Assembly: GCF_001423405.1 (NCBI RefSeq)
Contig: NZ_LMNS01000002.1
Location: 103,516-167,515 of the forward strand
Reading direction: 5' to 3'
Source of the DNA: Methylobacterium sp. Leaf123
GTDB taxonomy: Bacteria > Pseudomonadota > Alphaproteobacteria > Rhizobiales > Beijerinckiaceae
DNA length: 64,000 nucleotides
Of the stretch, positions 1 to 64,000 are shown piece by piece. The number at the start of each line of letters is the position of its first letter. The first letter of the stretch is position 1. Under the pieces are notes generated by a model. That model was not told where the DNA came from, searched no databases, and saw nothing but the letters and a program-made list of their open reading frames with translations. A program made the translations under genes and the position numbers.

Positions 1-1067
1 CCCTGGCGGGAAGCCTGAACCAAGCGGCGGACGCCGTGCACGCCACACGGGCGGAGGCCGATGCCGGCATCGCCGCTTCGGTGACCCGCATCAACGACCT
101 CCTCGTCCGGTTCGACACCGCCAACCGCGCCGTGACCAAGGCCACAGCCCTCGGCGGCGATGCCACCGACGCACTGGACGACCGCGACCGTATCCTGACC
201 GCGCTGTCGCAGGAGATCGGCGTTCACGCCGTGGCCCGCGAGGGCGGCGACATGGCGCTCTACACCGATGGCGGCGTGACCCTGTTCGAGCGCGGCCCGC
301 GCACGGTCACGTTCACGGACACCTCCGTCTTTGCCGCGGGCACCGTCGGCGGCGGCGTGAGGATCGACGGCGTGCCGGTGACCGGACCCGCCTCGCCGAT
401 GCCGCTCGGGTCCGGGCGGATCGCCGGGCTCGCGGCCCTGCGCGACGGGGCGGCGGTCCAGTACGAGGCACAGCTCGACGCCCTCGCCGGCGGGTTGATC
501 GATGCCTTCGCCGAGACCGACTTCTCGTTGATTGACGAAGGTCCGCGAGCCGGCCTGTTCACCGCGGGCGGCAGCGGCATCCTGCCGACGGGCGCCGGGC
601 GCACCGGCCTCGCGGCCTCGATTTCGGTCCACGCGGCGGTCGATCCGGCCCGCGGCGGCTCCGTCGCCCTGCTGCGCAACGGCGGCATGAACGGCAGCGA
701 CTACATCGACCCGGCGGCGGGCGGCGACGCGGCCTATGCGGGCCGCCTTCGCGGGCTTCTCACCGCGCTGACGGCGGCCCAGCCCGTCGATCCGGCCCTC
801 GGCCTCGGCACCTCCGCCGGCCTGCCCGACCTCGCCTCGGCCTCCGCAGGGTGGCTCGAAGCGCAGCGCAAGGACGCGTCGACCGATGCCTCCTACCAGA
901 AGACCCTGCTGACGCGCGCCAACGAGGCGCTCTCGAACGTCGCGGGCGTGAACGGCGACGACGAGACCGCCCTCGCCCTTCAGTTGGAGCGCTCCTACAG
1001 CGCGTCGGCCAAGCTCCTCTCGGTCGTCAACGACCTCCTCAAGACCCTCTTCGACGCGGTGCGGTGA
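1..1067 (+). CDS. flgK: Flagellar hook-associated protein 1, FlgK (5' end outside window)
   Basis: The reading frame is open from the first bases of the window, so the N-terminal part is missing. FlgK forms the first hook-filament junction ring outside the cell. The C-terminus shows the family's closing pattern: a helix beginning LQLERSYSASAKLL and ending at LLKTLFDAVR, the region that forms the terminal coiled-coil with the N-terminal helix. The preceding part is a low-complexity Gly/Ala/Asp-rich beta domain, as expected for the surface-exposed D2/D3 domains. The stop is 7 nt before flgL, so the two are very likely co-transcribed. An internal ATG at 36 is not the real start because the frame continues upstream. 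Identification rests on the C-terminal signature and on flgL and flaF following. Confidence 0.93.
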   Translation, partial: LAGSLNQAADAVHATRAEADAGIAASVTRINDLLVRFDTANRAVTKATALGGDATDALDDRDRILTALSQEIGVHAVAREGGDMALYTDGGVTLFERGPRTVTFTDTSVFAAGTVGGGVRIDGVPVTGPASPMPLGSGRIAGLAALRDGAAVQYEAQLDALAGGLIDAFAETDFSLIDEGPRAGLFTAGGSGILPTGAGRTGLAASISVHAAVDPARGGSVALLRNGGMNGSDYIDPAAGGDAAYAGRLRGLLTALTAAQPVDPALGLGTSAGLPDLASASAGWLEAQRKDASTDASYQKTLLTRANEALSNVAGVNGDDETALALQLERSYSASAKLLSVVNDLLKTLFDAVR

Positions 1068-1074
1068 TACGGCC

Positions 1075-2127
1075 ATGATGACGACCGGCTTCATCTCAAG
1101 CCTCAACCTCTGGAACGCGCCGCGCACCGGCGCCTCACGGCTCCAGAGCGAACTCGCCAACGCGACCAAGGAGATCGCCACCGGCCGCTTCGCCGATGTC
1201 GGTGCGACGCTCGGCGGCGGTGTCGCCGGGGCGTTCAGCCTGCGGCGGCAGAGCGCCGTGCTCGCCTCGCTGACCCAGAGCAACACCGCGGCCACGTCCC
1301 GGCTCGCGGCGACGCAGGGCGCGCTCAACGAGATTCGCTCTTCCGCCGACGCGACGCTCAACGAACTGACCGCGCTCCCCGCCGACCAACGGGCGAAGAC
1401 GCTCGTGGACGCCGCGCGCGGCCGCCTCGCAGCGCTGGCGGGCGCGCTCAACACCAGCACGGGCGGTCAGTTCGTGTTCGCCGGCACGAACAGTGGGACG
1501 GCACCGCTGACATCCTACGAGGGCAACCCGACCTCCGCCGCCAAGACGGCGGTCGATAAGCTCTTCTCGGACTTCTTCGGCTTCGCGCCCGGCTCTTCGG
1601 CGGCGTCCACCATCACCCCGAACCAGCTCAAGGGCTTCCTCGACGGGCCGCTCACCGGCCTGTTCACGGAGGTGAAGTGGGGCCAGACGTGGTCGGGCGC
1701 ATCGAGCCGAACCCTCGACAGCCAGATCTCCCTCACCGAGACCGTCACCACCTCCGTGAGCGCCAACGCCGAGCCCTTCCGCAAGCTCGGCATGGCCTAC
1801 GTCATCGCCTCGGGGCTCGGCCTGTCCGGCCTCTCGCAGGAGGCGCAGAACGTGGCGACGGGCAAGGTCATGGACCTGCTGGGCCAAGTCAGCGGAAGCC
1901 TCACCACGATGCAGGCCGATCTTGGCCGCACCCAGAGCCAGATCACGGACGCGAATGCGCGCATGGCCCGGCAGACCAGCCTGCTGACCGGGCAGATCCG
2001 GGATCTGGAAAACGTCGATCCGGCCGAAGCCAAGAGCCGGGTCGATGCCATCACGACCCAGATGCAGATGTCTTATGGGCTGACCGCGCAGTTGCGCAGC
2101 CTCAGCCTGATCAACTTCATCTCCTGA
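1075..2127 (+). CDS. flgL: Flagellar hook-associated protein 3, FlgL
   Basis: 350-aa flagellin-fold protein forming the second hook-filament junction ring. The N-terminal helix (about residues 15-60) contains the LQSELANATKEIATGR stretch typical of FlgL/flagellin N-termini. The C-terminal helix (about 265-350) contains DLGRTQSQITDANARMARQT and ends in LRSLSLINFIS. There are two adjacent ATG codons (1075 and 1078), so the start could be one codon later. It follows flgK by 7 nt and is followed by flaF after 41 nt, the usual order in Hyphomicrobiales flagellar clusters. Export through the flagellar type III apparatus is expected, so no signal peptide is present. Confidence 0.95.
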   Translation: MMTTGFISSLNLWNAPRTGASRLQSELANATKEIATGRFADVGATLGGGVAGAFSLRRQSAVLASLTQSNTAATSRLAATQGALNEIRSSADATLNELTALPADQRAKTLVDAARGRLAALAGALNTSTGGQFVFAGTNSGTAPLTSYEGNPTSAAKTAVDKLFSDFFGFAPGSSAASTITPNQLKGFLDGPLTGLFTEVKWGQTWSGASSRTLDSQISLTETVTTSVSANAEPFRKLGMAYVIASGLGLSGLSQEAQNVATGKVMDLLGQVSGSLTTMQADLGRTQSQITDANARMARQTSLLTGQIRDLENVDPAEAKSRVDAITTQMQMSYGLTAQLRSLSLINFIS

Positions 2128-2168
2128 ACGCCCGCCTTTTTGAAACCGAGTACGGAGCGTCGGCCCCG

Positions 2169-2519
2169 ATGTACCGCCTGTCCTATGCCGAGATCATGGA
2201 AGACGCGCCCGACCTCGGTCGCGAGCGCGAGCGCGAGGCCTTCGACCGGGCGCTCAACCAGCTCCGCACGGCCGAAGCACGGGGCGCTGCGGCCGGCCCG
2301 GCGCGGAGCGCCGCCGTCGGCTCGATCCAGGATCTGTGGAACGTGCTGATCGCCGACCTGCTCGACCCCGAAAACGCTCTGCCCGAAGCCCTGCGCGCCG
2401 ACCTCGTCGCCATCGGCCTGTGGAACATGCGCGAGGCCGGAGAAGTGCTGAGCACACCCGAGCGCAGCCTCGCAGCCTTGATCGAGGTCAACACCTCGAT
2501 CCGCGACGGATTGCAGTAA
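2169..2519 (+). CDS. flaF: Flagellar biosynthesis regulator FlaF
   Basis: 116-aa cytoplasmic protein. FlaF is an alphaproteobacterial factor that promotes flagellin synthesis or secretion and acts against FlbT. The start is the ATG giving MYRLSYAEIME. A longer open frame runs upstream inside flgL but overlaps it antiparallel to nothing useful, and the family begins at this Met. Conserved features visible are the acidic N-terminal helix, an internal RALNQLR segment, the DLWNVLIADLLDPENALP block (about residues 57-74) and the IGLWNMREAGEV block. It is followed 10 nt later by flbT. The pair flaF-flbT is the strongest class-level marker in the window. Confidence 0.93.
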   Translation: MYRLSYAEIMEDAPDLGREREREAFDRALNQLRTAEARGAAAGPARSAAVGSIQDLWNVLIADLLDPENALPEALRADLVAIGLWNMREAGEVLSTPERSLAALIEVNTSIRDGLQ

Positions 2520-2529
2520 GGGGCGGGCG

Positions 2530-3051
2530 ATGACGCGCGACACCGGACGGGCCGCTGCCCGCACCATGCACCTGAGCCTGAAAGCGGGCGAGCGCGTCTA
2601 CATCAACGGCGCGGTGGTGCGCGTCGACCGCAAGGTCGCGCTCGAACTGATGAACGACGCGACCTTCCTGCTGGAGGGCCACGTCCTCCAGGCGGAGGAG
2701 GCGACGACGCCCCTGCGCCAGCTCTACTTCGCGGCGCAGACCATGCTGATCGCTCCGGCCCAGGCCGGCCCGGCCCGGTCGCTCTACACCCGGATCGAGG
2801 AGGGCATCCTCGCCGTGACGACCGAACCGGCGATCCGGGACGGGCTGGCGGCGGCGCATGCCCTCGTCGAGGCGGGCCGGGCCTTCGAGGCGCTGAAGCT
2901 CATTCGCGCCCTCTACACGACGGAGGCCACCCTGCTCGGCCCGTTGGCGCCCCTCCCCGAGGTGCCGCCCGCCGCCCTCGTGCCATCCGCCCGCTCCGGC
3001 CCACGCCGCCGGCCGCGGACCCGGCCGGCCCTCTCCTCCGACAAGGCCTGA
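2530..3051 (+). CDS. flbT: Flagellar biosynthesis repressor FlbT
   Basis: FlbT is an RNA-binding post-transcriptional regulator that destabilises flagellin mRNA through its 5' leader in Caulobacter and is a conserved class marker. The family core is visible: HLSLKAGERVYINGAVVRV near the N-terminus, then LMNDATFLLEGHVLQ and TPLRQLYFAAQTMLI. The first ATG (2530) has a purine-rich AAGGGGCGGG just upstream. A second ATG at 2566 gives the canonical MHLSLKAGER start but has no Shine-Dalgarno, so either start is possible. The C-terminus is a Pro/Arg-rich tail (last 30 residues) unlike the compact family end. flgD starts 7 nt downstream. Confidence 0.93.
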   Translation: MTRDTGRAAARTMHLSLKAGERVYINGAVVRVDRKVALELMNDATFLLEGHVLQAEEATTPLRQLYFAAQTMLIAPAQAGPARSLYTRIEEGILAVTTEPAIRDGLAAAHALVEAGRAFEALKLIRALYTTEATLLGPLAPLPEVPPAALVPSARSGPRRRPRTRPALSSDKA

Positions 3052-3057
3052 ACGTCC

Positions 3058-3465
3058 ATGGACATCCCCAGCACCGGCACGAGCACCAGCACGACCACCG
3101 CCGCGGCGGCGAAGGCGGCGACCTCGGTCGCCTCCAAGATGAATGCCGACACCTTCCTGACGCTGCTGATGGCCCAGCTTCAGAACCAGGATCCGACGAA
3201 GCCGATGGACTCGACGGAATATGTCGGCCAGCTCGCCACCTTCTCGCAGGTCGAGCAGGCCACCAAGACCAACCAGAAGCTCGATTCGCTGCTCACCTCG
3301 AGCTTCCTGAATCAGGCCGACGCGATCATCGGGCGGAGCCTCAGCTCGGCCGACGGCCTGACGACCGGCACGGTGCAGTCGGTGCGGGTCACCGGCGACG
3401 GCGTGATGGCCAAGCTCACCGACGGCCGCGAGATGCTGCTCGCCTCCGGCATCTCGATCAGCTAG
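3058..3465 (+). CDS. flgD: Flagellar hook assembly protein FlgD (short form)
   Basis: 135-aa hook-cap scaffold that guides FlgE polymerisation. A Thr/Ser-rich N-terminus (residues 1-25) precedes the conserved core with FLTLLMAQLQNQDPTKP and FVGQLATFSQVEQ-like sequence (here YVGQLATFSQVEQ). The protein ends soon after the small beta segment, so the Tudor/FnIII C-terminal half found in enterobacterial FlgD (about 230 aa) is absent. Short FlgD is common in Hyphomicrobiales. The stop codon TAG lies inside a CTAG that is also the first four bases of a 107-bp repeat, so the element end supplies the stop. Confidence 0.92.
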   Translation: MDIPSTGTSTSTTTAAAAKAATSVASKMNADTFLTLLMAQLQNQDPTKPMDSTEYVGQLATFSQVEQATKTNQKLDSLLTSSFLNQADAIIGRSLSSADGLTTGTVQSVRVTGDGVMAKLTDGREMLLASGISIS

Positions 3466-3568
3466 AGCCGTGTCCGACCTGACGGCATCAGGCCGGCGTC
3501 TCCAGCTCCTTGTTTTGACGCGCATTCTTTCGACGAACCGGCGACCGCTTCGTCGGAATGCGCTCTAG
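3462..3568. repeat. 107-bp CTAG-bounded palindromic repeat, copy A1
   Basis: The element begins CTAGAGC and ends GCTCTAG, giving 7-bp inverted ends. Inside are two hairpins: CCTGA/TCAGG near 3479-3493, and a long one with arms GCGCATTC + CGACGAA (3520-3537) against TTCGTCG + GAATGCGC (3549-3563). A second copy of exactly the same length is at 34968-35074. About 92 of 107 positions agree by hand alignment. In both places the left CTAG contains the TAG stop of the upstream gene. This looks like a non-autonomous, MITE-like or REP-like element. Confidence 0.85.
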
Positions 3569-3614
3569 GCATCGTCCCGAAAGGTGGCGGCCGGCTTGTC
3601 TGAAACGATGATGC
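3569..3614. repeat. Short palindromic repeat B, copy 1
   Basis: An imperfect palindrome beginning GCATCGTCCCGAAAGGTGG and closing with ACGATGATGC directly abuts repeat A1. Related copies are at 39776-39816 and, more degenerate, at 44163-44210. Copies keep the outer GCATCGTC arm and a central GGTGGC/GCCGG portion. With repeat A it forms a composite palindromic block that separates flgD from fliQ. Confidence 0.7.
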
Positions 3615-3633
3615 GCCCTGCGAAGACCCGATC

Positions 3634-3900
3634 ATGAACGAGGTCGACGCCCTCGAACTCGTCCGCTCCGCGATCTGGACGGTGCTGGTCGCCGCCGGGC
3701 CCTCCGTCGGCGCGGCGATGCTGGTGGGCATCGCGGTCGCCCTGCTCCAGGCGCTGACGCAGATCCAGGAGGTGACGCTCACCTTCGTCCCGAAGATCGT
3801 CGCGATCCTGCTGGTGATGCTGGTGACCGGCACCTTCGTCGGCGCACAGATCTATGCGTTCGCCGAGATGACCTACGGCCGGATCGCGACCGGGTTCTGA
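3634..3900 (+). CDS. fliQ: Flagellar export gate protein FliQ
   Basis: 88-aa inner-membrane protein of the flagellar type III export gate (FliPQR complex). Two hydrophobic helices are visible: residues about 17-40 (TVLVAAGPSVGAAMLVGIAVALL) and 50-75 (VPKIVAILLVMLVTGTFVG). Between them lies the conserved ALLQALTQIQEVTLTF segment. The length matches the family. It is separated from flgD by 168 nt of palindromic repeat, and from flhA by the reversed chemoreceptor gene, although fliQ-flhA-fliR is normally contiguous in this order of bacteria. Confidence 0.95.
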   Translation: MNEVDALELVRSAIWTVLVAAGPSVGAAMLVGIAVALLQALTQIQEVTLTFVPKIVAILLVMLVTGTFVGAQIYAFAEMTYGRIATGF

Positions 3901-4241
3901 AACGCGGTCGCCGTCTCGCAAACGCGGTCCGCCTGGGAAGCGAAGCATCCGGCGCCAGGGCGCCGACACGGACCGGCTCGACCTTGGGAGAACGGTTGGG
4001 ACCGGGCGGAGGAAGCTGTCGAGACTTGACCGCCCGGTCCCGCGCGAAAGCCTCGACCTTGGGAAGGACAAAAGCTTCGACACAGAAGACCTTAACACCA
4101 AGAGCAGGCCACGGCAGCACCCGATTCGACGCCCAGCCATGCGACGGGTGACGGCCGGCTTCGAGAGTCACGGTTAAGAGCTTCTGCCTGCCCCTCGCCC
4201 ACTCGCGACCCGCCCTTTCCCGCGCCCCCCCGCACACGCTG

Positions 4242-4287
4242 GCCGCGCCCCAACCGGCGCGACCGTGAGGGAATCGGTTCACGTCAT
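4242..4287. repeat. 46-bp direct repeat, left copy (flhA leader duplication)
   Basis: This stretch matches 6358-6403 at 42 of 46 positions, including an uninterrupted 22-base match at the end. The right copy is the immediate leader of flhA and overlaps its ATG, whereas this copy is followed by unrelated sequence. The two copies bracket the chemoreceptor gene. The 340 bases between fliQ and this repeat contain no convincing gene. They hold shorter recurrences of CTCGACCTTGGGA (near 3977 and 4048) related to the same leader. Confidence 0.75.
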
Positions 4288-4345
4288 TCAGGGCGTCTCG
4301 CCATTCGTGACGAGCGGCGGTTTCGAATGGCTGCCCCGGTCATGA

Positions 4346-4384
4346 CAAGGGGCGCGGAACGACATCGCCGTTCCGCGCCCCTTG
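4346..4384 (-). terminator. Strong hairpin downstream of the chemoreceptor gene
   Basis: A perfect inverted repeat with 16-bp arms (CAAGGGGCGCGGAACG and its complement) around a 7-nt loop lies 37 nt beyond the stop codon of the minus-strand chemoreceptor. The T-tract is short (CCCCTTG), so it may act as a terminator, an mRNA-stabilising end, or both. Confidence 0.7.
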
Positions 4385-4421
4385 GGCTTCGGGTTCGTGC
4401 CGTGGCTTTGCGCAGCGGGGA

Positions 4422-6119
4422 TCAGGCCGCGCGGACGGTGGCCAGGAAGCGATCGACCTCGCTGGTGAGGTACTCCGACTCGCGCGACAGCTCGGAGGCC
4501 GCCACCAGAACCTGGCTCGCGGCCGCGCCCGCTTCGTCGGACGCCTGAGCGAGGCCGACGACGTTGCGCGTCACCTCGGTCGTGCCGGTGGAGGCTTGGG
4601 CCACGTTGCGCACGATTTCCTGCGTGGCCGCGCCCTGTTGCTCGACGGCCGCCGCGATGGTCGCGGCGACGGCGTTGATCTCGCCGATGCGCCCGGTGAT
4701 CGAGCCGATCGCCGAGACGGCCCGCTCCGTCACGCCCTGGATCTCGCCGATCTGGCTGGAAATCTCATCCGTCGCGCGGGAGGTCTGGCTGGCGAGTTCC
4801 TTCACCTCCGTCGCCACGACGGCGAAGCCGCGCCCGGCCTCGCCCGCCCGCGCCGCCTCGATCGTGGCATTGAGCGCGAGCAGGTTCGTCTGCGAGGCAA
4901 TGTTGGAGATCATGCTGACCATGTCGCCGATGCGGGCCGAGGTCCGGCTGAGTTCGCGCACCAGTTGACCGGTCTGATCCGCATCGGCGACAGCGGCCTG
5001 CGCGAGCCCGGCGGAGCCCTGCACCTGCCGTCCGATCTCCTGGACGGAGACGCCGAGTTCCTCCGCCGCCGCCGCCACGGTGCCGACATTGCTCGCGGCC
5101 TCTTCCGCCGCCGCGGCGACGGTGCCCGACTGGTTCGCCGTCTCGTCGGCGGTCGAGGACATCTGCTGCGCGGTCGCCTGAAGCTCGGTCGCCGAAGAGG
5201 AGACGCGACCGACGATGTCGCCGACCGCCCGCTCGAAGCCGTCGGCGAGTTCGATCATGGTGCGGCGGCGTTCGGCGGCGGCGGCCTCGTCGGCGATACG
5301 GCGCATTTCGGTCTGCTCCGCCGCCTTCTGCGCCACCATCGCCTTGATGCCTTCGACCGCCCGACCCACCGCGCCGATCTCGTCGCCGCGGGCGGCCTCG
5401 GGGATCGGCGCATCGACATCCCCTTCCGCCATGCGCCGCAGCACGGCGACGAGGCCGGCCAGCGGCCGGGTGATGCCGAACACGGTGATGACGGAGGCCA
5501 GCGCGAGGGCGGCCAGGAAGCCCAAAGCGGAGGCGATGCTGAGGATCGTGCTCGAGCGGCTCGCAGCCCGCTCCGCCTCGTTTCGCGCCGCGGCGAGTTC
5601 CTCGCTCAGCACCCTGACACGCCCCTGAACGGCATCGCGGAGCTTGACGCGGGAGACCGCGGCTTCCGTCAGCAAAACTTCGGTAGCCGCGTCGTTCTGG
5701 TTCTTGAGCCCCAGTTGAAGGACGCGCTGGTTGACGGAAAACAGGGCTGCAGCGGCATCGCGCAACTCTTCGTTGACCTTGCGACGTTCTGGCGTTTCGG
5801 CGACCTCATTGAGTTGTTCGACGAAAGCGTATGTCGAAGCAACGGCCGCATCGTAACGTTTCCTGTAAACTTCCAACTCTTTTGGGCGCGTCTCGATGAC
5901 GATGTTCCGAACCAAAATCGCAGTCTCGTTTGCATAATGCCTGAGCAAAAGCATCGCCTCCAGGCGCTTGACCTGAACATCGACGATCCGTTTTGTCTGA
6001 TCGGAGACGCTCGATATCGTCCCATGGGCATAAAAAATTATCGCAATAGAGACAAATACAGTCATCAAAATCGGCAAGAACGATTTGATGATGATTCTCG
6101 CATTTCTTAGAACTTGCAT
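4422..6119 (-). CDS. Methyl-accepting chemotaxis protein (4HB-like sensor, HAMP, MA domain)
   Basis: 565-aa membrane chemoreceptor. TM1 covers about residues 12-30, followed by a helical periplasmic domain of roughly 160 aa, TM2 about 190-212, HAMP about 213-270 and a cytoplasmic signalling domain with the hairpin-tip sequence [18 protein letters not shown]. It ends FLATVRAA. The ATG at 6119 ([10 protein letters not shown]) has GAGG upstream and aligns with the start of the paralogue at 23436, which has the same length. A GTG at 6161 is possible but less likely. It lies in reverse orientation between fliQ and flhA, between copies of a 46-bp repeat. The 5' third is clearly richer in A+T than the flanking flagellar genes, which suggests transfer or domain replacement. 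The ligand is unknown. Confidence 0.93.
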
Positions 6120-6357
6120 TTGTTGCCTCGCAATTTCTAGAATAAGCCAGTCTATCCTCACCCCCTACAGTGGCGTAGCAGACATTATCAAATGATGAAA
6201 TTGTCGTGATCTGGACCCTGTCCGCAGGACGGTCGGGTCGCCAGGAGACCCGTTCCGGCGCGCCGCGCCGTGTCCGATGACACGGGCTTGGCCCCCTTCA
6301 CCCGATGAGCGACCGCTTCCCGCTTTTGCCCGCGGGCACCCATCCCCACGCAAGCTT

Positions 6358-6403
6358 GCCGCGCCACAACCGCCTCGACCTTGAGGGAATCGGTTCACGT
6401 CAT
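6358..6403. repeat. 46-bp direct repeat, right copy (native flhA leader)
   Basis: Right partner of the repeat at 4242-4287, ending in the ATG of flhA. Similarity appears to extend weakly about 60 bases further upstream in both copies. The gap between the chemoreceptor start and here (6120-6357) has an A+T-rich part that should contain the chemoreceptor promoter, and nothing else recognisable. Confidence 0.75.
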
Positions 6404-8483
6404 GGCGGTGAGCGAAGCGCTCGTCCTGGAAAAGCGGTCGCGGCGCGACTTCGGGTTTGCGGCGGGCATCGTCGCGATCCTCGCGGTGCTGTTCCTGCCG
6501 GTGCCGGCGGTGTTGCTCGATGTCGGGCTCGCCTTCTCGATCGCGCTCTCGGTGCTGATCCTGATGGTGGCGCTCTGGATTCAGAAGCCGCTCGAATTCT
6601 CCGCCTTCCCCACCGTGCTGCTGATCGCGACGCTGCTGCGGCTGGCGCTCGGCATCGCCACGACGCGGTTGATCCTCGCCAACGGCCAGAAGGGCGTGGA
6701 CGCCGCCGGCCACGTCATCCAGGGCTTCTCGCAATTCGTGATGAGCGGCGATTTCGTCATCGGAATCGTCGTCTTCGTGATCCTCATCACGGTCAACTTC
6801 CTCGTCATCACCAAGGGCGCGACCCGTATCGCCGAGGTGGGCGCCCGCTTCACCCTCGACGCCATCCCCGGCAAGCAGATGGCGATCGACGCCGATCTCA
6901 ATGCGGGGCTGATCGACGACAAGGAGGCGCAGCGCCGCCGCCGGGAGCTGGAAGAAGAGAGCGCGTTCTTCGGCTCGATGGACGGCGCCTCGAAATTCGT
7001 GCGCGGCGAGGCGGTGGCGTCGCTCATCGTCATCGCCGTCAACGTGTTCGGCGGCGTCATCATCGGCACCACCCGCCACGGCATGCCGCTGGGTCAGGCC
7101 GCCGACGTCTTCGTCAAGCTGTCCGTCGGCGACGGCCTCGTCTCGCAGATCCCGGCGCTGATCGTCTCGCTGGCCGCCGGCCTCCTCGTCTCGAAGGGCG
7201 GCACCCGCGGCGCGGCGGAAGAAGCCGTGCTCGGCCAGCTCAGCGCCTATCCGCGTGCGCTGATCGTCGCCGCCGCGCTGATGCTGATGTTCGCCATCGT
7301 CCCCGGCCTGCCGTTCCTGCCCTTCGTGACCCTCGCGGGCCTGATGGGTTTCGTGGCGATCACCATCCCGAAGCGCCAGGCGGCCCGCGCCGCCGCCGCG
7401 GCGGCCCAGGTGAAGCGCGAGGAGGAGAGCAAGCAGGCCGAGACCAAGGAATCGGTCAAGGAGCAGCTGCGCACGCCGGAGATCGAACTCTGCCTCGGCC
7501 GTCAGGTCGCGGCGCAGATCCAGGGGAACCACGCCGAGCTGCACCACCGGGTCGCCAAGATGCGCCGCAAGTTCGCGCGCCAGTACGGCTTCGTCGTGCC
7601 CGACATCAAGCTCACCGACAGCCTCAACCTGCCGCCCAAGACCTACCAGATCCGCATCCACGGCACGGTGGCCGCGACGCAGGAGATGCGGCCCGGCGAG
7701 TTGCTCGTCGTGGTCGGCGACGGGCCGCGCCCCGATGTGCCGTCCGAGGAGGTGCGCGAGCCCGCCTTCGGCATGAAGGCGCTGTGGGTGGTCGATGCCT
7801 ATGCCGGCGAGATCCGCCGCTCCGGCTTCGAGGCGATCGACGGCGCCTCCGTCCTCCTCACGCACCTCTCCGAGGTGATCCGCAACAACCTGCCCCAGTT
7901 CCTGTCCTACAAGGACATGCGGGCACTGCTCGACCGGCTCGACCCCGAATACAAGCGGCTGATCGACGAGATCTGCCCCTCGCAGATCTCGCATTCGGGC
8001 CTGCAGGCGGTGCTGAAGCTGCTGCTCTCCGAGCGCGTCTCGATCCGCAACCTGCATCTGATCCTGGAGGCGGTGGCCGAGATCAGCCCCCATGCCCGCC
8101 GCGCCGAGCAGATCGCCGAACATGTCCGGATGCGCGTCGCCCAGCAGATCTGCGGCGATCTGGCCGAGGACGGGGTGCTGCACGTGCTGCGGCTCGGCGC
8201 CAACTGGGATCTCACCTTCCACCAGAGCCTGAAGCGCGATGCCAAGGGCGAGGTCATCGAGTTCGACATCGACCCGCGCCTCGTGGAGCAGTTCGGCACG
8301 GAAGCCGGCGAGGCGATCCGCGAGCGGATGCGGCAGGTCCACGGCTTCGCCCTCGTCACCGCCCCCGACGCCCGGCCCTATGTGCGGATGATCATCGAGC
8401 GGATCTTCCCGACCCTGCCTGTGCTCTCGCATCTGGAGATCGCCCGCGGCGTCGAGCTGAAATCGTTGGGCACCATCTCGTGA
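6402..8483 (+). CDS. flhA: Flagellar export apparatus protein FlhA
   Basis: 693-aa export-gate component of the flagellar type III system. The N-terminal half (to about residue 320) has about eight hydrophobic helices and the conserved cytoplasmic loop around [38 protein letters not shown] and [12 protein letters not shown]. The C-terminal half is the soluble domain that docks chaperone-substrate complexes. The ATG at 6402 is chosen because it follows the leader repeat. A TTG at 6381 would add 7 residues. GAGG lies 15 nt upstream, rather far. The stop overlaps the fliR start by 4 nt (GTGA), indicating translational coupling. Confidence 0.95.
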
Positions 8484-9250
8484 TTCCGGGCTTCGGCGGC
8501 CTGCTCGGCGGAGAGGCCTTCCTCGGCGTCTTCCTGATCTTCTGCCGGATCGGCGGCTGCCTCCTGATCGTGCCCGGCTTTTCCAGCCCGCGCGTGCCGG
8601 CGCAGGTGCGGCTCCTCATCGCCGGCGGCGTCTCGCTCGCCGTCACGCCGCTCCTGCTGCCGCTGTTCCAGACCAAGCTCTCCGGCCAGACGCCGACCGA
8701 GACGCTGACATGGATCGCCAGCGAGACGATCACGGGGCTGCTCATCGGCCTGCTCGGGCGCATCTTCATCTTCGTGCTGGAAACCGTGATGAACGCGGTC
8801 TCGACCATGGTCGGCTTCGGCTCGATGCCGGGCACGCCGGTCGAGGGGACCGAAGCGATCCCCGCGGTCGAATCGCTGATCGTGTTTGCCGCGGTCGCGC
8901 TGATGTTCGCCGCCGACCTGCACTGGGAGCTGTTTCGCGGCCTCGTCGATTCCTACGGCCGCATCCCGCCGGGCGAGGGCTTCGGGACGCAGACCGCGCT
9001 GGTGCGCATCACCGACCAGATCGGCGAGGCCTTCACCCTCGCCCTGCGCATCGCCGCCCCCTTCATCATCTATGCGGTGGCGGTGAACCTCGCGGCGGGC
9101 TTCGTGAACAAGCTCACGCCGACGATCCCCGTCTACTTCGTCGCCACGCCCTTCGTGATGTTCGGTGCGTTGCTGCTGCTCTACTATCTCTCCAGCGAGT
9201 TCATGACGCAGTTCCTCTCCGGCTACGTCGCCTGGCTTCGCAAAGGCTGA
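8480..9250 (+). CDS. fliR: Flagellar export gate protein FliR
   Basis: 256-aa polytopic membrane protein that completes the FliPQR export pore. The GTG start overlaps the flhA stop (GTGA). Hydrophobic helices run through most of the length. The family-typical segments [19 protein letters not shown] (about residues 16-34), [18 protein letters not shown] loop, and a C-terminal [18 protein letters not shown] helix are visible. The very long open frame that continues upstream of the GTG is an out-of-frame shadow of flhA and is not coding. Confidence 0.95.
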
Positions 9251-9269
9251 GAGGAAAGGGCTGAGCGTC

Positions 9270-9680
9270 ATGTCCGCCGCCGACATCGCCAAGCGCCTGA
9301 AGCGCGCCGAGCGCCTCACCGCCGTGCAGGAGCAGATGCGCCGCGCCGCCGAATGGCAGCTCGCCGAGACCCGGCGCAATGTCGAGGCGGTCGAGGCGGA
9401 TCGGGCGGCTTTGCTCGCCGCGGTCGGCTCCTCGGCCCACGGTCACCTGTTCCTGGAAGCCGCCAACCGCCGCCTGCGCGGGCTCGCCACGCGGGCGACC
9501 GAACTCGAACGGATCGCCGCGTCCCAGGCGGACGAGGTGCGCGAGCAGGGCCTCGCGCAGAAGCGCGCGGAGCTGAGCGCCGAGCGGATCGAGACGCTGC
9601 TCGACCGGGAACGCGACCGGGTCGAGGCGATGGAGCGGCTCGACAGCCTCGCCCAGCGCCGCGATGCAAGCCTCCCGTAA
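9270..9680 (+). CDS. Probable FliJ-like flagellar coiled-coil protein
   Basis: 136-aa highly charged, all-helical protein (Arg/Glu/Ala rich, almost no aromatic residues) predicted to be a long coiled coil. FliJ, a general flagellar export chaperone and ATPase stalk protein, has this length and composition. The position 20 nt after fliR and before the rod-binding gene fits a flagellar export role. Sequence similarity is too weak to prove the family by eye. It could also be a different export chaperone. The start ATG is preceded by AGAGGAAAGGG, a good ribosome binding site. Confidence 0.6.
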   Translation: MSAADIAKRLKRAERLTAVQEQMRRAAEWQLAETRRNVEAVEADRAALLAAVGSSAHGHLFLEAANRRLRGLATRATELERIAASQADEVREQGLAQKRAELSAERIETLLDRERDRVEAMERLDSLAQRRDASLP

Positions 9681-9755
9681 GCCAGCGGATCTACACTCCC
9701 CTCCATCCTCAGCGGTGTGCGCCCGGTTCGCGCCGCATCAAGGTTTGACGGCGCG

Positions 9756-10226
9756 ATGAGCATCACCCCCCCTTCCGACATCGTGATGGATGTGGCGCGC
9801 GCCGCCGATCCGGCCCGCTATCAGGAGGCTGCGGCCAAGCTGTCGCAGCCCGGCGACCCGGCCGCCTTCGCCAGCGCCGCCGACGACGCGGCGCGCGAGG
9901 CGGGCCTGACCACGCATATGCCCCTCGACGTCCACGGGGCGCTGACGGGCCTGAAGAACGAGACCGCCCGGACCGGCTCTGCCGACCCCTACCGAAAGTT
10001 CGAGGGGCAGGTGATCCAGCAATTCGTCGAGGCGATGCTGCCCAAGGCCGAGAACGTCTTCGGCAAGGGCAATGCCGGCGGCATCTGGAAGTCGATGCTC
10101 GCCGAGCAGCTCGGCCAGCAGATCGCCCAGACCGGCGGCATCGGCATCGCCCGCATGCTGAACGCCGCCCGCCCCGCCAGCACCCCGGTGGCGCCCACGG
10201 GCACCGGCGTCGCGAGCAAGGTCTGA
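9756..10226 (+). CDS. cheL: Rod-binding protein, FlgJ N-terminal/CheL type
   Basis: 156-aa protein with the rod-binding core near residues 80-135: YRKFEGQVIQQFVEAMLPK, then FGKGNAGGIWKSMLAEQLG and the ending GGIGIARML. This matches the FlgJ N-terminal (rod-capping) domain without the muramidase half, as in alphaproteobacterial CheL. It should help rod assembly in the periplasm. The ATG at 9756 (MSITPPSD) was preferred over an upstream in-frame codon at 9717, which would lie in the untranslated spacer. A downstream FlgN-like gene follows after 5 nt. Confidence 0.85.
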   Translation: MSITPPSDIVMDVARAADPARYQEAAAKLSQPGDPAAFASAADDAAREAGLTTHMPLDVHGALTGLKNETARTGSADPYRKFEGQVIQQFVEAMLPKAENVFGKGNAGGIWKSMLAEQLGQQIAQTGGIGIARMLNAARPASTPVAPTGTGVASKV

Positions 10227-10231
10227 CCGCC

Positions 10232-10564
10232 ATGCTGCTCGAATCCCTGAAGCGGTTGGAGGCCACCGTCGAGGCCGAGACCGAAGCGCTCGGTGCCAAT
10301 GCGGCCCTCGATCTCGATGCGGTCAACCGGGCCAAGAGCCGGAGCCTCCTCGAACTCACCCGCCTCGCCCGCGGCCTCGATGTCGCGACCCTCGATGCCG
10401 AAACCGGGATCGTGCTGGCGCGCCTGCGCGACAAGCTGATCCGCAATCAGGAGGCCGTCGCCCTGCATCTGCGGGCGGTGGAGGAGGTCGGCGAGACGCT
10501 GCAGGCCAGCCTTCAGGCCGCAGAGTCCGACGGCACCTATTCGGCGCGCCTGGGACGCGACTGA
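10232..10564 (+). CDS. FlgN-like flagellar chaperone (putative)
   Basis: 110-aa helical protein, acidic N-terminal half, coiled-coil-like. The length, all-helix prediction and location five bases after the rod-binding gene fit FlgN, the chaperone for FlgK and FlgL. The internal pattern DAVNRAKSRSLLELTRLAR resembles the helix that follows the first FlgN hairpin in alphaproteobacterial members. The assignment is inferred from context and general pattern rather than a diagnostic motif. Confidence 0.6.
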   Translation: MLLESLKRLEATVEAETEALGANAALDLDAVNRAKSRSLLELTRLARGLDVATLDAETGIVLARLRDKLIRNQEAVALHLRAVEEVGETLQASLQAAESDGTYSARLGRD

Positions 10565-10567
10565 GCC

Positions 10568-11014
10568 ATGCGCATCCTCGTCTCGGGCCTCTGGATCTGC
10601 GCCGTCACCATCGCCTCCTGCTACGCGGCGGTGACCTTCGGCGGCGGGTTCTTCTCGAAATCGACCGAGCCCTATCTCGAAGGGCTGCAATATCAGAAGC
10701 TTGCACCCATCAACATTCCGATGGTCGCCGAGGGCAAGGTGCAGGGCTACGTCATCGCCGTGCTGGTCTTCACGGCCGACGCCAAGCTGATGCACACGCT
10801 CCCCGTCGCCCCCAACGCCTTCGTGGTCGATGAGGCCTTCCGCCAGATCTACGGCGACACCACCATCGATTTCCGCAAGCTCGCCCGCTACGACATCAAC
10901 GGCCGGCTGGCCCAGATCCGCGCCAAGGTGAACGAGCGCCTCGGCTCCGATGTGGTGAAGGACGTGCTGGTCGACGAACTGAACTTCGTCGCCAAGCGCG
11001 AGGTGCGCTCCTGA
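10568..11014 (+). CDS. FliL-like single-pass membrane protein (putative)
   Basis: 148-aa protein with one N-terminal membrane helix (about residues 5-25) and a periplasmic domain. The domain contains GYVIAVLVFTADAKLM and ends in a long helix followed by KDVLVDELNFV, a layout reminiscent of FliL (strands, then helix, then the final 'dVlf.dfv' strand). It begins 3 nt after the FlgN-like gene and closes the flagellar run. It could be a Hyphomicrobiales-specific basal-body accessory protein rather than FliL itself. Confidence 0.5.
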   Translation: MRILVSGLWICAVTIASCYAAVTFGGGFFSKSTEPYLEGLQYQKLAPINIPMVAEGKVQGYVIAVLVFTADAKLMHTLPVAPNAFVVDEAFRQIYGDTTIDFRKLARYDINGRLAQIRAKVNERLGSDVVKDVLVDELNFVAKREVRS

Positions 11015-11020
11015 TTGTGA

Positions 11021-11335
11021 TCAGGTGCGCCGTCGGCATTCGTCGATCAAATCCTTCAGCTCGTAATCGATCACGTACAGGCGACCCAAGCTACGTTTGT
11101 GAGAGCCACCATAGAAGAATCCTGTCATCTTATAGATTAGGCTTGCGTGAATGAGGCCTCGCCCGAACGGAAGCCCCCATCCACTCTGATAGAGCGTCTT
11201 GTTTCCGATCGACATCAAGTCGGAAATTGAATTCGACGCATCAGCACGTTCAGCAAACAGGAGATCGATCCGGTCGCTAAGTTCCTGAACGCTCAGCTTG
11301 GCAAGATCGCCCCTGAGATTGATCCCGATGCGCAT
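11021..11335 (-). CDS. Hypothetical protein, A+T-richer than surroundings
   Basis: 104-aa soluble protein of unknown function, convergent with the flagellar cluster and 6 nt from it. No signal peptide or membrane helix. The middle contains GWGLPFGRGLIHASLIYKM and the C-terminus is acidic, ending DECRRRT. Codon use includes many A/T-ending codons (for example ATA, AGA, TTA), unlike its neighbours, which suggests a foreign or decaying origin. I recognise no family. Confidence 0.5.
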   Translation of the reverse strand: MRIGINLRGDLAKLSVQELSDRIDLLFAERADASNSISDLMSIGNKTLYQSGWGLPFGRGLIHASLIYKMTGFFYGGSHKRSLGRLYVIDYELKDLIDECRRRT

Positions 11336-11518
11336 TCTCAGCCGTGGTCCGCAAGATTTCTGGAAATCGCTTCAAAACTGCTCAAGCGGAGCGTGAGCTG
11401 GACACTCCATATCCGGCCGGCTTTCAAGCGCTGCGTGGTCGTTGGATAGATACCACAGGAAAATGGTGACAAGACTCCTGTTGATCCCATCTATTCCTGC
11501 TCGCATCCTGCCGCCGCC

Positions 11519-12412
11519 ATGACCTGCTTTACCGGCCTTTCCGCCTTCCCGATCACCCCCGCCTCCCCCGACGGATGCGTGGATATGGCGGCGTTGCGCG
11601 CGCTGGTGGCGCCCCTCGCCGCTGCGGGGGTGGATTCGATCGGGCTTCTCGGCAGCACCGGCACCTACGCCTATCTCTCCCGCGCGGAGCGCCGCCGCGC
11701 GCTTGATGTGGCTCTTGAGGAAGCCGGCGGCCGGGTGCCGGTCATCGTCGGAATCGGAGCTTTGCGCACCGACGAGGCCGTGGCCTTGGCGCAGGACGCG
11801 CGGGCGGCGGGTGCCGCCGCCGGGCTCCTGGCTGCCGTCTCCTACACGCCGCTGACCGACGAGGAGGTGTTCGAGCATTTCTCCGCCGTCGCCACGGGCA
11901 GCGGCCTGCCGATCTGCATCTACGACAATCCCGGCACCACGCATTTCCGGTTCACGCCCTCGCTGGTCGGGCGGCTGGCCCATGTGCCCGGCATCCGCGC
12001 GCTCAAGAGCCCGGCGCCGGATTCCGAGACGGTGGCCGGCCAGTTCGACGCCCTGCGCCGGGCGGTGCCGGCCGAGTTCCGGCTCGGCTTCAGCGGCGAC
12101 TGGAACGCGGCCGAAGCGCTGCTGGCGGGCGGCGAGGCTTGGTACAGCGTCGCGGCCGGGCTGTTTCCCGAACCCTGCCTCGCGATCCTGCGGGCGGCAC
12201 GCGCCGGTGAGGTCGCGCGGGCGCGGGCCCTGCACGCGCGGATGCAGCCGCTCTGGGATCTGTTCAAGGAATTCTCAAGCCTGCGGGTCACTTACGCGGC
12301 TGCCCGCCATCTCGGCCTGTGCCGAACCGATCCGCCCCGACCGATCCTGCCGCTGCCCGAGCCTGTCCGGAATCGGGTGGCCGAGGTCATCGACCGGCTC
12401 GCGCTCGCCTGA
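11519..12412 (+). CDS. Dihydrodipicolinate synthase/N-acetylneuraminate lyase family aldolase
   Basis: 297-aa class I aldolase of the DapA/NanA superfamily (TIM barrel). The Schiff-base lysine is K163 in IRALKSPAP and the conserved tyrosine is Y135 in ICIYDNPGTT. The substrate carboxylate loop reads LLGSTGTY (residues 43-50). DapA has GTTGE here, and replacement of the Glu by Tyr argues against true DapA. It is therefore probably a pyruvate-dependent aldolase for another aldehyde (sugar acid or hydroxyproline type). It stands alone, so context gives no substrate. Confidence 0.85.
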   Translation: MTCFTGLSAFPITPASPDGCVDMAALRALVAPLAAAGVDSIGLLGSTGTYAYLSRAERRRALDVALEEAGGRVPVIVGIGALRTDEAVALAQDARAAGAAAGLLAAVSYTPLTDEEVFEHFSAVATGSGLPICIYDNPGTTHFRFTPSLVGRLAHVPGIRALKSPAPDSETVAGQFDALRRAVPAEFRLGFSGDWNAAEALLAGGEAWYSVAAGLFPEPCLAILRAARAGEVARARALHARMQPLWDLFKEFSSLRVTYAAARHLGLCRTDPPRPILPLPEPVRNRVAEVIDRLALA

Positions 12413-12461
12413 TCCGGCCGCTGCGGGACACTCGCGCTCCCGCGTTCTTAAAGGTCGATTC

Positions 12462-12502
12462 ACGCAGAACTGTTTGACTCACCCTCAGAGTAAGTTCTGC
12501 GT
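12462..12502. promoter_or_regulatory. 10-bp perfect inverted repeat upstream of the DUF2336 gene
   Basis: ACGCAGAACT and its exact complement AGTTCTGCGT are separated by 21 bases and end 11 bases before the ATG at 12514. The spacing of the arm centres is about three helical turns, as for a dimeric repressor. It could also fold as a leader hairpin that hides the start region. TTGACT lies in the spacer. Confidence 0.55.
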
Positions 12503-12513
12503 AATCGAGTGCC

Positions 12514-13500
12514 ATGCCCCCATCGGTCGCCGGCGCGCCGGACCTGTCCGGCCTCATCGAGCTCTCGCGCGATCCCGCGCTGGACCTGAAACCCGTGATT
12601 CTGCGGGTGCAGACCGACCTGTTCCTGGCCGCTCCGGTCCATGACCGGGCGATCCTCAGGGAGTTCGAATCCCTCGCCGCGGGCCTGATCCCGACGGTGG
12701 ACGAGGAAACGGCGCGCGTCGTCGCCGAGAAGCTCAAGGGATGCCCCGATGTCCCGGCCAACGTGCGCGCCGCGCTCGAAGCCCGCGGCTTCCCCATCGC
12801 GCTCCCTCCCGAGCCCGAAACGGAAGCGGAGGCCGACCGGGCGCTCGCCGAAAATCCCGGCGCGCTGATCGGCACCCGCGTGCTGGACCGCCTGCTCACC
12901 CGCGCCCGGACCGACGCGGATCTCGCCCAGATCCTGCTCGCCCGGCCCGACATCCCGCCCGCCGACCTCGCGCCGCTCTGGCTCTATGCCGGTCCGGAGC
13001 AGCGCAGCGCGATCACCCAGGCCGTCGAGGCCACCGCCGCCCTGCGCCCCTGCCCGCCGGCCCCCCGCGCCCTCGCGACGCGCCTCGTCGAGCATTCCCA
13101 TGCCCGCGACGTGCCGGCCTTCATCACGGCGCTCGGCCAAGGGCTCGGGCTGCCGCCGAACTATCTCGGCGCCGCCGTCGATCCGGTGGCCCGCTACGAC
13201 CTGCTGACGCTTGCGCTGCGCGCGGCGGATCTGCGCGAGGGCGAAGCGGTCTTCGTCTTCCTTACCCTCAACGACAGCGTCGCGCGCTCGGTCGATCGGG
13301 TGTTTTCCCTCGTCACGCTGTTTCGCGAGACGAGCCGGGCCACCGCCCGCGACCTGCTCTGCGCGATCTTCGGCGTGCCCGTGATGGAGCGCGCCGCGGG
13401 CGAGCACCAGCCGCTGCACGGCCCCGAATCCAAGCGCGGCAGCACGGCGGCCGAGCGCCTGCGCACGGTGCTGCCGATGCGCCTGCGCCGGACGAGCTGA
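12514..13500 (+). CDS. DUF2336 domain-containing protein
   Basis: 328-aa soluble, helix-rich protein. Repeating short helical units resemble the DUF2336 pattern of alphaproteobacteria: an N-terminal LIELSRDPALDLKPVILRV, then DLFLAAPVHDRAILREFESL, then EETARVVAEKLKGCPDVP. Function is unknown. DUF2336 proteins often occur with regulatory and cell-cycle genes. An inverted repeat lies just upstream. The convergent DUF1491 gene ends 15 nt away. Confidence 0.7.
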   Translation: MPPSVAGAPDLSGLIELSRDPALDLKPVILRVQTDLFLAAPVHDRAILREFESLAAGLIPTVDEETARVVAEKLKGCPDVPANVRAALEARGFPIALPPEPETEAEADRALAENPGALIGTRVLDRLLTRARTDADLAQILLARPDIPPADLAPLWLYAGPEQRSAITQAVEATAALRPCPPAPRALATRLVEHSHARDVPAFITALGQGLGLPPNYLGAAVDPVARYDLLTLALRAADLREGEAVFVFLTLNDSVARSVDRVFSLVTLFRETSRATARDLLCAIFGVPVMERAAGEHQPLHGPESKRGSTAAERLRTVLPMRLRRTS

Positions 13501-13515
13501 CGCCGCGCTTGAGCG

Positions 13516-13857
13516 CTACTCCGCGAGCGGAAGGCCGTGCCGGCCCTCGCGGTCGTCGATCTCGACGATCCAGAGATCGGAATCGAAGCGGATCTCCCGC
13601 GTGAGGCGTTCCTCGACATCCGGGGACGGGGCGGCGGTGAGGATCGGCGTGAAGCGGCGATCGCCGTCGTCATCCGCTTCGATCAACGCCTGCGGCGCCG
13701 GGCCGTAGAGGTCGGCAGTGCCGTCGAGCCGGTCGATCTTGACGAAAATCGCCCCCGCCTCCGCCGAACCGCGGCGGCGCTGCACGGCGGGAATGTTCTC
13801 GCCGTTGAGGCGGCGCAGATGCGCGGAGACCCAGAAATCCGAGCGAAGGCGTGGCAT
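13516..13857 (-). CDS. DUF1491 family protein
   Basis: 113-aa protein with the family's N-terminal signature PRLRSDFWVSAHLRRLN and the internal AGAIFVKIDRLDGTADLYGPAPQ split over the centre, ending in FDSDLWIVEIDDREGR. The start at 13857 (MPRLRSDF) fits the family. An in-frame start 18 codons upstream would add an unconserved extension. Function unknown. It is followed on the same strand by nothing, and preceded by a peptidoglycan-binding gene that ends upstream on the same strand, so the two may be co-transcribed. Confidence 0.85.
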   Translation of the reverse strand: MPRLRSDFWVSAHLRRLNGENIPAVQRRRGSAEAGAIFVKIDRLDGTADLYGPAPQALIEADDDGDRRFTPILTAAPSPDVEERLTREIRFDSDLWIVEIDDREGRHGLPLAE

Positions 13858-13926
13858 GCCCGGTTCATAGGCGCCGATGGCCGCCGCGTCGATGGCGCGG
13901 CGGCATAGCATCAGTGCCGGCGCGCT

Positions 13927-14682
13927 TTACCCGCCCGCCTTGGCGGTCATCTCGCGGGTCAGGGCGCGCAGGGTCGGCCCGGTCGCCTCGCCCTTCACCG
14001 GCATCTTGCGGTCGCGCTCGAACTTCTCGATCGCCGTCTTGGTGCCGGGCCCCATCAGGCCGTCATCCTTGAGCGGACCGTAGCCGAGCTTGGCCAAGGC
14101 GCGCTGGGCCCGGATCACGGTCGGGTCCGGCTTCGGCCCCTCGGACTTGCCGGCCTCCGTCTTCGCCTCGACCTTCGGTTCATTCGCGGCGGGCTTGGGT
14201 GCGGGCTTGCGCTCAGCCTTGGGCGTGACCGAAGCGGTCGTCTCGCCGGAGCGGATCATGTCGGCGATGCTGTCGCGGGCGGGCACCGGCACCTCCCGCA
14301 CGGGGGCGGGCTTCGGCGTCTCGATGGCGCGCACCTCCCGGGCTGGTGGCGCTGCGGGCCGCGCGGCGGCCACGGGCTTCGGCTCGACGGTCGGCAGGAT
14401 CGGAGCCGGGTGCGGCCCGGCCTGGAGGCCCATGGCATTGACGCAGACATAGACCGCCGCGCCGACCCCGAGGAACGTTCCGACCACGCCGCCGGGATAG
14501 CGCCGGCAGACCTGCCCGGCCCCCGTCGCCGCGGACAGGACAGCGGCCTTCCAGCCGGACGCCGCAGGCCCGCGGGGGGCGGGCTTGCGGCGCGGGGCGG
14601 ATTTGGCCGGGCTTCGGGCGACGCGCATGTCACCGGGGACGACGATCTCGCGCTGGTCCCGTCGGGCGGGCGGCTCGCGCAT
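13927..14682 (-). CDS. Membrane-anchored peptidoglycan-binding protein (PG_binding_1)
   Basis: 251-aa protein. A basic N-terminus (about 60 aa) precedes one membrane helix near residues 66-83, then a long Pro/Ala/Lys-rich linker (to about 185) and a C-terminal peptidoglycan-binding repeat with RAQRALAKLGYGPLKDDGLM and GPGTKTAIEKFERDRKMPV. This suggests anchoring of the inner membrane to the cell wall. The ATG at 14682 has AAAGGAG eight bases upstream. It shares its strand with the histidine kinase that ends 44 nt before its start, so it is probably the second gene of that operon. Confidence 0.85.
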   Translation of the reverse strand: MREPPARRDQREIVVPGDMRVARSPAKSAPRRKPAPRGPAASGWKAAVLSAATGAGQVCRRYPGGVVGTFLGVGAAVYVCVNAMGLQAGPHPAPILPTVEPKPVAAARPAAPPAREVRAIETPKPAPVREVPVPARDSIADMIRSGETTASVTPKAERKPAPKPAANEPKVEAKTEAGKSEGPKPDPTVIRAQRALAKLGYGPLKDDGLMGPGTKTAIEKFERDRKMPVKGEATGPTLRALTREMTAKAGG

Positions 14683-14725
14683 CAATTCGCTCCTTTACGT
14701 GGAAATGGTGCCTCGCTCGGATCGC

Positions 14726-16663
14726 TCATCCGGCGCGGCGCATCGGCGGGTTGGTCGAGAGCGGGGCGGGATCGAACAGGCCGGCCGGCCGACGGATCGG
14801 CTCAGGCGCCGGCTCCGGCATCGCGGCGACTCGCACCGAGGTCCGGATCGGGGCCGGCTGAGCCGGGGCGGCAGCCTTCGCACCGCTTACCGAGCCGTCC
14901 CGCGCGCCGGCCGTGCCGGTTTTGGCGCGGCTGCAATCGAGCGGCAGGGTCACGGTGACGGCGGTGCCCTTGCCCGGCGCGCTCTCGACGGAGACGGCGC
15001 CGCCATGCAGCCCGGCAAGGCCGCGCACCACCGAGAGGCCGAGCCCGGTGCCCTCGTGGGTGCGCCCGTAGCCGCCGCCGACCTGGAAGAAGGGGTCGCC
15101 GAGCCGCGGCAGGTCGGCCTCGGTGATGCCGATGCCGTCGTCGCTCACCACGATGTCGAGATAGGCCCCGCCCCGGCGCACCATCACCTCCACCCGCCCG
15201 CCGCGCGGCGTGAACTTCACGGCATTCGAGATCAGGTTGATGAGCATCTGGCGGCAGGCGCGGGCATCGGCCACGAGGGCGCAGCCGGCGGGCACGGGCG
15301 CGCTGGTCAGGGTGATGCCCGAGGCATCGGCCTTGAGCCGCATCAGGTCGCAGCAGGCACGGATCAGCGCCTCGACATCGACCGGCTCCGGCTGGAAGTC
15401 GAAATGCCCGCCGCGGATGCGCGAGATGTCGAGCAGCGTGTTCACCACGTCGAGCAGGTGGCGCCCGGACTGGGCGATGATGCCGGCATATTCCCGCGAC
15501 CGCTCCGGCGAGAGGCTCACCGCGCCCTCCCCGCCCAGAACGTCCGAGAAGCCGATGATGGCGTTGAGCGGGGTGCGCAGCTCGTGGCTAACGGTGGCGA
15601 GGAAGTGGGTCTTCACCTCGTCGGCGCGCTCGGCCTCGGCGCGGGCGCGGTCGAGTTCCTGCGCGTGGCGGCGATGCTCCGAGACGTCGCGGGTCACGGC
15701 GACGACCGTCGAGCCGTTGGCACCCGCGAGCCCCGCCTCGATCCGGTGGGCGCGCATCTCGGCGAAGATCGTGCGGCTGCCGTCGCCGCGCGGGACGTCG
15801 AGATGCAGGCGGAACGGTACAGTGGCCGGCGTGCCGTAGGCGGCGACGTCGCTGATGGCCTGGAGCAGGGCCGGACGGTCGCCGATATGCACCCGGTCGA
15901 GCAGGCCATGGCCGCGCAGGCGGCTCGCCTCGGCGCCGACGAAGCGGGCGGCCGAGCCGCTCGCCTCCAGCACCCGGCCATTGGCGTCGTGCCAGGTCAC
16001 GAGGTCGTCGATGGCCGAGAGCAGCAGGCGGTCGCGGGCTTCGTTGTCCTGCATCCGGGCGCGCCACTCGCCCTCGCGGCGCATGTGCTCCATCGCTTGG
16101 GCCGCGATGTGGCCGATGGCGGTCACGGCAAAGACCGGCATGACGACCGCGTTGGGCCAATCGAGCGCGAGGGCGCCGACCGGCAGGTAGCCGCTCAGCG
16201 CAATCGCGAAGGCGCCGAGGACGGCGATGACGGACGCGGCGATCGTCGCCCGGCGCGAACCGGAGATCATCGCCTCCAGCGGCACCGCCACGAGCCAGAT
16301 GGCCGCGGCCGAACTCGCGCCGCCGGTCAGCGCGGCGAGGCAGACGACGATGCCGGTCAGGCCGAGCGAGGACAGGGCATGGGCGACCCAGAGCGAGCCG
16401 GTGCGCGACAGGATCACGGCGGCTAGCAGCGGCAGGAACAGGCTGGCGATGGCGATCGCCTCTAGGCCGCTCGGGACACCGCGCCAGACGAGGTAGGGCG
16501 GCAGGCCCGCCAACATCACGGCGCCGGTGGCGAGCCGCGAGATCAGGAACCGCTCATGGCGGAAGCGCACGCCCGGCTCGCCCAGCGCAGACGCATGGAC
16601 CAGCCCGGCCAGGCGGGAATCGAACAGGGAGGCAAGGGCACCGTCTTTACGCAACACCACCAC
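14726..16663 (-). CDS. Membrane-bound PAS sensor histidine kinase
   Basis: About 645 aa from a GTG at 16663; the frame is open back to 16837, so the start is uncertain. There are about six membrane helices in the first 210 residues, then a PAS domain (LLLSAIDDLVTWHDANGRV onward), HisKA with SHELRTPLNAIIGFSD (phospho-His near residue 359), and HATPase_c with N-box NLISNAVKFTPRGG, G1 DDGIGI and G2 GTGLGLS. A Pro/Ala-rich tail of about 70 aa follows. The layout recalls DivJ/PdhS cell-cycle kinases of alphaproteobacteria, but that link is an inference. No response regulator is adjacent. It is likely transcribed with the downstream peptidoglycan-binding gene. Confidence 0.88.
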   Translation of the reverse strand: MVVLRKDGALASLFDSRLAGLVHASALGEPGVRFRHERFLISRLATGAVMLAGLPPYLVWRGVPSGLEAIAIASLFLPLLAAVILSRTGSLWVAHALSSLGLTGIVVCLAALTGGASSAAAIWLVAVPLEAMISGSRRATIAASVIAVLGAFAIALSGYLPVGALALDWPNAVVMPVFAVTAIGHIAAQAMEHMRREGEWRARMQDNEARDRLLLSAIDDLVTWHDANGRVLEASGSAARFVGAEASRLRGHGLLDRVHIGDRPALLQAISDVAAYGTPATVPFRLHLDVPRGDGSRTIFAEMRAHRIEAGLAGANGSTVVAVTRDVSEHRRHAQELDRARAEAERADEVKTHFLATVSHELRTPLNAIIGFSDVLGGEGAVSLSPERSREYAGIIAQSGRHLLDVVNTLLDISRIRGGHFDFQPEPVDVEALIRACCDLMRLKADASGITLTSAPVPAGCALVADARACRQMLINLISNAVKFTPRGGRVEVMVRRGGAYLDIVVSDDGIGITEADLPRLGDPFFQVGGGYGRTHEGTGLGLSVVRGLAGLHGGAVSVESAPGKGTAVTVTLPLDCSRAKTGTAGARDGSVSGAKAAAPAQPAPIRTSVRVAAMPEPAPEPIRRPAGLFDPAPLSTNPPMRRAG

Positions 16664-17043
16664 GCACAACGCAAGCCTTGACCCGGTACACGGGTGTCTT
16701 GCGCCCCTCGACTGCTCGTTACGATCTCGAGCAAACCGTCGCAGAGGCGGTTTAAGCGAGGATGAAAAGGGTCGCTCACTTGCCGCCGACCGCGGCGGCG
16801 ACGGACCCCGGCGGAGGCGCCGATACCCGCTTTTCACAATCCCCGGGCAGGGCCGGCGAACCGCTTCACAGAGGGTAAACAGGGGTCCGGGAGGGGCGTG
16901 TTGGTACGAAAAACACTTCGTTCACCACGTCGGCGTTTTCGACTCCTCGGGTTCATCCGGCGGTGCCGCGGGGATGGCAGGATCAGGTGATCGACCTCCG
17001 CCGGCCGCGTGCCGGCAAAGCAGCGCCTTTCGGAACCGGATCG

Positions 17044-17376
17044 ATGTCGTTTCTTCTGCGCGCCGCCCTCGTGATCGGCGCCCTCTCCTATCTCGCGCTT
17101 CAGCGCCAGGGCGGCCCCGATCCGGCCCGGCCGCACGTCGCCGGGGCGGGGATCGCGACGGGTAATGTGATGGATCACCTGACCACGGGCGGCATCGGCG
17201 CGCTGGTGGAGGCCGTGAACGCCCTGCCGCCCGAGGCACGCGAGGACATGGCGCGGACCGGGGCGAACGCCCTCATCCGCCAGGTCGGCGGACGGATCGC
17301 GCCGCCCCCGCCTTCCGCCGACACTCTGTCCGCCAGCGATCGACAACCGCCCTGGCGGGGAGCAACTTCCCCCTGA
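17044..17376 (+). CDS. Small single-pass membrane protein, unknown function
   Basis: 110-aa protein with an N-terminal membrane helix (residues 2-19, FLLRAALVIGALSYLALQ) and a Pro-rich C-terminal tail. The central part ALVEAVNALPPEAREDMARTG looks helical. It is divergent from the histidine kinase. The 380-nt gap between them should contain both promoters and a small hairpin near 16732-16753 (AAACCG/CGGTTT). It precedes cydB by 146 nt. A G+C-rich hairpin at about 17419-17452 followed 10 nt later by T5 may terminate it. I recognise no family. Confidence 0.55.
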   Translation: MSFLLRAALVIGALSYLALQRQGGPDPARPHVAGAGIATGNVMDHLTTGGIGALVEAVNALPPEAREDMARTGANALIRQVGGRIAPPPPSADTLSASDRQPPWRGATSP

Positions 17377-17522
17377 GCGCGGTTCTGGCCTGATGTGAGG
17401 GCCTCGCAAAACGCCTGACCGCCGCTCCTCTCTGAGCAGGGCGGCGCAGCGGGCTTTTTGTGACCGACACTCACGCGGTGCTCGTGTCACGCACCGGTGG
17501 CATCGGCCGGGAGGGAACGCGG

Positions 17523-18566
17523 ATGTTCGGCTTCGGAAGCGAATACGAGGGTTTGGCCTTCTGGCTGCCGCTGGTCTGGGCCGGCCTGCTGGCGCTCGCG
17601 GTGGCGATGTACGTCGTCATCGACGGATTCGACCTCGGCGTCGGCATCCTCTTCACCGCCGCGCGGCCCGGCAACTGGCGCGACCGGATGATGCTCTCGG
17701 TGGCGCCGATCTGGGACGGCAACGAGACCTGGCTCGTGCTCGGCGGCGGCGGGCTGTTCGCGGTCTTCTCGGTCGCCTACGCGATCCTGCTGCCGGCGCT
17801 CTACCTGCCGATCATCCTGATGCTGATCGCGCTGATCTTCCGCGGCGTCGCCTTCGAATTCCGCTTCAAGGCCGAGCGCTCGCAGGTGGTGTGGGACAAC
17901 GCGTTCCACTACGGCTCGCTGATCGCCACCTTTGCTCAGGGCATGGTGCTCGGCGCCTTCGTCCAGGGCTTCCAGACCGAGGGAAGGGGATTCTCCGGCG
18001 GCACGCTCGACTGGCTCACCCCCTTCAGCGTCATGACCGGCATCGGCCTCGTCTGCGGTTACGGGCTGCTCGGCGCGACGTGGTGCGTGATGAAGACTTC
18101 GGGCGAGCTGGAAATCTGGTCGCGGATCAAGGCCCGGCAGTTCCTGATCGGCACCGTCCTCTCGATGGCGGTCGTCAGCGCCTGGGTGCCGTTCCTCGGG
18201 CTGCATATCCAGTGGCGCTGGTTCTCCTGGCCGAACGTGCTGTTCGTGGCGCCCGTGCCGCTGCTGACGGCCTTCGTCTGCTGGCGGATCTGGAAGGCGA
18301 TCGAGGACGGGCGCGATGTCGCGCCGTTCCTTCTCTCGATCGCCCTGTTCCTGCTCGGCTTCCTCGGGCTGGCGATCAGCCTGTTCCCCTACATCGTGCC
18401 GCCCAAGCTCACGATCTGGCAGGCGGCCAACGCGACCTCGGCGCTGCAATTCGCCCTGGTCGGCTACGCGGTGGTGATGCCGCTGACGCTCGCCTACACG
18501 GCCTATGCCTACTGGGTCTTCCGGGGGAAGATCGAGGAGAATCCGAACGCGGCGAGCTACCATTGA
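17523..18566 (+). CDS. cydB: Cytochrome bd-type ubiquinol oxidase subunit II (CydB/CioB), no cydA partner
   Basis: 347-aa polytopic membrane protein, the non-catalytic subunit of bd-type quinol oxidase. Conserved features visible are the N-terminal VAMYVVIDGFDLGVGIL helix, SVAPIWDGNETWLVLGGGG, FRGVAFEFRFK, and the C-terminal FPYIVPPKLTIWQAA. The ATG at 17523 has GGGAGGG eight bases upstream. An earlier in-frame ATG-like codon at 17460 lacks support. In almost all genomes cydA, which carries the haems, lies immediately upstream; here the upstream gene is a 110-aa unrelated protein and no cydA is in the window. A DUF2474 mini-protein overlaps its stop. Confidence 0.93.
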   Translation: MFGFGSEYEGLAFWLPLVWAGLLALAVAMYVVIDGFDLGVGILFTAARPGNWRDRMMLSVAPIWDGNETWLVLGGGGLFAVFSVAYAILLPALYLPIILMLIALIFRGVAFEFRFKAERSQVVWDNAFHYGSLIATFAQGMVLGAFVQGFQTEGRGFSGGTLDWLTPFSVMTGIGLVCGYGLLGATWCVMKTSGELEIWSRIKARQFLIGTVLSMAVVSAWVPFLGLHIQWRWFSWPNVLFVAPVPLLTAFVCWRIWKAIEDGRDVAPFLLSIALFLLGFLGLAISLFPYIVPPKLTIWQAANATSALQFALVGYAVVMPLTLAYTAYAYWVFRGKIEENPNAASYH

Positions 18567-18661
18567 GCGCCCGCCGCATCCTCTGGTTCGCCGCCCTCTA
18601 CGGCCTGAGCCTCCTCGCCTTCACGGCGCTCGTCTACTTCATCCGCGCCATCGCGCGGTGA
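18563..18661 (+). CDS. DUF2474-type 32-aa membrane subunit of the bd oxidase
   Basis: A 32-aa protein starts at TTG 18563, overlapping the cydB stop (TTGA). The sequence is one membrane helix with basic flanks: SARRILWFAALYGLSLLAF in the first half, ending YFIRAIAR. Tiny single-helix proteins at this position (CydX, or DUF2474 in the cyanide-insensitive type) stabilise the oxidase. The overlap and the family-typical size make it credible despite its short length. Confidence 0.75.
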   Translation: MSARRILWFAALYGLSLLAFTALVYFIRAIAR

Positions 18662-18674
18662 GTCGGGGCCCGGC

Positions 18675-18800
18675 TTAGAAGCAGAGGGGAAGGGCAGCGC
18701 GCAGCCAGAGCCCCACCCCCTCGCGGGCCCAGAGAAGCGCGCCGGCCAGGGTCAGCGCGCCGAGAAAGGCGAGGACGACGAGTTCGTCCCGAACGCTCAT
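18675..18800 (-). CDS. 41-aa membrane protein translationally coupled to the MFS transporter
   Basis: The ATG at 18800 overlaps the MFS stop codon (ATGA) and has GGGCGAGG about 5-12 bases upstream, so it should be translated by coupling. The peptide begins MSVRDELVVLAFLGALT, forms one membrane helix (residues about 6-25), then AREGVGLWLRAALP. It resembles no family I know. The arrangement suggests a small accessory subunit of the transporter. The convergent DUF2474 gene ends 13 nt away. Confidence 0.65.
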   Translation of the reverse strand: MSVRDELVVLAFLGALTLAGALLWAREGVGLWLRAALPLCF

Positions 18801-20026
18801 ACCGGCCTCGCCCGCTGCGCCAGGGGCACATCGCGGATCGGCAGGTTGAGGAGACCGGCCAGGACCGCGATGCCGATGGAGAGGGCCCAGGCCGCGTCGT
18901 AGGAACCGGTCTGGGTGAAGATGAAACCCGCGCCCCACGCGCCGAAGAAGGCGCCAACCTGATGGCTCATGAAGACGATGCCGAACAGCGTCGAAAGATA
19001 GCGCACGCCAAAAATCTGCCCGACGAGGCCGCTCGTCAGCGGGACGGTGCTGAGCCACAGAAAGCCGATGGCGCAGGCGAACAAAGTCGCAGTGAGCGGG
19101 GTGAAGGGCAGGACGATGAACAAAGTCATCACCACCGCGCGGGCGAAGTAGATCCACGACAGCACGTATTTCTTGCGCAGCCGGTCCGCGGCGACGCCGA
19201 AGGCGTAGGAGCCGAGGATGTTGAACAGGCCGATCAGGGCCAGCGCGCGGGCGCCGATCCCCGGATCGAGGCCGGCATCGCTCAACACGGCCGGCAGGTG
19301 GGTCGCGACGAAGGCGATGTGGAAACCGCAGACGAAGAAGCCGGCATTGAGAAGCCAGTAGCCGCGATGGCCCGCCGCCTGCCGCAGGGCGGCGCCGAGC
19401 GGGATCGCGTCGGCGGTGGCGGCCGTCCGCGCCGCGGCGGGCGCGGCCTTCCGGGCGATGCCGAGGGCGAGCGGCACCATCAGGGCGGCCAGCCCTGCGC
19501 CGACGAGCAGCGCCCCGCGCCAACCGAGTCCGTCCACCGCGATCTGGGTCATCGGCACGAGCAGGAACTGCCCGACCGAACCGCCCGCCGTGACGATGCC
19601 CGCAGCCGCGCCCCGGCGCCCGGCCGGCATCAGCGGCACGACCGCGCCGAGCACGACGACGAAGGTGACGCCGGTCATGGCCAGCCCGAGCAGGAAGCCG
19701 AGCGTGACGGTGAGGCCGAAGGCCGAGGACACGAAGGCCGCCAGCGCGAGGCCGAAGGCGTAGAGCAGGCCGCCGCCCGCCGCGACGCGTCCGGGCCCGT
19801 ACCGGTCCGCCAGCGCCCCGACGAAGGGCTGGGCGAGCCCGAAGATCAGGTTCTGCACCGCCATGGCAAGGCCGAAGCTCTCGCGCCCGACGCCGAGATC
19901 CAACTCCACCGGCCGCATGAACAGGCCGAACCCCTGGCGCAGGCCCAGGGCAATCGTCACGATGACCGCGCCGCAGGCGAGCGCGATCCAGGGAGAGGGC
20001 CGGCGGAGAAGCGGAGGGGAGGTCAA
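18797..20026 (-). CDS. Major facilitator superfamily transporter
   Basis: About 409 aa from a TTG at 20026, with twelve hydrophobic helices. MFS motif A is visible in the loop after TM2 (GALADRYGPGRVAAGG) and an equivalent after TM8 (GVAADRLRKKYVLS). TM1 contains LRQGFGLFMRP, a pattern seen in the NarK/oxalate-formate antiporter-like and YbfB-type groups of MFS. The open frame extends to 20293 but the extra N-terminal part is Arg-rich and not membrane-like. The substrate is unknown. It is followed by an overlapping 41-aa membrane ORF. Confidence 0.85.
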   Translation of the reverse strand: MTSPPLLRRPSPWIALACGAVIVTIALGLRQGFGLFMRPVELDLGVGRESFGLAMAVQNLIFGLAQPFVGALADRYGPGRVAAGGGLLYAFGLALAAFVSSAFGLTVTLGFLLGLAMTGVTFVVVLGAVVPLMPAGRRGAAAGIVTAGGSVGQFLLVPMTQIAVDGLGWRGALLVGAGLAALMVPLALGIARKAAPAAARTAATADAIPLGAALRQAAGHRGYWLLNAGFFVCGFHIAFVATHLPAVLSDAGLDPGIGARALALIGLFNILGSYAFGVAADRLRKKYVLSWIYFARAVVMTLFIVLPFTPLTATLFACAIGFLWLSTVPLTSGLVGQIFGVRYLSTLFGIVFMSHQVGAFFGAWGAGFIFTQTGSYDAAWALSIGIAVLAGLLNLPIRDVPLAQRARPV

Positions 20027-20145
20027 GGTCGTAGATCCGGGAAAGCCGGCCGGGGTTATAGTCCGCGTTCCGGGTTCTGCCGAACGCGGGTCAAACCTCG
20101 ATCCGCTCGGCCCTCGGCAGGGCCAGTTTCGACTCGTTGCGGACC

Positions 20146-20526
20146 TCACCCCAGCTCGGCGATGTGCCAGAGAACGCCGGACGGGTCGGTGATGTAACTG
20201 ACCTTGCGCCCCCAAGGCGGCATCGCGGGTGGCTGGGGATCGCGAAGGCCAAATGTCTGCGCGAGTTGTTCTGGTTGACGCTCTGCCCACCAAGCTTCAG
20301 CATCGGGAACAACCAGTTGAAGCATCAGATTTTCCGCAAGCCCTTTCTCATGGAAATTCTGAAGGATGAAATGGGCTTGCCCGTCACACATGACGGCCAC
20401 TCTGCCATCCTCGAACTCGATCGAGAATCCCAATCCTTCATAGAAACGCTTGGATTTCTCGAAGTCTGCCGCAGGGACAAAAGGGCGGAGGCCGGTGGGC
20501 AGGGCTGCCGAGGATGCGTCGGACAC
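20146..20526 (-). CDS. VOC (glyoxalase/bleomycin-resistance-like) family protein
   Basis: 126-aa protein with the vicinal-oxygen-chelate fold pattern: LRPFVPAADFEKSKRFYEGL at the start of module 1, AHFILQNFHEK closing it, and VSYITDPSGVLWHIAEL closing module 2. His and Glu at the ends of the modules (H in AHFIL, H and E in WHIAE) are the likely metal ligands. These proteins range from glyoxalases to dioxygenases and drug-binding proteins, so the reaction cannot be named. It stands alone. The 285 bases from here to the PBP gene hold no other recognisable gene. Confidence 0.85.
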   Translation of the reverse strand: MSDASSAALPTGLRPFVPAADFEKSKRFYEGLGFSIEFEDGRVAVMCDGQAHFILQNFHEKGLAENLMLQLVVPDAEAWWAERQPEQLAQTFGLRDPQPPAMPPWGRKVSYITDPSGVLWHIAELG

Positions 20527-20811
20527 GAACTGAGACCCTTATGGAGCGGACAATAGCCCTAACAGCGATTGCAAAGGGCATACCGGCTTTCCAGCCCTCA
20601 GCAGGGTCAAGCTGATCGGTTTTCGATCCGAGCCCCGGCCGCCGACCGGATCATGCGACGGCAGCGAGGGGCAGTGCCCGAGCGTGTCGCCGGGGCCACT
20701 TCTCGGCGCCCTTCTTCGCGCCCCCCTTCGGGCGCGTAGCCTTGCCGGCCTCCGCTCCGCTAAGGTCCGCCTCATGACGCATGATTTCCGGCAGGCGGCG
20801 AACGGTTCGCG

Positions 20812-23307
20812 ATGACGGCGCAGGGACCGGACAGGCCGGGCGAGGACGGGACCGAGACGCGGGCCGCCGCGCGCGAAGCCGCGCGAGCGGCCGCCTTGCT
20901 CGCGCGCCAGCTCGGCCGCCTTGCCGGGAGCGCGGGACGCAGCGCCTGGCGCAGCGGAGCCGCCGCCGCCAGGGATGCAGCCAAGGGAGCCGCGAAGGGG
21001 GCGAAGCCGGTCTTCGCGCGCAAAGCGGACCGCCTCCGCTCGAACGGGCCGCACGCCGCACCGGCCGCGCCCGTCGCAGCCCCGGTGGACCGGCCGGACA
21101 CGCAGAGCCAAGCCTTCACCCCGCCCTCCGCGCGCGCGCCCCGCCGCCGTCGGCCCTGGGTGATCGGATTGGCCGTCGTGATCGGCCTGCCGCTGGTGAT
21201 CCTGGCCGGATACGTCTTGGCCGCCTTCGCCTCCCTGCCGCCGCTCGGCGGGGTGGCCCCGGAGGCCAACCAGCGCGCCCTCGTGGTCGAGTCCGAGAGC
21301 GGACGCGCGTTTGCCACCCGTGGCGCGTTCCAGGGCGAGCGGCTGACCGAGAAGACCCTGCCGCCCCGGCTCGCCCAGGCGATCGTCGCGATCGAGGACC
21401 GGCGCTTCTACAGCCATTGGGGCATCGACCTGCGCGGCATGGCCCGCGCCGTCTGGCGCAACGCGACCGGCGGCGGCGTGCGCGAAGGCGGCTCGACCAT
21501 CACCCAGCAGTATGCCCGGCTCACCTCGCTCACCCAGGAAAAGACGCTCAAGCGCAAGATCCAGGAAGCCTTCCTGGCGCTGCGCCTGGAGAGCACGCTG
21601 ACGAAGCCCGAGATCCTCGTCGGCTACCTCAACACCGCCTACTTCGGCGCCGGCGCCTATGGCGCGGACGCGGCGGCGCGGCGCTATTTCGGGCACGGGG
21701 CCGCCGGTCTGACCCTGCCGGAGGCGGCGATGCTGGCCGGCCTCGTCCGCGCGCCCTCCCAGCTCGCCCCGACCCGCAATTTCGGCGGCGCCAAGGAGCG
21801 GGCGGACCTCGTGCTCCAGGCCATGGTCGAGACCGGCGCGATCAGCCAGACCGAGGCCGACAAGGCGCGGGCGGAAAAGCTCACCCTGCACACGCCGCCC
21901 GAGACGCCGCCGGGCACCAATTACTTCCTCGACGCGGTGTCGGGCGATTTGAAGCGGCTGACCGAGGCGGCCGGCGACGTCACCGTGCGCTCGACCCTCA
22001 ACCTCGAACTCCAGAGTCTCGCCGAAGGCGTGCTCGCCCGCCGCCTCGACAGCGAGGGCGGCAAGAAGAAGGTCGGCCAGGGCGCGCTCGTGGCGATGGC
22101 GCCCGATGGGGCGATCCTCGCCATGGTGGGGGGCCGCGACTACGAGGACAGCCAGTTCAACCGCGCGACCCAGGCTAAGCGGCAGGCCGGCTCGCTGTTC
22201 AAGCTGTTCGTGTATCTGGCCGCCTACGGCAAAGGCTTCTTCCCCGACAGCGTGCTCGTGGACCGCCCGACCCAGATCGGCGAGTGGGAGCCGCAGAACT
22301 CCAACAACCGCTTCCGCGGCGCCCTGCCCCTGCGCACGGCCTTCGCGCTCTCGGTCAACACCATCGCGGCGCAGCTCGGCGAGGAGGTCGGCCTGCCCGC
22401 GATCGTCGCCGAGGCCCGCCGCCTCGGGGTGCAGTCGGACCTGCCCGAGGTGCCGAGCCTCGCTCTGGGCTCGGCCGACGTCTCGCTCCTCGAGATGACC
22501 CGCGCCTATGCCGGCGTGCTCGGCTCCGGCGTGCCGGTGGAGCCCTATCTCGTCCGCGCGCTCCGGGGGAACACGCCGCAGCCGCTCTATCAGCGCCCCG
22601 CGCCGAAGCCCGGCGCGGCGATGGACGCGCAGGTCCAGTCGATGATGCTCGACTCGCTTCAGGCGGTGGTGGAATCCGGCACTGGCAAGGCCGCGCGGGT
22701 CAACGGTCTCGCGGTCGGCGGCAAGACCGGCACCAGCCAGGACTATCGCGACGCGTGGTTCGTCGGGCTGACCCCGGACATGATCGTCGGCGTCTGGGTC
22801 GGCAATGACGACAACACGCCGATGAACAAGGTCACCGGCGGCGACATCCCGGCCCGCGTCTTCCACGACTTCGTGGAGCGGGCGCAGAAGGTGCTGAAGG
22901 GACGAAAGCGCCCGGCCCCCTCCGCGGCACGGGCTGAGCCGGCCCCGGCCAGCGCCGTGGCGCCGGCCCCCGCCCCGAGCGCGTCGGCAACAGGCGAAGT
23001 CCGCGGCGTGCCCGAGGTGGTCGATACCGGCACGCTGACGATCCGCGGTCGCAGGGTGCGGCTGCTCGGCGTGGTCGGCGAGGGCGGCGCGCTCGCCCGC
23101 CAACTCGCACGCTACCTGCGCCGCCGGGAGATCATCTGCTCGGGCGATCCGGCCTCCTCGCGCTGCCGCCTGGACGGCGACGACCTCGCCTCGCTGATCG
23201 TGACAGCGGGTGGGGCGCGGGCCGCCGAGGACGCGCCGAGCGATCTCGTCGAGGCCGAGGATCAGGCGCGCGCCGAGCGCGCCGGGCTGTGGCAGCGCGA
23301 GCGCTGA
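20812..23307 (+). CDS. Class A penicillin-binding protein 1A with C-terminal SNase-like domain
   Basis: 831-aa bifunctional peptidoglycan synthase. An Arg/Ala-rich cytoplasmic N-terminus precedes one membrane helix (about residues 116-139). The glycosyltransferase domain (about 165-345) has EDRRFYSHWGID with catalytic Glu195 and EGGSTITQQYAR. The transpeptidase domain (about 420-695) has SLFK (Ser461), SVN (514-516) and KTGT (638-641). After a Pro/Ala linker, residues about 730-831 read like a staphylococcal-nuclease-type domain: VPEVVDTGTLTIRGRRVRL, two Cys, a DGDDLA segment and EDQARAERAGLW at the end. Key SNase catalytic residues (first Arg/Asp pair in the usual DGDT context) look altered, so it may bind rather than cut. 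Not obviously in an operon. Confidence 0.92.
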   Translation: MTAQGPDRPGEDGTETRAAAREAARAAALLARQLGRLAGSAGRSAWRSGAAAARDAAKGAAKGAKPVFARKADRLRSNGPHAAPAAPVAAPVDRPDTQSQAFTPPSARAPRRRRPWVIGLAVVIGLPLVILAGYVLAAFASLPPLGGVAPEANQRALVVESESGRAFATRGAFQGERLTEKTLPPRLAQAIVAIEDRRFYSHWGIDLRGMARAVWRNATGGGVREGGSTITQQYARLTSLTQEKTLKRKIQEAFLALRLESTLTKPEILVGYLNTAYFGAGAYGADAAARRYFGHGAAGLTLPEAAMLAGLVRAPSQLAPTRNFGGAKERADLVLQAMVETGAISQTEADKARAEKLTLHTPPETPPGTNYFLDAVSGDLKRLTEAAGDVTVRSTLNLELQSLAEGVLARRLDSEGGKKKVGQGALVAMAPDGAILAMVGGRDYEDSQFNRATQAKRQAGSLFKLFVYLAAYGKGFFPDSVLVDRPTQIGEWEPQNSNNRFRGALPLRTAFALSVNTIAAQLGEEVGLPAIVAEARRLGVQSDLPEVPSLALGSADVSLLEMTRAYAGVLGSGVPVEPYLVRALRGNTPQPLYQRPAPKPGAAMDAQVQSMMLDSLQAVVESGTGKAARVNGLAVGGKTGTSQDYRDAWFVGLTPDMIVGVWVGNDDNTPMNKVTGGDIPARVFHDFVERAQKVLKGRKRPAPSAARAEPAPASAVAPAPAPSASATGEVRGVPEVVDTGTLTIRGRRVRLLGVVGEGGALARQLARYLRRREIICSGDPASSRCRLDGDDLASLIVTAGGARAAEDAPSDLVEAEDQARAERAGLWQRER

Positions 23308-23435
23308 CTCACCTCGGCCTTGACAATCCCCAACGAATTTTCTGCGAGCGCGAACGAAAGTGCAACGTCTGCAATCGAAAATTAATGTAGATCAAAATAC
23401 AGCATGGTGAAGTTTCCGCTTCCGAGGCAGACACC

Positions 23436-25133
23436 GTGAAAATCGTCGATAACACGCGGATCGCCCTCAAGGTATCGATCCCACTCATACTACTCACCGT
23501 CACGTCGGTCGGGTCGATCGTCTACGCCAAGCATTCGCTGGACAGCATCGCCAGTCAAACACAAAGCGTCACCGACGTGCAGGCCGCGCGGCAGGAACAT
23601 ATCCTCAAGGCGCAAGTCAACATCACCGAAGCGACGATCCAGAACCGCAACATCATCATCGAAACCGCCAACGAGAAGATGGCGGCCTACAAGACCCGCC
23701 ATGATGCGTCGATTGCCGCGACCTATGCGTCACTCGACAAGTTGATCGAGCTCGCGGGCGATTCGGAGCGTCGCGCCGCCAACGAAGCGCTTCGCGAATC
23801 GGCGAAGACATTCTTCAACATCCTGGCGCGCTCGACCGAACTGGGTCTGAGGAACGAGCCCGCCGCCGCGATGAAGATCGCGCAGCAGGAGGCATCGCCC
23901 GCGCGCGCCAAGCTTCGCGAGCAGGTGCAGTCCCGCATCGATCGCGTCGGCAGCGAAATGCAGGCCGAGAAACAGGCGGTCTTCGAGAATGCCCGTTTCG
24001 CGACGAACGTCCTCATGGCGGGGTCCGCCCTGGCCCTGCTGGTCGCCCTCTTGCTGGCGGGCCTCATCGTCGTCTTCGGCATCGTTCGCCCCCTCGGCCG
24101 TCTGGTGACGGTGCTGCGGCGGATGGCGCAGGGTGACATCGACGCCAGCATCGCGGAGGCGAAGCGGGGCGACGAGATCGGCGCGGTCGGCCGCGCCGTC
24201 GAAGGCATTCGGGAAATGGTGGCGCAGAAGGCCACCGAGCAGGCCGAACTGCGTCGCATCGCCGACGAGGCGGCCGCCGACGAGCGCAGGCGCACGATGA
24301 TCGAGCTGGCCGACCGCTTCGAGACGGCCGTGGGCGGCATCGTCGGCATGGTCTCGTCCTCGGCGACCGAGCTTCAGGCCACCGCATCGACCATGACCGC
24401 GACGGCCGCCGAGACCGCCACCCAGGCGACCACCGTCGCGGCGGCCGCGGAAGAGGCCGCGACCAACGTCAACACCGTGGCCTCCGCCGCGGAGGAACTC
24501 GGCAGCTCGGTCGCCGAGATCGGCCGGCAAGTGGCGGGCTCCACCGATCTGGCGCAGGCCGCCGTCACGCAATCGGACCGGACCGCGCATCTCGTGCAGG
24601 AACTGAACTCCGCCATGGGCCGCATCGGCGATGTGGTCGGCCTGATCTCCTCCATCGCCGGACAGACCAACCTTCTGGCGCTGAACGCCACCATCGAGGC
24701 CGCCCGAGCCGGCGAGGCCGGCCGCGGCTTCGCGGTGGTCGCCGCCGAGGTCAAGGAACTGGCCAACCAGACCGCCCGGGCGACCGGGGAGATCTCGGCG
24801 CAGATCGGCCAGATCCAGGGCGTGACCGGTCAGGCGGTCGCGGCGATCGGCGACATCGCCGGCCGCATCCGCGACATCGATACGACGGCGACCGCCATCG
24901 CGGCAGCGGTGGAGCAGCAGGGCGCGGCAACGCAGGAGATCGTCCGCAACGTCACCCAGGCCTCGTCCGGCACGTCGCAGGTGACGGGCAACATCGTGGG
25001 GGTGGCCAACGCCGCCGAGGAGACGGGTGCGGCGGCTAGCCAAGTGCTCGGCGCCGCGGGCGAGCTGTCGCGCCAGTCCGAGGCCCTGCGCGCCCAGGTC
25101 TCGCAGTTCCTCGCCACGGTGCGGGCGGCGTAG
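23436..25133 (+). CDS. Methyl-accepting chemotaxis protein, paralogue of the 4422-6119 receptor
   Basis: 565 aa, the same length and domain plan as the receptor inside the flagellar cluster: TM1 about residues 12-30, a helical periplasmic sensor, TM2 about 188-212, HAMP to about 268, and a signalling domain with [18 protein letters not shown] and [17 protein letters not shown]. It ends FLATVRAA. The periplasmic halves share the [24 protein letters not shown] pattern at the same place, so they probably recognise related ligands through a four-helix-bundle domain. The ATG at 23436 follows GAGGCAG. The 128 nt upstream are A+T-rich. A series of hairpins follows the stop. Confidence 0.93.
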
Positions 25134-25149
25134 GCCCCAGCGAGAGATC

Positions 25150-25247
25150 CCAAAGGGATCATCCCTTTGGCGGGGTGCCGGGGCAGAGCCCCGGCTTCCC
25201 TTCAACCAGGGCTCAGCCCTGGACCCGCGAAAGGACTCGTCCTTTCG
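25150..25247. repeat. Array of four consecutive hairpins
   Basis: Four perfect inverted repeats follow each other: 25150-25170 (CCAAAGGGAT, 1-nt centre), 25177-25195 (GCCGGGGC, 3-nt loop), 25206-25222 (CCAGGGCT, 1-nt centre) and 25228-25247 (CGAAAGGAC, 2-nt centre). They lie in the convergent gap between the chemoreceptor and AMP nucleosidase. No T-tract follows, so classical termination is unlikely. It may be a bidirectional transcript end or a mobile palindromic cluster. Confidence 0.8.
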
Positions 25248-25260
25248 AAACCCCCGACCG

Positions 25261-26748
25261 TTATCGGAACGGCGGCTCGTCGAAGCTGCGGAGCTTGCGC
25301 GAGTGCAGGCCGGCCCGGTCGGCGCGTAGCGTATCGAGTGTGGCGAGCCCGATCTTGAGATGCTCGGCCACCGCCCGCTCGTAGAAGGCGTTGGCCGCAC
25401 CCGGCAGCTTGATCTCGCCGTGCAGCGGCTTGTCGGAAACGCAGAGCAAGGTCCCGTAGGGCACCCGCAGGCGATAGCCCTGCGCGGCGATGGTGCCGCT
25501 CTCCATGTCCACCGCGATCGCCCGCGAGAGGTTGATGCGCCGCCGCTCCTGGCTGAAGCGAAGCTCCCAGTTGCGATCGTCGTAGGTCACGACCGTGCCG
25601 GTGCGCAGGCGCTGCTTCAGGGCGTCGGCCCGCTCCCCGGTGACGGCGGCCGCCGCCGCTTGCAGGGCGATCTGCACCTCGGCCAAAGCCGGCACCGGAA
25701 TCTCCGGCGGCACGAGGTCGTCGAGGATGCGGTCGCGGCGCAGATATCCGTGAGCGAGCACGTAGTCGCCGATGGTCTGCGACTGACGCAATCCGCCGCA
25801 ATGCCCGACCATCAGCCAGCAATGCGGGCGCAGCACCGCGAGATGGTCGGTGATCGTCTTGGCGTTGGAGGGGCCGACGCCGATATTGACCAGCGTCGTG
25901 CCCTGAGGCGCCCCGTCCGGCCCGCGGCCGACGAGATGGTAGGCCGGCATCTGGTACTTGTGCCAGGGCGAAGCGGCGATCAGCGCCGCCGGATCGGCCG
26001 AGGCGGCATCGGCCTGCTCGACCACGATCCCGCCGGGCAGCACCAGCCGCTCCCCCTCCCCTGCCGCCAGACGCTCCAGCCCGTGGCGGACGAAGCCATC
26101 GACGTAGCGGTGATAGTTGGTGAGCAGGATCCAGGGCTGGATCTCGCGCCAATCCGAGCCGGTGTAATGCACCAGCCGGCGCAGGGAGTAATCGGTGCGC
26201 ACCCCGTCGAACAAAGCGAGCGGGCGCGGATCGCCGGCATTTTCCAGCCACAGGCCGTCGGCGACCTCGTCGCCCACCACCGAGAGGAGCGGCGTCGGGA
26301 ACAGGGTGGCGAGATCGCTGGTGCTGACGCCGCTGCCGCCGAGATCGGTGCCGGGCTCGACGATGTAAGGGTAGGGAATCTCCTGGCCCGACAGGCCGAC
26401 CTCGATGCTGGCGCCGTAATCATGCACGAGCGGCCGCAACTGCTCCAGGAGATAGGCACGGAAATAGCCGGGCTGCGTCACCGTGGTGGCGTAGAGGCCG
26501 GGCGCCTGGAACTTGGCGGTGGCCCGGTTGAGCCGCGGCAGCGGCCCCGCGGGCTGGTAGGTCAGGCGCAGTTCCGGATAGCGGAACTGGAGCCGCTCGG
26601 TCGCGTCCGGCGGGATGCGGTGTTCGAGATAGCGCGCCAGGGCCGCCTGGAGCGCCTGGGTCGCGCCCGCGTGCAGCGCCTCGAGCCGATCCACCGCCGT
26701 CTCTGCGTCGGCGACGGCCTCCATCGGCCGCAACTCGTCGATGACCAT
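25261..26748 (-). CDS. amn: AMP nucleosidase
   Basis: 495-aa cytoplasmic enzyme hydrolysing AMP to adenine and ribose 5-phosphate in purine turnover. The N-terminal Amn-specific domain (about residues 20-190) is followed by a nucleoside-phosphorylase-type domain with TTLVNIGVGPSNAKTITDHL, MVGHCGGLRQSQTIGDYV, and the substrate ribose-binding AIAVDMESGTIAAQGYR, then CVSDKPLHGEIKLP. The length matches the proteobacterial family. The ATG at 26748 is divergent from trmO. The neighbouring hairpin array probably ends its transcript. Confidence 0.95.
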   Translation of the reverse strand: MVIDELRPMEAVADAETAVDRLEALHAGATQALQAALARYLEHRIPPDATERLQFRYPELRLTYQPAGPLPRLNRATAKFQAPGLYATTVTQPGYFRAYLLEQLRPLVHDYGASIEVGLSGQEIPYPYIVEPGTDLGGSGVSTSDLATLFPTPLLSVVGDEVADGLWLENAGDPRPLALFDGVRTDYSLRRLVHYTGSDWREIQPWILLTNYHRYVDGFVRHGLERLAAGEGERLVLPGGIVVEQADAASADPAALIAASPWHKYQMPAYHLVGRGPDGAPQGTTLVNIGVGPSNAKTITDHLAVLRPHCWLMVGHCGGLRQSQTIGDYVLAHGYLRRDRILDDLVPPEIPVPALAEVQIALQAAAAAVTGERADALKQRLRTGTVVTYDDRNWELRFSQERRRINLSRAIAVDMESGTIAAQGYRLRVPYGTLLCVSDKPLHGEIKLPGAANAFYERAVAEHLKIGLATLDTLRADRAGLHSRKLRSFDEPPFR

Positions 26749-26896
26749 GTGCTCTCCCCGCTGACCCCAAGACGTCTACACCGCTGTTGGCAGCGAGACG
26801 AGCAAGAGCCTTGTCTTGCACAGGATCGGCCCAGCTTGCGGTGGCGGCAGACCGGGGCGACAAGGCCTGCATCGCCAAACGGGGAAGCGAGTCCGG

Positions 26897-27403
26897 ATGA
26901 ACGAGGATATCGATCGGCGCCCCGGCGAGGAGGCGATTCCGCTGCCCGCCGATTACGATGCCGGACTCTACTTCATCGGCCGGGTGCGTACGCCGTGGCA
27001 GAACCGGGGTGAGTGCCCGAAAAACGGCACGCAGACGGACGCGGTCTGCACCCTCGAAGTCGATGCCGCCTACCGGCCCGCACTCCAGAACCTGGAGGGC
27101 GCCACCCACCTGATCGTGCTCTACTGGATGGACCGGGCCGCCCGCGACCTCGTGCGCCAGCAGCCGCGCCACGCGCCGGGCAGCCGCGGCACCTTCTCGC
27201 TGCGCTCGCCGGCGCGACCCAACCCCATCGCCCTGTCCGTGGTCGAGCGGCTCGACATCGCCGACGGCACCGTTCGCGTGCGCGGGCTCGATTGCATCGA
27301 CGGCACGCCGCTGCTCGACATCAAGCCCTATTTCGCCTCGACCGACAGCCGGCCGGAGGCGCGGGTCGATCGCGCCGGCACGGAGACGCCGGCAGCGCCC
27401 TGA
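26897..27403 (+). CDS. trmO: tRNA (N6-threonylcarbamoyladenosine-37 N6)-methyltransferase TrmO
   Basis: 168-aa protein of the TrmO/TsaA family that methylates t6A37 using S-adenosylmethionine. Visible motifs are YFIGRVRTPW at the start, a central HLIVLYWMDRAARD, the signature RGTFSLRSPARPNPIALSVV (residues about 99-118), and GTPLLDIKPYFASTD near the end. The family has these same blocks. The ATG at 26897 gives MNEDIDRRP; an open frame upstream to 26816 lies in the amn promoter region and is unlikely. The t6A-forming tsaD gene is elsewhere in the window. Confidence 0.9.
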   Translation: MNEDIDRRPGEEAIPLPADYDAGLYFIGRVRTPWQNRGECPKNGTQTDAVCTLEVDAAYRPALQNLEGATHLIVLYWMDRAARDLVRQQPRHAPGSRGTFSLRSPARPNPIALSVVERLDIADGTVRVRGLDCIDGTPLLDIKPYFASTDSRPEARVDRAGTETPAAP

Positions 27404-27422
27404 TCCGGCCGGATCGGACCTG

Positions 27423-28733
27423 CTACCCGTCCGTCTTCCCCTGCGGCCCCGCTCCGGTTCTCGGCTGCGCGGTCAACCGGGCCAGGGCGCGCAAATAGAC
27501 CGGCTTGACGTGAGTCTTGTAGGTCCGGCGGGCGACGGTGCGGCCATGCCGGAACCACGTCTCCGACAGGGCCGCCAGCCGGCCGCGTACCGAGCCGCCG
27601 GGGGCGACGTCGATCAGGAGATCCGCGATCTCCCGGCGGTCCGGCCAGATCTGCGCCAGCGCCGCCGAGGTGTCCCGGTTGCAGGAATCGATGGTGTCGA
27701 TGGTCCCGTCGGCAAACGCCGTCTCGGTCAACGCCTCCATCAGCAGCGAGCCGGGCCCCCATTTCGCGTAAGTCTCGTCATACGTCATCTTCCAGCCGAA
27801 GGCCGTGCGGCCGGATCGCAGCCAGATGTTCATCGCGATGGTCCGGCCGTCGAGGCGCAGGGTCTCGACCCCGGCACAGCCGTCCCGCGCCAAGCCCGCG
27901 ATCATCGACTGGGCGAAGGCGCAGAGCGGCGGCGCGTTGCGGATCGCCCGTCCGCGCCGGCTTTTGCGGCCCTTCCAGCCCGCGGCCTCCAGATCGAGAA
28001 ATTCCTGGAACGCCGCGCTGACCTCCTCCGGCTTTCGGAGGCTGACGTGGCGCAACTCGCCCTGCTCCGCGAGCCGCTTGCGGTGCCGCCGCAACTCCGC
28101 ACGCCGCTTCGCGGAGCCGGACGCGGCGGGTGCTGCCTGTCCCGCGACCGGCGCATCGAGCCGGGCGCGCTGCCGGCGCTCGATCTCGACGATCCGGAAA
28201 CCGCACCGGCCGGCGGCGGCGGCGAGGGCGGCGTAGACCGCCCCGTCCATCGCGATCTGGTTGGCGCAGATCAGCTTCGGGAGGGTGGGGTGCTCGGCGA
28301 CGGCATCGAGCATCGCCGCCAGGGCCTCGACCGCATGGTCGCGATCGAGCACCGGCGAGCCGAGGAAGGTCAGCGAGTTGCACGGGGCTTCGAGCGTCCG
28401 GATCGGCAGGCGCGACGAGGGCCGACCGATCACGAGGAGCCAGACGCCGACCAGCGCGGCCTCTTCCCCGCTGCGGCGGGACCAGGCGAGCAGAACATGC
28501 AGCGGCGTCTCGGTCGCCGTGTACATCGCACCCGCGACGGCGGGCTCCATGAACACGTTCGGCTCGGCGCAGCGTCGGACCAGCCGGCGCCATTCCGCGG
28601 CAAGGGAGCGAAAGCGCGGCGCGGTCGCGACTTCGACGGAAAAAGCCGGCCGCTGCGAGACCGCATCGGGCACCAAAGCCGGGGGCGCCGGCTCGGCCGG
28701 AGGCAGGCTCGCGAAGTCGCCGCTCGAATCCAT
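27423..28733 (-). CDS. GNAT/CelD-like (BioF2-type) acyltransferase
   Basis: 436-aa protein with two GNAT-like halves. The recognised C-terminal block runs from FLDLEAAGWKGRKSRRG through LRLDGRTIAMNIWLRSGRTAF and WGPGSLLMEALTE, as in FemAB-like/CelD-type transferases associated with polysaccharide and cell-surface synthesis. The ATG at 28733 (MDSSGDF) has GGAGAGGGG eight bases upstream. The upstream ATP-grasp gene is on the same strand 185 nt away, so the pair may act together, for example in modifying an envelope component or peptide. The product is not known. Confidence 0.8.
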   Translation of the reverse strand: MDSSGDFASLPPAEPAPPALVPDAVSQRPAFSVEVATAPRFRSLAAEWRRLVRRCAEPNVFMEPAVAGAMYTATETPLHVLLAWSRRSGEEAALVGVWLLVIGRPSSRLPIRTLEAPCNSLTFLGSPVLDRDHAVEALAAMLDAVAEHPTLPKLICANQIAMDGAVYAALAAAAGRCGFRIVEIERRQRARLDAPVAGQAAPAASGSAKRRAELRRHRKRLAEQGELRHVSLRKPEEVSAAFQEFLDLEAAGWKGRKSRRGRAIRNAPPLCAFAQSMIAGLARDGCAGVETLRLDGRTIAMNIWLRSGRTAFGWKMTYDETYAKWGPGSLLMEALTETAFADGTIDTIDSCNRDTSAALAQIWPDRREIADLLIDVAPGGSVRGRLAALSETWFRHGRTVARRTYKTHVKPVYLRALARLTAQPRTGAGPQGKTDG

Positions 28734-28917
28734 GGACGGCCCCTCTCCTCGGTCTCGTTGCGCCGCCGGCCCTGCATTCGCGGGCCGGCTGACGCGGTCG
28801 TCATCTCTGCGGACTGAGAACGACAGCAAAGCTGCGCGCGAAGCACGCGCTTATGCGGGGGATATCCCGATGCGCAGGCCGGCCCCGGCCGGACGCGACG
28901 CCGATCTCCAGCGGATC

Positions 28918-29991
28918 TCACAGGAGCTGTCCGCCGGCGAGACGGTAGCGGCCGATCGCGCTCTGGAACGCCGCCCAGCCCGAGATCGCCGGATCGCGGA
29001 CGATGTAGCGGAGATAGGCCCGCTCGGCGCGGTTCAGGCGCCAGGGCGTGAGCAGGTTGCCACACAGGCGGCGGGGCGAACGGATCTTCAGCGTGTCGGT
29101 ATCGGCGGGTCCGCCCTCCTCCTCACGCAGGCGGCAGCCGAGGGTGACGAAGTTCAGCCCCGCCAGCATCGCCACCTCCATGTGGTACCAGAAGCGCGGG
29201 TTGCACTCGATGAAGGCGATCTCGCCATCGGGCCGGCGCCGGATATCGAACCCGATCACCCCGTCGTAGCGGAAATGCGCGACGAGCCGGCTGGCATGGG
29301 CATCGATGTCCGGAACGCGGATCTCCTCCAGCTTGGTGAGGGTCCGGCGATAGGAGAAAGACGCGAAGATCTTTCCGGCTTCACACAGGTAGAACGCGCT
29401 CAACTCCTCGCCGGGCACGTAAGCCTGACAGATGATCGGTGCGTAATCGAGATGCTCGGGAAGCTCTTCGGCGGAATCGATCCGCCGCACGCCGTAGCCG
29501 CCCGACATGGCCGCCGGCTTCAGGATCAGGGGAAATCCGAAGCGGGCAAAATCCGGGTCGCGGCGCAGTTCCGCCATCGTCGCGAACCGCCGCGTCAGCG
29601 GGACGGGAAGATCGAGGTCGGCGCAGACGCCGGCAAAGCGCCACTTGTCGTCGAGGGCGTCGAAGGTGTCCTGATCCGGCACGGGATAGTACGGCGCCCC
29701 GATCTCGGCGCCGTGGGCCGCCAGGAGACGCGTCGTCCGGCTGCAACTTGGGAGCACCATATCGATCTTGTGGACGGCACAGAGCCGGCGAATATCAGCA
29801 AGATCCGACGGCCGAATATAAGCAAAATCTCCCGTGAAATCAATAAATCTCTTGCAAAACCGCGAGCGCTTCAAAAGATATGCATCATTTGCACCCAGAA
29901 CGTAGACTTCATCGAAGCATTCGCCTGCACATCGCAAAACTCGGTATTGGATGCGCGGGCCATTGGCTAAGACAAGCGCGCGCTTCATCAT
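28918..29991 (-). CDS. ATP-grasp domain protein (carbamoyl-phosphate-synthase-like)
   Basis: 357-aa ligase-fold protein. An N-terminal Rossmann-like segment begins MKRALVLANGPRIQYRVLR. The ATP-grasp core has GFPLILKPAAMSGGYGVRR (phosphate-loop region, about residues 150-168), IICQAYVPGEELSAF and, at the metal site, IAFIECNPRFWYHMEV. Such stand-alone ATP-grasp proteins activate a carboxylate as an acyl phosphate and join it to an amine. The 5' part is richer in A+T than the rest. It precedes the GNAT-like gene on the same strand. The substrates are unknown. Confidence 0.85.
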   Translation of the reverse strand: MMKRALVLANGPRIQYRVLRCAGECFDEVYVLGANDAYLLKRSRFCKRFIDFTGDFAYIRPSDLADIRRLCAVHKIDMVLPSCSRTTRLLAAHGAEIGAPYYPVPDQDTFDALDDKWRFAGVCADLDLPVPLTRRFATMAELRRDPDFARFGFPLILKPAAMSGGYGVRRIDSAEELPEHLDYAPIICQAYVPGEELSAFYLCEAGKIFASFSYRRTLTKLEEIRVPDIDAHASRLVAHFRYDGVIGFDIRRRPDGEIAFIECNPRFWYHMEVAMLAGLNFVTLGCRLREEEGGPADTDTLKIRSPRRLCGNLLTPWRLNRAERAYLRYIVRDPAISGWAAFQSAIGRYRLAGGQLL

Positions 29992-30149
29992 AATGCCTCA
30001 TGTCCGACCAATCCACGAACGCTCAGAGAACGGAATAATGTTTGATCTTCGATCGGCGATCTTGAAACATCTATGTTTACGAGCATTCTACCGTCAACAA
30101 CCAATCGTCAGCACATTCAACTTTTTATAATACCTCTATACTGATGGGC

Positions 30150-30193
30150 GGTCCGGAAAAATCGGATTAGACCCCAATTTCCGCTTCCGGACC
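30150..30193. repeat. Inverted repeat in the A+T-rich gap after the DUF1810 gene
   Basis: GGTCCGGAA (30150-30158) and its exact complement (30185-30193) enclose 26 bases. It sits 38 nt beyond the stop of the minus-strand DUF1810 gene and may end its transcript. The rest of 29992-30149 is A+T-rich upstream sequence for the ATP-grasp gene, with no gene seen. Confidence 0.5.
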
Positions 30194-30231
30194 TGGCCGA
30201 ATTCTACGAGCGGCCGGGCGACGACCCCGGC

Positions 30232-30663
30232 TCAGCGCTGCTTCAGCTTCTCCAGGGTCAGCGGGTCGGGCCGTCCCTCGAAAAACGTTGCGAGCGCCTG
30301 GGCGAAGTCCGGATCGTCCGGAGCGGCCTGCGCGAACAGCGTCATGGAGGAGCGGAACTTCATGTCGTCGGGCGCGCCGAACAGGGCGTGGGCCGAGCGG
30401 TTCTCCCAGGCATTCGCGGTCCGCGTGCAGGTCCGCAGCCGTTCGCCGACCAAGGGGTGGGCGAGATAGGCCCGCGCCTCGTCCAGCGAGCGGATTGCAT
30501 AGCGCCTTGCCATCGCACTGGAGCCGAGCCCGGCGATCTGGGGGAAGATGAACCACATCCAGTGGCTCTGCTTGCGCCCGTTCCGCAATTCCGCGAGCGC
30601 ATCCTCGTAGAGGCCGTCCTGTGCATCCACGAAGCGGTTCAGGTCGAACGCGTCGTCCGGCAT
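30232..30663 (-). CDS. DUF1810 family protein
   Basis: 143-aa soluble protein of a widespread family with no established function. The family block SHWMWFIFPQIAGLGSSAMA (residues about 33-52) is clear, together with AHPLVGERLRTCT and MKFRSSMTLFAQA. It ends TLEKLKQR. The start at 30663 gives MPDDAFDLNRFVDAQ, the usual family start. It lies 62 nt upstream of nothing on its strand, and the histone deacetylase-like gene upstream (30726) is in the same direction, so the two could share a transcript. Confidence 0.9.
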   Translation of the reverse strand: MPDDAFDLNRFVDAQDGLYEDALAELRNGRKQSHWMWFIFPQIAGLGSSAMARRYAIRSLDEARAYLAHPLVGERLRTCTRTANAWENRSAHALFGAPDDMKFRSSMTLFAQAAPDDPDFAQALATFFEGRPDPLTLEKLKQR

Positions 30664-30725
30664 CGTCTCTGTCCTGTGGCGTCGTCTGCGTGGCTGGGCA
30701 AACCGGGGGCGCGGACCGGCGTTCC

Positions 30726-31655
30726 TCAGGCAGCGGCGGCCATCGCCTCGAAGACGAGGGCATGGCGCGCGGCCAGGGCGTCCACGTCGCTGCCATAGCC
30801 GCCGCCGATCACGGCGCAGAGCGGAATCCGCTGCGCCCGCGCGAGGCCGACAACATATCGATCACGGGCGAGCAAGCCCGCATCGGTGAGGCAGAGGCGG
30901 CCGAGCCGGTCGTCGCGGTGCGGATCGACGCCGGCATTGTAGAAGATCAGATCCGGCGCGAAGTTCTGGACCAGCGCGGGCAGGCGCGCCTCCAGCACCG
31001 CGCGATAGTCCGCATCGTCGAGCCCGTCGGGCAGGCCGATATCGAGATCGCCCGGCACCTTGTCGTGCGGGTAGTTGCGCTCGCAGTGGATCGAGAGCGT
31101 GAACAGGTCGGGCTCGCGGGCGAGGCAATCGGCGGTGCCGTCGCCCTGGTGCACGTCGAGATCGACGATCAGCGCGCGGGTGATCGCGCCCTCGCCTCTC
31201 AGGGCGAGGGCGGCCACCGCCACGTCGTTGAACACGCAGAAACCCGCCCCGCCGGCCCGCCGGGCGTGGTGGCTGCCGCCGGCCGTGCTGCCGGCGAGTC
31301 CGTGGGCCAGCGCAAGGCGCGCGGCGCGCAGCGTCCCCCCGGCCGAGGCGCAGGCGCGGGCGGCGACCGCCTCCGTCACCGGCAGGCCGATCGCCCGCTC
31401 GATGGCCCGCGGCACCTGCGCGGCCAGCACCGCGGCGACATAGGCCGGATCGTGCGCGCCCGACAGCAGCGCCGCGTCGGCGGGCTCCGGAGTCACGAAG
31501 CCGTCCGGCACCAGGCCGCGGGCGCGCAGGGTTTCGGCGAGCCGGCCGTATTTGCGCATCGGAAAGCGGTGGCCCTCTGGCAATTCGGCCTCGTAGGCCG
31601 GGTGGAACACGATCGGGATCAAGGGGACGGCCTGGGACGGCGTTTGAAGTGTCAC
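30726..31655 (-). CDS. Histone deacetylase superfamily (acetoin utilisation/acetylpolyamine hydrolase-like) protein
   Basis: 309-aa zinc-dependent deacetylase-fold enzyme. Metal and catalytic motifs are visible: GGSHHARRAGGAGFCVFND (catalytic His pair, residues about 126-144), LIVDLDVHQGDGT (Asp and His zinc ligands) and FYNAGVDPHRDD (Asp zinc ligand), ending with the glycine loop AVIGGGYGSD. Bacterial members deacetylate small molecules or proteins, and no substrate can be assigned. It is divergent from the glycosyltransferase gene (82 nt between starts). Confidence 0.92.
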   Translation of the reverse strand: MTLQTPSQAVPLIPIVFHPAYEAELPEGHRFPMRKYGRLAETLRARGLVPDGFVTPEPADAALLSGAHDPAYVAAVLAAQVPRAIERAIGLPVTEAVAARACASAGGTLRAARLALAHGLAGSTAGGSHHARRAGGAGFCVFNDVAVAALALRGEGAITRALIVDLDVHQGDGTADCLAREPDLFTLSIHCERNYPHDKVPGDLDIGLPDGLDDADYRAVLEARLPALVQNFAPDLIFYNAGVDPHRDDRLGRLCLTDAGLLARDRYVVGLARAQRIPLCAVIGGGYGSDVDALAARHALVFEAMAAAA

Positions 31656-31737
31656 ACGCCTGATAAGGCCGCGCTGCTAGGGGCGTGATGGGACGCGCCG
31701 TCGCGCCCGAAAATACCCTCGACGGGAGACGCCGCGC

Positions 31738-32922
31738 ATGATCGCCCTGCCGGAGAGCGGCGCGCTCGCCGCCCTCGCGCTCTGCGCGGTTCTCGTCGCC
31801 GTCAACCTCGCGAGCCTCGCGGTGGCGGCCCTGCGCATCGGGCGCAAAAGTCGCGACAAGAACCACGACGAGAGCCAGCCGTCCGCCTTCCCCGCGGGCG
31901 CCCCCGTCTCGGTGGTGCGGCCCCTGCGCGGCCTGGAAGCGTTCAGCGAGGAGACGCTGCTCGCGAGCTTCCGGCTCGACTACCCGGCCTACGAGTTGAT
32001 CTTCTGCTTGGCGGAGGCCGGCGACCCGATCCTGCCGCTGCTGGCGCGGATGCGGGCGGCGCACCCGCAGATCCCGTCGCGGCTGATCCTCGGCGACGAG
32101 CGCATCGGCGGCAACCCGAAGCTCAATAACTGCGTGCGCGGCTGGGACGCCGCCCGGCATGACTGGGTGATCCTCGCCGATTCCAACGTCCTGATGCCGC
32201 CCGACTACATCCAGCAGATGCAGGCGGCGTGGCGGCCCGGCAGCGGCCTCGTCTGCTCGACGCCGATCGGCGCACGGCCGGAGAACTTCTTCGCCGAAGT
32301 GGAATGCGCCTTCCTCAACACCCTGCAGGCCCGCTGGCAATATGCCGGCGAGGCGCTGGGCCTCGGCTTTGCCCAGGGCAAGAGCATGCTCTGGAACAAG
32401 CCCTTCCTCGAAGCGCAGGGCGGCATCCGCGCCTTGAACGCCGAGATCGCCGAGGACGCCGCCGCGACCAAGCTCGTGCGCGCGGCGGGCAAGCGGGTGC
32501 ATCTCGTCGCCTCGCCCTTCCAGCAGCCGCTCGGGCACCGCGCCCTGTCGGAGGTCTGGTCGCGGCAGGTGCGCTGGGCACGGCTGCGGCGGGTCACCTT
32601 CCCGCTGTTCTTCGCCCCCGAGATCGGCATCGGCGCCCTGCTGCCGCTGGTGCTGACCGGTCTCGTGGCGGGAAGCGTCGAGGCCACGCTCTGGCTCTTC
32701 GGCGCCGGCGCCCTCTGGTACGGGGCGGAGATTGCGCTGGCCGCGCGCGCCGGCTGGCACCGCTCGCCGCGGATGCTCGCAGCCCTCCTCGTCCGCGACG
32801 CCCTGTTGCCGGCGATCTGGGCGAGCGCCTGGGCCCGCACCGCCATCGTCTGGCGCGGCAATGCCATGGACATCCGCACCCGCGACGCGTCCGCGCTGGG
32901 AACGGGGCCGAGCGCGGCCTGA
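31738..32922 (+). CDS. Ceramide glucosyltransferase-type glycosyltransferase (GT21-like)
   Basis: 394-aa membrane glycosyltransferase. TM1 spans about residues 10-32. The GT-A domain begins PVSVVRPLRGLEAFSEETL and has the D-containing segments LADSNVLMPPDY and EIAEDAAATKLV. The Q-x-x-R-W motif reads RQVRWARLRR, as in processive and ceramide-type enzymes. Two or three membrane helices follow. It is likely to transfer a hexose to a lipid acceptor (ceramide or hopanoid-type as in HpnI). No hopanoid genes are nearby, so the acceptor remains open. A 483-nt gap follows with no convincing gene. Confidence 0.88.
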   Translation: MIALPESGALAALALCAVLVAVNLASLAVAALRIGRKSRDKNHDESQPSAFPAGAPVSVVRPLRGLEAFSEETLLASFRLDYPAYELIFCLAEAGDPILPLLARMRAAHPQIPSRLILGDERIGGNPKLNNCVRGWDAARHDWVILADSNVLMPPDYIQQMQAAWRPGSGLVCSTPIGARPENFFAEVECAFLNTLQARWQYAGEALGLGFAQGKSMLWNKPFLEAQGGIRALNAEIAEDAAATKLVRAAGKRVHLVASPFQQPLGHRALSEVWSRQVRWARLRRVTFPLFFAPEIGIGALLPLVLTGLVAGSVEATLWLFGAGALWYGAEIALAARAGWHRSPRMLAALLVRDALLPAIWASAWARTAIVWRGNAMDIRTRDASALGTGPSAA

Positions 32923-33405
32923 CCGCGACGGCCCTCAGGGGGGTCGGGGCCGGGACCAGCCTCCGCGCCGACGTGACGCGGTTTTCGGTGGCGCGCGGCT
33001 GCGCCCGATCCGGCCACGGCCTACGGCTGTGATCGTGAGGCGCCCTTCCCGTTGAGCGAATTCCGCGAGTATCGCTTCGATCCATGTCGCAGCGTACTTC
33101 GCCGATGCGTTTTCGGCCGGATCATCCAAGCCACAGAAACCCGCGCAACCTCACGGCCATCTCGATCACGGTCAGCCACAACCCGACGCCCTATGAGGCA
33201 AGTCTTCTCAATTCAGCACATTGCTGGCGAAAACACAGCAATAAAACCAGGATATACTATAAAATATTCGGTCATCACCCTTTAATTATCAAAAGTTTGA
33301 TGCTCGCTTGATCAGAAAGAAGCCTGTTGCCAAAGGGGCTGGCGACTCGCGTTGCGCGGCAAATCTGTTAAAAAAGCAGTAAGCACGCGAATTCGTCGTG
33401 TGGTC
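32923..33405. other. Gap without recognisable gene; A+T-rich part at about 33190-33310
   Basis: The first half has ordinary G+C and only short open frames. From about 33190 the sequence becomes strikingly A+T-rich, with TATACTATAAAATATT near 33251-33266 as a possible promoter core for the downstream coiled-coil genes. I see no RNA gene. Confidence 0.5.
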
Positions 33406-34971
33406 ATGGGAAAACACACCGCGATGGCTTGGATGCCGTTCCGAAACGTGCTGCCGACGTCATCCGCCTCACGCGACCGAGACGCGGAACAACGGTCGCG
33501 CAACCCGGAGCCGCCCCCCTCGCCGCGGCTGCCGAAGGCCGTCGTCCCCGACCTGATGGAGGGCGGCAGACGCGCCCGCTCGGCCCCCGAACCCGCTCCG
33601 ACCAACCTCGATGCCATCGGCCAGCGGGACGAGGTCGTCCGGCAGCGGATCGACGCCATGGTCGGCCGCCTGGACGACCTGCGAAGCCTCCAAGACGATT
33701 TCGTGCTGATCCTGCAGCCGCTGGCGAGCATCAGCAGCGAGCTGTCCAAGGCCAGCGTGCGGATCGCCGAGCTTGAGAACACGCTGACGCAGGAGGTCAG
33801 CGCCAACGGCAGCCTGCGCGACGAGGTGGCCGATCTCTCCACCAAGCTGTCGCGGATGAACAGCGAGCTGGCGGATTCCCAGGTTCACGCGAAGCGAACC
33901 CTGGAAAGCCTGCGCGAGCGCGATGCGGCGGTCGAGGCGCATCAGATCGATCTGCGCGACAAGGTGTCGGCGATCGAGAATCTGGAGCGCCAGCTCTTTT
34001 CGGAGGTCGAGCAGAACAAGGCGCTGACGAGCGAGAGCCGGGCGCTGCGGCAGGAAGCGCAGGCCGCCGACAGCGCCCTGGCGCGTTCCGAGCACGAGTT
34101 GAACAACGTCCGCGAAAGAAACAGCCTGCTGGAGGTCGACGGACGCCGGCTCCAGCTTCTGAGCGAGGAGCAGGCGACGCAGCTCGCCGATCTCGATGCC
34201 CGCCATCGCGACCTGACGACCACGGCGGAAGCCGACCGGCAGCGCCTGCGCATCGTCGAGACCCAGCTCGCGACCGAAATCTCCGTGAGGGAGCGCAACG
34301 AGGCCCAGCACGAAACCGAGCTATCCGCGCTCCGAAACGATCGCGCCAGCCTCGCGATGAAGCTCGAAGCCGCCCTGAACCGGGCGACCTCGACGGAGCA
34401 GCTGCTGGTGCAGGCCCGCAACCAGTTGCGGGACAAGGACGAGGAATTCCGTTCGGTCGATCGCAACTTCAAGGAAGCGACCATCGCGCGCAGCACGCTG
34501 GAACGCCGCCTCGAAGCCCTGCAAGCCGACCTGTCGCGTCAGACCGAGCGGTTCCTGGAAATCCAGCGCATCCGCGGCGAACTCGACAGCCGTTGCGACA
34601 TGCTCAACAAGGCGCTCGCGGCCAAGGATGCGGCGATCGAGCAGACGACGAACCGCAACGCGGTTCTCAACGATCGCATCGAGCACCTGACCCACCGGCA
34701 CGAAGCCGCCCGCGCCGATCTCGAAGCCTCCAATCGAAGATTGATGGAAGAACTGCAGAACGAGCGCTCGGAGCGCGCGTTGCTGCAAGGCGCCCTCGAC
34801 ATCGCGCGCGAAAGCCGGGTCACGCTGCAGAAGCAGCACGATGCCCTGAAACGCTCGGGCCGCCCGTGGCGGGAGCAGGTGAACGACGAGCTCGACGAAG
34901 AAACCGCGCAGGCCGCGGCCGACGCGGTGAGCAACGTTCGTCCGTTCAGCTCCACGGGCAAGTCGGCCTAG
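33406..34971 (+). CDS. Long coiled-coil protein, unknown function
   Basis: About 521 aa from the ATG at 33406 (an in-frame TTG is at 33352 and another ATG at 33424). A Pro/Arg-rich N-terminal 70 residues is followed by almost continuous heptad-patterned helix from about residue 80 to 500, rich in Leu, Glu, Arg and Ala. The C-terminal tail reads SNVRPFSSTGKSA. There is no membrane segment. The composition recalls crescentin-like or polar scaffold proteins, but no signature proves it. Its TAG stop lies in the CTAG that begins repeat A2. Two smaller coiled-coil genes follow on the same strand. Confidence 0.8.
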   Translation: MGKHTAMAWMPFRNVLPTSSASRDRDAEQRSRNPEPPPSPRLPKAVVPDLMEGGRRARSAPEPAPTNLDAIGQRDEVVRQRIDAMVGRLDDLRSLQDDFVLILQPLASISSELSKASVRIAELENTLTQEVSANGSLRDEVADLSTKLSRMNSELADSQVHAKRTLESLRERDAAVEAHQIDLRDKVSAIENLERQLFSEVEQNKALTSESRALRQEAQAADSALARSEHELNNVRERNSLLEVDGRRLQLLSEEQATQLADLDARHRDLTTTAEADRQRLRIVETQLATEISVRERNEAQHETELSALRNDRASLAMKLEAALNRATSTEQLLVQARNQLRDKDEEFRSVDRNFKEATIARSTLERRLEALQADLSRQTERFLEIQRIRGELDSRCDMLNKALAAKDAAIEQTTNRNAVLNDRIEHLTHRHEAARADLEASNRRLMEELQNERSERALLQGALDIARESRVTLQKQHDALKRSGRPWREQVNDELDEETAQAAADAVSNVRPFSSTGKSA

Positions 34972-35074
34972 AGCCGCATCCGACCTGATGGCATCAGGCC
35001 GGTGTCTCTAGGCCCTTATTCTGACGTGCATTCTTTCGACGAACCAGTCACCATTTCGTCGGAATGCGCTCTAG
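34968..35074. repeat. 107-bp CTAG-bounded palindromic repeat, copy A2
   Basis: Second copy of the element at 3462-3568, same length and inverted CTAGAGC/GCTCTAG ends. The long hairpin arms are at 35026-35046 and 35055-35069. Differences from copy A1 are concentrated in the loops and the central spacer, while the arms are kept, which suggests that the structure matters or that the element is recent. Confidence 0.85.
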
Positions 35075-35115
35075 TTCGCCGTTTCACGGCAAAGAAGATT
35101 CGGGAGGATGTTTGA

Positions 35116-35601
35116 ATGTCAGAACAGGCCGTGAAAGACGCCGCCCCTTCCTCCGGCAATTCCATTCTCATGCGGGCTTGGCAGGCCAATGTGACGCGAC
35201 CGGGAGACAAGATCATCAACTTCTCGCCAGCCACCTCCGATTCCGCCTCCGACGGGGGCGCCGCCTCCCTGCCGCCACGCGACTGGGTCTCCGCGATCGA
35301 CCTCGTGCAGGAGGCCGCCGAAGCGATCCGGATCAGCGAAGAGCGCGCCGTCGATCTCGAGAACCAGCTGCGAAGCGTCATTACCCAAGCTGAGGACGAG
35401 GTGCGGCAGCTTCAGAAGACGCTCGCCTCGAACCAAGTCCTGCTGAGCCAGGCCGAGGACCGCGCCCGCCGCGCCGAGGCGCGGGCCAAGGAGGCGGAAA
35501 CCTGGCTGGTCCGCATCTATGACGCCGTGTTCACGGCCTTCGGTTCGAAGAACAAGGCCGTCCCGGCGGAGACCGGCGACAGCGGACAGGACGCGCCGTA
35601 A
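35116..35601 (+). CDS. Coiled-coil protein, second of three
   Basis: 161-aa soluble protein. The first 55 residues are Ser/Pro/Asp-rich and probably disordered. A coiled coil covers about 58-140 (WVSAIDLVQEAAEAIRIS to AEARAKEAETW), followed by WLVRIYDAVFTAFG. The end is acidic. A GGAGGATG ribosome-binding sequence precedes the ATG. The C-terminal helix plus the aromatic IYD..F motif is repeated in the next gene (LLAFIYKTFNV), so the two are probably paralogues. It lies 18 nt before the third gene. Function unknown. Confidence 0.75.
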   Translation: MSEQAVKDAAPSSGNSILMRAWQANVTRPGDKIINFSPATSDSASDGGAASLPPRDWVSAIDLVQEAAEAIRISEERAVDLENQLRSVITQAEDEVRQLQKTLASNQVLLSQAEDRARRAEARAKEAETWLVRIYDAVFTAFGSKNKAVPAETGDSGQDAP

Positions 35602-35618
35602 GGCGTGAACGCGTTCCG

Positions 35619-36125
35619 ATGGACCTCGACAGCCCATATCCAATCGCCAGCGAGAGCGGACCGCCGGTCCAGCCCTCCGAATGGGCCCTGTTCGACGTCG
35701 AGGTCAGGCACGACGACGCAGTGGGCCTGGTGAAGCAAGCCGCGGACACGATCCATGACTTGCAGCGCTGGAAGGAGATGATCGAGCCGCAGGCGCTGAA
35801 CCTGATTCAGAGCGTCCAGCAGGAGCGCGTCCGGTGGCAATCGGAACGATCGGCGCTGATGAACGAAATCAACGAGTGCCGGCTGACGATCACCGCGACG
35901 AAGATGGCCCTACGAACGGCGCTGTCGGAAAAGGAGACCCTGTCGCGTCGCTATCATGAGGCGAAAGCGGCGGCGGCCTCGTCCGAGACGCGCGCCCGCG
36001 CGGCGGAGGAGCTGCTCGCCTTCATCTACAAGACCTTCAACGTCGAGCTGAGCGCGCATCCGGTCACAGGACGGATCGCCCCAATCCCCTTCGATCCCGC
36101 CGGCCAGCGCCCCTCGCCCGAGTAG
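35619..36125 (+). CDS. Coiled-coil protein, third of three, related to the previous gene
   Basis: 168-aa soluble protein. A short N-terminus is followed by helix from about residue 28 (HDDAVGLVKQAADTIHDL) to 145, with the pattern RARAAEELLAFIYKTFNVEL near the end, matching the AEAR..EAETWLVRIYDAVF block of the upstream gene. The last 25 residues are Pro-rich. Start spacing of 17 nt from the previous stop suggests one operon. It has no homologue I recognise. Confidence 0.75.
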   Translation: MDLDSPYPIASESGPPVQPSEWALFDVEVRHDDAVGLVKQAADTIHDLQRWKEMIEPQALNLIQSVQQERVRWQSERSALMNEINECRLTITATKMALRTALSEKETLSRRYHEAKAAAASSETRARAAEELLAFIYKTFNVELSAHPVTGRIAPIPFDPAGQRPSPE

Positions 36126-36226
36126 CGGCAACGCTCTTGCTTGGCCCAGGCCCCAAGCACCAAGCCCTCGCTCGGACGCCGCCTCTCGCGCCGAAGCCGT
36201 TTAGGCCGGGACTGCGGAGTTGCACG

Positions 36227-37603
36227 ATGCCGACGCCTTCGACCACGCTCGACAAGAGCCTCAATGCCTTCCATCTCTGGGGCATCGCCGTCGGGCTCGT
36301 GATCTCGGGCGAGTATTTCGGGTGGAGCTACGGCTGGGCGCAGGCCGGCACCCTCGGCTTTCTCGTCACCACGCTGGGCGTGGCCGCGATGTATGTCGCC
36401 TTCATCTTCAGCTTCACCGAACTCACCACCGCGATCCCGCAGGCGGGCGGCCCCTTCGCCTATGCCCTGCGTGCCTTCGGGCCCACGGGGGCGGCACTGG
36501 CCGGCTACGCGACGCTGATCGAGTTCGTGTTCGCGCCGCCCGCGATCGCGCTTGCCATCGGCGCCTATCTCAACGTCCAGTATCCGAGCCTCGACCCGAA
36601 GCACGCGGCGCTCGGCGCCTATCTGCTGTTCATGGGCCTCAACATCGTCGGCGTGCGCATCGCCGCCACCTTCGAGCTGTTCGTCACCGTGCTGGCGGTG
36701 GCCGAGCTTCTGGTCTTCATGGGCGTCGTCGCCCCGGCCTTCCGCCTCGACAACTTCACGGACGGCGGCTGGGCCGGAGCAGACACGTTCGGTCCGGCGG
36801 CCATCGGCGGCATCTTCGCCGCGATCCCCTTCGCGATCTGGTTCTTCCTCGCCATCGAGGGCGTGGCCATGGCCGCGGAGGAAGCGAAGGACCCCAAGCG
36901 CACCATCCCTATCGCCTACATCACCGGCGTGCTGACGCTCACCGCCCTCGCCTTCGGGGTTATGCTGTTCGCCGGGGCCGCCGGGGACTGGAAGAGCCTG
37001 TCCGACCTCAACGATCCCCTGCCCCAGGCGATGAAGCGGGTGGTGGGCGAGTCGAGCGGCTGGCTGCACATGCTGGTCTGGCTCGGCCTGTTCGGCCTCG
37101 TCGCCTCGTTCCACGGCATCATCATGGGCTATGCCCGCCAGATCTTCGCGCTCGCCCGCGCCGGCTTCCTGCCCGCCCTGTTCGCGCGGGTGCATCCGCG
37201 CTTCCAGACCCCGCACATCGCGACGCTGGCGGGCGGCATCGTCGGCATCGCCGCGATCTACAGCGACAGCCTGATCAGCGTCGCCGGGCAGTCCCTCACC
37301 GCCGGCATCGTGACGATGGCGGTGTTCGGCGCGCTCACCATGTACGTCATGAGCATGGCCGCGCTGTTCCGCCTTCGCGCCAGCGAGCCGGATCTCGCTC
37401 GGCCCTACCGCGCGCCGCTCTATCCCTACGCGCCGGCCTTCGCGCTCGTCATGGCCGTGGTCTGCCTCGGGGCGCTCATCGTCTACAACCCACTGATCTT
37501 CGCGATCTTCGCAGCCATCATGGGCATCGCCGTACTGCTGGTGCGGCTCGTGGCCAAGCCCGCAGCGCCGGCGACGATTTCCGCCTTCGATCCGGCGATC
37601 TAG
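36227..37603 (+). CDS. eat: Ethanolamine permease (APC superfamily)
   Basis: 458-aa membrane transporter with about twelve helices, taking up ethanolamine. The APC-type first helix reads LWGIAVGLVISGEYFGWSYG, with later signatures ELTTAIPQAGGPFAYALRAF (helix 2-3), FAIWFFLAIEGVAMAAEE and ARAGFLPALFARVHPRFQTP. The ATG at 36227 (MPTPSTTLDK) has GGAG about ten bases upstream and is preferred to the in-frame codon at 36137. No ethanolamine ammonia-lyase genes are adjacent, so the physiological role rests on the family. Confidence 0.9.
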   Translation: MPTPSTTLDKSLNAFHLWGIAVGLVISGEYFGWSYGWAQAGTLGFLVTTLGVAAMYVAFIFSFTELTTAIPQAGGPFAYALRAFGPTGAALAGYATLIEFVFAPPAIALAIGAYLNVQYPSLDPKHAALGAYLLFMGLNIVGVRIAATFELFVTVLAVAELLVFMGVVAPAFRLDNFTDGGWAGADTFGPAAIGGIFAAIPFAIWFFLAIEGVAMAAEEAKDPKRTIPIAYITGVLTLTALAFGVMLFAGAAGDWKSLSDLNDPLPQAMKRVVGESSGWLHMLVWLGLFGLVASFHGIIMGYARQIFALARAGFLPALFARVHPRFQTPHIATLAGGIVGIAAIYSDSLISVAGQSLTAGIVTMAVFGALTMYVMSMAALFRLRASEPDLARPYRAPLYPYAPAFALVMAVVCLGALIVYNPLIFAIFAAIMGIAVLLVRLVAKPAAPATISAFDPAI

Positions 37604-37926
37604 GTTCAAGATTCAACTAGCTTGACCATACGAGGGGCCGCATTCGACCCCTTGCGGACATTTGACCCGCTTCCGCCGAAGGTCCGGATGTGCTGGAAAG
37701 CGGAGATTGGCTCGCCGCCCGCAAGCGGAGGTTCCGCCTTGCGCCCATTTCAGCCATCCGACCAATCTCGGCGGTTTCGCTGAAACGGACGTTCGCTGGC
37801 GATCTGTCATGCAGCTCCTGCATTCCGATCAGCTTGGCCCACCTGATCAAGCAGTGCGTGATGAAGCCGCAATAATGGAGGAGGCGTGCCAGTTCCGGCG
37901 GCCACGACGAGACCAAGGATAGGGCT
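37604..37926. other. Gap with only degenerate coding-like sequence
   Basis: The segment contains out-of-frame fragments of short open frames on both strands but no ORF with a plausible start and ribosome binding site. Fragments of this kind, with recurring short peptides, are seen as decayed repeats in Hyphomicrobiales genomes. I record no gene here. Confidence 0.4.
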
Positions 37927-38199
37927 ATGTCGTATCTGGACCTTGCGAGGCTCTTTATTGCTTCGGCACTTGCCCTCGGTCTCGGAAGTGGAGCCCAGTC
38001 TGCTCTACTCAGCAATTCTCGGCTTGCGATCGAAGCGTCTGGCGTAGCTGACGGGCTGGTCATCCAGACCCAGACCCTTGGAATGCAGCGTCGCAATGAC
38101 CGGCGGATGGACCGCCACGACAGACGGATGGACCGACAGGTGAATAGGCAGGAAAGGAGGATGGATCGGCACGACCGACGCATGGAGCGACGTTACTGA
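37927..38199 (+). CDS. Small secreted-type protein with Arg/Asp/Met repeats
   Basis: 90-aa protein. A hydrophobic stretch (residues 7-25, LARLFIASALALGLGSGAQ) ending in a possible AQSA signal-peptidase site looks like a signal peptide. The second half repeats R-R-M-D-R-H-D-R-R-M about every 7-14 residues, with RRMDRHD occurring twice exactly. The ATG follows AAGGATAGGG. Composition of the tail is extreme (Arg/Asp/Met/His/Gln), suggesting a nucleic-acid or metal-binding surface, or simply a low-complexity region. No family recognised. Confidence 0.55.
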   Translation: MSYLDLARLFIASALALGLGSGAQSALLSNSRLAIEASGVADGLVIQTQTLGMQRRNDRRMDRHDRRMDRQVNRQERRMDRHDRRMERRY

Positions 38200-38211
38200 T
38201 ACGATCCGTCG

Positions 38212-38820
38212 ATGCCCCAGCCTCCCTCTACATCTACCCCGATGACCGCACCTTCAAAGCCTGCCGACCATGCTGATGGCTGGACTCACCGGATTGGGCG
38301 CTGGCTCCTCACAGAGGTCAAGCGGATCCTCGGCATCTTCGCCTATCTCTGGGTCGTCTTCGGGCTTCTCATCCTGCACGAACACATCGTGCTGTCGCGC
38401 CATGGCATGGGGTATGGGTTTTACGGGCTGGCTTTCATCAATGCCTGGATCTTGGCGAAGGTTATGCTCGTGGGCGAGAGCCTAGATATGCTCCCCATCT
38501 TCCGAGGACGACCGTTGATCTTTCCAATCCTTGCCCGATCCTTCGTATTTGCAGCACTCCTGGTATGTGCCTATGCCATCGAGAAGATGGCGTTTGGTCT
38601 CTGGCATGGGAAGACGTTGGCTGGGAGCGTGCCAGTCATCGGCGGTGGGGGGGCCCGTGGGGTCGCGTCGGTCGGCCTCATCATGGCCGTGGCTCTGATC
38701 CCCTATTTTGCGTTCCGGGAACTCGGCCGGGTGCTGGGGCGAGAACGCTTGCGAACCATCCTGTTCCAGGACGGGGCAGCAATAACCCTCCCGGACCAAG
38801 AGACACCAAGGGTGCCCTGA
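38212..38820 (+). CDS. Multi-pass membrane protein, unknown function
   Basis: 202-aa protein with four or five membrane helices (about residues 38-58, 68-88, 108-128, 135-160). The cytoplasmic N-terminus is Pro/Ser-rich. The ribosome binding site before ATG 38212 is weak; a second ATG at 38242 is possible. It follows the repeat protein by 12 nt and may share its transcript. Its G+C content and codon use are lower than those of core genes nearby, in agreement with an accessory patch next to the IS element. I recognise no family. Confidence 0.6.
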   Translation: MPQPPSTSTPMTAPSKPADHADGWTHRIGRWLLTEVKRILGIFAYLWVVFGLLILHEHIVLSRHGMGYGFYGLAFINAWILAKVMLVGESLDMLPIFRGRPLIFPILARSFVFAALLVCAYAIEKMAFGLWHGKTLAGSVPVIGGGGARGVASVGLIMAVALIPYFAFRELGRVLGRERLRTILFQDGAAITLPDQETPRVP

Positions 38821-38896
38821 TCGGTCGGCAGGCGAAAATTATCTTTCACAGTTAACGGGTGCTGGTCGGCCTACCGCTACCACTCACCGACCGCTA

Positions 38897-39771
38897 GGGC
38901 GTGTGGACATTTACCGGAGCCATAGGACGATGGCGGCCAGCGTGACGACGGCAGCATAGTTGCGCGCGGTCTTCTCGTATCGGGTGGCGACGCGGCGGAA
39001 CTGCTTGAGCTTGGCAAAGCAGCACTCGACCAGATGGCGCTCTTGGTAGAGCGTCTTGTCGAGATCGTACTTCCTGGCGCGCGAGGGATTGTTCGGGATC
39101 ACGGCCTTTGCGCCCTTATCGGAGGCGAGCTTGCGCAACCGGTCGCTGTCGTAGGCGGCATCAGCCAAGATCACGTTGGCCGGTAGGTCCTTCAGCAGCA
39201 TCTCGGCCTGCGGTGCCTCGCCTTTCTGGCCGGCTGTGAGGGTAAAACGCACCGGGCAGCCGAGCCCGCGCACTGCCAGATGGATCTTGGTGCTCAGGCC
39301 GCCACGTGAGCGGCCGAGCGCCTGATCCGGCCCTGGCTCGGACAAGGGGCGATCTCCAGCCCCCCTTTTTTCGCGCCCGCCGCATGTTGGTGGGCGCGCA
39401 CAATGGTGGAATCCACAATCAGATACTCGAAGTCGGGATCGTCCGACATCGCCGCGAAGATGCGCCACCACACGCCCTTCCGGCTCCAGCGGCTGAAGCG
39501 GCGGAACACGCTGTTCCACTCGCAGAACGCCTCAGGCAGATCGCGCCAGGGCGAGCCGGTGCGCACGAGCCACAAAACGCCTTCGACGAACATGCGGTTA
39601 TCGCGCCCGGTCGAGCCACGCTGATCGGGACGACCGATGATCAGCGGCGCCATCCGCTCCCACTGCGCGTCGCTGAGAACAAGGCGATCCTGAACGCTCA
39701 AGGCTGTCCTCCAAAAGACAGCTTTGAATCACGGCTTACTCAACGCGTGAACACCAAGAGTCCACGCGGCC
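38897..39771. mobile_element. IS5-family (IS427-type) insertion sequence, complete
   Basis: 875-bp element. Ends are imperfect inverted repeats: GGGCGTGTGGAC at the left and GGCCGCGTGGAC (complement) at the right. Both ends abut CTAG (38894-38897 and 39771-39774), so a TA duplication within a CTAG target fits the family. The transposase is encoded on the minus strand in two overlapping frames. It is inserted directly beside palindromic repeat B copy 2. Confidence 0.88.
38911..39701 (-). CDS. IS5-family transposase made by programmed frameshift
   Basis: The N-terminal frame is 39701 to 39294 (MSVQDRLVLSDAQWERMAPL), and the C-terminal frame ends at 38911. They join through A6G6 at 39360-39371, a slippery run typical of the IS427 group, giving about 262 aa. 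The DDE residues are visible: Asp in FEYLIVDSTIVRAHQH, Asp in NVILADAAYDSDRL and Glu in RHLVECCFAKLKQFRRVATR. Both frames look intact, so the element may still be active. OrfA contains the helix-turn-helix-like N-terminus and OrfB the rest of the RNase H-like domain. Confidence 0.88.
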
Positions 39772-39775
39772 TAGT

Positions 39776-39816
39776 GCATCGTCCTGAAAGGTGGCTGCCG
39801 GCTTTCGGGGCGATGC
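39776..39816. repeat. Short palindromic repeat B, copy 2
   Basis: Arms GCATCGTCCTGAAA and TTTCGGGGCGATGC enclose 13 bases. It begins two bases after the CTAG in which the IS is inserted. It matches the 3569-3614 copy in GCATCGTC.TGAAAGGTGGC.GCCGG. It lies between the IS and the aldo/keto reductase stop, where it could fold as a transcript-end hairpin. Confidence 0.7.
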
Positions 39817-39822
39817 TCTCGA

Positions 39823-40839
39823 TCACGCGCGGTAAGCGCCCTGCCGCTCCAGCATCCAGCCGGGATATTCCGGCGGTAGGCGGGTCGCCGCGTCGAGCCG
39901 GGCGAGGTCGTCGGCATTGAGCCGTACACGCGTGGCGCCGATATTGTCCTCAAGCTGCCCGATGCGCTTGGCGCCGACGATGACGCTGGTGACCACATCC
40001 CGGTGTAGGAGCCACGCGAGGGCCACCTGCGCCACGCGGCACCCTTTCGCCTCAGCGATCGACCGCATGGCGTCCAGGGCGACGGCGCCGCGCGTCCGAT
40101 CGACCGGCGGGAAATCGAAGGTGGTGCGCCGCCCGTCCGCCGCCGCGCCCTCGCCGTCATACTTGCCCGAGAGATAGCCGCCGGCGAGCGGGCTCCACAC
40201 CATCAGCCCCACGCCCTCGGCGGTCAGCATCGGCGCGATCTCGCGCTCCAGATCGCGCCCGACCAGGGTGTAATAGGCCTGAAGCGAGACGAGGGGCGCG
40301 AGCCGGCGCATCTCGGCGATGCCCACCGCCTTCATCACCTGCCACGCCGCCCAGTTCGACAGGCCGAGGTAGCGGACATGGCCGTGGCGCACGAGGGTGT
40401 CGAGCGCCTCCAGCGTCTCGACGATCGGGGTCGCCGGATCGAAGCCGTGGATCTGGTAGAGGTCGATATGGTCGAGGCCGAGCCGGGCGAGGCTCGCCTT
40501 GCACTGGCTGAGGATGTGCCCGCGCGAGGCGCCGCGGGCATTGGGCCCCTCGCCCATCGGACCCAGCACCTTGGTGGCGATCACCACGTCGTCGCGGGGG
40601 ATGCCGAGATTTTTGAGCGACTGGCCGAGGATGCGCTCGCTCATCCCGCCCGCGTAGACATTGGCGGTGTCGATGAAGTTGATGCCGGCGTCGAATGCGG
40701 TCTTCACGAGGGTGTCGGCCTCGTCCTGACCGAGCCGGCCGATCTGGCCCCAGAAACCGTCGCTTCCGCCGAAAGTCATGGTGCCGAGGCAGAGTTCGGA
40801 CACGAACAGGCCGCTCCGGCCGAGGGGGCGTAGGCGCAT
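39823..40839 (-). CDS. Aldo/keto reductase
   Basis: 338-aa NADPH-dependent oxidoreductase (TIM barrel). Catalytic tetrad positions are visible: Asp in FIDTANVYAGG, Tyr in the same segment, Lys in VVIATKVLGPMG and His in IDLYQIHGFDP. The cofactor-binding end reads VIVGAKRIGQLEDNIGAT. The ATG at 40839 gives MRLRPLGRSGLFVSELCLGT, the family start. A longer open frame upstream is a shadow of the AraC gene. The AraC-type regulator is divergent 147 nt away and probably controls it. Confidence 0.92.
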   Translation of the reverse strand: MRLRPLGRSGLFVSELCLGTMTFGGSDGFWGQIGRLGQDEADTLVKTAFDAGINFIDTANVYAGGMSERILGQSLKNLGIPRDDVVIATKVLGPMGEGPNARGASRGHILSQCKASLARLGLDHIDLYQIHGFDPATPIVETLEALDTLVRHGHVRYLGLSNWAAWQVMKAVGIAEMRRLAPLVSLQAYYTLVGRDLEREIAPMLTAEGVGLMVWSPLAGGYLSGKYDGEGAAADGRRTTFDFPPVDRTRGAVALDAMRSIAEAKGCRVAQVALAWLLHRDVVTSVIVGAKRIGQLEDNIGATRVRLNADDLARLDAATRLPPEYPGWMLERQGAYRA

Positions 40840-40986
40840 GGAGAGATCTCCGTCTGGAAGGGACGCCCCCTGATACGGCGTCCGCGGCGTCGCGCGCACG
40901 GCCGATCCTCTCAAGCCCTTGCCCGATCCTCTCAGGGCCGCATTCCCATGATGCGCGGGCAGCGCCGGCGCGCTAAGTTCTGAACG

Positions 40987-41898
40987 ATGACGACCGACCT
41001 TTCCGGCCTCACGGCGCTGATCGAACGGCAATGGCATCGCTTCGGCCGGGAGACGCCGGCCGACGGGTTGCTGCTCAACCGCGCCGAGGCGCCGAGCGGG
41101 CCGATCCGCTCGGTCTACCGCCCCTCCTTCTGCGTCGTGGCGCAGGGCGCCAAGGCGACGCTGCTCGGGGAAACCGCCTTCCGTTACGCTGCGGGTCAAG
41201 CGCTGTTCGCCTCCCTCGATCTGGCCGTCACGGCGCGGATCACAGAGGCGAGCCCGGCGCGGCCCTATCTCGCGCTGAGCCTCGCGATCGACCTCGACGC
41301 CCTGGCCGACCTGCTCAGCGCCCAGGCGGAAACCCTCACAGAGGCGGCAGCACCCGCCCCGGCTTTCGCGCCGCTGCGCACCGTCACGCTCGACCCCGAT
41401 CTGTGCGATCCTCTCGCGCGGCTTCTGACCCTGCTCGATCACCCGCGCGACCTGCCGGTGCTGGCGCCATTGATCGGACGGGAAATCGTCTGGCGCCTGC
41501 TCGGCGGTCCGCTCGGCCCGGCCCTGCGGCAGCTCGGCCTGCCCGAGAGCCACGCCGCGCGGATCGGCCGGGCGACGGCCTGGATCCGCGAGCACTATGC
41601 AGAGACCCTGCGCGTGGCCGATCTGGCGGCGCGGGCGCGCATGAGCCCCGCGAGCTTCCACCGCCATTTCAAGGCCGTTACGACGATGACGCCGGTCCAG
41701 TTCCAGAAGCAGGTCCGGCTTCACGAGGCGCGGCGCCTGCTGCTCGCCGCCGGAGACGTGGCGGGCGTGGGCTACGCCATCGGCTACGAGAGCCCGTCGC
41801 AGTTCAGCCGCGACTATCGCCGCCTGTTCGGAGCCCCACCGGGCCGGGACGGCGCCGCGATCCGCGCGCGTCTCACGGCCGAGCCGATGCTGCCGTGA
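40987..41898 (+). CDS. AraC-family transcriptional regulator
   Basis: 303-aa DNA-binding regulator. The N-terminal effector domain begins around RPSFCVVAQGAKATLLGE and matches the AraC_N type of regulators that control aldo/keto reductase genes. The C-terminal part (about residues 195-295) has two helix-turn-helix units: LRVADLAARARMSPASFHRH and DVAGVGYAIGYESPSQFSRD. The divergent position next to the aldo/keto reductase is the classic arrangement for a local regulator, so AKR is the likely target. Confidence 0.92.
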   Translation: MTTDLSGLTALIERQWHRFGRETPADGLLLNRAEAPSGPIRSVYRPSFCVVAQGAKATLLGETAFRYAAGQALFASLDLAVTARITEASPARPYLALSLAIDLDALADLLSAQAETLTEAAAPAPAFAPLRTVTLDPDLCDPLARLLTLLDHPRDLPVLAPLIGREIVWRLLGGPLGPALRQLGLPESHAARIGRATAWIREHYAETLRVADLAARARMSPASFHRHFKAVTTMTPVQFQKQVRLHEARRLLLAAGDVAGVGYAIGYESPSQFSRDYRRLFGAPPGRDGAAIRARLTAEPMLP

Positions 41899-41917
41899 TC
41901 GCGTCCGTTTGGGGGGC

Positions 41918-42002
41918 TGGTGCGGGTAGAGGGAATCGAACCCCCACGCCTTTCGGCTGGCGATTTTGAGTCGCCCGCGTCTACCAATTCCGCCATACCC
42001 GC
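41918..42002 (-). tRNA. tRNA-Leu(CAA)
   Basis: 85 nt including an encoded CCA end. The acceptor stem pairs GCGGGTA with TACCCGC, the D-arm contains GGAATTGGTAGACGC, and the anticodon stem GGCGA/TCGCC carries the loop CTCAAAA with anticodon CAA. A long variable arm (CAGCCGAAAGGCG region) marks a class II tRNA. The T-arm reads GGGGGTTCGATTCCCTC. Confidence 0.93.
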
Positions 42003-42133
42003 GACGCACGCGCCTCTTGGCACAAGCCGGGGCGACGGACCAGAGCGAATTTTTTCCGCATCGGGCATGACCCTCGCGTCCGTGGCGCATCTGTGCTGAA
42101 AGGGCTCCGCTTCCCGGACCCCAACGAGGCCCC

Positions 42134-42715
42134 ATGATCCGCCGGCTCTACGAGTGGATACTCGCGCTCGCCGCCAAGCCGTCCGCGCCCTGGGCGCTCG
42201 GGGCGGTGGCCTTTGCCGAGAGTTCGTTCTTCCCCGTACCGCCGGACGCGATGCTGGTGCCGATGGCGGTGAGCCGGCCCGACCGGGTGTGGCTCTACGC
42301 GGCCATCGCCACCGTCGCCTCGGTGCTTGGCGGGCTGCTCGGCTACGCCATCGGCGCACTGCTGTTCGATTCGGTCGGGCTGTGGCTGTTCAACCTCTAC
42401 GGGCTCGCCGACAAGGCCGACACCTTCCAGGCCTCCTACGCCACCTACGGGCATTGGGTGATCCTGCTGAAGGGCCTCACCCCGATCCCCTACAAGCTCG
42501 TCACCATCACCTCAGGCTTCGCGCATTACTCGCTGTTCTGGTTCATGCTGCTCTCGGTCATCACCCGCGGGGCACGCTTCTTCCTGCTGGCCTGGCTGCT
42601 CGGGCGCTACGGCATCGGCATCCGCGCGGTGCTCGACCGGCACCTCAACGTGGTGGCGGGGCTGTTCGCCGCGGTGGTGATCCTGGGCTTCGTCGCCTTC
42701 AAGGTGATGCTGTGA
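42134..42715 (+). CDS. YqaA/DedA-like (SNARE-associated) membrane protein
   Basis: 193-aa inner-membrane protein with five or six helices. The VTT/DedA-type core reads GAVAFAESSFFPVPPDAMLV (residues about 22-41), then GLLGYAIGALLFDSVG and GLTPIPYKLVTITSGF. Family members act in membrane lipid handling. The final TGA overlaps the dsbB start (GTGA), so the pair is translationally coupled. It begins 131 nt downstream of the tRNA-Leu gene, on the opposite strand. Confidence 0.85.
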   Translation: MIRRLYEWILALAAKPSAPWALGAVAFAESSFFPVPPDAMLVPMAVSRPDRVWLYAAIATVASVLGGLLGYAIGALLFDSVGLWLFNLYGLADKADTFQASYATYGHWVILLKGLTPIPYKLVTITSGFAHYSLFWFMLLSVITRGARFFLLAWLLGRYGIGIRAVLDRHLNVVAGLFAAVVILGFVAFKVML

Positions 42716-43236
42716 GCCGCATACCCCTGCGCGCTGCGGCACTCGTCGTGGCCTTGGGTGCCGCGCTCACCGTCGGCGGCGCCCTCGTGTTCGAGCACGG
42801 CCTCGGCTACGTGCCGTGCAAGCTCTGCCTGACGGAGCGGGTGCCCTACTACCTCGCCGCGCCGCTCGCGCTCGCTGCTGCTCTGCTTCCGCCGCGGCTC
42901 GCGCGCTTCGTCCTCGGCCTTGTGGCCTTGGTGCTGATCTACGGCGCCGGCCTCGGCGTGTATCACGCGGGCGCGGAGTGGGGGTTCTGGCCCGGCCCCA
43001 GCGATTGCGGCGGCGGGTCCGGCGCCGGACCGGCGGACGTATCCGACTTCCTGAAGAACCTCGAGAATGTGCGGCCGGTCGATTGCACGGCCGCCGCGTG
43101 GCGCTTCCTCGGCCTCTCGCTCGCCGGCTGGAACGCGATGATCGCGGCCGGCCTCGGCCTCTTCGCCGCGGCGGCCGCGCTCGTTGCCCGGGTCTCGGCT
43201 CAGCCGTCGAGGGGGCCGCACCAGCCGGGCAGGTAG
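42712..43236 (+). CDS. dsbB: Disulfide bond formation protein DsbB
   Basis: 174-aa inner-membrane quinone-linked oxidase that reoxidises DsbA. A GTG start overlaps the YqaA stop. Four membrane helices are visible. The first redox pair is C36-K-L-C39, directly after a periplasmic loop, and the second pair is C99 and C125 in the second loop, as in the family. The ending overlaps the convergent ParB-like gene by 37 nt. No dsbA gene is adjacent. Confidence 0.92.
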   Translation: MSRIPLRAAALVVALGAALTVGGALVFEHGLGYVPCKLCLTERVPYYLAAPLALAAALLPPRLARFVLGLVALVLIYGAGLGVYHAGAEWGFWPGPSDCGGGSGAGPADVSDFLKNLENVRPVDCTAAAWRFLGLSLAGWNAMIAAGLGLFAAAAALVARVSAQPSRGPHQPGR

Positions 43237-43817
43237 CCGGCATCGGGCGCTTTCGCGAGTTGCAGCGCCCGCTCCAGCGCCGCGGTGAAGTCGCGGTCGA
43301 CCGCTTTGCGCTTCATGTTGCGCCGGAGATAGTCGGCCCACAGGAACTCGCTGAACGGCGTCGTATCCTTGGCGAACCCGCCGGCCCGGCGCAGCTCACC
43401 CGCGAGGCTGCGGAACGGGTCGTCGGCAAGATCGGCGACCCCCTTCGGGATGTCGTCGAAGCCGACCCGCTGACCGGCGGCGTCGTAGGGATGGACCCAG
43501 GATTTGTGGTCGGCCACCGTCCAGAAGGCGTCCTTGTCGAGCTTGTGCAGGTCGGCGACCACGGTCACGAGCACGTTCTCCTCGCCCTCTTCCTGCAAGG
43601 CGCGGGCGAGGTGGTGGTGGTCGATCACGAAGTGCTTCTTCTTGGGGCCCAGCAGCACCGGTATCATGTGCGAGCCGAGGAACTCCGCCTTCTTCTCGGG
43701 ATCGTGCGCCCGCCAGCGGCGTCGCTTCTCCTCCACCTCGCGGTAGCCCACCGTGATCTGCGTCGGGCGCAGTTCCGCGATCGGCACGGAGATGAGCAAG
43801 GGTTCGCGCGGCGCCAT
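43200..43817 (-). CDS. ParB-like nuclease domain protein (ParBc_2 type)
   Basis: 205-aa protein. A ParB/sulfiredoxin-like fold is suggested by ISVPIAELRPTQITVGYREV, PVLLGPKKKHFVIDHHHLARAL (nucleotide-binding-like motif) and later LADDPFRSLAGELRRAGGFA with FLWADYLRRNM. It is a stand-alone member, unrelated to the chromosome-partition ParB. The ATG at 43817 gives MAPREPLLISVP; the frame is open 28 codons further but that part is Gly/Pro-rich. Its 3' end overlaps dsbB (convergent, 37 nt). Function unknown. Confidence 0.85.
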   Translation of the reverse strand: MAPREPLLISVPIAELRPTQITVGYREVEEKRRRWRAHDPEKKAEFLGSHMIPVLLGPKKKHFVIDHHHLARALQEEGEENVLVTVVADLHKLDKDAFWTVADHKSWVHPYDAAGQRVGFDDIPKGVADLADDPFRSLAGELRRAGGFAKDTTPFSEFLWADYLRRNMKRKAVDRDFTAALERALQLAKAPDAGYLPGWCGPLDG

Positions 43818-44236
43818 GAAGTCTCCCGTTGGTTTCGAGCACGCCCGGAGAGACGCCGGACCACCGAGGCTGCCTGGGTCGCCCCCCCCCGAAACGCGCA
43901 AGCCGGCGTCGAGGAACGGTGCAGACGGTCGGCAGCTTACGGAACGTCAATCGAAGCGGCGTGGGGCGGCTTTCGCTCGGTGCCGGTCACAAGGTCAAGC
44001 CTCACATCTGCGTGAGACTGGATTTCGGTTTTCTTAGCCGAGATCTGAAACTGCCGCGGGGAAAGAGGCGGCATCGGTATTTTCCTGCCGTTGTCCCGCG
44101 CGCGGGTTTGCCCGAAGACACAACAAACGAGCATCGCGTTGCCGGATGATTGTCCGGCACCAGCATCGTCTTGTTCCGAAAGTCGGTATCCGCCTTTCGG
44201 GACGACGTTCGAGCGCCGGGGACCAGGACCACAGGC
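43818..44236. other. Gap without gene, containing degenerate palindrome B copy 3 (44163-44210)
   Basis: The 48-base stretch at 44163-44210 begins GCATCGTC, has CCGAAAG/CTTTCGG arms and ends GACGACGTT, matching the repeat B pattern at 3569 and 39776 with a few inserted bases. Short open frames on both strands here lack ribosome binding sites. The gap should contain the promoters of the ParB-like and acyltransferase genes. Confidence 0.5.
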
Positions 44237-45427
44237 ATGTCAATCGTCCAGCCCGGCAGCGCGATCTCGGCCGCGTCGCGCCCGCACGCAGCCCGGCCCC
44301 TGATCGGCCTCGACCTGCTCCGCTTCGGCGCGGCGTGCCTCGTGGTGCTCTATCACCTCGCCTGCACCGCCTGGATGGTCCCGTCGAGCGAGGCCGCCGC
44401 CCTCGTCGGGCAGCCGATCCCTTTCCCGACCCTGCTGCCCGTTAGCGCGCAGGGCTGGGTCGGCGTGCCGATGTTCTTCGTGATCTCAGGCTACGTGATC
44501 GCCTATTCCGCCTCGCATGCGAGCGCGGCGCGCTTTCTCACCGGGCGGATCCTGCGCCTCGTGCCGGGCATCTGGTTCTGCGCCACGGTCTCCTTCGGGC
44601 TCGCGCTGCTGTTCTACCCGGAGGCCGTCTCGGTCCTGTTCGAGCGCTACATCCGCACCCTCGTCCTGTTCCCGGTCCCCCGCTGGATCGACGGCGTCTA
44701 TTGGACGCTCGGGATCGAGATCATGTTCTACGGTCTGGTCTACGCCCTTCTGGTCCTGAACCGGTTCGAGCGGCTGGAACCGGTGATCCTGGTGGTCGGC
44801 GTCATCAGCGCGGGGGCGTGGCTGCTGGCGGCGACGCCGTTCTGGCCCGATCTCGGCCGGATCATCAGCACGCGGATCGCCAAGCTCGCCCTTCTCACCC
44901 ATGGCTGCCACTTCGCCATCGGCGTGCTGCTGTGGAGCGCGGTGCGGAACGGTCTGACGGCGCCGCGCCTCGCCGGCCTCGCCCTCTGTCTGGTGGGGGG
45001 CTTCCTGCAGATCCGCTACGATGCCGGCTTCGTCAGCGCCGCGCTCGGCCTCGACCGGAGCCCCGCGATGGCGTGGTTCCTCTACGCCAGCTTTATGGTG
45101 CTGTTCTGCCTGTCGATCCGCGCAAACACGGCGCTGACCGATGCCTTTCCCGGCCTCGGGCGGCGGTTTCGCGATCTCGGTCTGGCGACCTACCCGCTCT
45201 ATCTGCTGCACACCTTCGTCGGCGCCCTGGCGATGCGGTTCCTGGCCGCCTCCGGGTTCCCGCCCGCCGCGAGCCTGACGGGCGGCATTCTGACGGCCGT
45301 GGCCGCATCCCTGCTGGTGTCGCATCGGATCGAGCCGCCCCTGCGCGCGGGCCTCGGACGTGTCCTCCACATCGCCGGCACGCGGCTACGCAGCCGATTT
45401 CCGGCGCCCGGTGCGCTCACCCGCTGA
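44237..45427 (+). CDS. Acyltransferase 3 (OafA/YrhL-type) membrane protein
   Basis: 396-aa protein with about ten membrane helices that O-acylates surface polysaccharide or other glycans. The family motifs are LDLLRFGAACLVVLYHLACT (catalytic His in YHL), GVPMFFVISGYVIAYS, and R-rich RFLTGRILRLVPGIW, with LATYPLYLLHTFVG near the end. The ATG at 44237 gives MSIVQPGSA; the frame extends to 44150 at a TTG. No glycan cluster is near. Confidence 0.88.
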   Translation: MSIVQPGSAISAASRPHAARPLIGLDLLRFGAACLVVLYHLACTAWMVPSSEAAALVGQPIPFPTLLPVSAQGWVGVPMFFVISGYVIAYSASHASAARFLTGRILRLVPGIWFCATVSFGLALLFYPEAVSVLFERYIRTLVLFPVPRWIDGVYWTLGIEIMFYGLVYALLVLNRFERLEPVILVVGVISAGAWLLAATPFWPDLGRIISTRIAKLALLTHGCHFAIGVLLWSAVRNGLTAPRLAGLALCLVGGFLQIRYDAGFVSAALGLDRSPAMAWFLYASFMVLFCLSIRANTALTDAFPGLGRRFRDLGLATYPLYLLHTFVGALAMRFLAASGFPPAASLTGGILTAVAASLLVSHRIEPPLRAGLGRVLHIAGTRLRSRFPAPGALTR

Positions 45428-45442
45428 GGGATGGGGCGCCGC

Positions 45443-45865
45443 TCAGCTGGCGCCGTAGCCGCCCATGGCGCAGACCGTGGCCCATTCCGCCTCGGTCACC
45501 GGCTGCACCGAGAGGCGGGAATTGGTGACGAGGGCCATGTCCTTGAGCGCCGTCTCCGCCTTGATCGCGTCGAGGGAGACCGGGCGCGGCATCGGCGCCA
45601 CCGCCCGCACATCGACCATGCCGAAGCGGCCGCTCTCGTCGGTGTGGTCGGGATAATAGGGCTTGATGACTTCGACGATGCCGACGACGGCCTTGCCCTC
45701 GTTGGAATGGTAGAAGAAGCCGCGCTCGCCGACCTGCATCGCCTGCATCTGCTTCTTGGCCAGATGGTTGCGCACCCCATTCCAGAAGGTGCCGCCCTCC
45801 CCCGCCTCGACCTGCTGGTCCCACGACCAGGTCGAGGGTTCGGACTTGAACAGCCAGTAGGCCAT
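45443..45865 (-). CDS. EVE domain protein
   Basis: 140-aa PUA-like fold protein with the EVE core: MAYWLFKSEPSTWSWDQQ, TFWNGVRNHLAKKQMQAMQV, ERGFFYHSNEGKAVVGIVEV, and a C-terminal LVTNSRLSVQPVT. EVE proteins bind modified bases in RNA or DNA. It lies before gpsA on the same strand, 104 nt apart, which matches a common alphaproteobacterial order (tsaD, gpsA, ycii, EVE). Confidence 0.93.
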   Translation of the reverse strand: MAYWLFKSEPSTWSWDQQVEAGEGGTFWNGVRNHLAKKQMQAMQVGERGFFYHSNEGKAVVGIVEVIKPYYPDHTDESGRFGMVDVRAVAPMPRPVSLDAIKAETALKDMALVTNSRLSVQPVTEAEWATVCAMGGYGAS

Positions 45866-45969
45866 GGCGCGGGACGGCTCCGTCGGGAAAGGCGCCCTCG
45901 CTTATCGAAAATCCGGCCGCGCTTGAAGGGCGCGCTCCACTTCGCCCCCGGCCCCTTGGCGGGCGGTGC

Positions 45970-46983
45970 TTACGCCGTCTCCGCCTTGAGCGGCCGCGAC
46001 AGCAGGCCGGTCATCGCCGCATCGACCGTCAGCGCCCCGGCCACCACGGCGGCGACGGCCTCGGCCACCGGCATCTCGACCTCCCGCGTCCGCGCGAGAT
46101 CGACCAGCGCCTGCGCGGTGAAGGCGCCCTCCACGAGCTTGCCGCCGGCGGCTTCTTCCGGCGAGGCGCCCTTCCCTAGGCGCTCGCCGAAGGCGAAGTT
46201 GCGCGATTGCGGCGAGGAGGCGGTGAGCACGAGGTCGCCGAGGCCCGACAGCCCCATCAGCGTCTCCGCCCGGCCCCCATAGGCGCGGGCAAAGCGCATC
46301 AGTTCGGCAAAGGCGCGGGCGATCAGCGCGGCGCGGGCGCTCTCGCCGAGACCGCGGCCCGCGACGATGCCGGCGGCGATCGCGAGCACGTTCTTGCCCG
46401 CGCCGCCGACCTCGACGCCGCGCACGTCATCGGTGTGATAGAGCCGGAAGGCCGGCCCCGAGAGCAGCCCGGCGAGCCGCGCCGCCAGCGCCCCATCCGC
46501 CGCGGCGAGCGTCACCGCTGTCGGCAGTCCGCGGGCGACGTCGGAGGCGAAGCTCGGCCCCGACAGTACCGCGACTGGGGCGCCGGCCGGCAGGACGTCG
46601 GCCGCCACCGCGCTCATGAAGGCGTCGCTGCCCCGCTCGATCCCCTTGGCGCAGAGCACCACGGCGGCGCCGGGCGCCAGCGAGGGCGCGAGCGCCGCCA
46701 GCACCGAGCGCAGGGTCTGGGCCGGCACGACGAGCAGCACCGTGCCGGCCTGCCCCAAAGCGGCGGCCTCGGCCGTGGCGCGCACCCCCGGATGCAGGGC
46801 GACGCCGGGGAGATAGCGTTCGTTGACGCGCGCCTGTTCCATCCGCGCGGCGGCCTCGGGATCGCGCATCCAGAGCGTGACCGGGCGCCCGGCCGCGGCG
46901 GCGGCATTGGCCAAAGCCGTGCCCCAGGATCCGCCGCCGATGACGGCGACGACCTCGTCCCCCCGCTGCGTGCCTGACTTCAT
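45970..46983 (-). CDS. gpsA: Glycerol-3-phosphate dehydrogenase [NAD(P)+]
   Basis: 337-aa cytoplasmic enzyme that makes sn-glycerol 3-phosphate for phospholipid synthesis. The N-terminal NAD-binding motif is VIGGGSWGTALANAAAAAG. Later motifs include GIERGSDAFMS, VLSGPSFASDVARGLPTAV, the catalytic-lysine segment EVGGAGKNVLAIAAGI, and LSGLGDLVLTASSPQSRN. The ATG at 46983 has GGAGG seven bases upstream; 46995 is a weaker alternative. The usual neighbour tsaD is separated by a chemoreceptor gene. Confidence 0.95.
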   Translation of the reverse strand: MKSGTQRGDEVVAVIGGGSWGTALANAAAAAGRPVTLWMRDPEAAARMEQARVNERYLPGVALHPGVRATAEAAALGQAGTVLLVVPAQTLRSVLAALAPSLAPGAAVVLCAKGIERGSDAFMSAVAADVLPAGAPVAVLSGPSFASDVARGLPTAVTLAAADGALAARLAGLLSGPAFRLYHTDDVRGVEVGGAGKNVLAIAAGIVAGRGLGESARAALIARAFAELMRFARAYGGRAETLMGLSGLGDLVLTASSPQSRNFAFGERLGKGASPEEAAGGKLVEGAFTAQALVDLARTREVEMPVAEAVAAVVAGALTVDAAMTGLLSRPLKAETA

Positions 46984-47539
46984 GTCCGCCTCCATCGGGA
47001 ACCTGGCGCATCCTCGGCTGTTGGGGCCAAGCTGCGGCCCCGGAGCCACATCGTCGGGTTCGCGATAACGATCTGTTGGCGGAAGAGCGAGCACCGATCC
47101 GCGAATCCGAGATGAGGGAGGCCCGATCCCGGCGAACCGGGCTCGCTCAAGATATCGCTTACGATGTTTTTGGGGGGCAGGACTGAGGTGGGATCGACAT
47201 GTCCTGACATTCGTCGGCGCAGATCGAAATGAAAAGGTTTTCGTCGCGCACCCCTGGCAAATCGGTCGATCTGTTCTCGCCCTTTTCACGAATTCAACTT
47301 TCCCGGCCGGCCACCATACCACCTTAGGTTTACGTTTCTAATTTCCAGGATGTCAGCTTGCTTCAAGTCTACCAAACAAATTTGTGATGAAAGGATTACT
47401 TTTCAAAATCGCCATATTGTCACTTAGTAGACAATTAAATACGGCCCTTACTGGTCGAAGTGTCCAAAATTAAGGGCGAGTTAAGAGAATTCTGGGAAAT
47501 TGTTTTCAACAAATTCCGCGATGCCTGGAGCAGTAAGCC
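46984..47539. other. 556-nt gap, no gene; A+T-rich promoter region
   Basis: The part from about 47300 to 47530 is A+T-rich and should hold the promoter of the PAS chemoreceptor. Short open frames on both strands here have neither ribosome binding sites nor family features. I find no RNA gene or repeat. Confidence 0.5.
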
Positions 47540-49015
47540 GTGGCGATCTTCCATTCCGAACAAGATTCCATCCTCGCCGCCGTCGATCGGGCTCAAGGCC
47601 GTATCGAGTTCGCAATGGATGGCACCATCACGAAGGCGAACGCCAACTTCCTGAGCCTCGTCGGCTACACCCTCGATGAAGTGCGCGGTCGCTCGCACGC
47701 GATGTTGATGCCCTCGGAGCAGCGCGAGAGCCCGGAATACAAGGCATTCTGGGAGGCCCTGCGCCGCGGCGAGTTTCAGGCCAGCGAGTTCCGGCGCGTC
47801 GCCAAGGACGGCCGGTCGATCTGGATCCAGGCCTCCTACAACCCGATTTTCGACCGGCGCGGGCAGCCCTACAAGGTGGTGAAGTTCGCCACCGACATCA
47901 CGGCTCAGACGGAGCGCAATGCGGGCTACGAGGGTCAGATCGCCGCGATCAACCGTTCGCAGGCGGTGATCCATTTCGGCCTCGACGGCACGATCACCGA
48001 TGCCAACGCGAACTTCCTCGATGCGGTGGGTTACCGGCTCGACGAGATCCGCGGCCGGCATCACAGCCTGTTCGTCGATCCCGACGAGGTGAAGGGCGCA
48101 GCCTATGCCGAGTTCTGGCGCGCGCTCGCCAACGGCACCTATCAAGCCGGCGAGTTCCGGCGGCTGGCCAAGGGCGGACGGGAGATCTGGATCTACGGCA
48201 CCTACAATCCGGTTCTCGACAGCGAGGGCCGCCCCTGCGCCGTGGTGAAGTTCGCCAGCGACGTCACCCAGGCCGTGGCCGACCGCAATCGGCGCGCGAG
48301 CGGTCAGCGCGCCATCGAGTCCGATCTCGGTACGATCACCGGTGCCATGTCGCATGTGAGCCGTCAGGCCAACGAGACGGCGGCTGCGGTGGCCGTCACC
48401 GCCGACAACGTCCAGTCGGTGGCCGCGGGCGCCGAGGAATTCGCGGCCTCGATCTCGGAACTGAGCCGCCACGCCTCGCAGGCCAAGACCGCCGCCGACG
48501 CGGCCGTGATCCGCGCCGAGGAAGCGGGCGGCATCGTGAGCGGATTGACCGCCACCGCCGAGCGGATCGGCGAGGTGGTCTCCGTGATCCGCTCGATCGC
48601 CGACCAGACCAACCTACTCGCCCTCAACGCCACCATCGAGGCGGCCCGCGCCGGAGCGGCCGGCCGCGGCTTCGCCGTGGTCGCCACCGAAGTGAAGGCG
48701 CTAGCGAGCCAGTCGTCGCGCGCCACCGAGGATATCGGCCAGCAGATCGCCGCCGTGCAGGATTCCTCGGCCCGCGCTGTCGAGGCGATCCGCGCCATCG
48801 TCTCGACCATCACGGATCTCAGCGAGATCTCGATGAGCGTCTCCTCCGCCGTCACGGAGCAGGCCGCGGTCACGCAGGAGATCGCGTCCAACATGCAGAC
48901 TGCCGCGCGCAGCGTCGATTCCGTGCGCCGCAACGCCGACGGGATCGCGCTGGCCGCGAACGATGTCGATCTCTCCGTGCAGAAGGTGACCGCCTCCGCC
49001 CGCGCGCTCGCCTGA
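47540..49015 (+). CDS. Soluble PAS-PAS methyl-accepting chemotaxis protein
   Basis: 491-aa cytoplasmic chemoreceptor without membrane helices. PAS1 (about residues 8-130) and PAS2 (about 130-252) are tandem copies with closely matching segments: [20 protein letters not shown] and [20 protein letters not shown], each followed by a PAC motif ([20 protein letters not shown] and [20 protein letters not shown]). The signalling domain has [20 protein letters not shown] [21 protein letters not shown] domains of this Aer-like type often bind FAD or haem. The start is GTG at 47540. It lies between gpsA and tsaD, which are normally adjacent. Confidence 0.92.
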
Positions 49016-49031
49016 TCGCGGGCGCTCGGTC

Positions 49032-50075
49032 TCAGGCCGCCGGCGCCACCTCGGCAAAAGGCCAACGGGCGCGGGCCGGCACGGTGAGGTCATCGACGAG
49101 GCCGAGGCGCAGGCGCTCCAGCCCGGCCCAGGCGATCATCGCGCCGTTGTCGCCGCAGAGCGGCAGCGGCGGCGCGACGAAGCTCAGGCCCACCTCACCG
49201 GCTTGCGCGGCAAGCGCCCGGCGGATCGCTCCGTTGGCCGCCACGCCGCCCGCCGCGACCAACGCCGTCGGATGCCCGGCAACACCGGCGAAGGCGCGCA
49301 GGGCCACGCGCACGCGGTCCACGATCACATCCACCACCGCCGCCTGGAAGCTCGCGCAGAGATCGGCCACGTCCTGCGAGGCGAGCGGTTCGAGCCGCTC
49401 GGCTTCGATGCGCAGGGCGGTCTTGAGACCCGACAGCGAGAAGTCCGCCTGACGCCGCCCGATCATCGGCCGGGGCAGTGCGAACCGCTCCGGATTGCCG
49501 CTCTGCGCCTGCCGCTCCACCTCGGGGCCGCCGGGATAGCCGAGCCCTAAAAGCTTGGCGACCTTGTCGAAAGCCTCGCCGATGGCGTCGTCGATGGTGG
49601 TGCCGAGCCGGACATAATCGCCCACTCCCTTCACCGCGACGAGCTGCGTGTGCCCGCCGGAGGCGAGCAGCAGCAGATAGGGGAAGGCGAGGCCGTCGGT
49701 GAGACGCGGCGTCAGCGCGTGCGCCTCGAGATGGTTGACCGCCAGAAGCGGCTTGCGCGCGACGAGGGCGAGGGTCTTGGCCGTGACGAGGCCGATCAGC
49801 ACGCCGCCGATCAGGCCGGGCCCGGCGGCGACCGCGATCCCGTCGATCTCCTTCAGCGTCGTCCCCGCCCGCTGCAATGCTCGGGCGATCAGCCGGTCGA
49901 GCACCTCGACATGGGCGCGGGCGGCAATCTCCGGCACGACGCCGCCATAGGCCGCGTGCTCGGCGATCTGGCTCAGCACCTCGTTGGCGAGGATCTGTCC
50001 GCGCTCGTCCTCACCGAGGGTCACGACGGCGGCGGCGGTCTCGTCGCAGGTGGTCTCGATGCCGAGGATCTTCAT
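49032..50075 (-). CDS. tsaD: tRNA N6-adenosine threonylcarbamoyltransferase TsaD
   Basis: 347-aa enzyme that transfers the threonylcarbamoyl group to A37 of ANN-decoding tRNAs. The start at 50075 gives [18 protein letters not shown]; an upstream ATG at 50096 would add seven residues. The metal-binding His pair is in [12 protein letters not shown], with ATP-binding [11 protein letters not shown] and [13 protein letters not shown] near the C-terminus. Length and motifs fit the family exactly. It is divergent from hemD and convergent with the PAS chemoreceptor. Confidence 0.96.
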
Positions 50076-50254
50076 GAGTGTCACGCTGACGTCCACGCAC
50101 CGTTGCGCGCCGGGGGCCGGCCCGCCTACTCCATCTCTCGCGAAAGCTCGGTCATACCGGTCGCGGCAACACGTCTACGACGAAACCGGCGACGGATACA
50201 GGTGAGGCACGGACCACCGACGGACGCTGTGGATGGCATGAGGGAGAGGGGCGC

Positions 50255-50968
50255 ATGCGGATCTGGGTGTCGCGGCCCGAACCGGGCGCGAGCCGCACGG
50301 CACGGCGGCTGGCCGCGCTCGGCCATGCGGCGCTGGTGGCGCCCGTGCTGCGGATCGCGCCGAGCGACGGACCGCCGCCCACCGGCCGGTTCGACGGGCT
50401 GATCCTGACGAGCGCCAACGCCGCCGCGCCGCTCGCCGCAGCCGAGCTTCCCGAGGCCCCGGTCTTCGCCGTCGGCACCCGCACCGCCGAGCGGGCGGAA
50501 CGGGCGGGGCTGCGCGCCGTGCACTGCGCCGACGGGGATGCCGTCGCCCTGGCCCGGCTCGTCGCCGCGCATGTGCGGCCGGGCGGCACGCTCCTCCACG
50601 CGGCCGGCGAGGACCGCAAGGCCGAGCCCGCCGCGAGTCTCACGGCCGCGGGCTACCGCGTCACGACCTGGACCGCCTACGCGGCTCTGGCCGAGGCGAC
50701 CCTGCCGGAACCGGCGGCCCGGGCGCTGACGGGCCGGGACGGCGCGCCGCCCCTCGTCGCGGCCCTGCATTTTTCGCGGCGGAGCGCGGAAATCGCGGTG
50801 CATTTGTCCGGCAAAGCCGGTCTGAGCGGAGCGTTTCGGGCGCTGGCGCATTACTGCCTGTCCCCGGACGTGGCCTTGGGACTGGTCGAGCTCGGCGTTG
50901 CGGCCCATTTTGTAGCGGTGCGCCCGAGCGAGGAGGCTCTCCTTGCCGGTCTCGCGGCTTCGGACTGA
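50255..50968 (+). CDS. hemD: Uroporphyrinogen-III synthase HemD
   Basis: 237-aa tetrapyrrole enzyme that cyclises hydroxymethylbilane. The weakly conserved family shows RIWVSRPEPGASRTARRLAA at the start, DGLILTSANAAAPLAA (the usual 'TS.NAV' block) and FAVGTRTAERA, with ALHFSRRSAEIA near the hinge of the second lobe. The next two genes are Mic60-like and HemY-like, the standard alphaproteobacterial order. hemC, usually the gene before it, is not in the window. Confidence 0.9.
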   Translation: MRIWVSRPEPGASRTARRLAALGHAALVAPVLRIAPSDGPPPTGRFDGLILTSANAAAPLAAAELPEAPVFAVGTRTAERAERAGLRAVHCADGDAVALARLVAAHVRPGGTLLHAAGEDRKAEPAASLTAAGYRVTTWTAYAALAEATLPEPAARALTGRDGAPPLVAALHFSRRSAEIAVHLSGKAGLSGAFRALAHYCLSPDVALGLVELGVAAHFVAVRPSEEALLAGLAASD

Positions 50969-51105
50969 ACGGCCTCGTCGCCCCTGCGCGATGGGGACGC
51001 GAGAGCGTGTCGGAGCGTCGGAGATGGAACCCGGAAGCGGTTCCGATGGATGACGGCGCCGGTTCGCTCTTCTATGGGAGCACACTGCGCCGGTGCGGCG
51101 GCTGA

Positions 51106-53337
51106 ATGGAGCGAACGCCCGTGAATTCACCCAAGGACGGCGCCAGGGACGGCGCCAAGTCTCCGGAGCAGGCCAAAGACGTGACGAAGGATTCGTCCCG
51201 GCCCGCCGACAAGGCGATGGGCAGGCCGGCCGAGCCATCCGCAGCGGCCTCCACCACGAAGGTCGAGCCGGCCAAGGCGGGGCCTGCAGCGTCGGAGCCG
51301 GTCAAGTCCGAGCCCGGAAAACTGGGTCCGACCGGCAGCAGCGCCCTGCCCGGCGGCAATGCGCCAGGGTCGTCCGCGCGCCCACAGGACACCAAAACCG
51401 ACGCGCCGTTGAAGCCGGGCCCCACCGGCAGCAGCGCGGTCCCGCCGTCGAGCGCCGCCTCCACCAGCACGGGAACGATGTCCGGCAAACCCGCGGAGCC
51501 CGGAAAGCCGTCCGGCGCGCCGGGTGCCGCCTCCGGGACGCCGGGCGGCAATGCGCCGTCGAAGCCGGGCGCCACCGGCAGCAGCGCGATTCCGCCGAAT
51601 CCGACCGGGGCCAAGGCCACCGATGCCAAATCGGAAGCGCCCGCCAAGGCCGGCACCACGGGCAGCAGCACGGTGAAGCCCGAGACGCCGGCCTCCGGAA
51701 GTGCCAATGCAGGCAGCGCCGCTTCCAGCGGCACCAAGCCGGACGCGACCTCGGGCGCCAAGCCGGGCGCGGCGCCCGGTGCCACGCGGGTGACGGAGAC
51801 GGCCTCGCTGACCGACGGCCCGATCCTCGATCTCAAGGCCAAGCGCCTCTCCGATGCGGCCGACGCCGCCAAGCCGGGCGCGAAGCCCGAGGCCGGCAAG
51901 GAGGGCCCGAGCGCCCCCCCTTCAGCCAAGGACGCCGGGAAGAACGAAGCCGCGAAGGCGGCACCGGCCCGCGGTGGCGCGGGCTTCGGCTCCGTGGCCG
52001 CTTCTGGGCTGCTGGGCGGCCTGATCGGCGCCGGCCTTCTCTACGGCGTCACCACCTATCAGCGGGGCGCCGATCCCCGCCTCGCAACGCTCGACAAGTC
52101 CCTGGCGGGCCTTGCCACGAAGGATGCGGTGGCGGGTCTCGATAAGCGCCTCGCCGCCAACGAGCAGGCGCTCAAGCCCCTGCCCGACGCGGTGGCCCGG
52201 GCGGAGGCCGCGGCCAAGGTTGCCGCCGACCGCGCCAACGAAGCGTTAGAGAAGGCGGGCACCACCCCCTCGGCCGACGGTTCGGCTCCGGCGTCGGCCG
52301 TCCCCGCCGATGTCGCGGCCCGTCTCGATGCCCTCGACCAGCGTGTCTCGGCGCTGCAGGAGGAGCCCGGCCGCGACGGCACGGCCGAGGTGAAGACCGC
52401 ACAGGCGATGGATCCGGCCGCCCTCGCTGCCCTCGACGACCGGCTCAAGGCGCTCGAAGCGAACGGCGCCAAGAGTGCCGCGTCCGATCTCTCGGACAAG
52501 ATCGCGGCGTTGCAGGCGGACATCGCGTCCCGTGCCAAGGCGGATGAAGCCGCCGAGGCCGCGCTCGGCAAGCGCGTGGACGAGGTGCAGAAGGCGCTGG
52601 ACGGGCGCATCGCCGCTGCGACCCAGACGGTGCAGGAGGCGACGCAGGCGAGCAAGCAGGCCGCCGACGCCGCCCAGACCCGCGCCGACGAAGCCGTGAA
52701 GGGCCTGGAGCGCAAGCTTCAGGAACAGTCGGACCGGATCGCCGGCCTCGACAAGGCGGTCGATCAGAGCGCCAAGCAATCCACGGTGCAATCGGCCCTG
52801 CGCATCGTCGCAGTCGACCGGATCGCCTCGGCGCTGGAGGCGGGCCAGCCCTACCCGGATGCGCTGGCCAGCCTGCGCAACCTCGAACCGGCGGATTCCA
52901 AGCGCCTCGACGTGCTCGGCCCCTTCGCCGACAAGGGCGCGCCGACCGCTTCGGGCCTCGCGACGGAGTTCCGCCGGATCTCCGAGAAGATCGCCGAGGC
53001 CAAGCGCGCGGCCCAGGCCAAATCCGTCGCCGAAACCGGCAGCGTGGGCGACCGTCTGATGAACATGGCGAGTTCCCTGGTGCAGGTGAAGCGCGCCGAC
53101 GAGCCCGGCGCGGGCGGAACCCAGGCCGCCGCCGGTACGTCGTCGGTCGCGCAGGTTCAGGCGGCGCTCGACCGCGGCGACCTCGCCGAGGCGGCCAAGG
53201 CTTATGCCACCTTGCCCGAGGAGGCGCGGGCGCAGGGCGGCGATTTCGGAGCGCGGCTCTCGGCGCGCGCCGAGGCGGGCCGCGCGGCCCAGGCACTGCT
53301 GGCCGATGCCTTCACCGGCCTGCCGCCGGCACGCTGA
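51106..53337 (+). CDS. Mitofilin/Mic60-like inner-membrane protein
   Basis: 743-aa protein. A long Pro/Ala/Lys/Gly-rich region (residues 1-290) precedes a membrane helix (about 291-313, SGLLGGLIGAGLLYGVTTY), then a coiled-coil region (about 325-560) and a C-terminal mitofilin-like helical block with LRIVAVDRIASALEAGQPY and ALASLRNLEPAD. Between hemD and hemY this is the alphaproteobacterial Mic60 gene, implicated in intracytoplasmic or cristae-like membrane contacts. The disordered part contains four degenerate K-x-G-x-T-G-S-S repeats. Known family members have much shorter N-termini. Confidence 0.85.
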   Translation: MERTPVNSPKDGARDGAKSPEQAKDVTKDSSRPADKAMGRPAEPSAAASTTKVEPAKAGPAASEPVKSEPGKLGPTGSSALPGGNAPGSSARPQDTKTDAPLKPGPTGSSAVPPSSAASTSTGTMSGKPAEPGKPSGAPGAASGTPGGNAPSKPGATGSSAIPPNPTGAKATDAKSEAPAKAGTTGSSTVKPETPASGSANAGSAASSGTKPDATSGAKPGAAPGATRVTETASLTDGPILDLKAKRLSDAADAAKPGAKPEAGKEGPSAPPSAKDAGKNEAAKAAPARGGAGFGSVAASGLLGGLIGAGLLYGVTTYQRGADPRLATLDKSLAGLATKDAVAGLDKRLAANEQALKPLPDAVARAEAAAKVAADRANEALEKAGTTPSADGSAPASAVPADVAARLDALDQRVSALQEEPGRDGTAEVKTAQAMDPAALAALDDRLKALEANGAKSAASDLSDKIAALQADIASRAKADEAAEAALGKRVDEVQKALDGRIAAATQTVQEATQASKQAADAAQTRADEAVKGLERKLQEQSDRIAGLDKAVDQSAKQSTVQSALRIVAVDRIASALEAGQPYPDALASLRNLEPADSKRLDVLGPFADKGAPTASGLATEFRRISEKIAEAKRAAQAKSVAETGSVGDRLMNMASSLVQVKRADEPGAGGTQAAAGTSSVAQVQAALDRGDLAEAAKAYATLPEEARAQGGDFGARLSARAEAGRAAQALLADAFTGLPPAR

Positions 53338-53454
53338 CGGCCAGGACCGGCACCGATGACGACGAACCAGCCGCGCCCTGCGCGGCGTTCCCCCCTTCCA
53401 CTCTGCCCGGGCCGCGTGCGCCCGCTCCCCGTGCTCCCAAGGAGGCCCTGACCC

Positions 53455-54990
53455 ATGTGGCGCGCCCTCGTCTTCCTGGCCCTCCTGGCCGTCGCCGCCT
53501 ACGGCGCGGTGTGGATCGCCGACCATCCGGGCACCGTGACCGTCGTCTGGAACGGCTACGAGATCGGCATGAGCCTCGCCATCGCCCTTACCGGCGTGCT
53601 GGTGGCGGCGATCATCCTCGGCCTCATCTGGGCGATCGTGACCGGCGTGATCGGCCTGCCCGCCAGCATCAGCCGCTCGACCCGCGAGCGCCGCCGCAAC
53701 AAGGGTCTCGCCTCGCTCTCGCGCGGCATGATCGCCGTCGGCTCCGGTGACCCGCTCGCCGCCCGCCGCCATGCGGGCGATGCCGAGCGCTTGCTCGGCA
53801 GCCAGCCGCTGACGCTCCTGCTCAAGGCCCAGGCGGCCCAGATTTCCGGCGACCGGGACGCGGCCGAACAGGCGTTCAAGCGCATGGCCGACGATCCGGA
53901 GACTCGCGTTCTGGGTCTGCGCGGCCTGTTCGTGGAAGCCCGCCGCCGCGAGGACGAGGGTGCGGCCCGCGCCTACGCCTCCGAGGCTGCCCGGCTCGCG
54001 CCGAGCGTCACCTGGGCCAACGAGGCCGTGCTGGAGGCGCAATGCGCCGACGGCGAGTGGTCCGCCGCGACCGAGACCGTGGAGCGCCGCGCGGCGCTGG
54101 GGCTGATGGACAAGCATGCCGCCCGTCGCCAGCGGGCGGTACTGCTCACCGCGGCCGCCCAGCGCCACGAGGCCGGCGAGCCCGACACCGCCACCGAGCA
54201 GGCGCTCAAGGCCGTCAAGCTCGCCCCCGATCTGGTGCCGGCCGCCGTCATCGCCGGCCGGCTGCTCGCCCGGCGCAACGATCTGCGGAAAGCTGCCAAG
54301 ATCATCGAAGCCGCCTGGAAGACGACCCCGCATCCGGAGCTCGCCAAGGTCTACCTCAACCTGCGCACGGGCGATTCCGCCCGCGACCGGTTGGCCCGCG
54401 CCGAGAATCTCGCCAAGCTCTCGTCCTGGGAGCCGGAATCGCGTCTGGTGATCGCCCAGGCCGCGACCGAGGCCAAGGATTTCGGCCGCGCCCGCGAGGC
54501 GCTGGCGCCTCTGACCGACGACCGGCCGACGGCGCGCGTCTGCCAGATGATGGCGCGGATCGAGGCCGCCGAGCACGGGGCCGAGAGCGGGCGCTCCCGC
54601 GAGTGGCTCGCGCGGGCCGCCCGCGCCCCGCGCGACCCGGCCTGGGTCGCCGACGGCATCATCTCCGAGCGCTGGGCCCCGGTCTCGCCAGTCTCCGGCC
54701 GCCTCGACGCCTTCGTGTGGAAGACCCCGCCGGAGATCCTGGCCGGCCCCGAGGACGACGACGCCCCTGCCCCGGCTCCCGCCGAGTCCACCGCTCCGGC
54801 CGCGATCCCGGCCACGCCTGTGCCGGCTCCGGTCACCACGGACAGCCCGGCCGCGTCCGCGCCCGGCTTCCTCCAGACCGGTGCAGGCACCCCCTCGGTC
54901 GTGCCGACGTCCGCTCCGGTCAACGGCCCCCCCGGCCCGTCACCGGCCGCGCAAGCCACCCCGGCGGACCGTCCGCGCCGCATCGCCTGA
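53455..54990 (+). CDS. hemY: HemY-like TPR membrane protein
   Basis: 511-aa protein with an N-terminal pair of membrane helices (about residues 3-24 and 40-68) and TPR-like repeats through about residue 430, ending in a Pro/Ala-rich tail. The N-terminus [20 protein letters not shown] is the HemY_N signature. Its biochemical role is unproven. In alphaproteobacteria it follows hemD and the Mic60-like gene. It is preceded by an 117-nt gap and an AGGAGG-like stretch (AAGGAGG) just before the ATG. Confidence 0.9.
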
Positions 54991-55148
54991 AGCCCCACGC
55001 CGCCCGGACTCTAGCCGGGCGGCGCACAAGGCGTGCGTCTGTGGCATTCTTCGCCTTGCCAGACGCCCACGCCCCGGCTACAGACCCGCACCTGCCGCAA
55101 GAGACCACCGCCCGCGCCCAGCGCCCGCGTCGGTCCCCGGCTGGTTCC

Positions 55149-55238
55149 GGAGGGGTGGCCGAGTGGTTGAAGGCGCACGCCTGGAAAGTGTGTATACCGG
55201 AAACGGTATCGCGGGTTCGAATCCCGCTCCCTCCGCCA
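55149..55238 (+). tRNA. tRNA-Ser(GGA)
   Basis: 90 nt with an encoded CCA. The acceptor stem GGAGGGG pairs with CTCCCTCC, the anticodon stem CACGC/GTGTG carries loop CTGGAAA with anticodon GGA, and a long variable arm (TATACCGGAAACGGTATC) marks class II. The T-arm reads GCGGGTTCGAATCCCGC. Confidence 0.94.
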
Positions 55239-55372
55239 GAAATTCCATCAGCCCAATGACGATGCCGTCGTTTCTTAGAAAGGCGCGCAGCCTGTCCTAG
55301 CGACAAGCCCTACCGGCTCCTCAAAGAGTGAATCGTAGAGCGCGTCCCCGCTTCATCGAGGCTGGCGCGGCG

Positions 55373-55480
55373 TTAGGGGTCCAAACCGTCATCCTCACGC
55401 ACCCGTGTCAGATGCGGCACGACCAGCGCCCATTCGTCGTCGGACACATCCGACGGGCGGGTATTCCAGTGCAGGCTCAC
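55373..55480 (-). pseudogene. Fragment of an IS5-family transposase N-terminus
   Basis: A GTG-initiated frame of 35 codons reads NTRPSDVSDDEWALVVPHLT and then VREDDGLDP before a stop. This matches the beginning of IS5-type transposases (SD.EWALV.PYLT.MRED). The rest of the transposase is absent. It lies 135 nt downstream of tRNA-Ser, on the opposite strand, in a stretch without ordinary genes. Confidence 0.6.
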
Positions 55481-55584
55481 GCCCCCTGATCTGAACCACC
55501 GAGCCGACAGGTTCCCGCCTTAGCTCGGGGAACGACGCCTCGCTTCACGCGTCTCATCCTGGAACACCCAGTGAGGACGCGACA

Positions 55585-55866
55585 ATGTCGGTTTTCCAAA
55601 TTCGTCAGGGCGGCACGGGCGCAATTCTCTGGACTGGCGCGGCGGCCAACGAAATTCAGGCCATGGATGCGATGGCCCATGACGCTGGCTACTACGACCA
55701 CTCCGATCTTCCGGACACCATGCGCAGGGGTCTGAAGGTCGAAGCGCTGACCTTCGGCGCCGCCCGCGAACAGGCATCGGCGGGCCGAACCCAGGGTGGC
55801 CGAACCGGGCAGCTCGTGATGGGTACCGCGATCAACGACCGCAACCTCGGCCGGGCCGCTGGCTAG
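55585..55866 (+). CDS. Hypothetical small protein
   Basis: 93-aa soluble protein beginning MSVFQIRQGGTGAILWTGAA. The ATG has GAGGA about seven bases upstream, which supports translation. The centre is acidic and the end is Gly/Arg-rich. No motif recognised. It lies between a transposase fragment and a chemoreceptor, so it may belong to a small acquired region next to tRNA-Ser. Confidence 0.6.
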   Translation: MSVFQIRQGGTGAILWTGAAANEIQAMDAMAHDAGYYDHSDLPDTMRRGLKVEALTFGAAREQASAGRTQGGRTGQLVMGTAINDRNLGRAAG

Positions 55867-55898
55867 CGTCCGCGCCCCCTACGAGAGGGACGGACTGC

Positions 55899-56249
55899 CT
55901 AGTTGGAGGCCGTCCCTGTCATTCGCGGCAGAGGCACTTGCCGCTTGAATCCGCGCGAGGCGGCCCGTTCCGCGGCCTCCAGTCTATGGCGGCACTCGAC
56001 AGCATCTTGCAGCGCGTCCGAGATGGCCTGTCGGAGTGCGGCCACGGCATTGCCCCTCGACGTCGAGATACTGTTCGACGAGCACCTCCACCTCATCCGC
56101 TCGCGCTGCGGCCACCGCGCACACCATGCTCGACCTTTCACTCTGACGAGGGGCGGCGTCTGTTGCAGTACTGTGGCCCTGTCGAGGCCCTGCCCGCAGC
56201 CGCGGCAGATTTTCGGTTCGGGCCTGTGGGCGCCTCCGCGCGCGTCCAC
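55899..56249 (-). CDS. Doubtful small ORF with Cys-rich N-terminus
   Basis: 116-codon frame on the minus strand. The N-terminal third has ICRGCGQGLD, which looks like half of a zinc ribbon, and the C-terminal half is helical (AVAALRQAISDALQDAVECR). Codon pattern is not clearly coding and open frames also exist on the other strand, so this may be non-coding. The 394 bases from here to the next chemoreceptor hold no further recognisable gene. Confidence 0.3.
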   Translation of the reverse strand: MDARGGAHRPEPKICRGCGQGLDRATVLQQTPPLVRVKGRAWCARWPQRERMRWRCSSNSISTSRGNAVAALRQAISDALQDAVECRHRLEAAERAASRGFKRQVPLPRMTGTASN

Positions 56250-56643
56250 CCCCGCATCTCAGCCAATCCCTGGTCCCCGTTTGTGTCGGAGCGAACGGAC
56301 CTCACGCCGCCCGAACAACAGGGCGCTCGCCGAACGGCTGACCGCGTCAGATTGATCAGCGACATCCGAGAGCGAGGCAGGGCCAGGAACGAGACCGATG
56401 CAGCGCTGCGGATCCAACCGTTTGGAGGCCGTGGGGCGGAGAGAGCATAGCGCTTTCAGTTGCGCGTGTTTCCAAGCTACAAACTGTGGTTAGTAAGCTT
56501 GGCATTAGGTATAGCGTGCGAATTCACGAAAATTCCGGACCGCGCCCCTCTGTGATCGACTGCCCGGCCAGCCGTTATAAGAAACTTAAGCGCCGGGACG
56601 GCACTTCTCTGGGCCGACGAATTGCTACTTGGCTCGCTGAACT

Positions 56644-58797
56644 ATGATCGCTGCATCCCGTCTCGGGGTCCGTTTGCCCGCGACGACCATTGGTCTCGCC
56701 CTCTTAAGCGCTGCGGCCATGGGGGGGTTCAGCTGGTCATCGGCCAAGTCAGGCCTCATCGAAGCGGCGGGGGCTCGTCTCGAACTCGCTGCGGCTGCGC
56801 GACGCGATGGCATCGAGCTCGTGGCCGACAGAATGCAGGCGGATTTTCTGACGGCCGCCGGTCACCCGCAGATCGTCTCGAACTTCCCCGATCTCGTCGA
56901 GACCCTCGACCCTGCGAAGCCCGATTTTGCCGGCATCGTCGAGGCTTACCAGAGCCCCCCGACGGTCGAAGCACGCATTGCCCTGGACAGCACGCCCGCG
57001 ACCGCGATGTACGGCCGACGCCACGTCAAGGTGCAGGAAGTGGCCCGCCGGATCGTCGCCGAACCGGGCTATGCCGATCTGATCTTTCTCGATGAGAGCG
57101 GACGCATCGTCTACACGACGACCAAAGGCACGGACTTCGCCAAGTCGCTCGACGACCCGAGCCTCAAGGATACCGGGCTCGCGCGCCTCGTCGCGCGCCT
57201 GAAGAGCCAGGATCCGGCAGCGACGGCGTTCGAGGATTTCGCGGCCTATCCGGTCGGCGGCGGACCCTCGGCCTTCATCGGCCGGGCCATGACCAAGCGC
57301 GCCAACGTCGCCATGGGCACGGCGCAGGCGGTGGAGCGGATCGGCTTCGTCGCGCTTCGTGTGACCCCTGCCCTGTTCGACCGGACGCTCGCCAAAAGGG
57401 CGGGTCTGGGCGACACCGGGCAAATCCTGGCCGCGGGCGCCGATGGCCGTCTCCGCTCGAATCCTCCTCTCAACCCCGCCGTGAAGGCCGGCGCGCCGGT
57501 CTCGGACCTCGGCTTCTCCGCCGCGCAACTCGCGGGCGGCAGCTTCGCCTATCCGGCGGCGGATGGTCGCCACATGGCGGCGAGCGCTACGGTTTCGGTG
57601 CTCGGCGCACCCTGGACGGTGGTGGCGGAGCAGACGGAGGCGGAAGCCGTCGGTGCCGTGCAGGCCCTTTCGCGCACGCTCGCCCTCACCGCGCTCGTCG
57701 TGCTCTTGGGGACGGCCATCCTCGGGCTGCTACTGGCCCGCTCGATCGTCCGGCCGCTCAGCGCGCTCACCCGCGCCCTGACCGCGCTCGCCGCCCGCGA
57801 GACCTTGGCCGAGGTGCCGGGCAGCCGCCGCCGGGACGAGATCGGCGATATCGCCCGTGCCGTGGTGACGATCCGCGACATGTCTCTGGAAGAGGCCGCC
57901 CAGCAGCTCAAGACGACGGAGGCCGCACGGCTGCGCGAGGAGCAGGCGCGCCGAACCCTTCTGCGCGACCTCGCCGACCGTTTCGAGGACTCCGTCGGTG
58001 GCATCGTCGCCGGGGTGGCCCAAGCAGTCGGGGGTCTGCAGGGCTCGGCCGCGACGATGCAAAACGCCGTGTCCGGCACCGCGCAGCGCTCGACCAGCGT
58101 CGCTGGCGCCGCCCAGCAGACGGCCAGCAACGTCAACGCCGTGGCGGCAGCGGCCGAGGAACTCGAAGCGACCGTCCAAGAGATCGGCCGGCAAGTCGAG
58201 CAGGCCACCGGCATGTCCGCCGCGGCCGTGCAGGCGGCCTCCCGCACCGAGGAGACGATGGCCGCGCTCGCCCAGGCCGCGACCCGCATCGGGGACGTGG
58301 TCGGTTTGGTTTCGACCATCGCCAGCCAGACCAACCTTCTGGCGCTCAACGCCACGATCGAGGCGGCCCGTGCGGGCGAGGCCGGGCGCGGCTTCGCCGT
58401 CGTCGCGGCCGAGGTGAAGGAACTCGCCAGCCAGACGGCGCGGGCCACCGACGAGATCGGCCAGCAGATCAACGCGATCCAGGGTGCCACCGAGGGCGCT
58501 TCGCAGGCGATCCAAGACATTGCGGGGCAGATTCAGGCGATGCGCAGCGTCACGACGAACATCGCGACCGCGATCGAGGAGCAGGGAGCGACCACCCAGG
58601 AGATCGTGCGCAGCATGTCCCAGGCCTCGTCCGGAACCGTCGAGGTGACGACCAATATCGCCGAAGTCGCACAGGAGGCCGAAGGCGCCGGACAGGCCGC
58701 CCGAGCCGTCGCAATCGCCGCCGACGGTCTCGCGGACCAATCCGCCGCCCTGCGCTCCGAGGTCGAGAAATTCCTGGCCAATGTGCGTGCCGCTTGA
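56644..58797 (+). CDS. Methyl-accepting chemotaxis protein with a large Cache-type sensor
   Basis: 717-aa receptor. TM1 is about residues 13-33. The periplasmic region (about 35-340) has a double-Cache-like layout with [18 protein letters not shown] and a second module with [18 protein letters not shown]2 is about 345-367, then HAMP, then the signalling domain with [18 protein letters not shown]. The end is FLANVRAA, similar to the other two membrane receptors. Cache domains usually bind small metabolites such as amino or organic acids. The ATG at 56644 is preceded by weak SD-like sequence. A short CCGCGCGG hairpin lies about 35 nt after the stop. Confidence 0.92.
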
Positions 58798-58937
58798 GGC
58801 GACACACGAACTCGCCCACCATTACGACGCCGCGCGGCTGATCGACCGCGCGGCTCAGGAGCCTCTGGCCGACCGCAACGCCACAGACATCGACGAGCGG
58901 TCGCTGTAGGAGCGGGTGAAACCGATCCGGCCAAGGC

Positions 58938-59585
58938 ATGAGAAAGCTCCAGCCCACGCTCTTCGACGAGGTCTCCACGCATCTGCCGCTCTTCGACGAC
59001 TTGCCGGAGGGAGCCGTCGAACGCCTCGCGGCCGTCGGCTACGGGCGCGGGCTGCTGACGGCCTCGCTCCGGGCCCAGCTGCGCAAGGCCGGCTTCGCCG
59101 ACATGGCCGCGCTGGCGCTCGCCTCGCCGGTCGAGCTGATGGCGGTGCGCAAGATCGGCCCGCTCCGGGTCACCGCAATCCGGGTCCATCTGCTCGGCGA
59201 ACTCGCGCGGCTGGTCCCTGGCGCGCGAGCCGATCACGACAGCGAGGCGACCGACCGGCGACGGTTGGAGCGGCTGCGCGCCATGCCGGGCGGACGGTTC
59301 GGCTGGGCCGGCGAGACCTGCGCGGATCTCGCCCTGCGGCGCTGCGCCGATATCAGAGCGGAACTCGATATCCCCGCGACCGACCTCGACCGGATCGCCG
59401 CCGCTCTCGCCCGAGCGCTGCTGCCGGAACGGCCGCGTGTGCCGGCCCCTGCGGCTGCGCCCGAAGCCGATGCCGCACGCGAGCGCGCCGAGCTGCTGCA
59501 GGAGCAGGACCGCCAATGGGAGGCCGCCGCTCCCGAGGCCGCCGCTCCCACGGCCGCCGTCCTGCCGAAGCGGGTGGCTCGGTAG
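58938..59585 (+). CDS. Helix-hairpin-helix domain protein, unknown function
   Basis: 215-aa soluble protein. Residues about 45-90 read as a helix-hairpin-helix unit with the GxG-type turn at VRKIGPLRV followed by a helix. A second similar unit occurs about residues 118-155. The C-terminus is Pro/Ala/Glu-rich. HhH motifs bind DNA backbone non-specifically. Nothing indicates a specific pathway. The start ATG 58938 follows an in-frame spacer after the chemoreceptor stop of 140 nt; the context does not show an operon. Confidence 0.7.
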   Translation: MRKLQPTLFDEVSTHLPLFDDLPEGAVERLAAVGYGRGLLTASLRAQLRKAGFADMAALALASPVELMAVRKIGPLRVTAIRVHLLGELARLVPGARADHDSEATDRRRLERLRAMPGGRFGWAGETCADLALRRCADIRAELDIPATDLDRIAAALARALLPERPRVPAPAAAPEADAARERAELLQEQDRQWEAAAPEAAAPTAAVLPKRVAR

Positions 59586-59772
59586 GATGGTGCCCCTGAC
59601 CGCATCACAGCGGGCGCTGATCGGCCGGCTCGACCGTGGGCGCTCAGCGCGGCTCAGGGTGCAACGGACCGGTTGGTCGGCGTCGCCATGATCAGGGGGA
59701 TGCAGGCGCCGTGCGTTGAGCGCGCGGCAGGGCCGCCGGACTGAACGGCGCTCACGACCCGTCTATTTCATG

Positions 59773-59838
59773 CCCGCCTCAAGCGGGTTTCGTAAATCCC
59801 ACCTTGCTCCGCCCGGCCCAGCCGCGGCGGGGTTTTTT
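59773..59838 (+). terminator. Two hairpins ending in T6, intrinsic-terminator-like
   Basis: A small hairpin (CCCGC/GCGGG at 59773-59787) is followed by a G+C-rich stem (CTCCGCC at 59807-59813 with GGCGGGG at 59826-59832) and TTTTTT at 59833-59838. The nearest upstream gene on this strand ends 187 nt before. It may end that transcript or the transcript of an unannotated RNA between 59590 and 59770. Confidence 0.6.
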
Positions 59839-59979
59839 CGTGCGTGCGCGCCCATCGCGTGCATCCGCCTCAGCCCCGCGATCATCCGGTTGTCGGCACT
59901 GACGTTAAGCGGCCGACTTCCACCGCCCCCCTCGGTCTCCTGCCGGATCGCTGCGTTAGGGCCGAGACGGGGGAAGCCG

Positions 59980-60132
59980 TTACCGAAAATCCCTTGGGAA
60001 TGAGGCCGCGAACCAAGCGACAGCCTGCCAGCCGCCATAGACCAACAGGCCGATGAGCAAGCCGCCGATCGCAAGCCGAAGCCGGAACGCCTCATCCCGC
60101 CGATCAGGTCGCTCCGGTTGCCGCCTCGCCAT
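59980..60132 (-). CDS. 50-aa single-pass membrane protein
   Basis: ATG at 60132 preceded by GAGGGA six to seven bases upstream. The peptide has a charged N-terminus (MARRQPERPDRRDEAFR), one membrane helix (residues about 18-41, containing IGGLLIGLLVYGGWQAV) and a short basic end. The ribosome binding site and clear membrane segment support expression. It has no recognisable homologue and would be missed by length filters. Confidence 0.55.
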   Translation of the reverse strand: MARRQPERPDRRDEAFRLRLAIGGLLIGLLVYGGWQAVAWFAASFPRDFR

Positions 60133-60488
60133 CGCCGTCCCTCACGCGAGCACACCTGAGCGCAGGGTGCTCTACACCACGGGAATGGATGAACCGATGG
60201 CCACGGGCGCGTGATCGAGATAGCGACGTGCCACGATGCTGATGCCTTCGTCGTTCCACCGCCCGAGCATCGTTTTTGTCGCGGTTTCCGCGCCCGCTTC
60301 AACCTTTTAACGAGCCACGCGCCGCGGCATGGGCCGAACAGGGCGGCGTGCTCGAACCGGCCCGCACATGGTGGCGAAGCGTCAAAATGCGAGGCCGATG
60401 TGAGCGTGCCGCACTCATGGGCATCACCGTCGCCAGCACCATGGCTTCAGCTCGCAGCGCAGCCCCCAACTGCCTCAGAACCTCCCAA

Positions 60489-60680
60489 TCAGCCCTGTGA
60501 CACGCCGGATAATCTCGGGAAATACGGGCTGTTGCTGCGGTTCAGAGCGGGAGCGGTCGGTCGCCCCTGTGAGCCGGCCGGTGCCTTCCGAGGCGAGAAG
60601 TACGGATCGTAATCGCTCCAAGACGCAGACTTTGCAGCCTCGGGCTTGCGGGCGACCGGCTTCGGAGCGGTTCTCGTCAT
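60489..60680 (-). CDS. 63-aa basic ORF, possible small protein
   Basis: ATG at 60680, frame beginning MTRTAPKPVARKPEAAKSAS. No membrane segment; the sequence is basic and Pro/Ser-rich, with WSDYDPYFS near residue 22. A perfect hairpin immediately precedes the ATG and includes the only Shine-Dalgarno-like bases (AGG). Coding evidence is modest. Confidence 0.35.
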   Translation of the reverse strand: MTRTAPKPVARKPEAAKSASWSDYDPYFSPRKAPAGSQGRPTAPALNRSNSPYFPRLSGVSQG

Positions 60681-60681
60681 G

Positions 60682-60711
60682 AAGGCCTGTCCATTTCTGT
60701 GAACAGGCCTT
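60682..60711. promoter_or_regulatory. 9-bp perfect hairpin at the start of the 63-aa ORF
   Basis: AAGGCCTGT (60682-60690) and ACAGGCCTT (60703-60711) enclose 12 bases. On the plus strand it is followed by TTT and could terminate leftover transcription. On the minus strand it covers the region just upstream of the ATG and could hide the ribosome binding site. Confidence 0.5.
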
Positions 60712-61207
60712 TTAGGCGAAAAGGGTTAACCGCACTGTTACCAAAATGGCACGAGCGCGCCAGTTGCGATCGACCGATCGGACGGCTTTATTCGCACGCG
60801 CATCGCAAGGATGTCAGCAGCTCACAGCAGCCGAACAACGCTCGTAAGACGCGATGAATGCCTCTGCCTCTTGTCGACGCAAGCCCGTGACGACAAGCCC
60901 TACCGTCGAAACCGTCCAGAGACCGTCAGAATTCTGCGAGAGAACAAGCGTCGTCATCGATCCCCCCTGTGCCGACCGATCCCATGCCCGTTCGAGGCGG
61001 CGGTTCCGCAGGTGAGTGACAGTTTAGGAATGCGAGACCGGCGGCACACCTGACCTTTCCGAGCCTCACTCTTTCGAGGCACGTGTCGCCCGCGGCGCCT
61101 TGGCGCTCGCCACCCCGGAGAACACCCCGACCGAAACGGGTTATGAACGACGGAAAGGTGAGGCTGGGCGATCCGGCTTCGGGACGGACGTCGTCGAAAG
61201 TGAGTGC
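60712..61207. other. Gap without recognisable gene before the helicase
   Basis: No frame here has a credible start with ribosome binding site and family features. The frame of the downstream helicase is open from 61100 but the family-like start is at 61208. Expected to contain the helicase promoter. Confidence 0.5.
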
Positions 61208-63352
61208 ATGGCCCGCAAGCGTCTTCGCCCCACAGCCGAAAGCCTGATCGAGGCCGCCGGCCGTCTCGGCCTGTCCCCGGCAGCGATCGATGTCGAGGCT
61301 CTGCGCATCCACCTCGAACTGCCGGAGTTCGGAGCGGCGGTCGAGGATGATCGTGTGGCGCACGCTCTGCGAGAGATGAAGACGGCGCGTGCCTTCGTCG
61401 AGGCCGGCATTCCGGCCCTGAAGCGAGCGGTCCCCGTCCTCAGGGCCACAGTGGCCAAGGACCAGAGCATCCGGTGGAGCGTCCGGGTCGGCATCCCCCT
61501 GCTCGATGCCGGCCGCATGGACCTGCGCATCGATGCTGCGCCGGACCCGATCACCGCCGAGATCCTCCACGGAATGGCCGCGCGGAACGATCCGACGCGC
61601 CGGCTGGAAGAACTGCGCGCCGCCGTGGCGGAGATGGCGATCCAGACCACGCGCGACCTACGCAAACCGGTCGATCGGCTCAGGTATCAGATCCTCGACG
61701 ATCTTCGCGAGGTGGGCGCCGATGCGGCGGCCTATCTTGAGCATCTGGACCGCTCGTTGCGCTCTCGCCCGTTCACCTTCGGTCCGAAACTCGCCCGCTC
61801 CCTCGCGGACGCCCTGACGCCGGTCCGCCAGCGTGCAAAAGCCGTGGCGCGCGAGGGCTCGCGCCTGCGGCGGCTGCGGGATCAAGTTGGGTTCGGTGCC
61901 TATATCGAGAAATTCGCCGCGGCCCGCCGGCTGAACCGGCGCATCCTCTTCCATATGGGGCCCACGAATTCGGGAAAGACCTATGCGGCTCTGCAGGCCC
62001 TGAGCGCGGCCCCGACCGGCGCCTATCTGGCGCCGCTCCGGCTCCTGGCGCTGGAAAACTACGAGGCGCTGGGCGAGCGCGGTCTTCGAGCCGGCATGGT
62101 CACGGGCGAGGAAGTGCTGGGGGAGCTCAACCCGACCCACACGGCCCGGACGATCGAGACGGCCGACCTGACCCGCCCCATCGACGTCGCCGTGATCGAC
62201 GAAATCCAGATGCTCTCCGACCCGGATCGCGGTTGGGCCTGGACGAACGCCCTGTTCGGCGTTCCAGCCAAGACGGTCATCGTTTGCGGATCGGACGACG
62301 CGCTCTCCTATGTCCGCCGCGCGGCCGAGGCCGCCAATGAGTCGCTCGAAGTCATCAACTTCGAGCGCAAATCGCCGCTCGTGCTTCTCGACGAACCGGT
62401 CCCCCTGGAGAAGGTCGAGCCGGGGGATGCCGTCGTCGCCTTCTCCCGCCGCGCCGTGCACGAGAATCGTGAAATCCTGGTCGCGCGCGGCCACCGGGTG
62501 GCAACGATTTACGGTGCTCTATCGCCGGAGGTCCGCCGCGCCGAGGCGGCGCGGTTCCGGTCCGGGGAGGCCAACGTTCTGGTGACGACGGACGCGATCG
62601 GCATGGGCCTCAATCTGGGGCCGCTGAAGCGGATCGTTTTCTCGACCGTGCGCAAATGGGACGGCGTCCAAGAGCGGGTGCTCACGAATTCCGAAATTAG
62701 GCAGATCGCCGGTCGGGCGGGCCGCTACGGGCATCAGGATGTCGGCTATGTGGCGGCGACCGAGCCGACCGCCATCGAGCCGATCCGAACCGCCTTGGCC
62801 GGCGCACCGACGGCGCCGGCGGCCGACACCCGCTTCTACGTGCGCCCCGACCTCACCGCCATCCGCTCCGTATCCGAGGAGATGCGGACGCCGAGCCTCT
62901 ATGAAGTGATGACGCATTTTGCGCGCGCCACATTCTATGCCGGCTCGCCGTTCCAGCCGTCGGCGCTGGAAGAGGTTCTCGAGATCGCACGGATTATCGA
63001 CCGCGCCCGGCTGCCGATCGAGGAAAAGTTCATCTTCTCGGTCTGCCCGATCAATCGGCGCGACGAGATCGCGATGGGTATGCTGGAGCGCTGGAGCCAA
63101 GTTCGCGCGGCCGGAACAACCGTCCCCGCGCTGCGGGCAAGCGTCACCGGTGAACTCGATTATCAGGAGCGGACGGTGAAGCTCGCCAGCGCCTATCTCT
63201 GGCTGGCGCGGCGTTTTCCCGAGACGTTCGATGATATCGAGGCGACCCGGCAAATGCGCCATTACGCCAACGACGCGATCGAGCATCACCTGCAGCAGAC
63301 GGCCACGCGCAAGGCGGAGCGTCGCGGACGGCGGGCGGGCGGAACGCGGTGA
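61208..63352 (+). CDS. Suv3-like DExH RNA helicase
   Basis: 714-aa superfamily 2 helicase. Motif I is HMGPTNSGKTYAALQAL (residues about 248-264), motif II DEIQ (about 330), motif VI IRQIAGRAGRYG (about 496). The GPTNSGKT form and the order of motifs match mitochondrial Suv3, the degradosome helicase, and its alphaproteobacterial homologues. The N-terminal 240 residues are specific to the bacterial members and of unknown role. The ATG at 61208 gives MARKRLRPT; an upstream start at 61100 is possible. It likely unwinds RNA in decay or processing. No nuclease gene is adjacent. Confidence 0.9.
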   Translation: MARKRLRPTAESLIEAAGRLGLSPAAIDVEALRIHLELPEFGAAVEDDRVAHALREMKTARAFVEAGIPALKRAVPVLRATVAKDQSIRWSVRVGIPLLDAGRMDLRIDAAPDPITAEILHGMAARNDPTRRLEELRAAVAEMAIQTTRDLRKPVDRLRYQILDDLREVGADAAAYLEHLDRSLRSRPFTFGPKLARSLADALTPVRQRAKAVAREGSRLRRLRDQVGFGAYIEKFAAARRLNRRILFHMGPTNSGKTYAALQALSAAPTGAYLAPLRLLALENYEALGERGLRAGMVTGEEVLGELNPTHTARTIETADLTRPIDVAVIDEIQMLSDPDRGWAWTNALFGVPAKTVIVCGSDDALSYVRRAAEAANESLEVINFERKSPLVLLDEPVPLEKVEPGDAVVAFSRRAVHENREILVARGHRVATIYGALSPEVRRAEAARFRSGEANVLVTTDAIGMGLNLGPLKRIVFSTVRKWDGVQERVLTNSEIRQIAGRAGRYGHQDVGYVAATEPTAIEPIRTALAGAPTAPAADTRFYVRPDLTAIRSVSEEMRTPSLYEVMTHFARATFYAGSPFQPSALEEVLEIARIIDRARLPIEEKFIFSVCPINRRDEIAMGMLERWSQVRAAGTTVPALRASVTGELDYQERTVKLASAYLWLARRFPETFDDIEATRQMRHYANDAIEHHLQQTATRKAERRGRRAGGTR

Positions 63353-63624
63353 TCGCGTTTTGGCGGGGTCGGGTTCGGCTCGGGTGAGTTGCTGATCCCG
63401 CAGCGCCACCGATTTGTCCGCGTCGGTTTCGAGGGAGCTCTTCGCCTCTCCCCTTTTCTGTGTTTCGGGGGCAGTTCGGGATCCGGCTTGGTGCGAAGCC
63501 CCCTCCCCTGTCGACGGCGAGGCGCGGGGATGATCCGCCCGCGTTCGGCGGAGACTATCCGGGAATGATCGCTCTGACTGCGCTATCTCCGCGCCCGGGC
63601 GGGTCTATCGGTGGTGTGAACGAC
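63353..63624. other. Gap between helicase and rRNA operon end, no gene seen
   Basis: The stretch contains no frame with gene-like features and no recognisable RNA. It is convergent: the helicase ends at its left and the rRNA operon terminator is at its right. Confidence 0.4.
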
Positions 63625-63654
63625 AAAAGGCCCGCGGGCGTGGCCTGCGGGCTT
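63625..63654 (-). terminator. Intrinsic terminator of the rRNA operon
   Basis: On the minus strand the sequence forms a stem GCCCGC/GCGGGC (complement of 63630-63653), followed by CTTTTGTCG. It lies about 65 nt beyond the tRNA-fMet 3' end, in the expected place for the rrn terminator. Confidence 0.75.
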
Positions 63655-63716
63655 GTGGTGGTGTGCGGCGATGTCGGTGTGTGGTTTTGGGTCTGTGTTT
63701 ATCGGTGTCAGCGTGT

Positions 63717-63793
<77 letters not shown>

Positions 63794-63875
63794 CCAAACG
63801 CGTGGACGCCGGACGGTTTTGTCGTCCGTCGTCGGCGTGCTGTGTGAGGGAATGTGGTTGGCTTGTGCTGGGCAG

Positions 63876-63992
63876 GCCTGGCGGCGACCGACTCTCCCGT
63901 GTCTTGAGACACAGTACCATAGGCGCTGGTGTGTTTAACGGCCGAGTTCGAGATGGATCGGGTTCTGGGCACACCGCTCAGGCCACCAGGCC
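63876..63992 (-). rRNA. rrf: 5S ribosomal RNA
   Basis: About 117 nt on the minus strand. It contains the family's conserved core AACCCGATCCATCTCGAACT in loop B/C and AGTACTG-like (GGTACTGTGTC) near helix IV, with paired ends GCCTGGTGG/GGCGGC-type stem. 23S rRNA should lie beyond the right edge. Boundaries are accurate to a few bases. Confidence 0.93.
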
Positions 63993-64000
63993 GGCGCAGC

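What the first reader, a model, noticed from the sequence alone, without database searches (positions are those of the whole stretch)
33406..36125. Three-gene coiled-coil cluster of unknown function
A 520-aa coiled-coil protein is followed by two smaller proteins that share a C-terminal aromatic motif (AE..LxxIYxxF). None has a signal or membrane segment. An A+T-rich stretch with a possible TATACT core precedes the first. The set looks like a cytoskeletal or polar scaffold system not described to my knowledge.
Basis: inference. Interest (0 to 1): 0.75.

Follow-up and report, generated by a model that had tools for sequence, protein, structure and literature searches.

The report
Crescentin filament gene with travelling partners
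Three neighbouring genes in a Methylorubrum-like bacterium encode a relative of crescentin, the filament protein that bends Caulobacter cells, and two small coiled-coil proteins, the first of which sits directly behind the crescentin gene in all 37 genomes of its genus that have one and is likely its working partner, in a genome where no MreB gene was found.

Summary
It matches Pfam Rod_CreS at 411 bits, cut-off 100. A profile of 15 relatives finds solved Caulobacter crescentin at E 2.5e-45, with the same rod spacing and the same register shifts, including the known stutter. Crescentin-like proteins in this order, one of which restores curvature in Caulobacter, are published (PMC12700997).

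New is gene 2 (P2). All 37 of 111 genus genomes with crescentin carry P2 directly downstream; of the 74 others one has strong P2, on a contig that ends 123 bp upstream of it. P2 follows crescentin in eight genera of the family. A genome of another family, found through P2 alone, has the whole crescentin-P2-third-gene unit. In eight genomes of one genus P2 lies between genes resembling the two halves of crescentin. One crescentin genus (g118) lacks P2. The genome shows no MreB.

I read the set as a crescentin cytoskeleton with dedicated small coiled-coil partners; the partnership is inferred, not shown.

The parts
33424..34971 (+). Gene 1: crescentin-family protein, 515 aa from the conserved ATG (521 aa from ATG 33406)
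   Evidence: Pfam Rod_CreS 411 bits over profile 1-359 of 359; profile of relatives matches PDB crescentin, E 2.5e-45; register shifts shared with crescentin; start codon by conservation
33424..33456 (+). Conserved head start MAWMPFRNVLP, candidate membrane-binding segment (inferred)
   Evidence: W..F and basic residues recur at the start of related proteins; membrane binding by the first 27 residues is published for Caulobacter crescentin (PMC10873595), not tested here
34929..34946 (+). Crescentin tail motif SNVRPF (position by codon count from the translation)
   Evidence: N[VI]x(1-2)[FLI] in 34 of 34 tails of the clade against 5 of 26 elsewhere; pattern chosen after seeing the tails
35116..35601 (+). 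Gene 2 (P2): 161-aa single-helix protein, co-inherited with gene 1
35619..36125 (+). Gene 3 (P3): 168-aa coiled-coil protein, fast-evolving, likely distant paralogue of P2
   Evidence: found in 19 of 21 genus loci; alignment A3; dN/dS 0.20-0.46
33220..33340 (+). A+T-rich upstream stretch with TATACT at 33253-33258; promoter role not supported by the scan

Best explanation
Gene 1 encodes a crescentin-family protein, and genes 2 and 3 likely encode small coiled-coil partners that would co-assemble with it into a membrane-attached, cell-shaping filament. Shown here: gene 1 is a crescentin homologue with the same rod spacing, the same register shifts and conserved rod-end motifs; P2 is inherited with it, directly behind it, in every genus genome that has it; no MreB homologue was found in the genome. 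Inferred from Caulobacter crescentin: the rod dimerises and polymerises into a stable filament under the membrane, attached by the short head, and biases wall growth so that the cell is curved or skewed. Inferred for P2: its 87-residue helix would pack along the crescentin bundle and set its length, width or attachment, while its disordered N-terminus and the crescentin tail (SNVRPF) would contact another component, possibly the polar growth machinery, because the MreB link discussed for Caulobacter is missing.
For: Gene 1. Co-inheritance of P2: strong P2 (135 bits or more; next best match 55 bits) in 38 of 111 genus genomes, being all 37 with crescentin plus one on a contig that ends 123 bp upstream of P2, always same contig and strand. 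Family: 30 of 397 genomes hold P2 at 110 bits or more, 22 directly behind crescentin and 8 in a cluster with crescentin-half genes. Stop-start overlap of crescentin and P2 in L082, L083 and L116. Outside the family, P2 alone led to a crescentin-P2-third-gene unit in G1070. The crescentins of G1070, G433 and G503 branch among Methylobacterium ones, so the unit has most likely moved as one piece. Published: a crescentin homologue of this order restores curvature in Caulobacter.
Against: No contact between P2 and crescentin has been shown. P2 is absent from most crescentin genomes of the family (93 of 116 have no strong P2 and no cut-off copy), including all g118 genomes with crescentin, so crescentin does not need it everywhere. 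Weaker P2 relatives stand alone without crescentin, one in the own genome. P2 and crescentin profiles are not related to each other. The P2 profile was built from copies next to crescentin, which biases it towards that subfamily. Whether the three genes are one transcript is untested; 144 bp separate genes 1 and 2 in the window.
Confidence: 0.6

Rival explanations
1. P2 would be an antagonist or assembly regulator of crescentin, not a structural subunit: a short helix that caps or dissolves filaments so that shape can be changed.
For: P2 is a short single helix strictly linked to the crescentin gene; too much crescentin assembly is harmful in Caulobacter (PMC3087291, passages).
Against: Nothing here separates a regulator from a subunit; the split-crescentin genomes keep P2 in the middle of the cluster, which fits either.
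Confidence: 0.2
2. The set would be a polar or division-site scaffold that has kept the crescentin fold but lost the curving role.
For: The host order grows from the pole and is called MreB-less (PMC10259793, passages); no MreB found in the own genome.
Against: Crescentin homologues of this order occur in curved species and one works as a curver in Caulobacter (PMC12700997).
Confidence: 0.12
3. P2 and P3 would be unrelated neighbours that stay with crescentin by linkage only.
For: Linked inheritance alone gives co-occurrence in related genomes; P3 evolves fast.
Against: P2 stays directly behind crescentin in eight genera and in one other family, while genes further out differ between the loci read; it also stays beside crescentin-half genes.
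Confidence: 0.08

Closest known systems
Crescentin (CreS) of Caulobacter crescentus, Pfam PF19220, PDB 8afl and others
   Same: Rod homologous over about 419 positions with one small gap, same register shifts including the stutter, rod-end motifs AIGQ and GAL..AR..R..LQ, disordered head and short tail.
   Different: Followed by P2 and P3; no MreB found in this genome. Whether Caulobacter creS has such neighbours was not examined; the P2 profile search of the protein collection gave no hit named from Caulobacter.
Crescentin-like proteins of Hyphomicrobiales (PMC12700997, passages read)
   Same: Same family and order; that study defines the group by PF19220.
   Different: The text passages I saw name neither Methylobacterium nor Methylorubrum (0 occurrences) and speak of no crescentin partner gene; its supplements were not available.
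Eukaryotic intermediate filament proteins (lamins)
   Same: Head, coiled-coil rod and tail layout; lamin A/C matches the family profile weakly (27 bits).
   Different: The lamin score is no better than those of myosin and other coiled coils in the same list, so no kinship is claimed.

Membership tests
Crescentin family (gene 1) | Match to PF19220 above the curated cut-off over the full profile | tested here: met
   411 bits, cut-off 100, profile 1-359 of 359
Crescentin family (gene 1) | Significant profile match to Caulobacter crescentin itself, above the coiled-coil background | tested here: met
   158 bits, next PDB protein 31 bits
Crescentin family (gene 1) | Stutter at the place of crescentin 406-409 | tested here: met
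   Same register change near 405-413 in the family mean and the window protein as in crescentin; the unmutated crescentin scores above the stutter-less mutant, 158.5 against 152.5 bits. The window protein also shows a short excursion at 136-156 that crescentin does not.
Crescentin family (gene 1) | Long continuous rod with short disordered head and tail | tested here: met
   One helix 72-483 in the single-chain model, mean pLDDT 74
Crescentin family (gene 1) | Membrane-binding head | tested here: inconclusive
   A basic, aromatic head start is conserved; binding not tested, and the first 24 residues of Caulobacter crescentin were not in any alignment seen
Crescentin family (gene 1) | Filament formation and cell curvature | not testable with these tools
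   Needs experiments; shown by others for a different homologue of the order
Outer membrane efflux protein / TolC (a database name for P2) | Match to the family model over most of its length and a fold with a beta-barrel part | tested here: not met
   22.6 bits, just over the cut-off of 22, but only 68 of 187 profile positions; model is a single helix without strands
Phage tape-measure protein (gene 1) | Match to a phage tail family, or phage genes nearby | tested here: not met
   PHROGs gave one match of unknown function at E 0.0059 for gene 1 and none for genes 2 and 3; the neighbouring genes tested are not phage genes. A distant phage origin of crescentin is proposed in PMC12700997 and is not excluded.

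The most novel reading that the evidence does not exclude
A multi-component bacterial intermediate-filament system: crescentin with an obligate small co-subunit (P2), working without MreB, and in one related genus taken apart into two crescentin-half proteins with P2 between them, so that the filament is built from several different subunits.
Probability: 0.3. Interest if true: 0.82.

Novelty: new variant of a known kind. Interest (0 to 1): 0.62.

Why it matters
Crescentin is the best-known intermediate-filament-like protein of bacteria, yet I know of no dedicated, co-inherited partner gene for it, and how it acts in cells without MreB is open. P2 is a concrete candidate partner in a genus with harmless laboratory strains, so both questions become directly testable. 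The split form in g98 asks whether a crescentin filament can be assembled from pieces.

Tried and rejected
Rejected: that gene 1 is an unknown coiled coil; that it is a recognisable phage tail protein; that P2 is TolC-like in spite of its database name; that P2 is a duplicated piece of the crescentin rod.

Not used as evidence: in G571 (L121) the crescentin C-half and P2 read as one frame, but the join lies at a proline-rich run where a frame error is easy. A V..[FL]-like motif in the P2 N-terminus and the crescentin tail was looked for after the fact, is loose, and was met in 10 of 15 P2 rows. The N-half genes of g98 score modestly (10.7-31.4 bits; heptad-permuted versions reach the real score in 1 of 150 for two of eight, in none for six); the frame of L120 looks disrupted. 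The C-half is clear (27.7-63.7 bits; 0 of 150 permuted versions for all eight).

Not done: the creS neighbourhood of Caulobacter (no handle for that genome; the one scan of named genomes was used). Rows dropped: L077 from the crescentin tree, because its frame holds a stop; L067, L076 and L097 from the source list, which made no difference to the 34 profile rows. The protein-collection search with A1 scored only 7,992 candidates.

Full report
Observation. The start of gene 1 is better placed at 33424, where ATG followed by MAW or MGW is kept in all 7 aligned rows (window and 6 relatives), giving 515 aa. dN/dS is 0.05-0.24 for gene 1, 0.05-0.32 for gene 2 and 0.20-0.46 for gene 3 (five, five and four relatives), so all three are protein-coding, the third under the weakest constraint.

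Gene 1. Pfam Rod_CreS matches at 411 bits over its full length. phmmer against the PDB finds only crescentin, 45 bits. A profile of 15 relatives (A2) finds it at 158 bits, E 2.5e-45; the next PDB protein has 31 bits. The unmutated crescentin sequence scores above the mutant in which three added residues remove the stutter (158.5 against 152.5). A register scan shows that crescentin changes heptad register near residues 262 and 412, and that the mean of 30 family sequences changes near 263 and 405-413 in the same way; the window protein changes near 255 and 413, with one extra excursion at 136-156. The later shift is the published stutter, 406-409 (PMC10873595, passages read). AlphaFold2 gives one helix, 72-483, with loose ends. 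Membership in the crescentin family is firm by sequence; filament formation and curvature are not tested.

What is in print. PMC12700997 (passages read) reports crescentin-like proteins from 13 Hyphomicrobiales families and shows that the one of Chelatococcus reniformis restores curvature in a Caulobacter creS mutant. PMC4448529 (one passage) says that crescentin homologues are present in Methylobacterium. Library searches for crescentin with Rhizobiales (11 papers), with Methylobacterium (1), with 'homolog' and 'coiled-coil' (40, 30 listed), with Methylorubrum (0), and with 'interacting protein' and 'partner' (12) showed no title or abstract start on a co-inherited small partner gene; most of these papers were seen as listings only, and the library lacks most subscription journals.

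Distribution of PF19220 at the thresholds used: 37 of 111 genus genomes, 116 of 397 family genomes, 2 of 150 order genomes including the own, 1 of 385 class genomes, the own, and 1 of 18 in the family of G1070.

Gene 2 (P2). Apart from a 22.6-bit match to Outer membrane efflux protein, just over the cut-off of 22 and over 68 of 187 positions, no curated family passes its cut-off; that match probably explains the database name 'TolC family protein'. From 61 regions (60 fetched loci, and the window) P2 homologues were collected, and 15 copies next to crescentin were aligned (A1): RDW..ALDLI.EA..AIR..EER at the start of the helix and AE.WL.R.HD....F at its end, with a length difference of seven residues between rows, as in a coiled coil. 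The model is one helix, 57-143.

Co-inheritance. A whole-genome search with A1 found strong P2 (135 bits or more; the next match has 55) in 38 of 111 genus genomes: all 37 with crescentin, each on the same contig and strand directly downstream (172-313 bases from rod end to match start), plus G185, whose contig ends 123 bp upstream of P2. In the family, 30 of 397 genomes hold P2 at 110 bits or more: 22 directly behind crescentin, in eight genera (one of them, G304, with a stop inside the crescentin frame), and 8 of genus g98 described below. Against this, 93 of the 116 family genomes with crescentin have neither strong P2 nor a cut-off copy. In the crescentin tree (61 rows) the 29 rows with P2 lie in one clade of 34 (100/100); its other members are L072, cut off by its contig end with a P2 fragment seen, and four g118 loci that lack P2. 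The other 26 loci in the tree have none.

Test outside the family. In 347 order genomes A1 found two genomes outside the family. In G1070 (126.6 bits) a crescentin gene (Rod_CreS 377 bits) ends 7 bp before P2, and a third small gene overlaps the end of P2 by 4 bp; it matches the iterated P3 and P2 profiles at 33 and 30 bits. G1129 (94 bits) has no crescentin match in the 13 kb read. The G1070, G433 and G503 crescentins branch among those of Methylobacterium, so the unit has most likely moved between genera and families as one piece. A caution: A1 was built from copies next to crescentin, although the searches covered whole genomes.

Weaker P2 relatives occur without crescentin, for instance next to a glycosyltransferase gene in the own genome (L002) and in L137. 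The family is wider than crescentin; the subfamily of gene 2 is the crescentin-bound one.

Gene 3 (P3). It is found in 19 of 21 genus loci read (not in L110 and L116) and in L058 and L077, with 21-25% identity between the window copy and six distant ones. Iterated profiles suggest kinship to P2; the window copy alone does not reach significance (E 0.07).

Split crescentin. In L119-L126 (8 g98 genomes without a PF19220 match at the threshold) P2 is preceded by a gene of 248-300 codons (one cut by me at 265) that matches the crescentin profile from position 284-308 to 470-484 of 514, end motif included. It is followed, after a small coiled-coil gene, by a gene whose product matches the N-terminal two thirds of the profile, in three of eight only in part. 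Against heptad-permuted nulls the C-half is clear in all eight (0 of 150), the N-half moderate (none in six, 1 of 150 in two). G503 of the same genus has intact crescentin, P2 and P3.

MreB. PF06723 gives three matches in the own genome: 55 bits in a gene that is Hsp70 (942 bits), 44 bits in one that is FtsA, next to FtsZ, and 26 bits, under the cut-off, in a gene not examined. The order is called MreB-less in PMC10259793 (passages).

Mechanism. By homology gene 1 likely forms a stable filament bound to the membrane through its head and shapes the cell. P2 is likely a co-assembling partner. Its place on the filament, and any role of the crescentin tail motif (34 of 34 tails in the clade, 5 of 26 elsewhere, pattern chosen after seeing them), are inference. 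Rivals are a regulator or antagonist, a polar scaffold, or mere linkage.

Novelty. Gene 1 is a new member of a known family. The conserved partner gene, the travelling three-gene unit and the split form are, by the searches named and to my knowledge, undescribed; together they make a new variant of a known kind.

Noticed in passing
L119-L126 (eight genomes of genus g98): Crescentin appears to be split into a C-terminal-half gene before P2 and an N-terminal-half gene after it; another genome of the same genus (G503, L058) has intact crescentin, P2 and P3.
   Followed up: partly
L059 (G347, g113): Two full PF19220 matches lie head to tail about 560 bases apart; G300, G334 and G417 also hold a second match elsewhere.
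   Followed up: no
L002:1267-1884 (own genome, contig C12): A P2 relative (34% identity over 111 residues) stands next to a glycosyltransferase gene, without crescentin; a similar arrangement is in L137.
   Followed up: partly
L111, L116, L068, L072: Several further P2-family genes flank crescentin on either strand, up to five P2-family frames per locus at E below 1e-10, as if the family multiplies around it.
   Followed up: partly
L077 (G304, g97): The crescentin frame holds an in-frame TGA while P2 behind it is intact.
   Followed up: no
window 38911-39701, - strand: An IS4/IS5-type transposase in two overlapping frames (DUF4096, then DDE_Tnp_1), about 2.8 kb downstream of gene 3.
   Followed up: no
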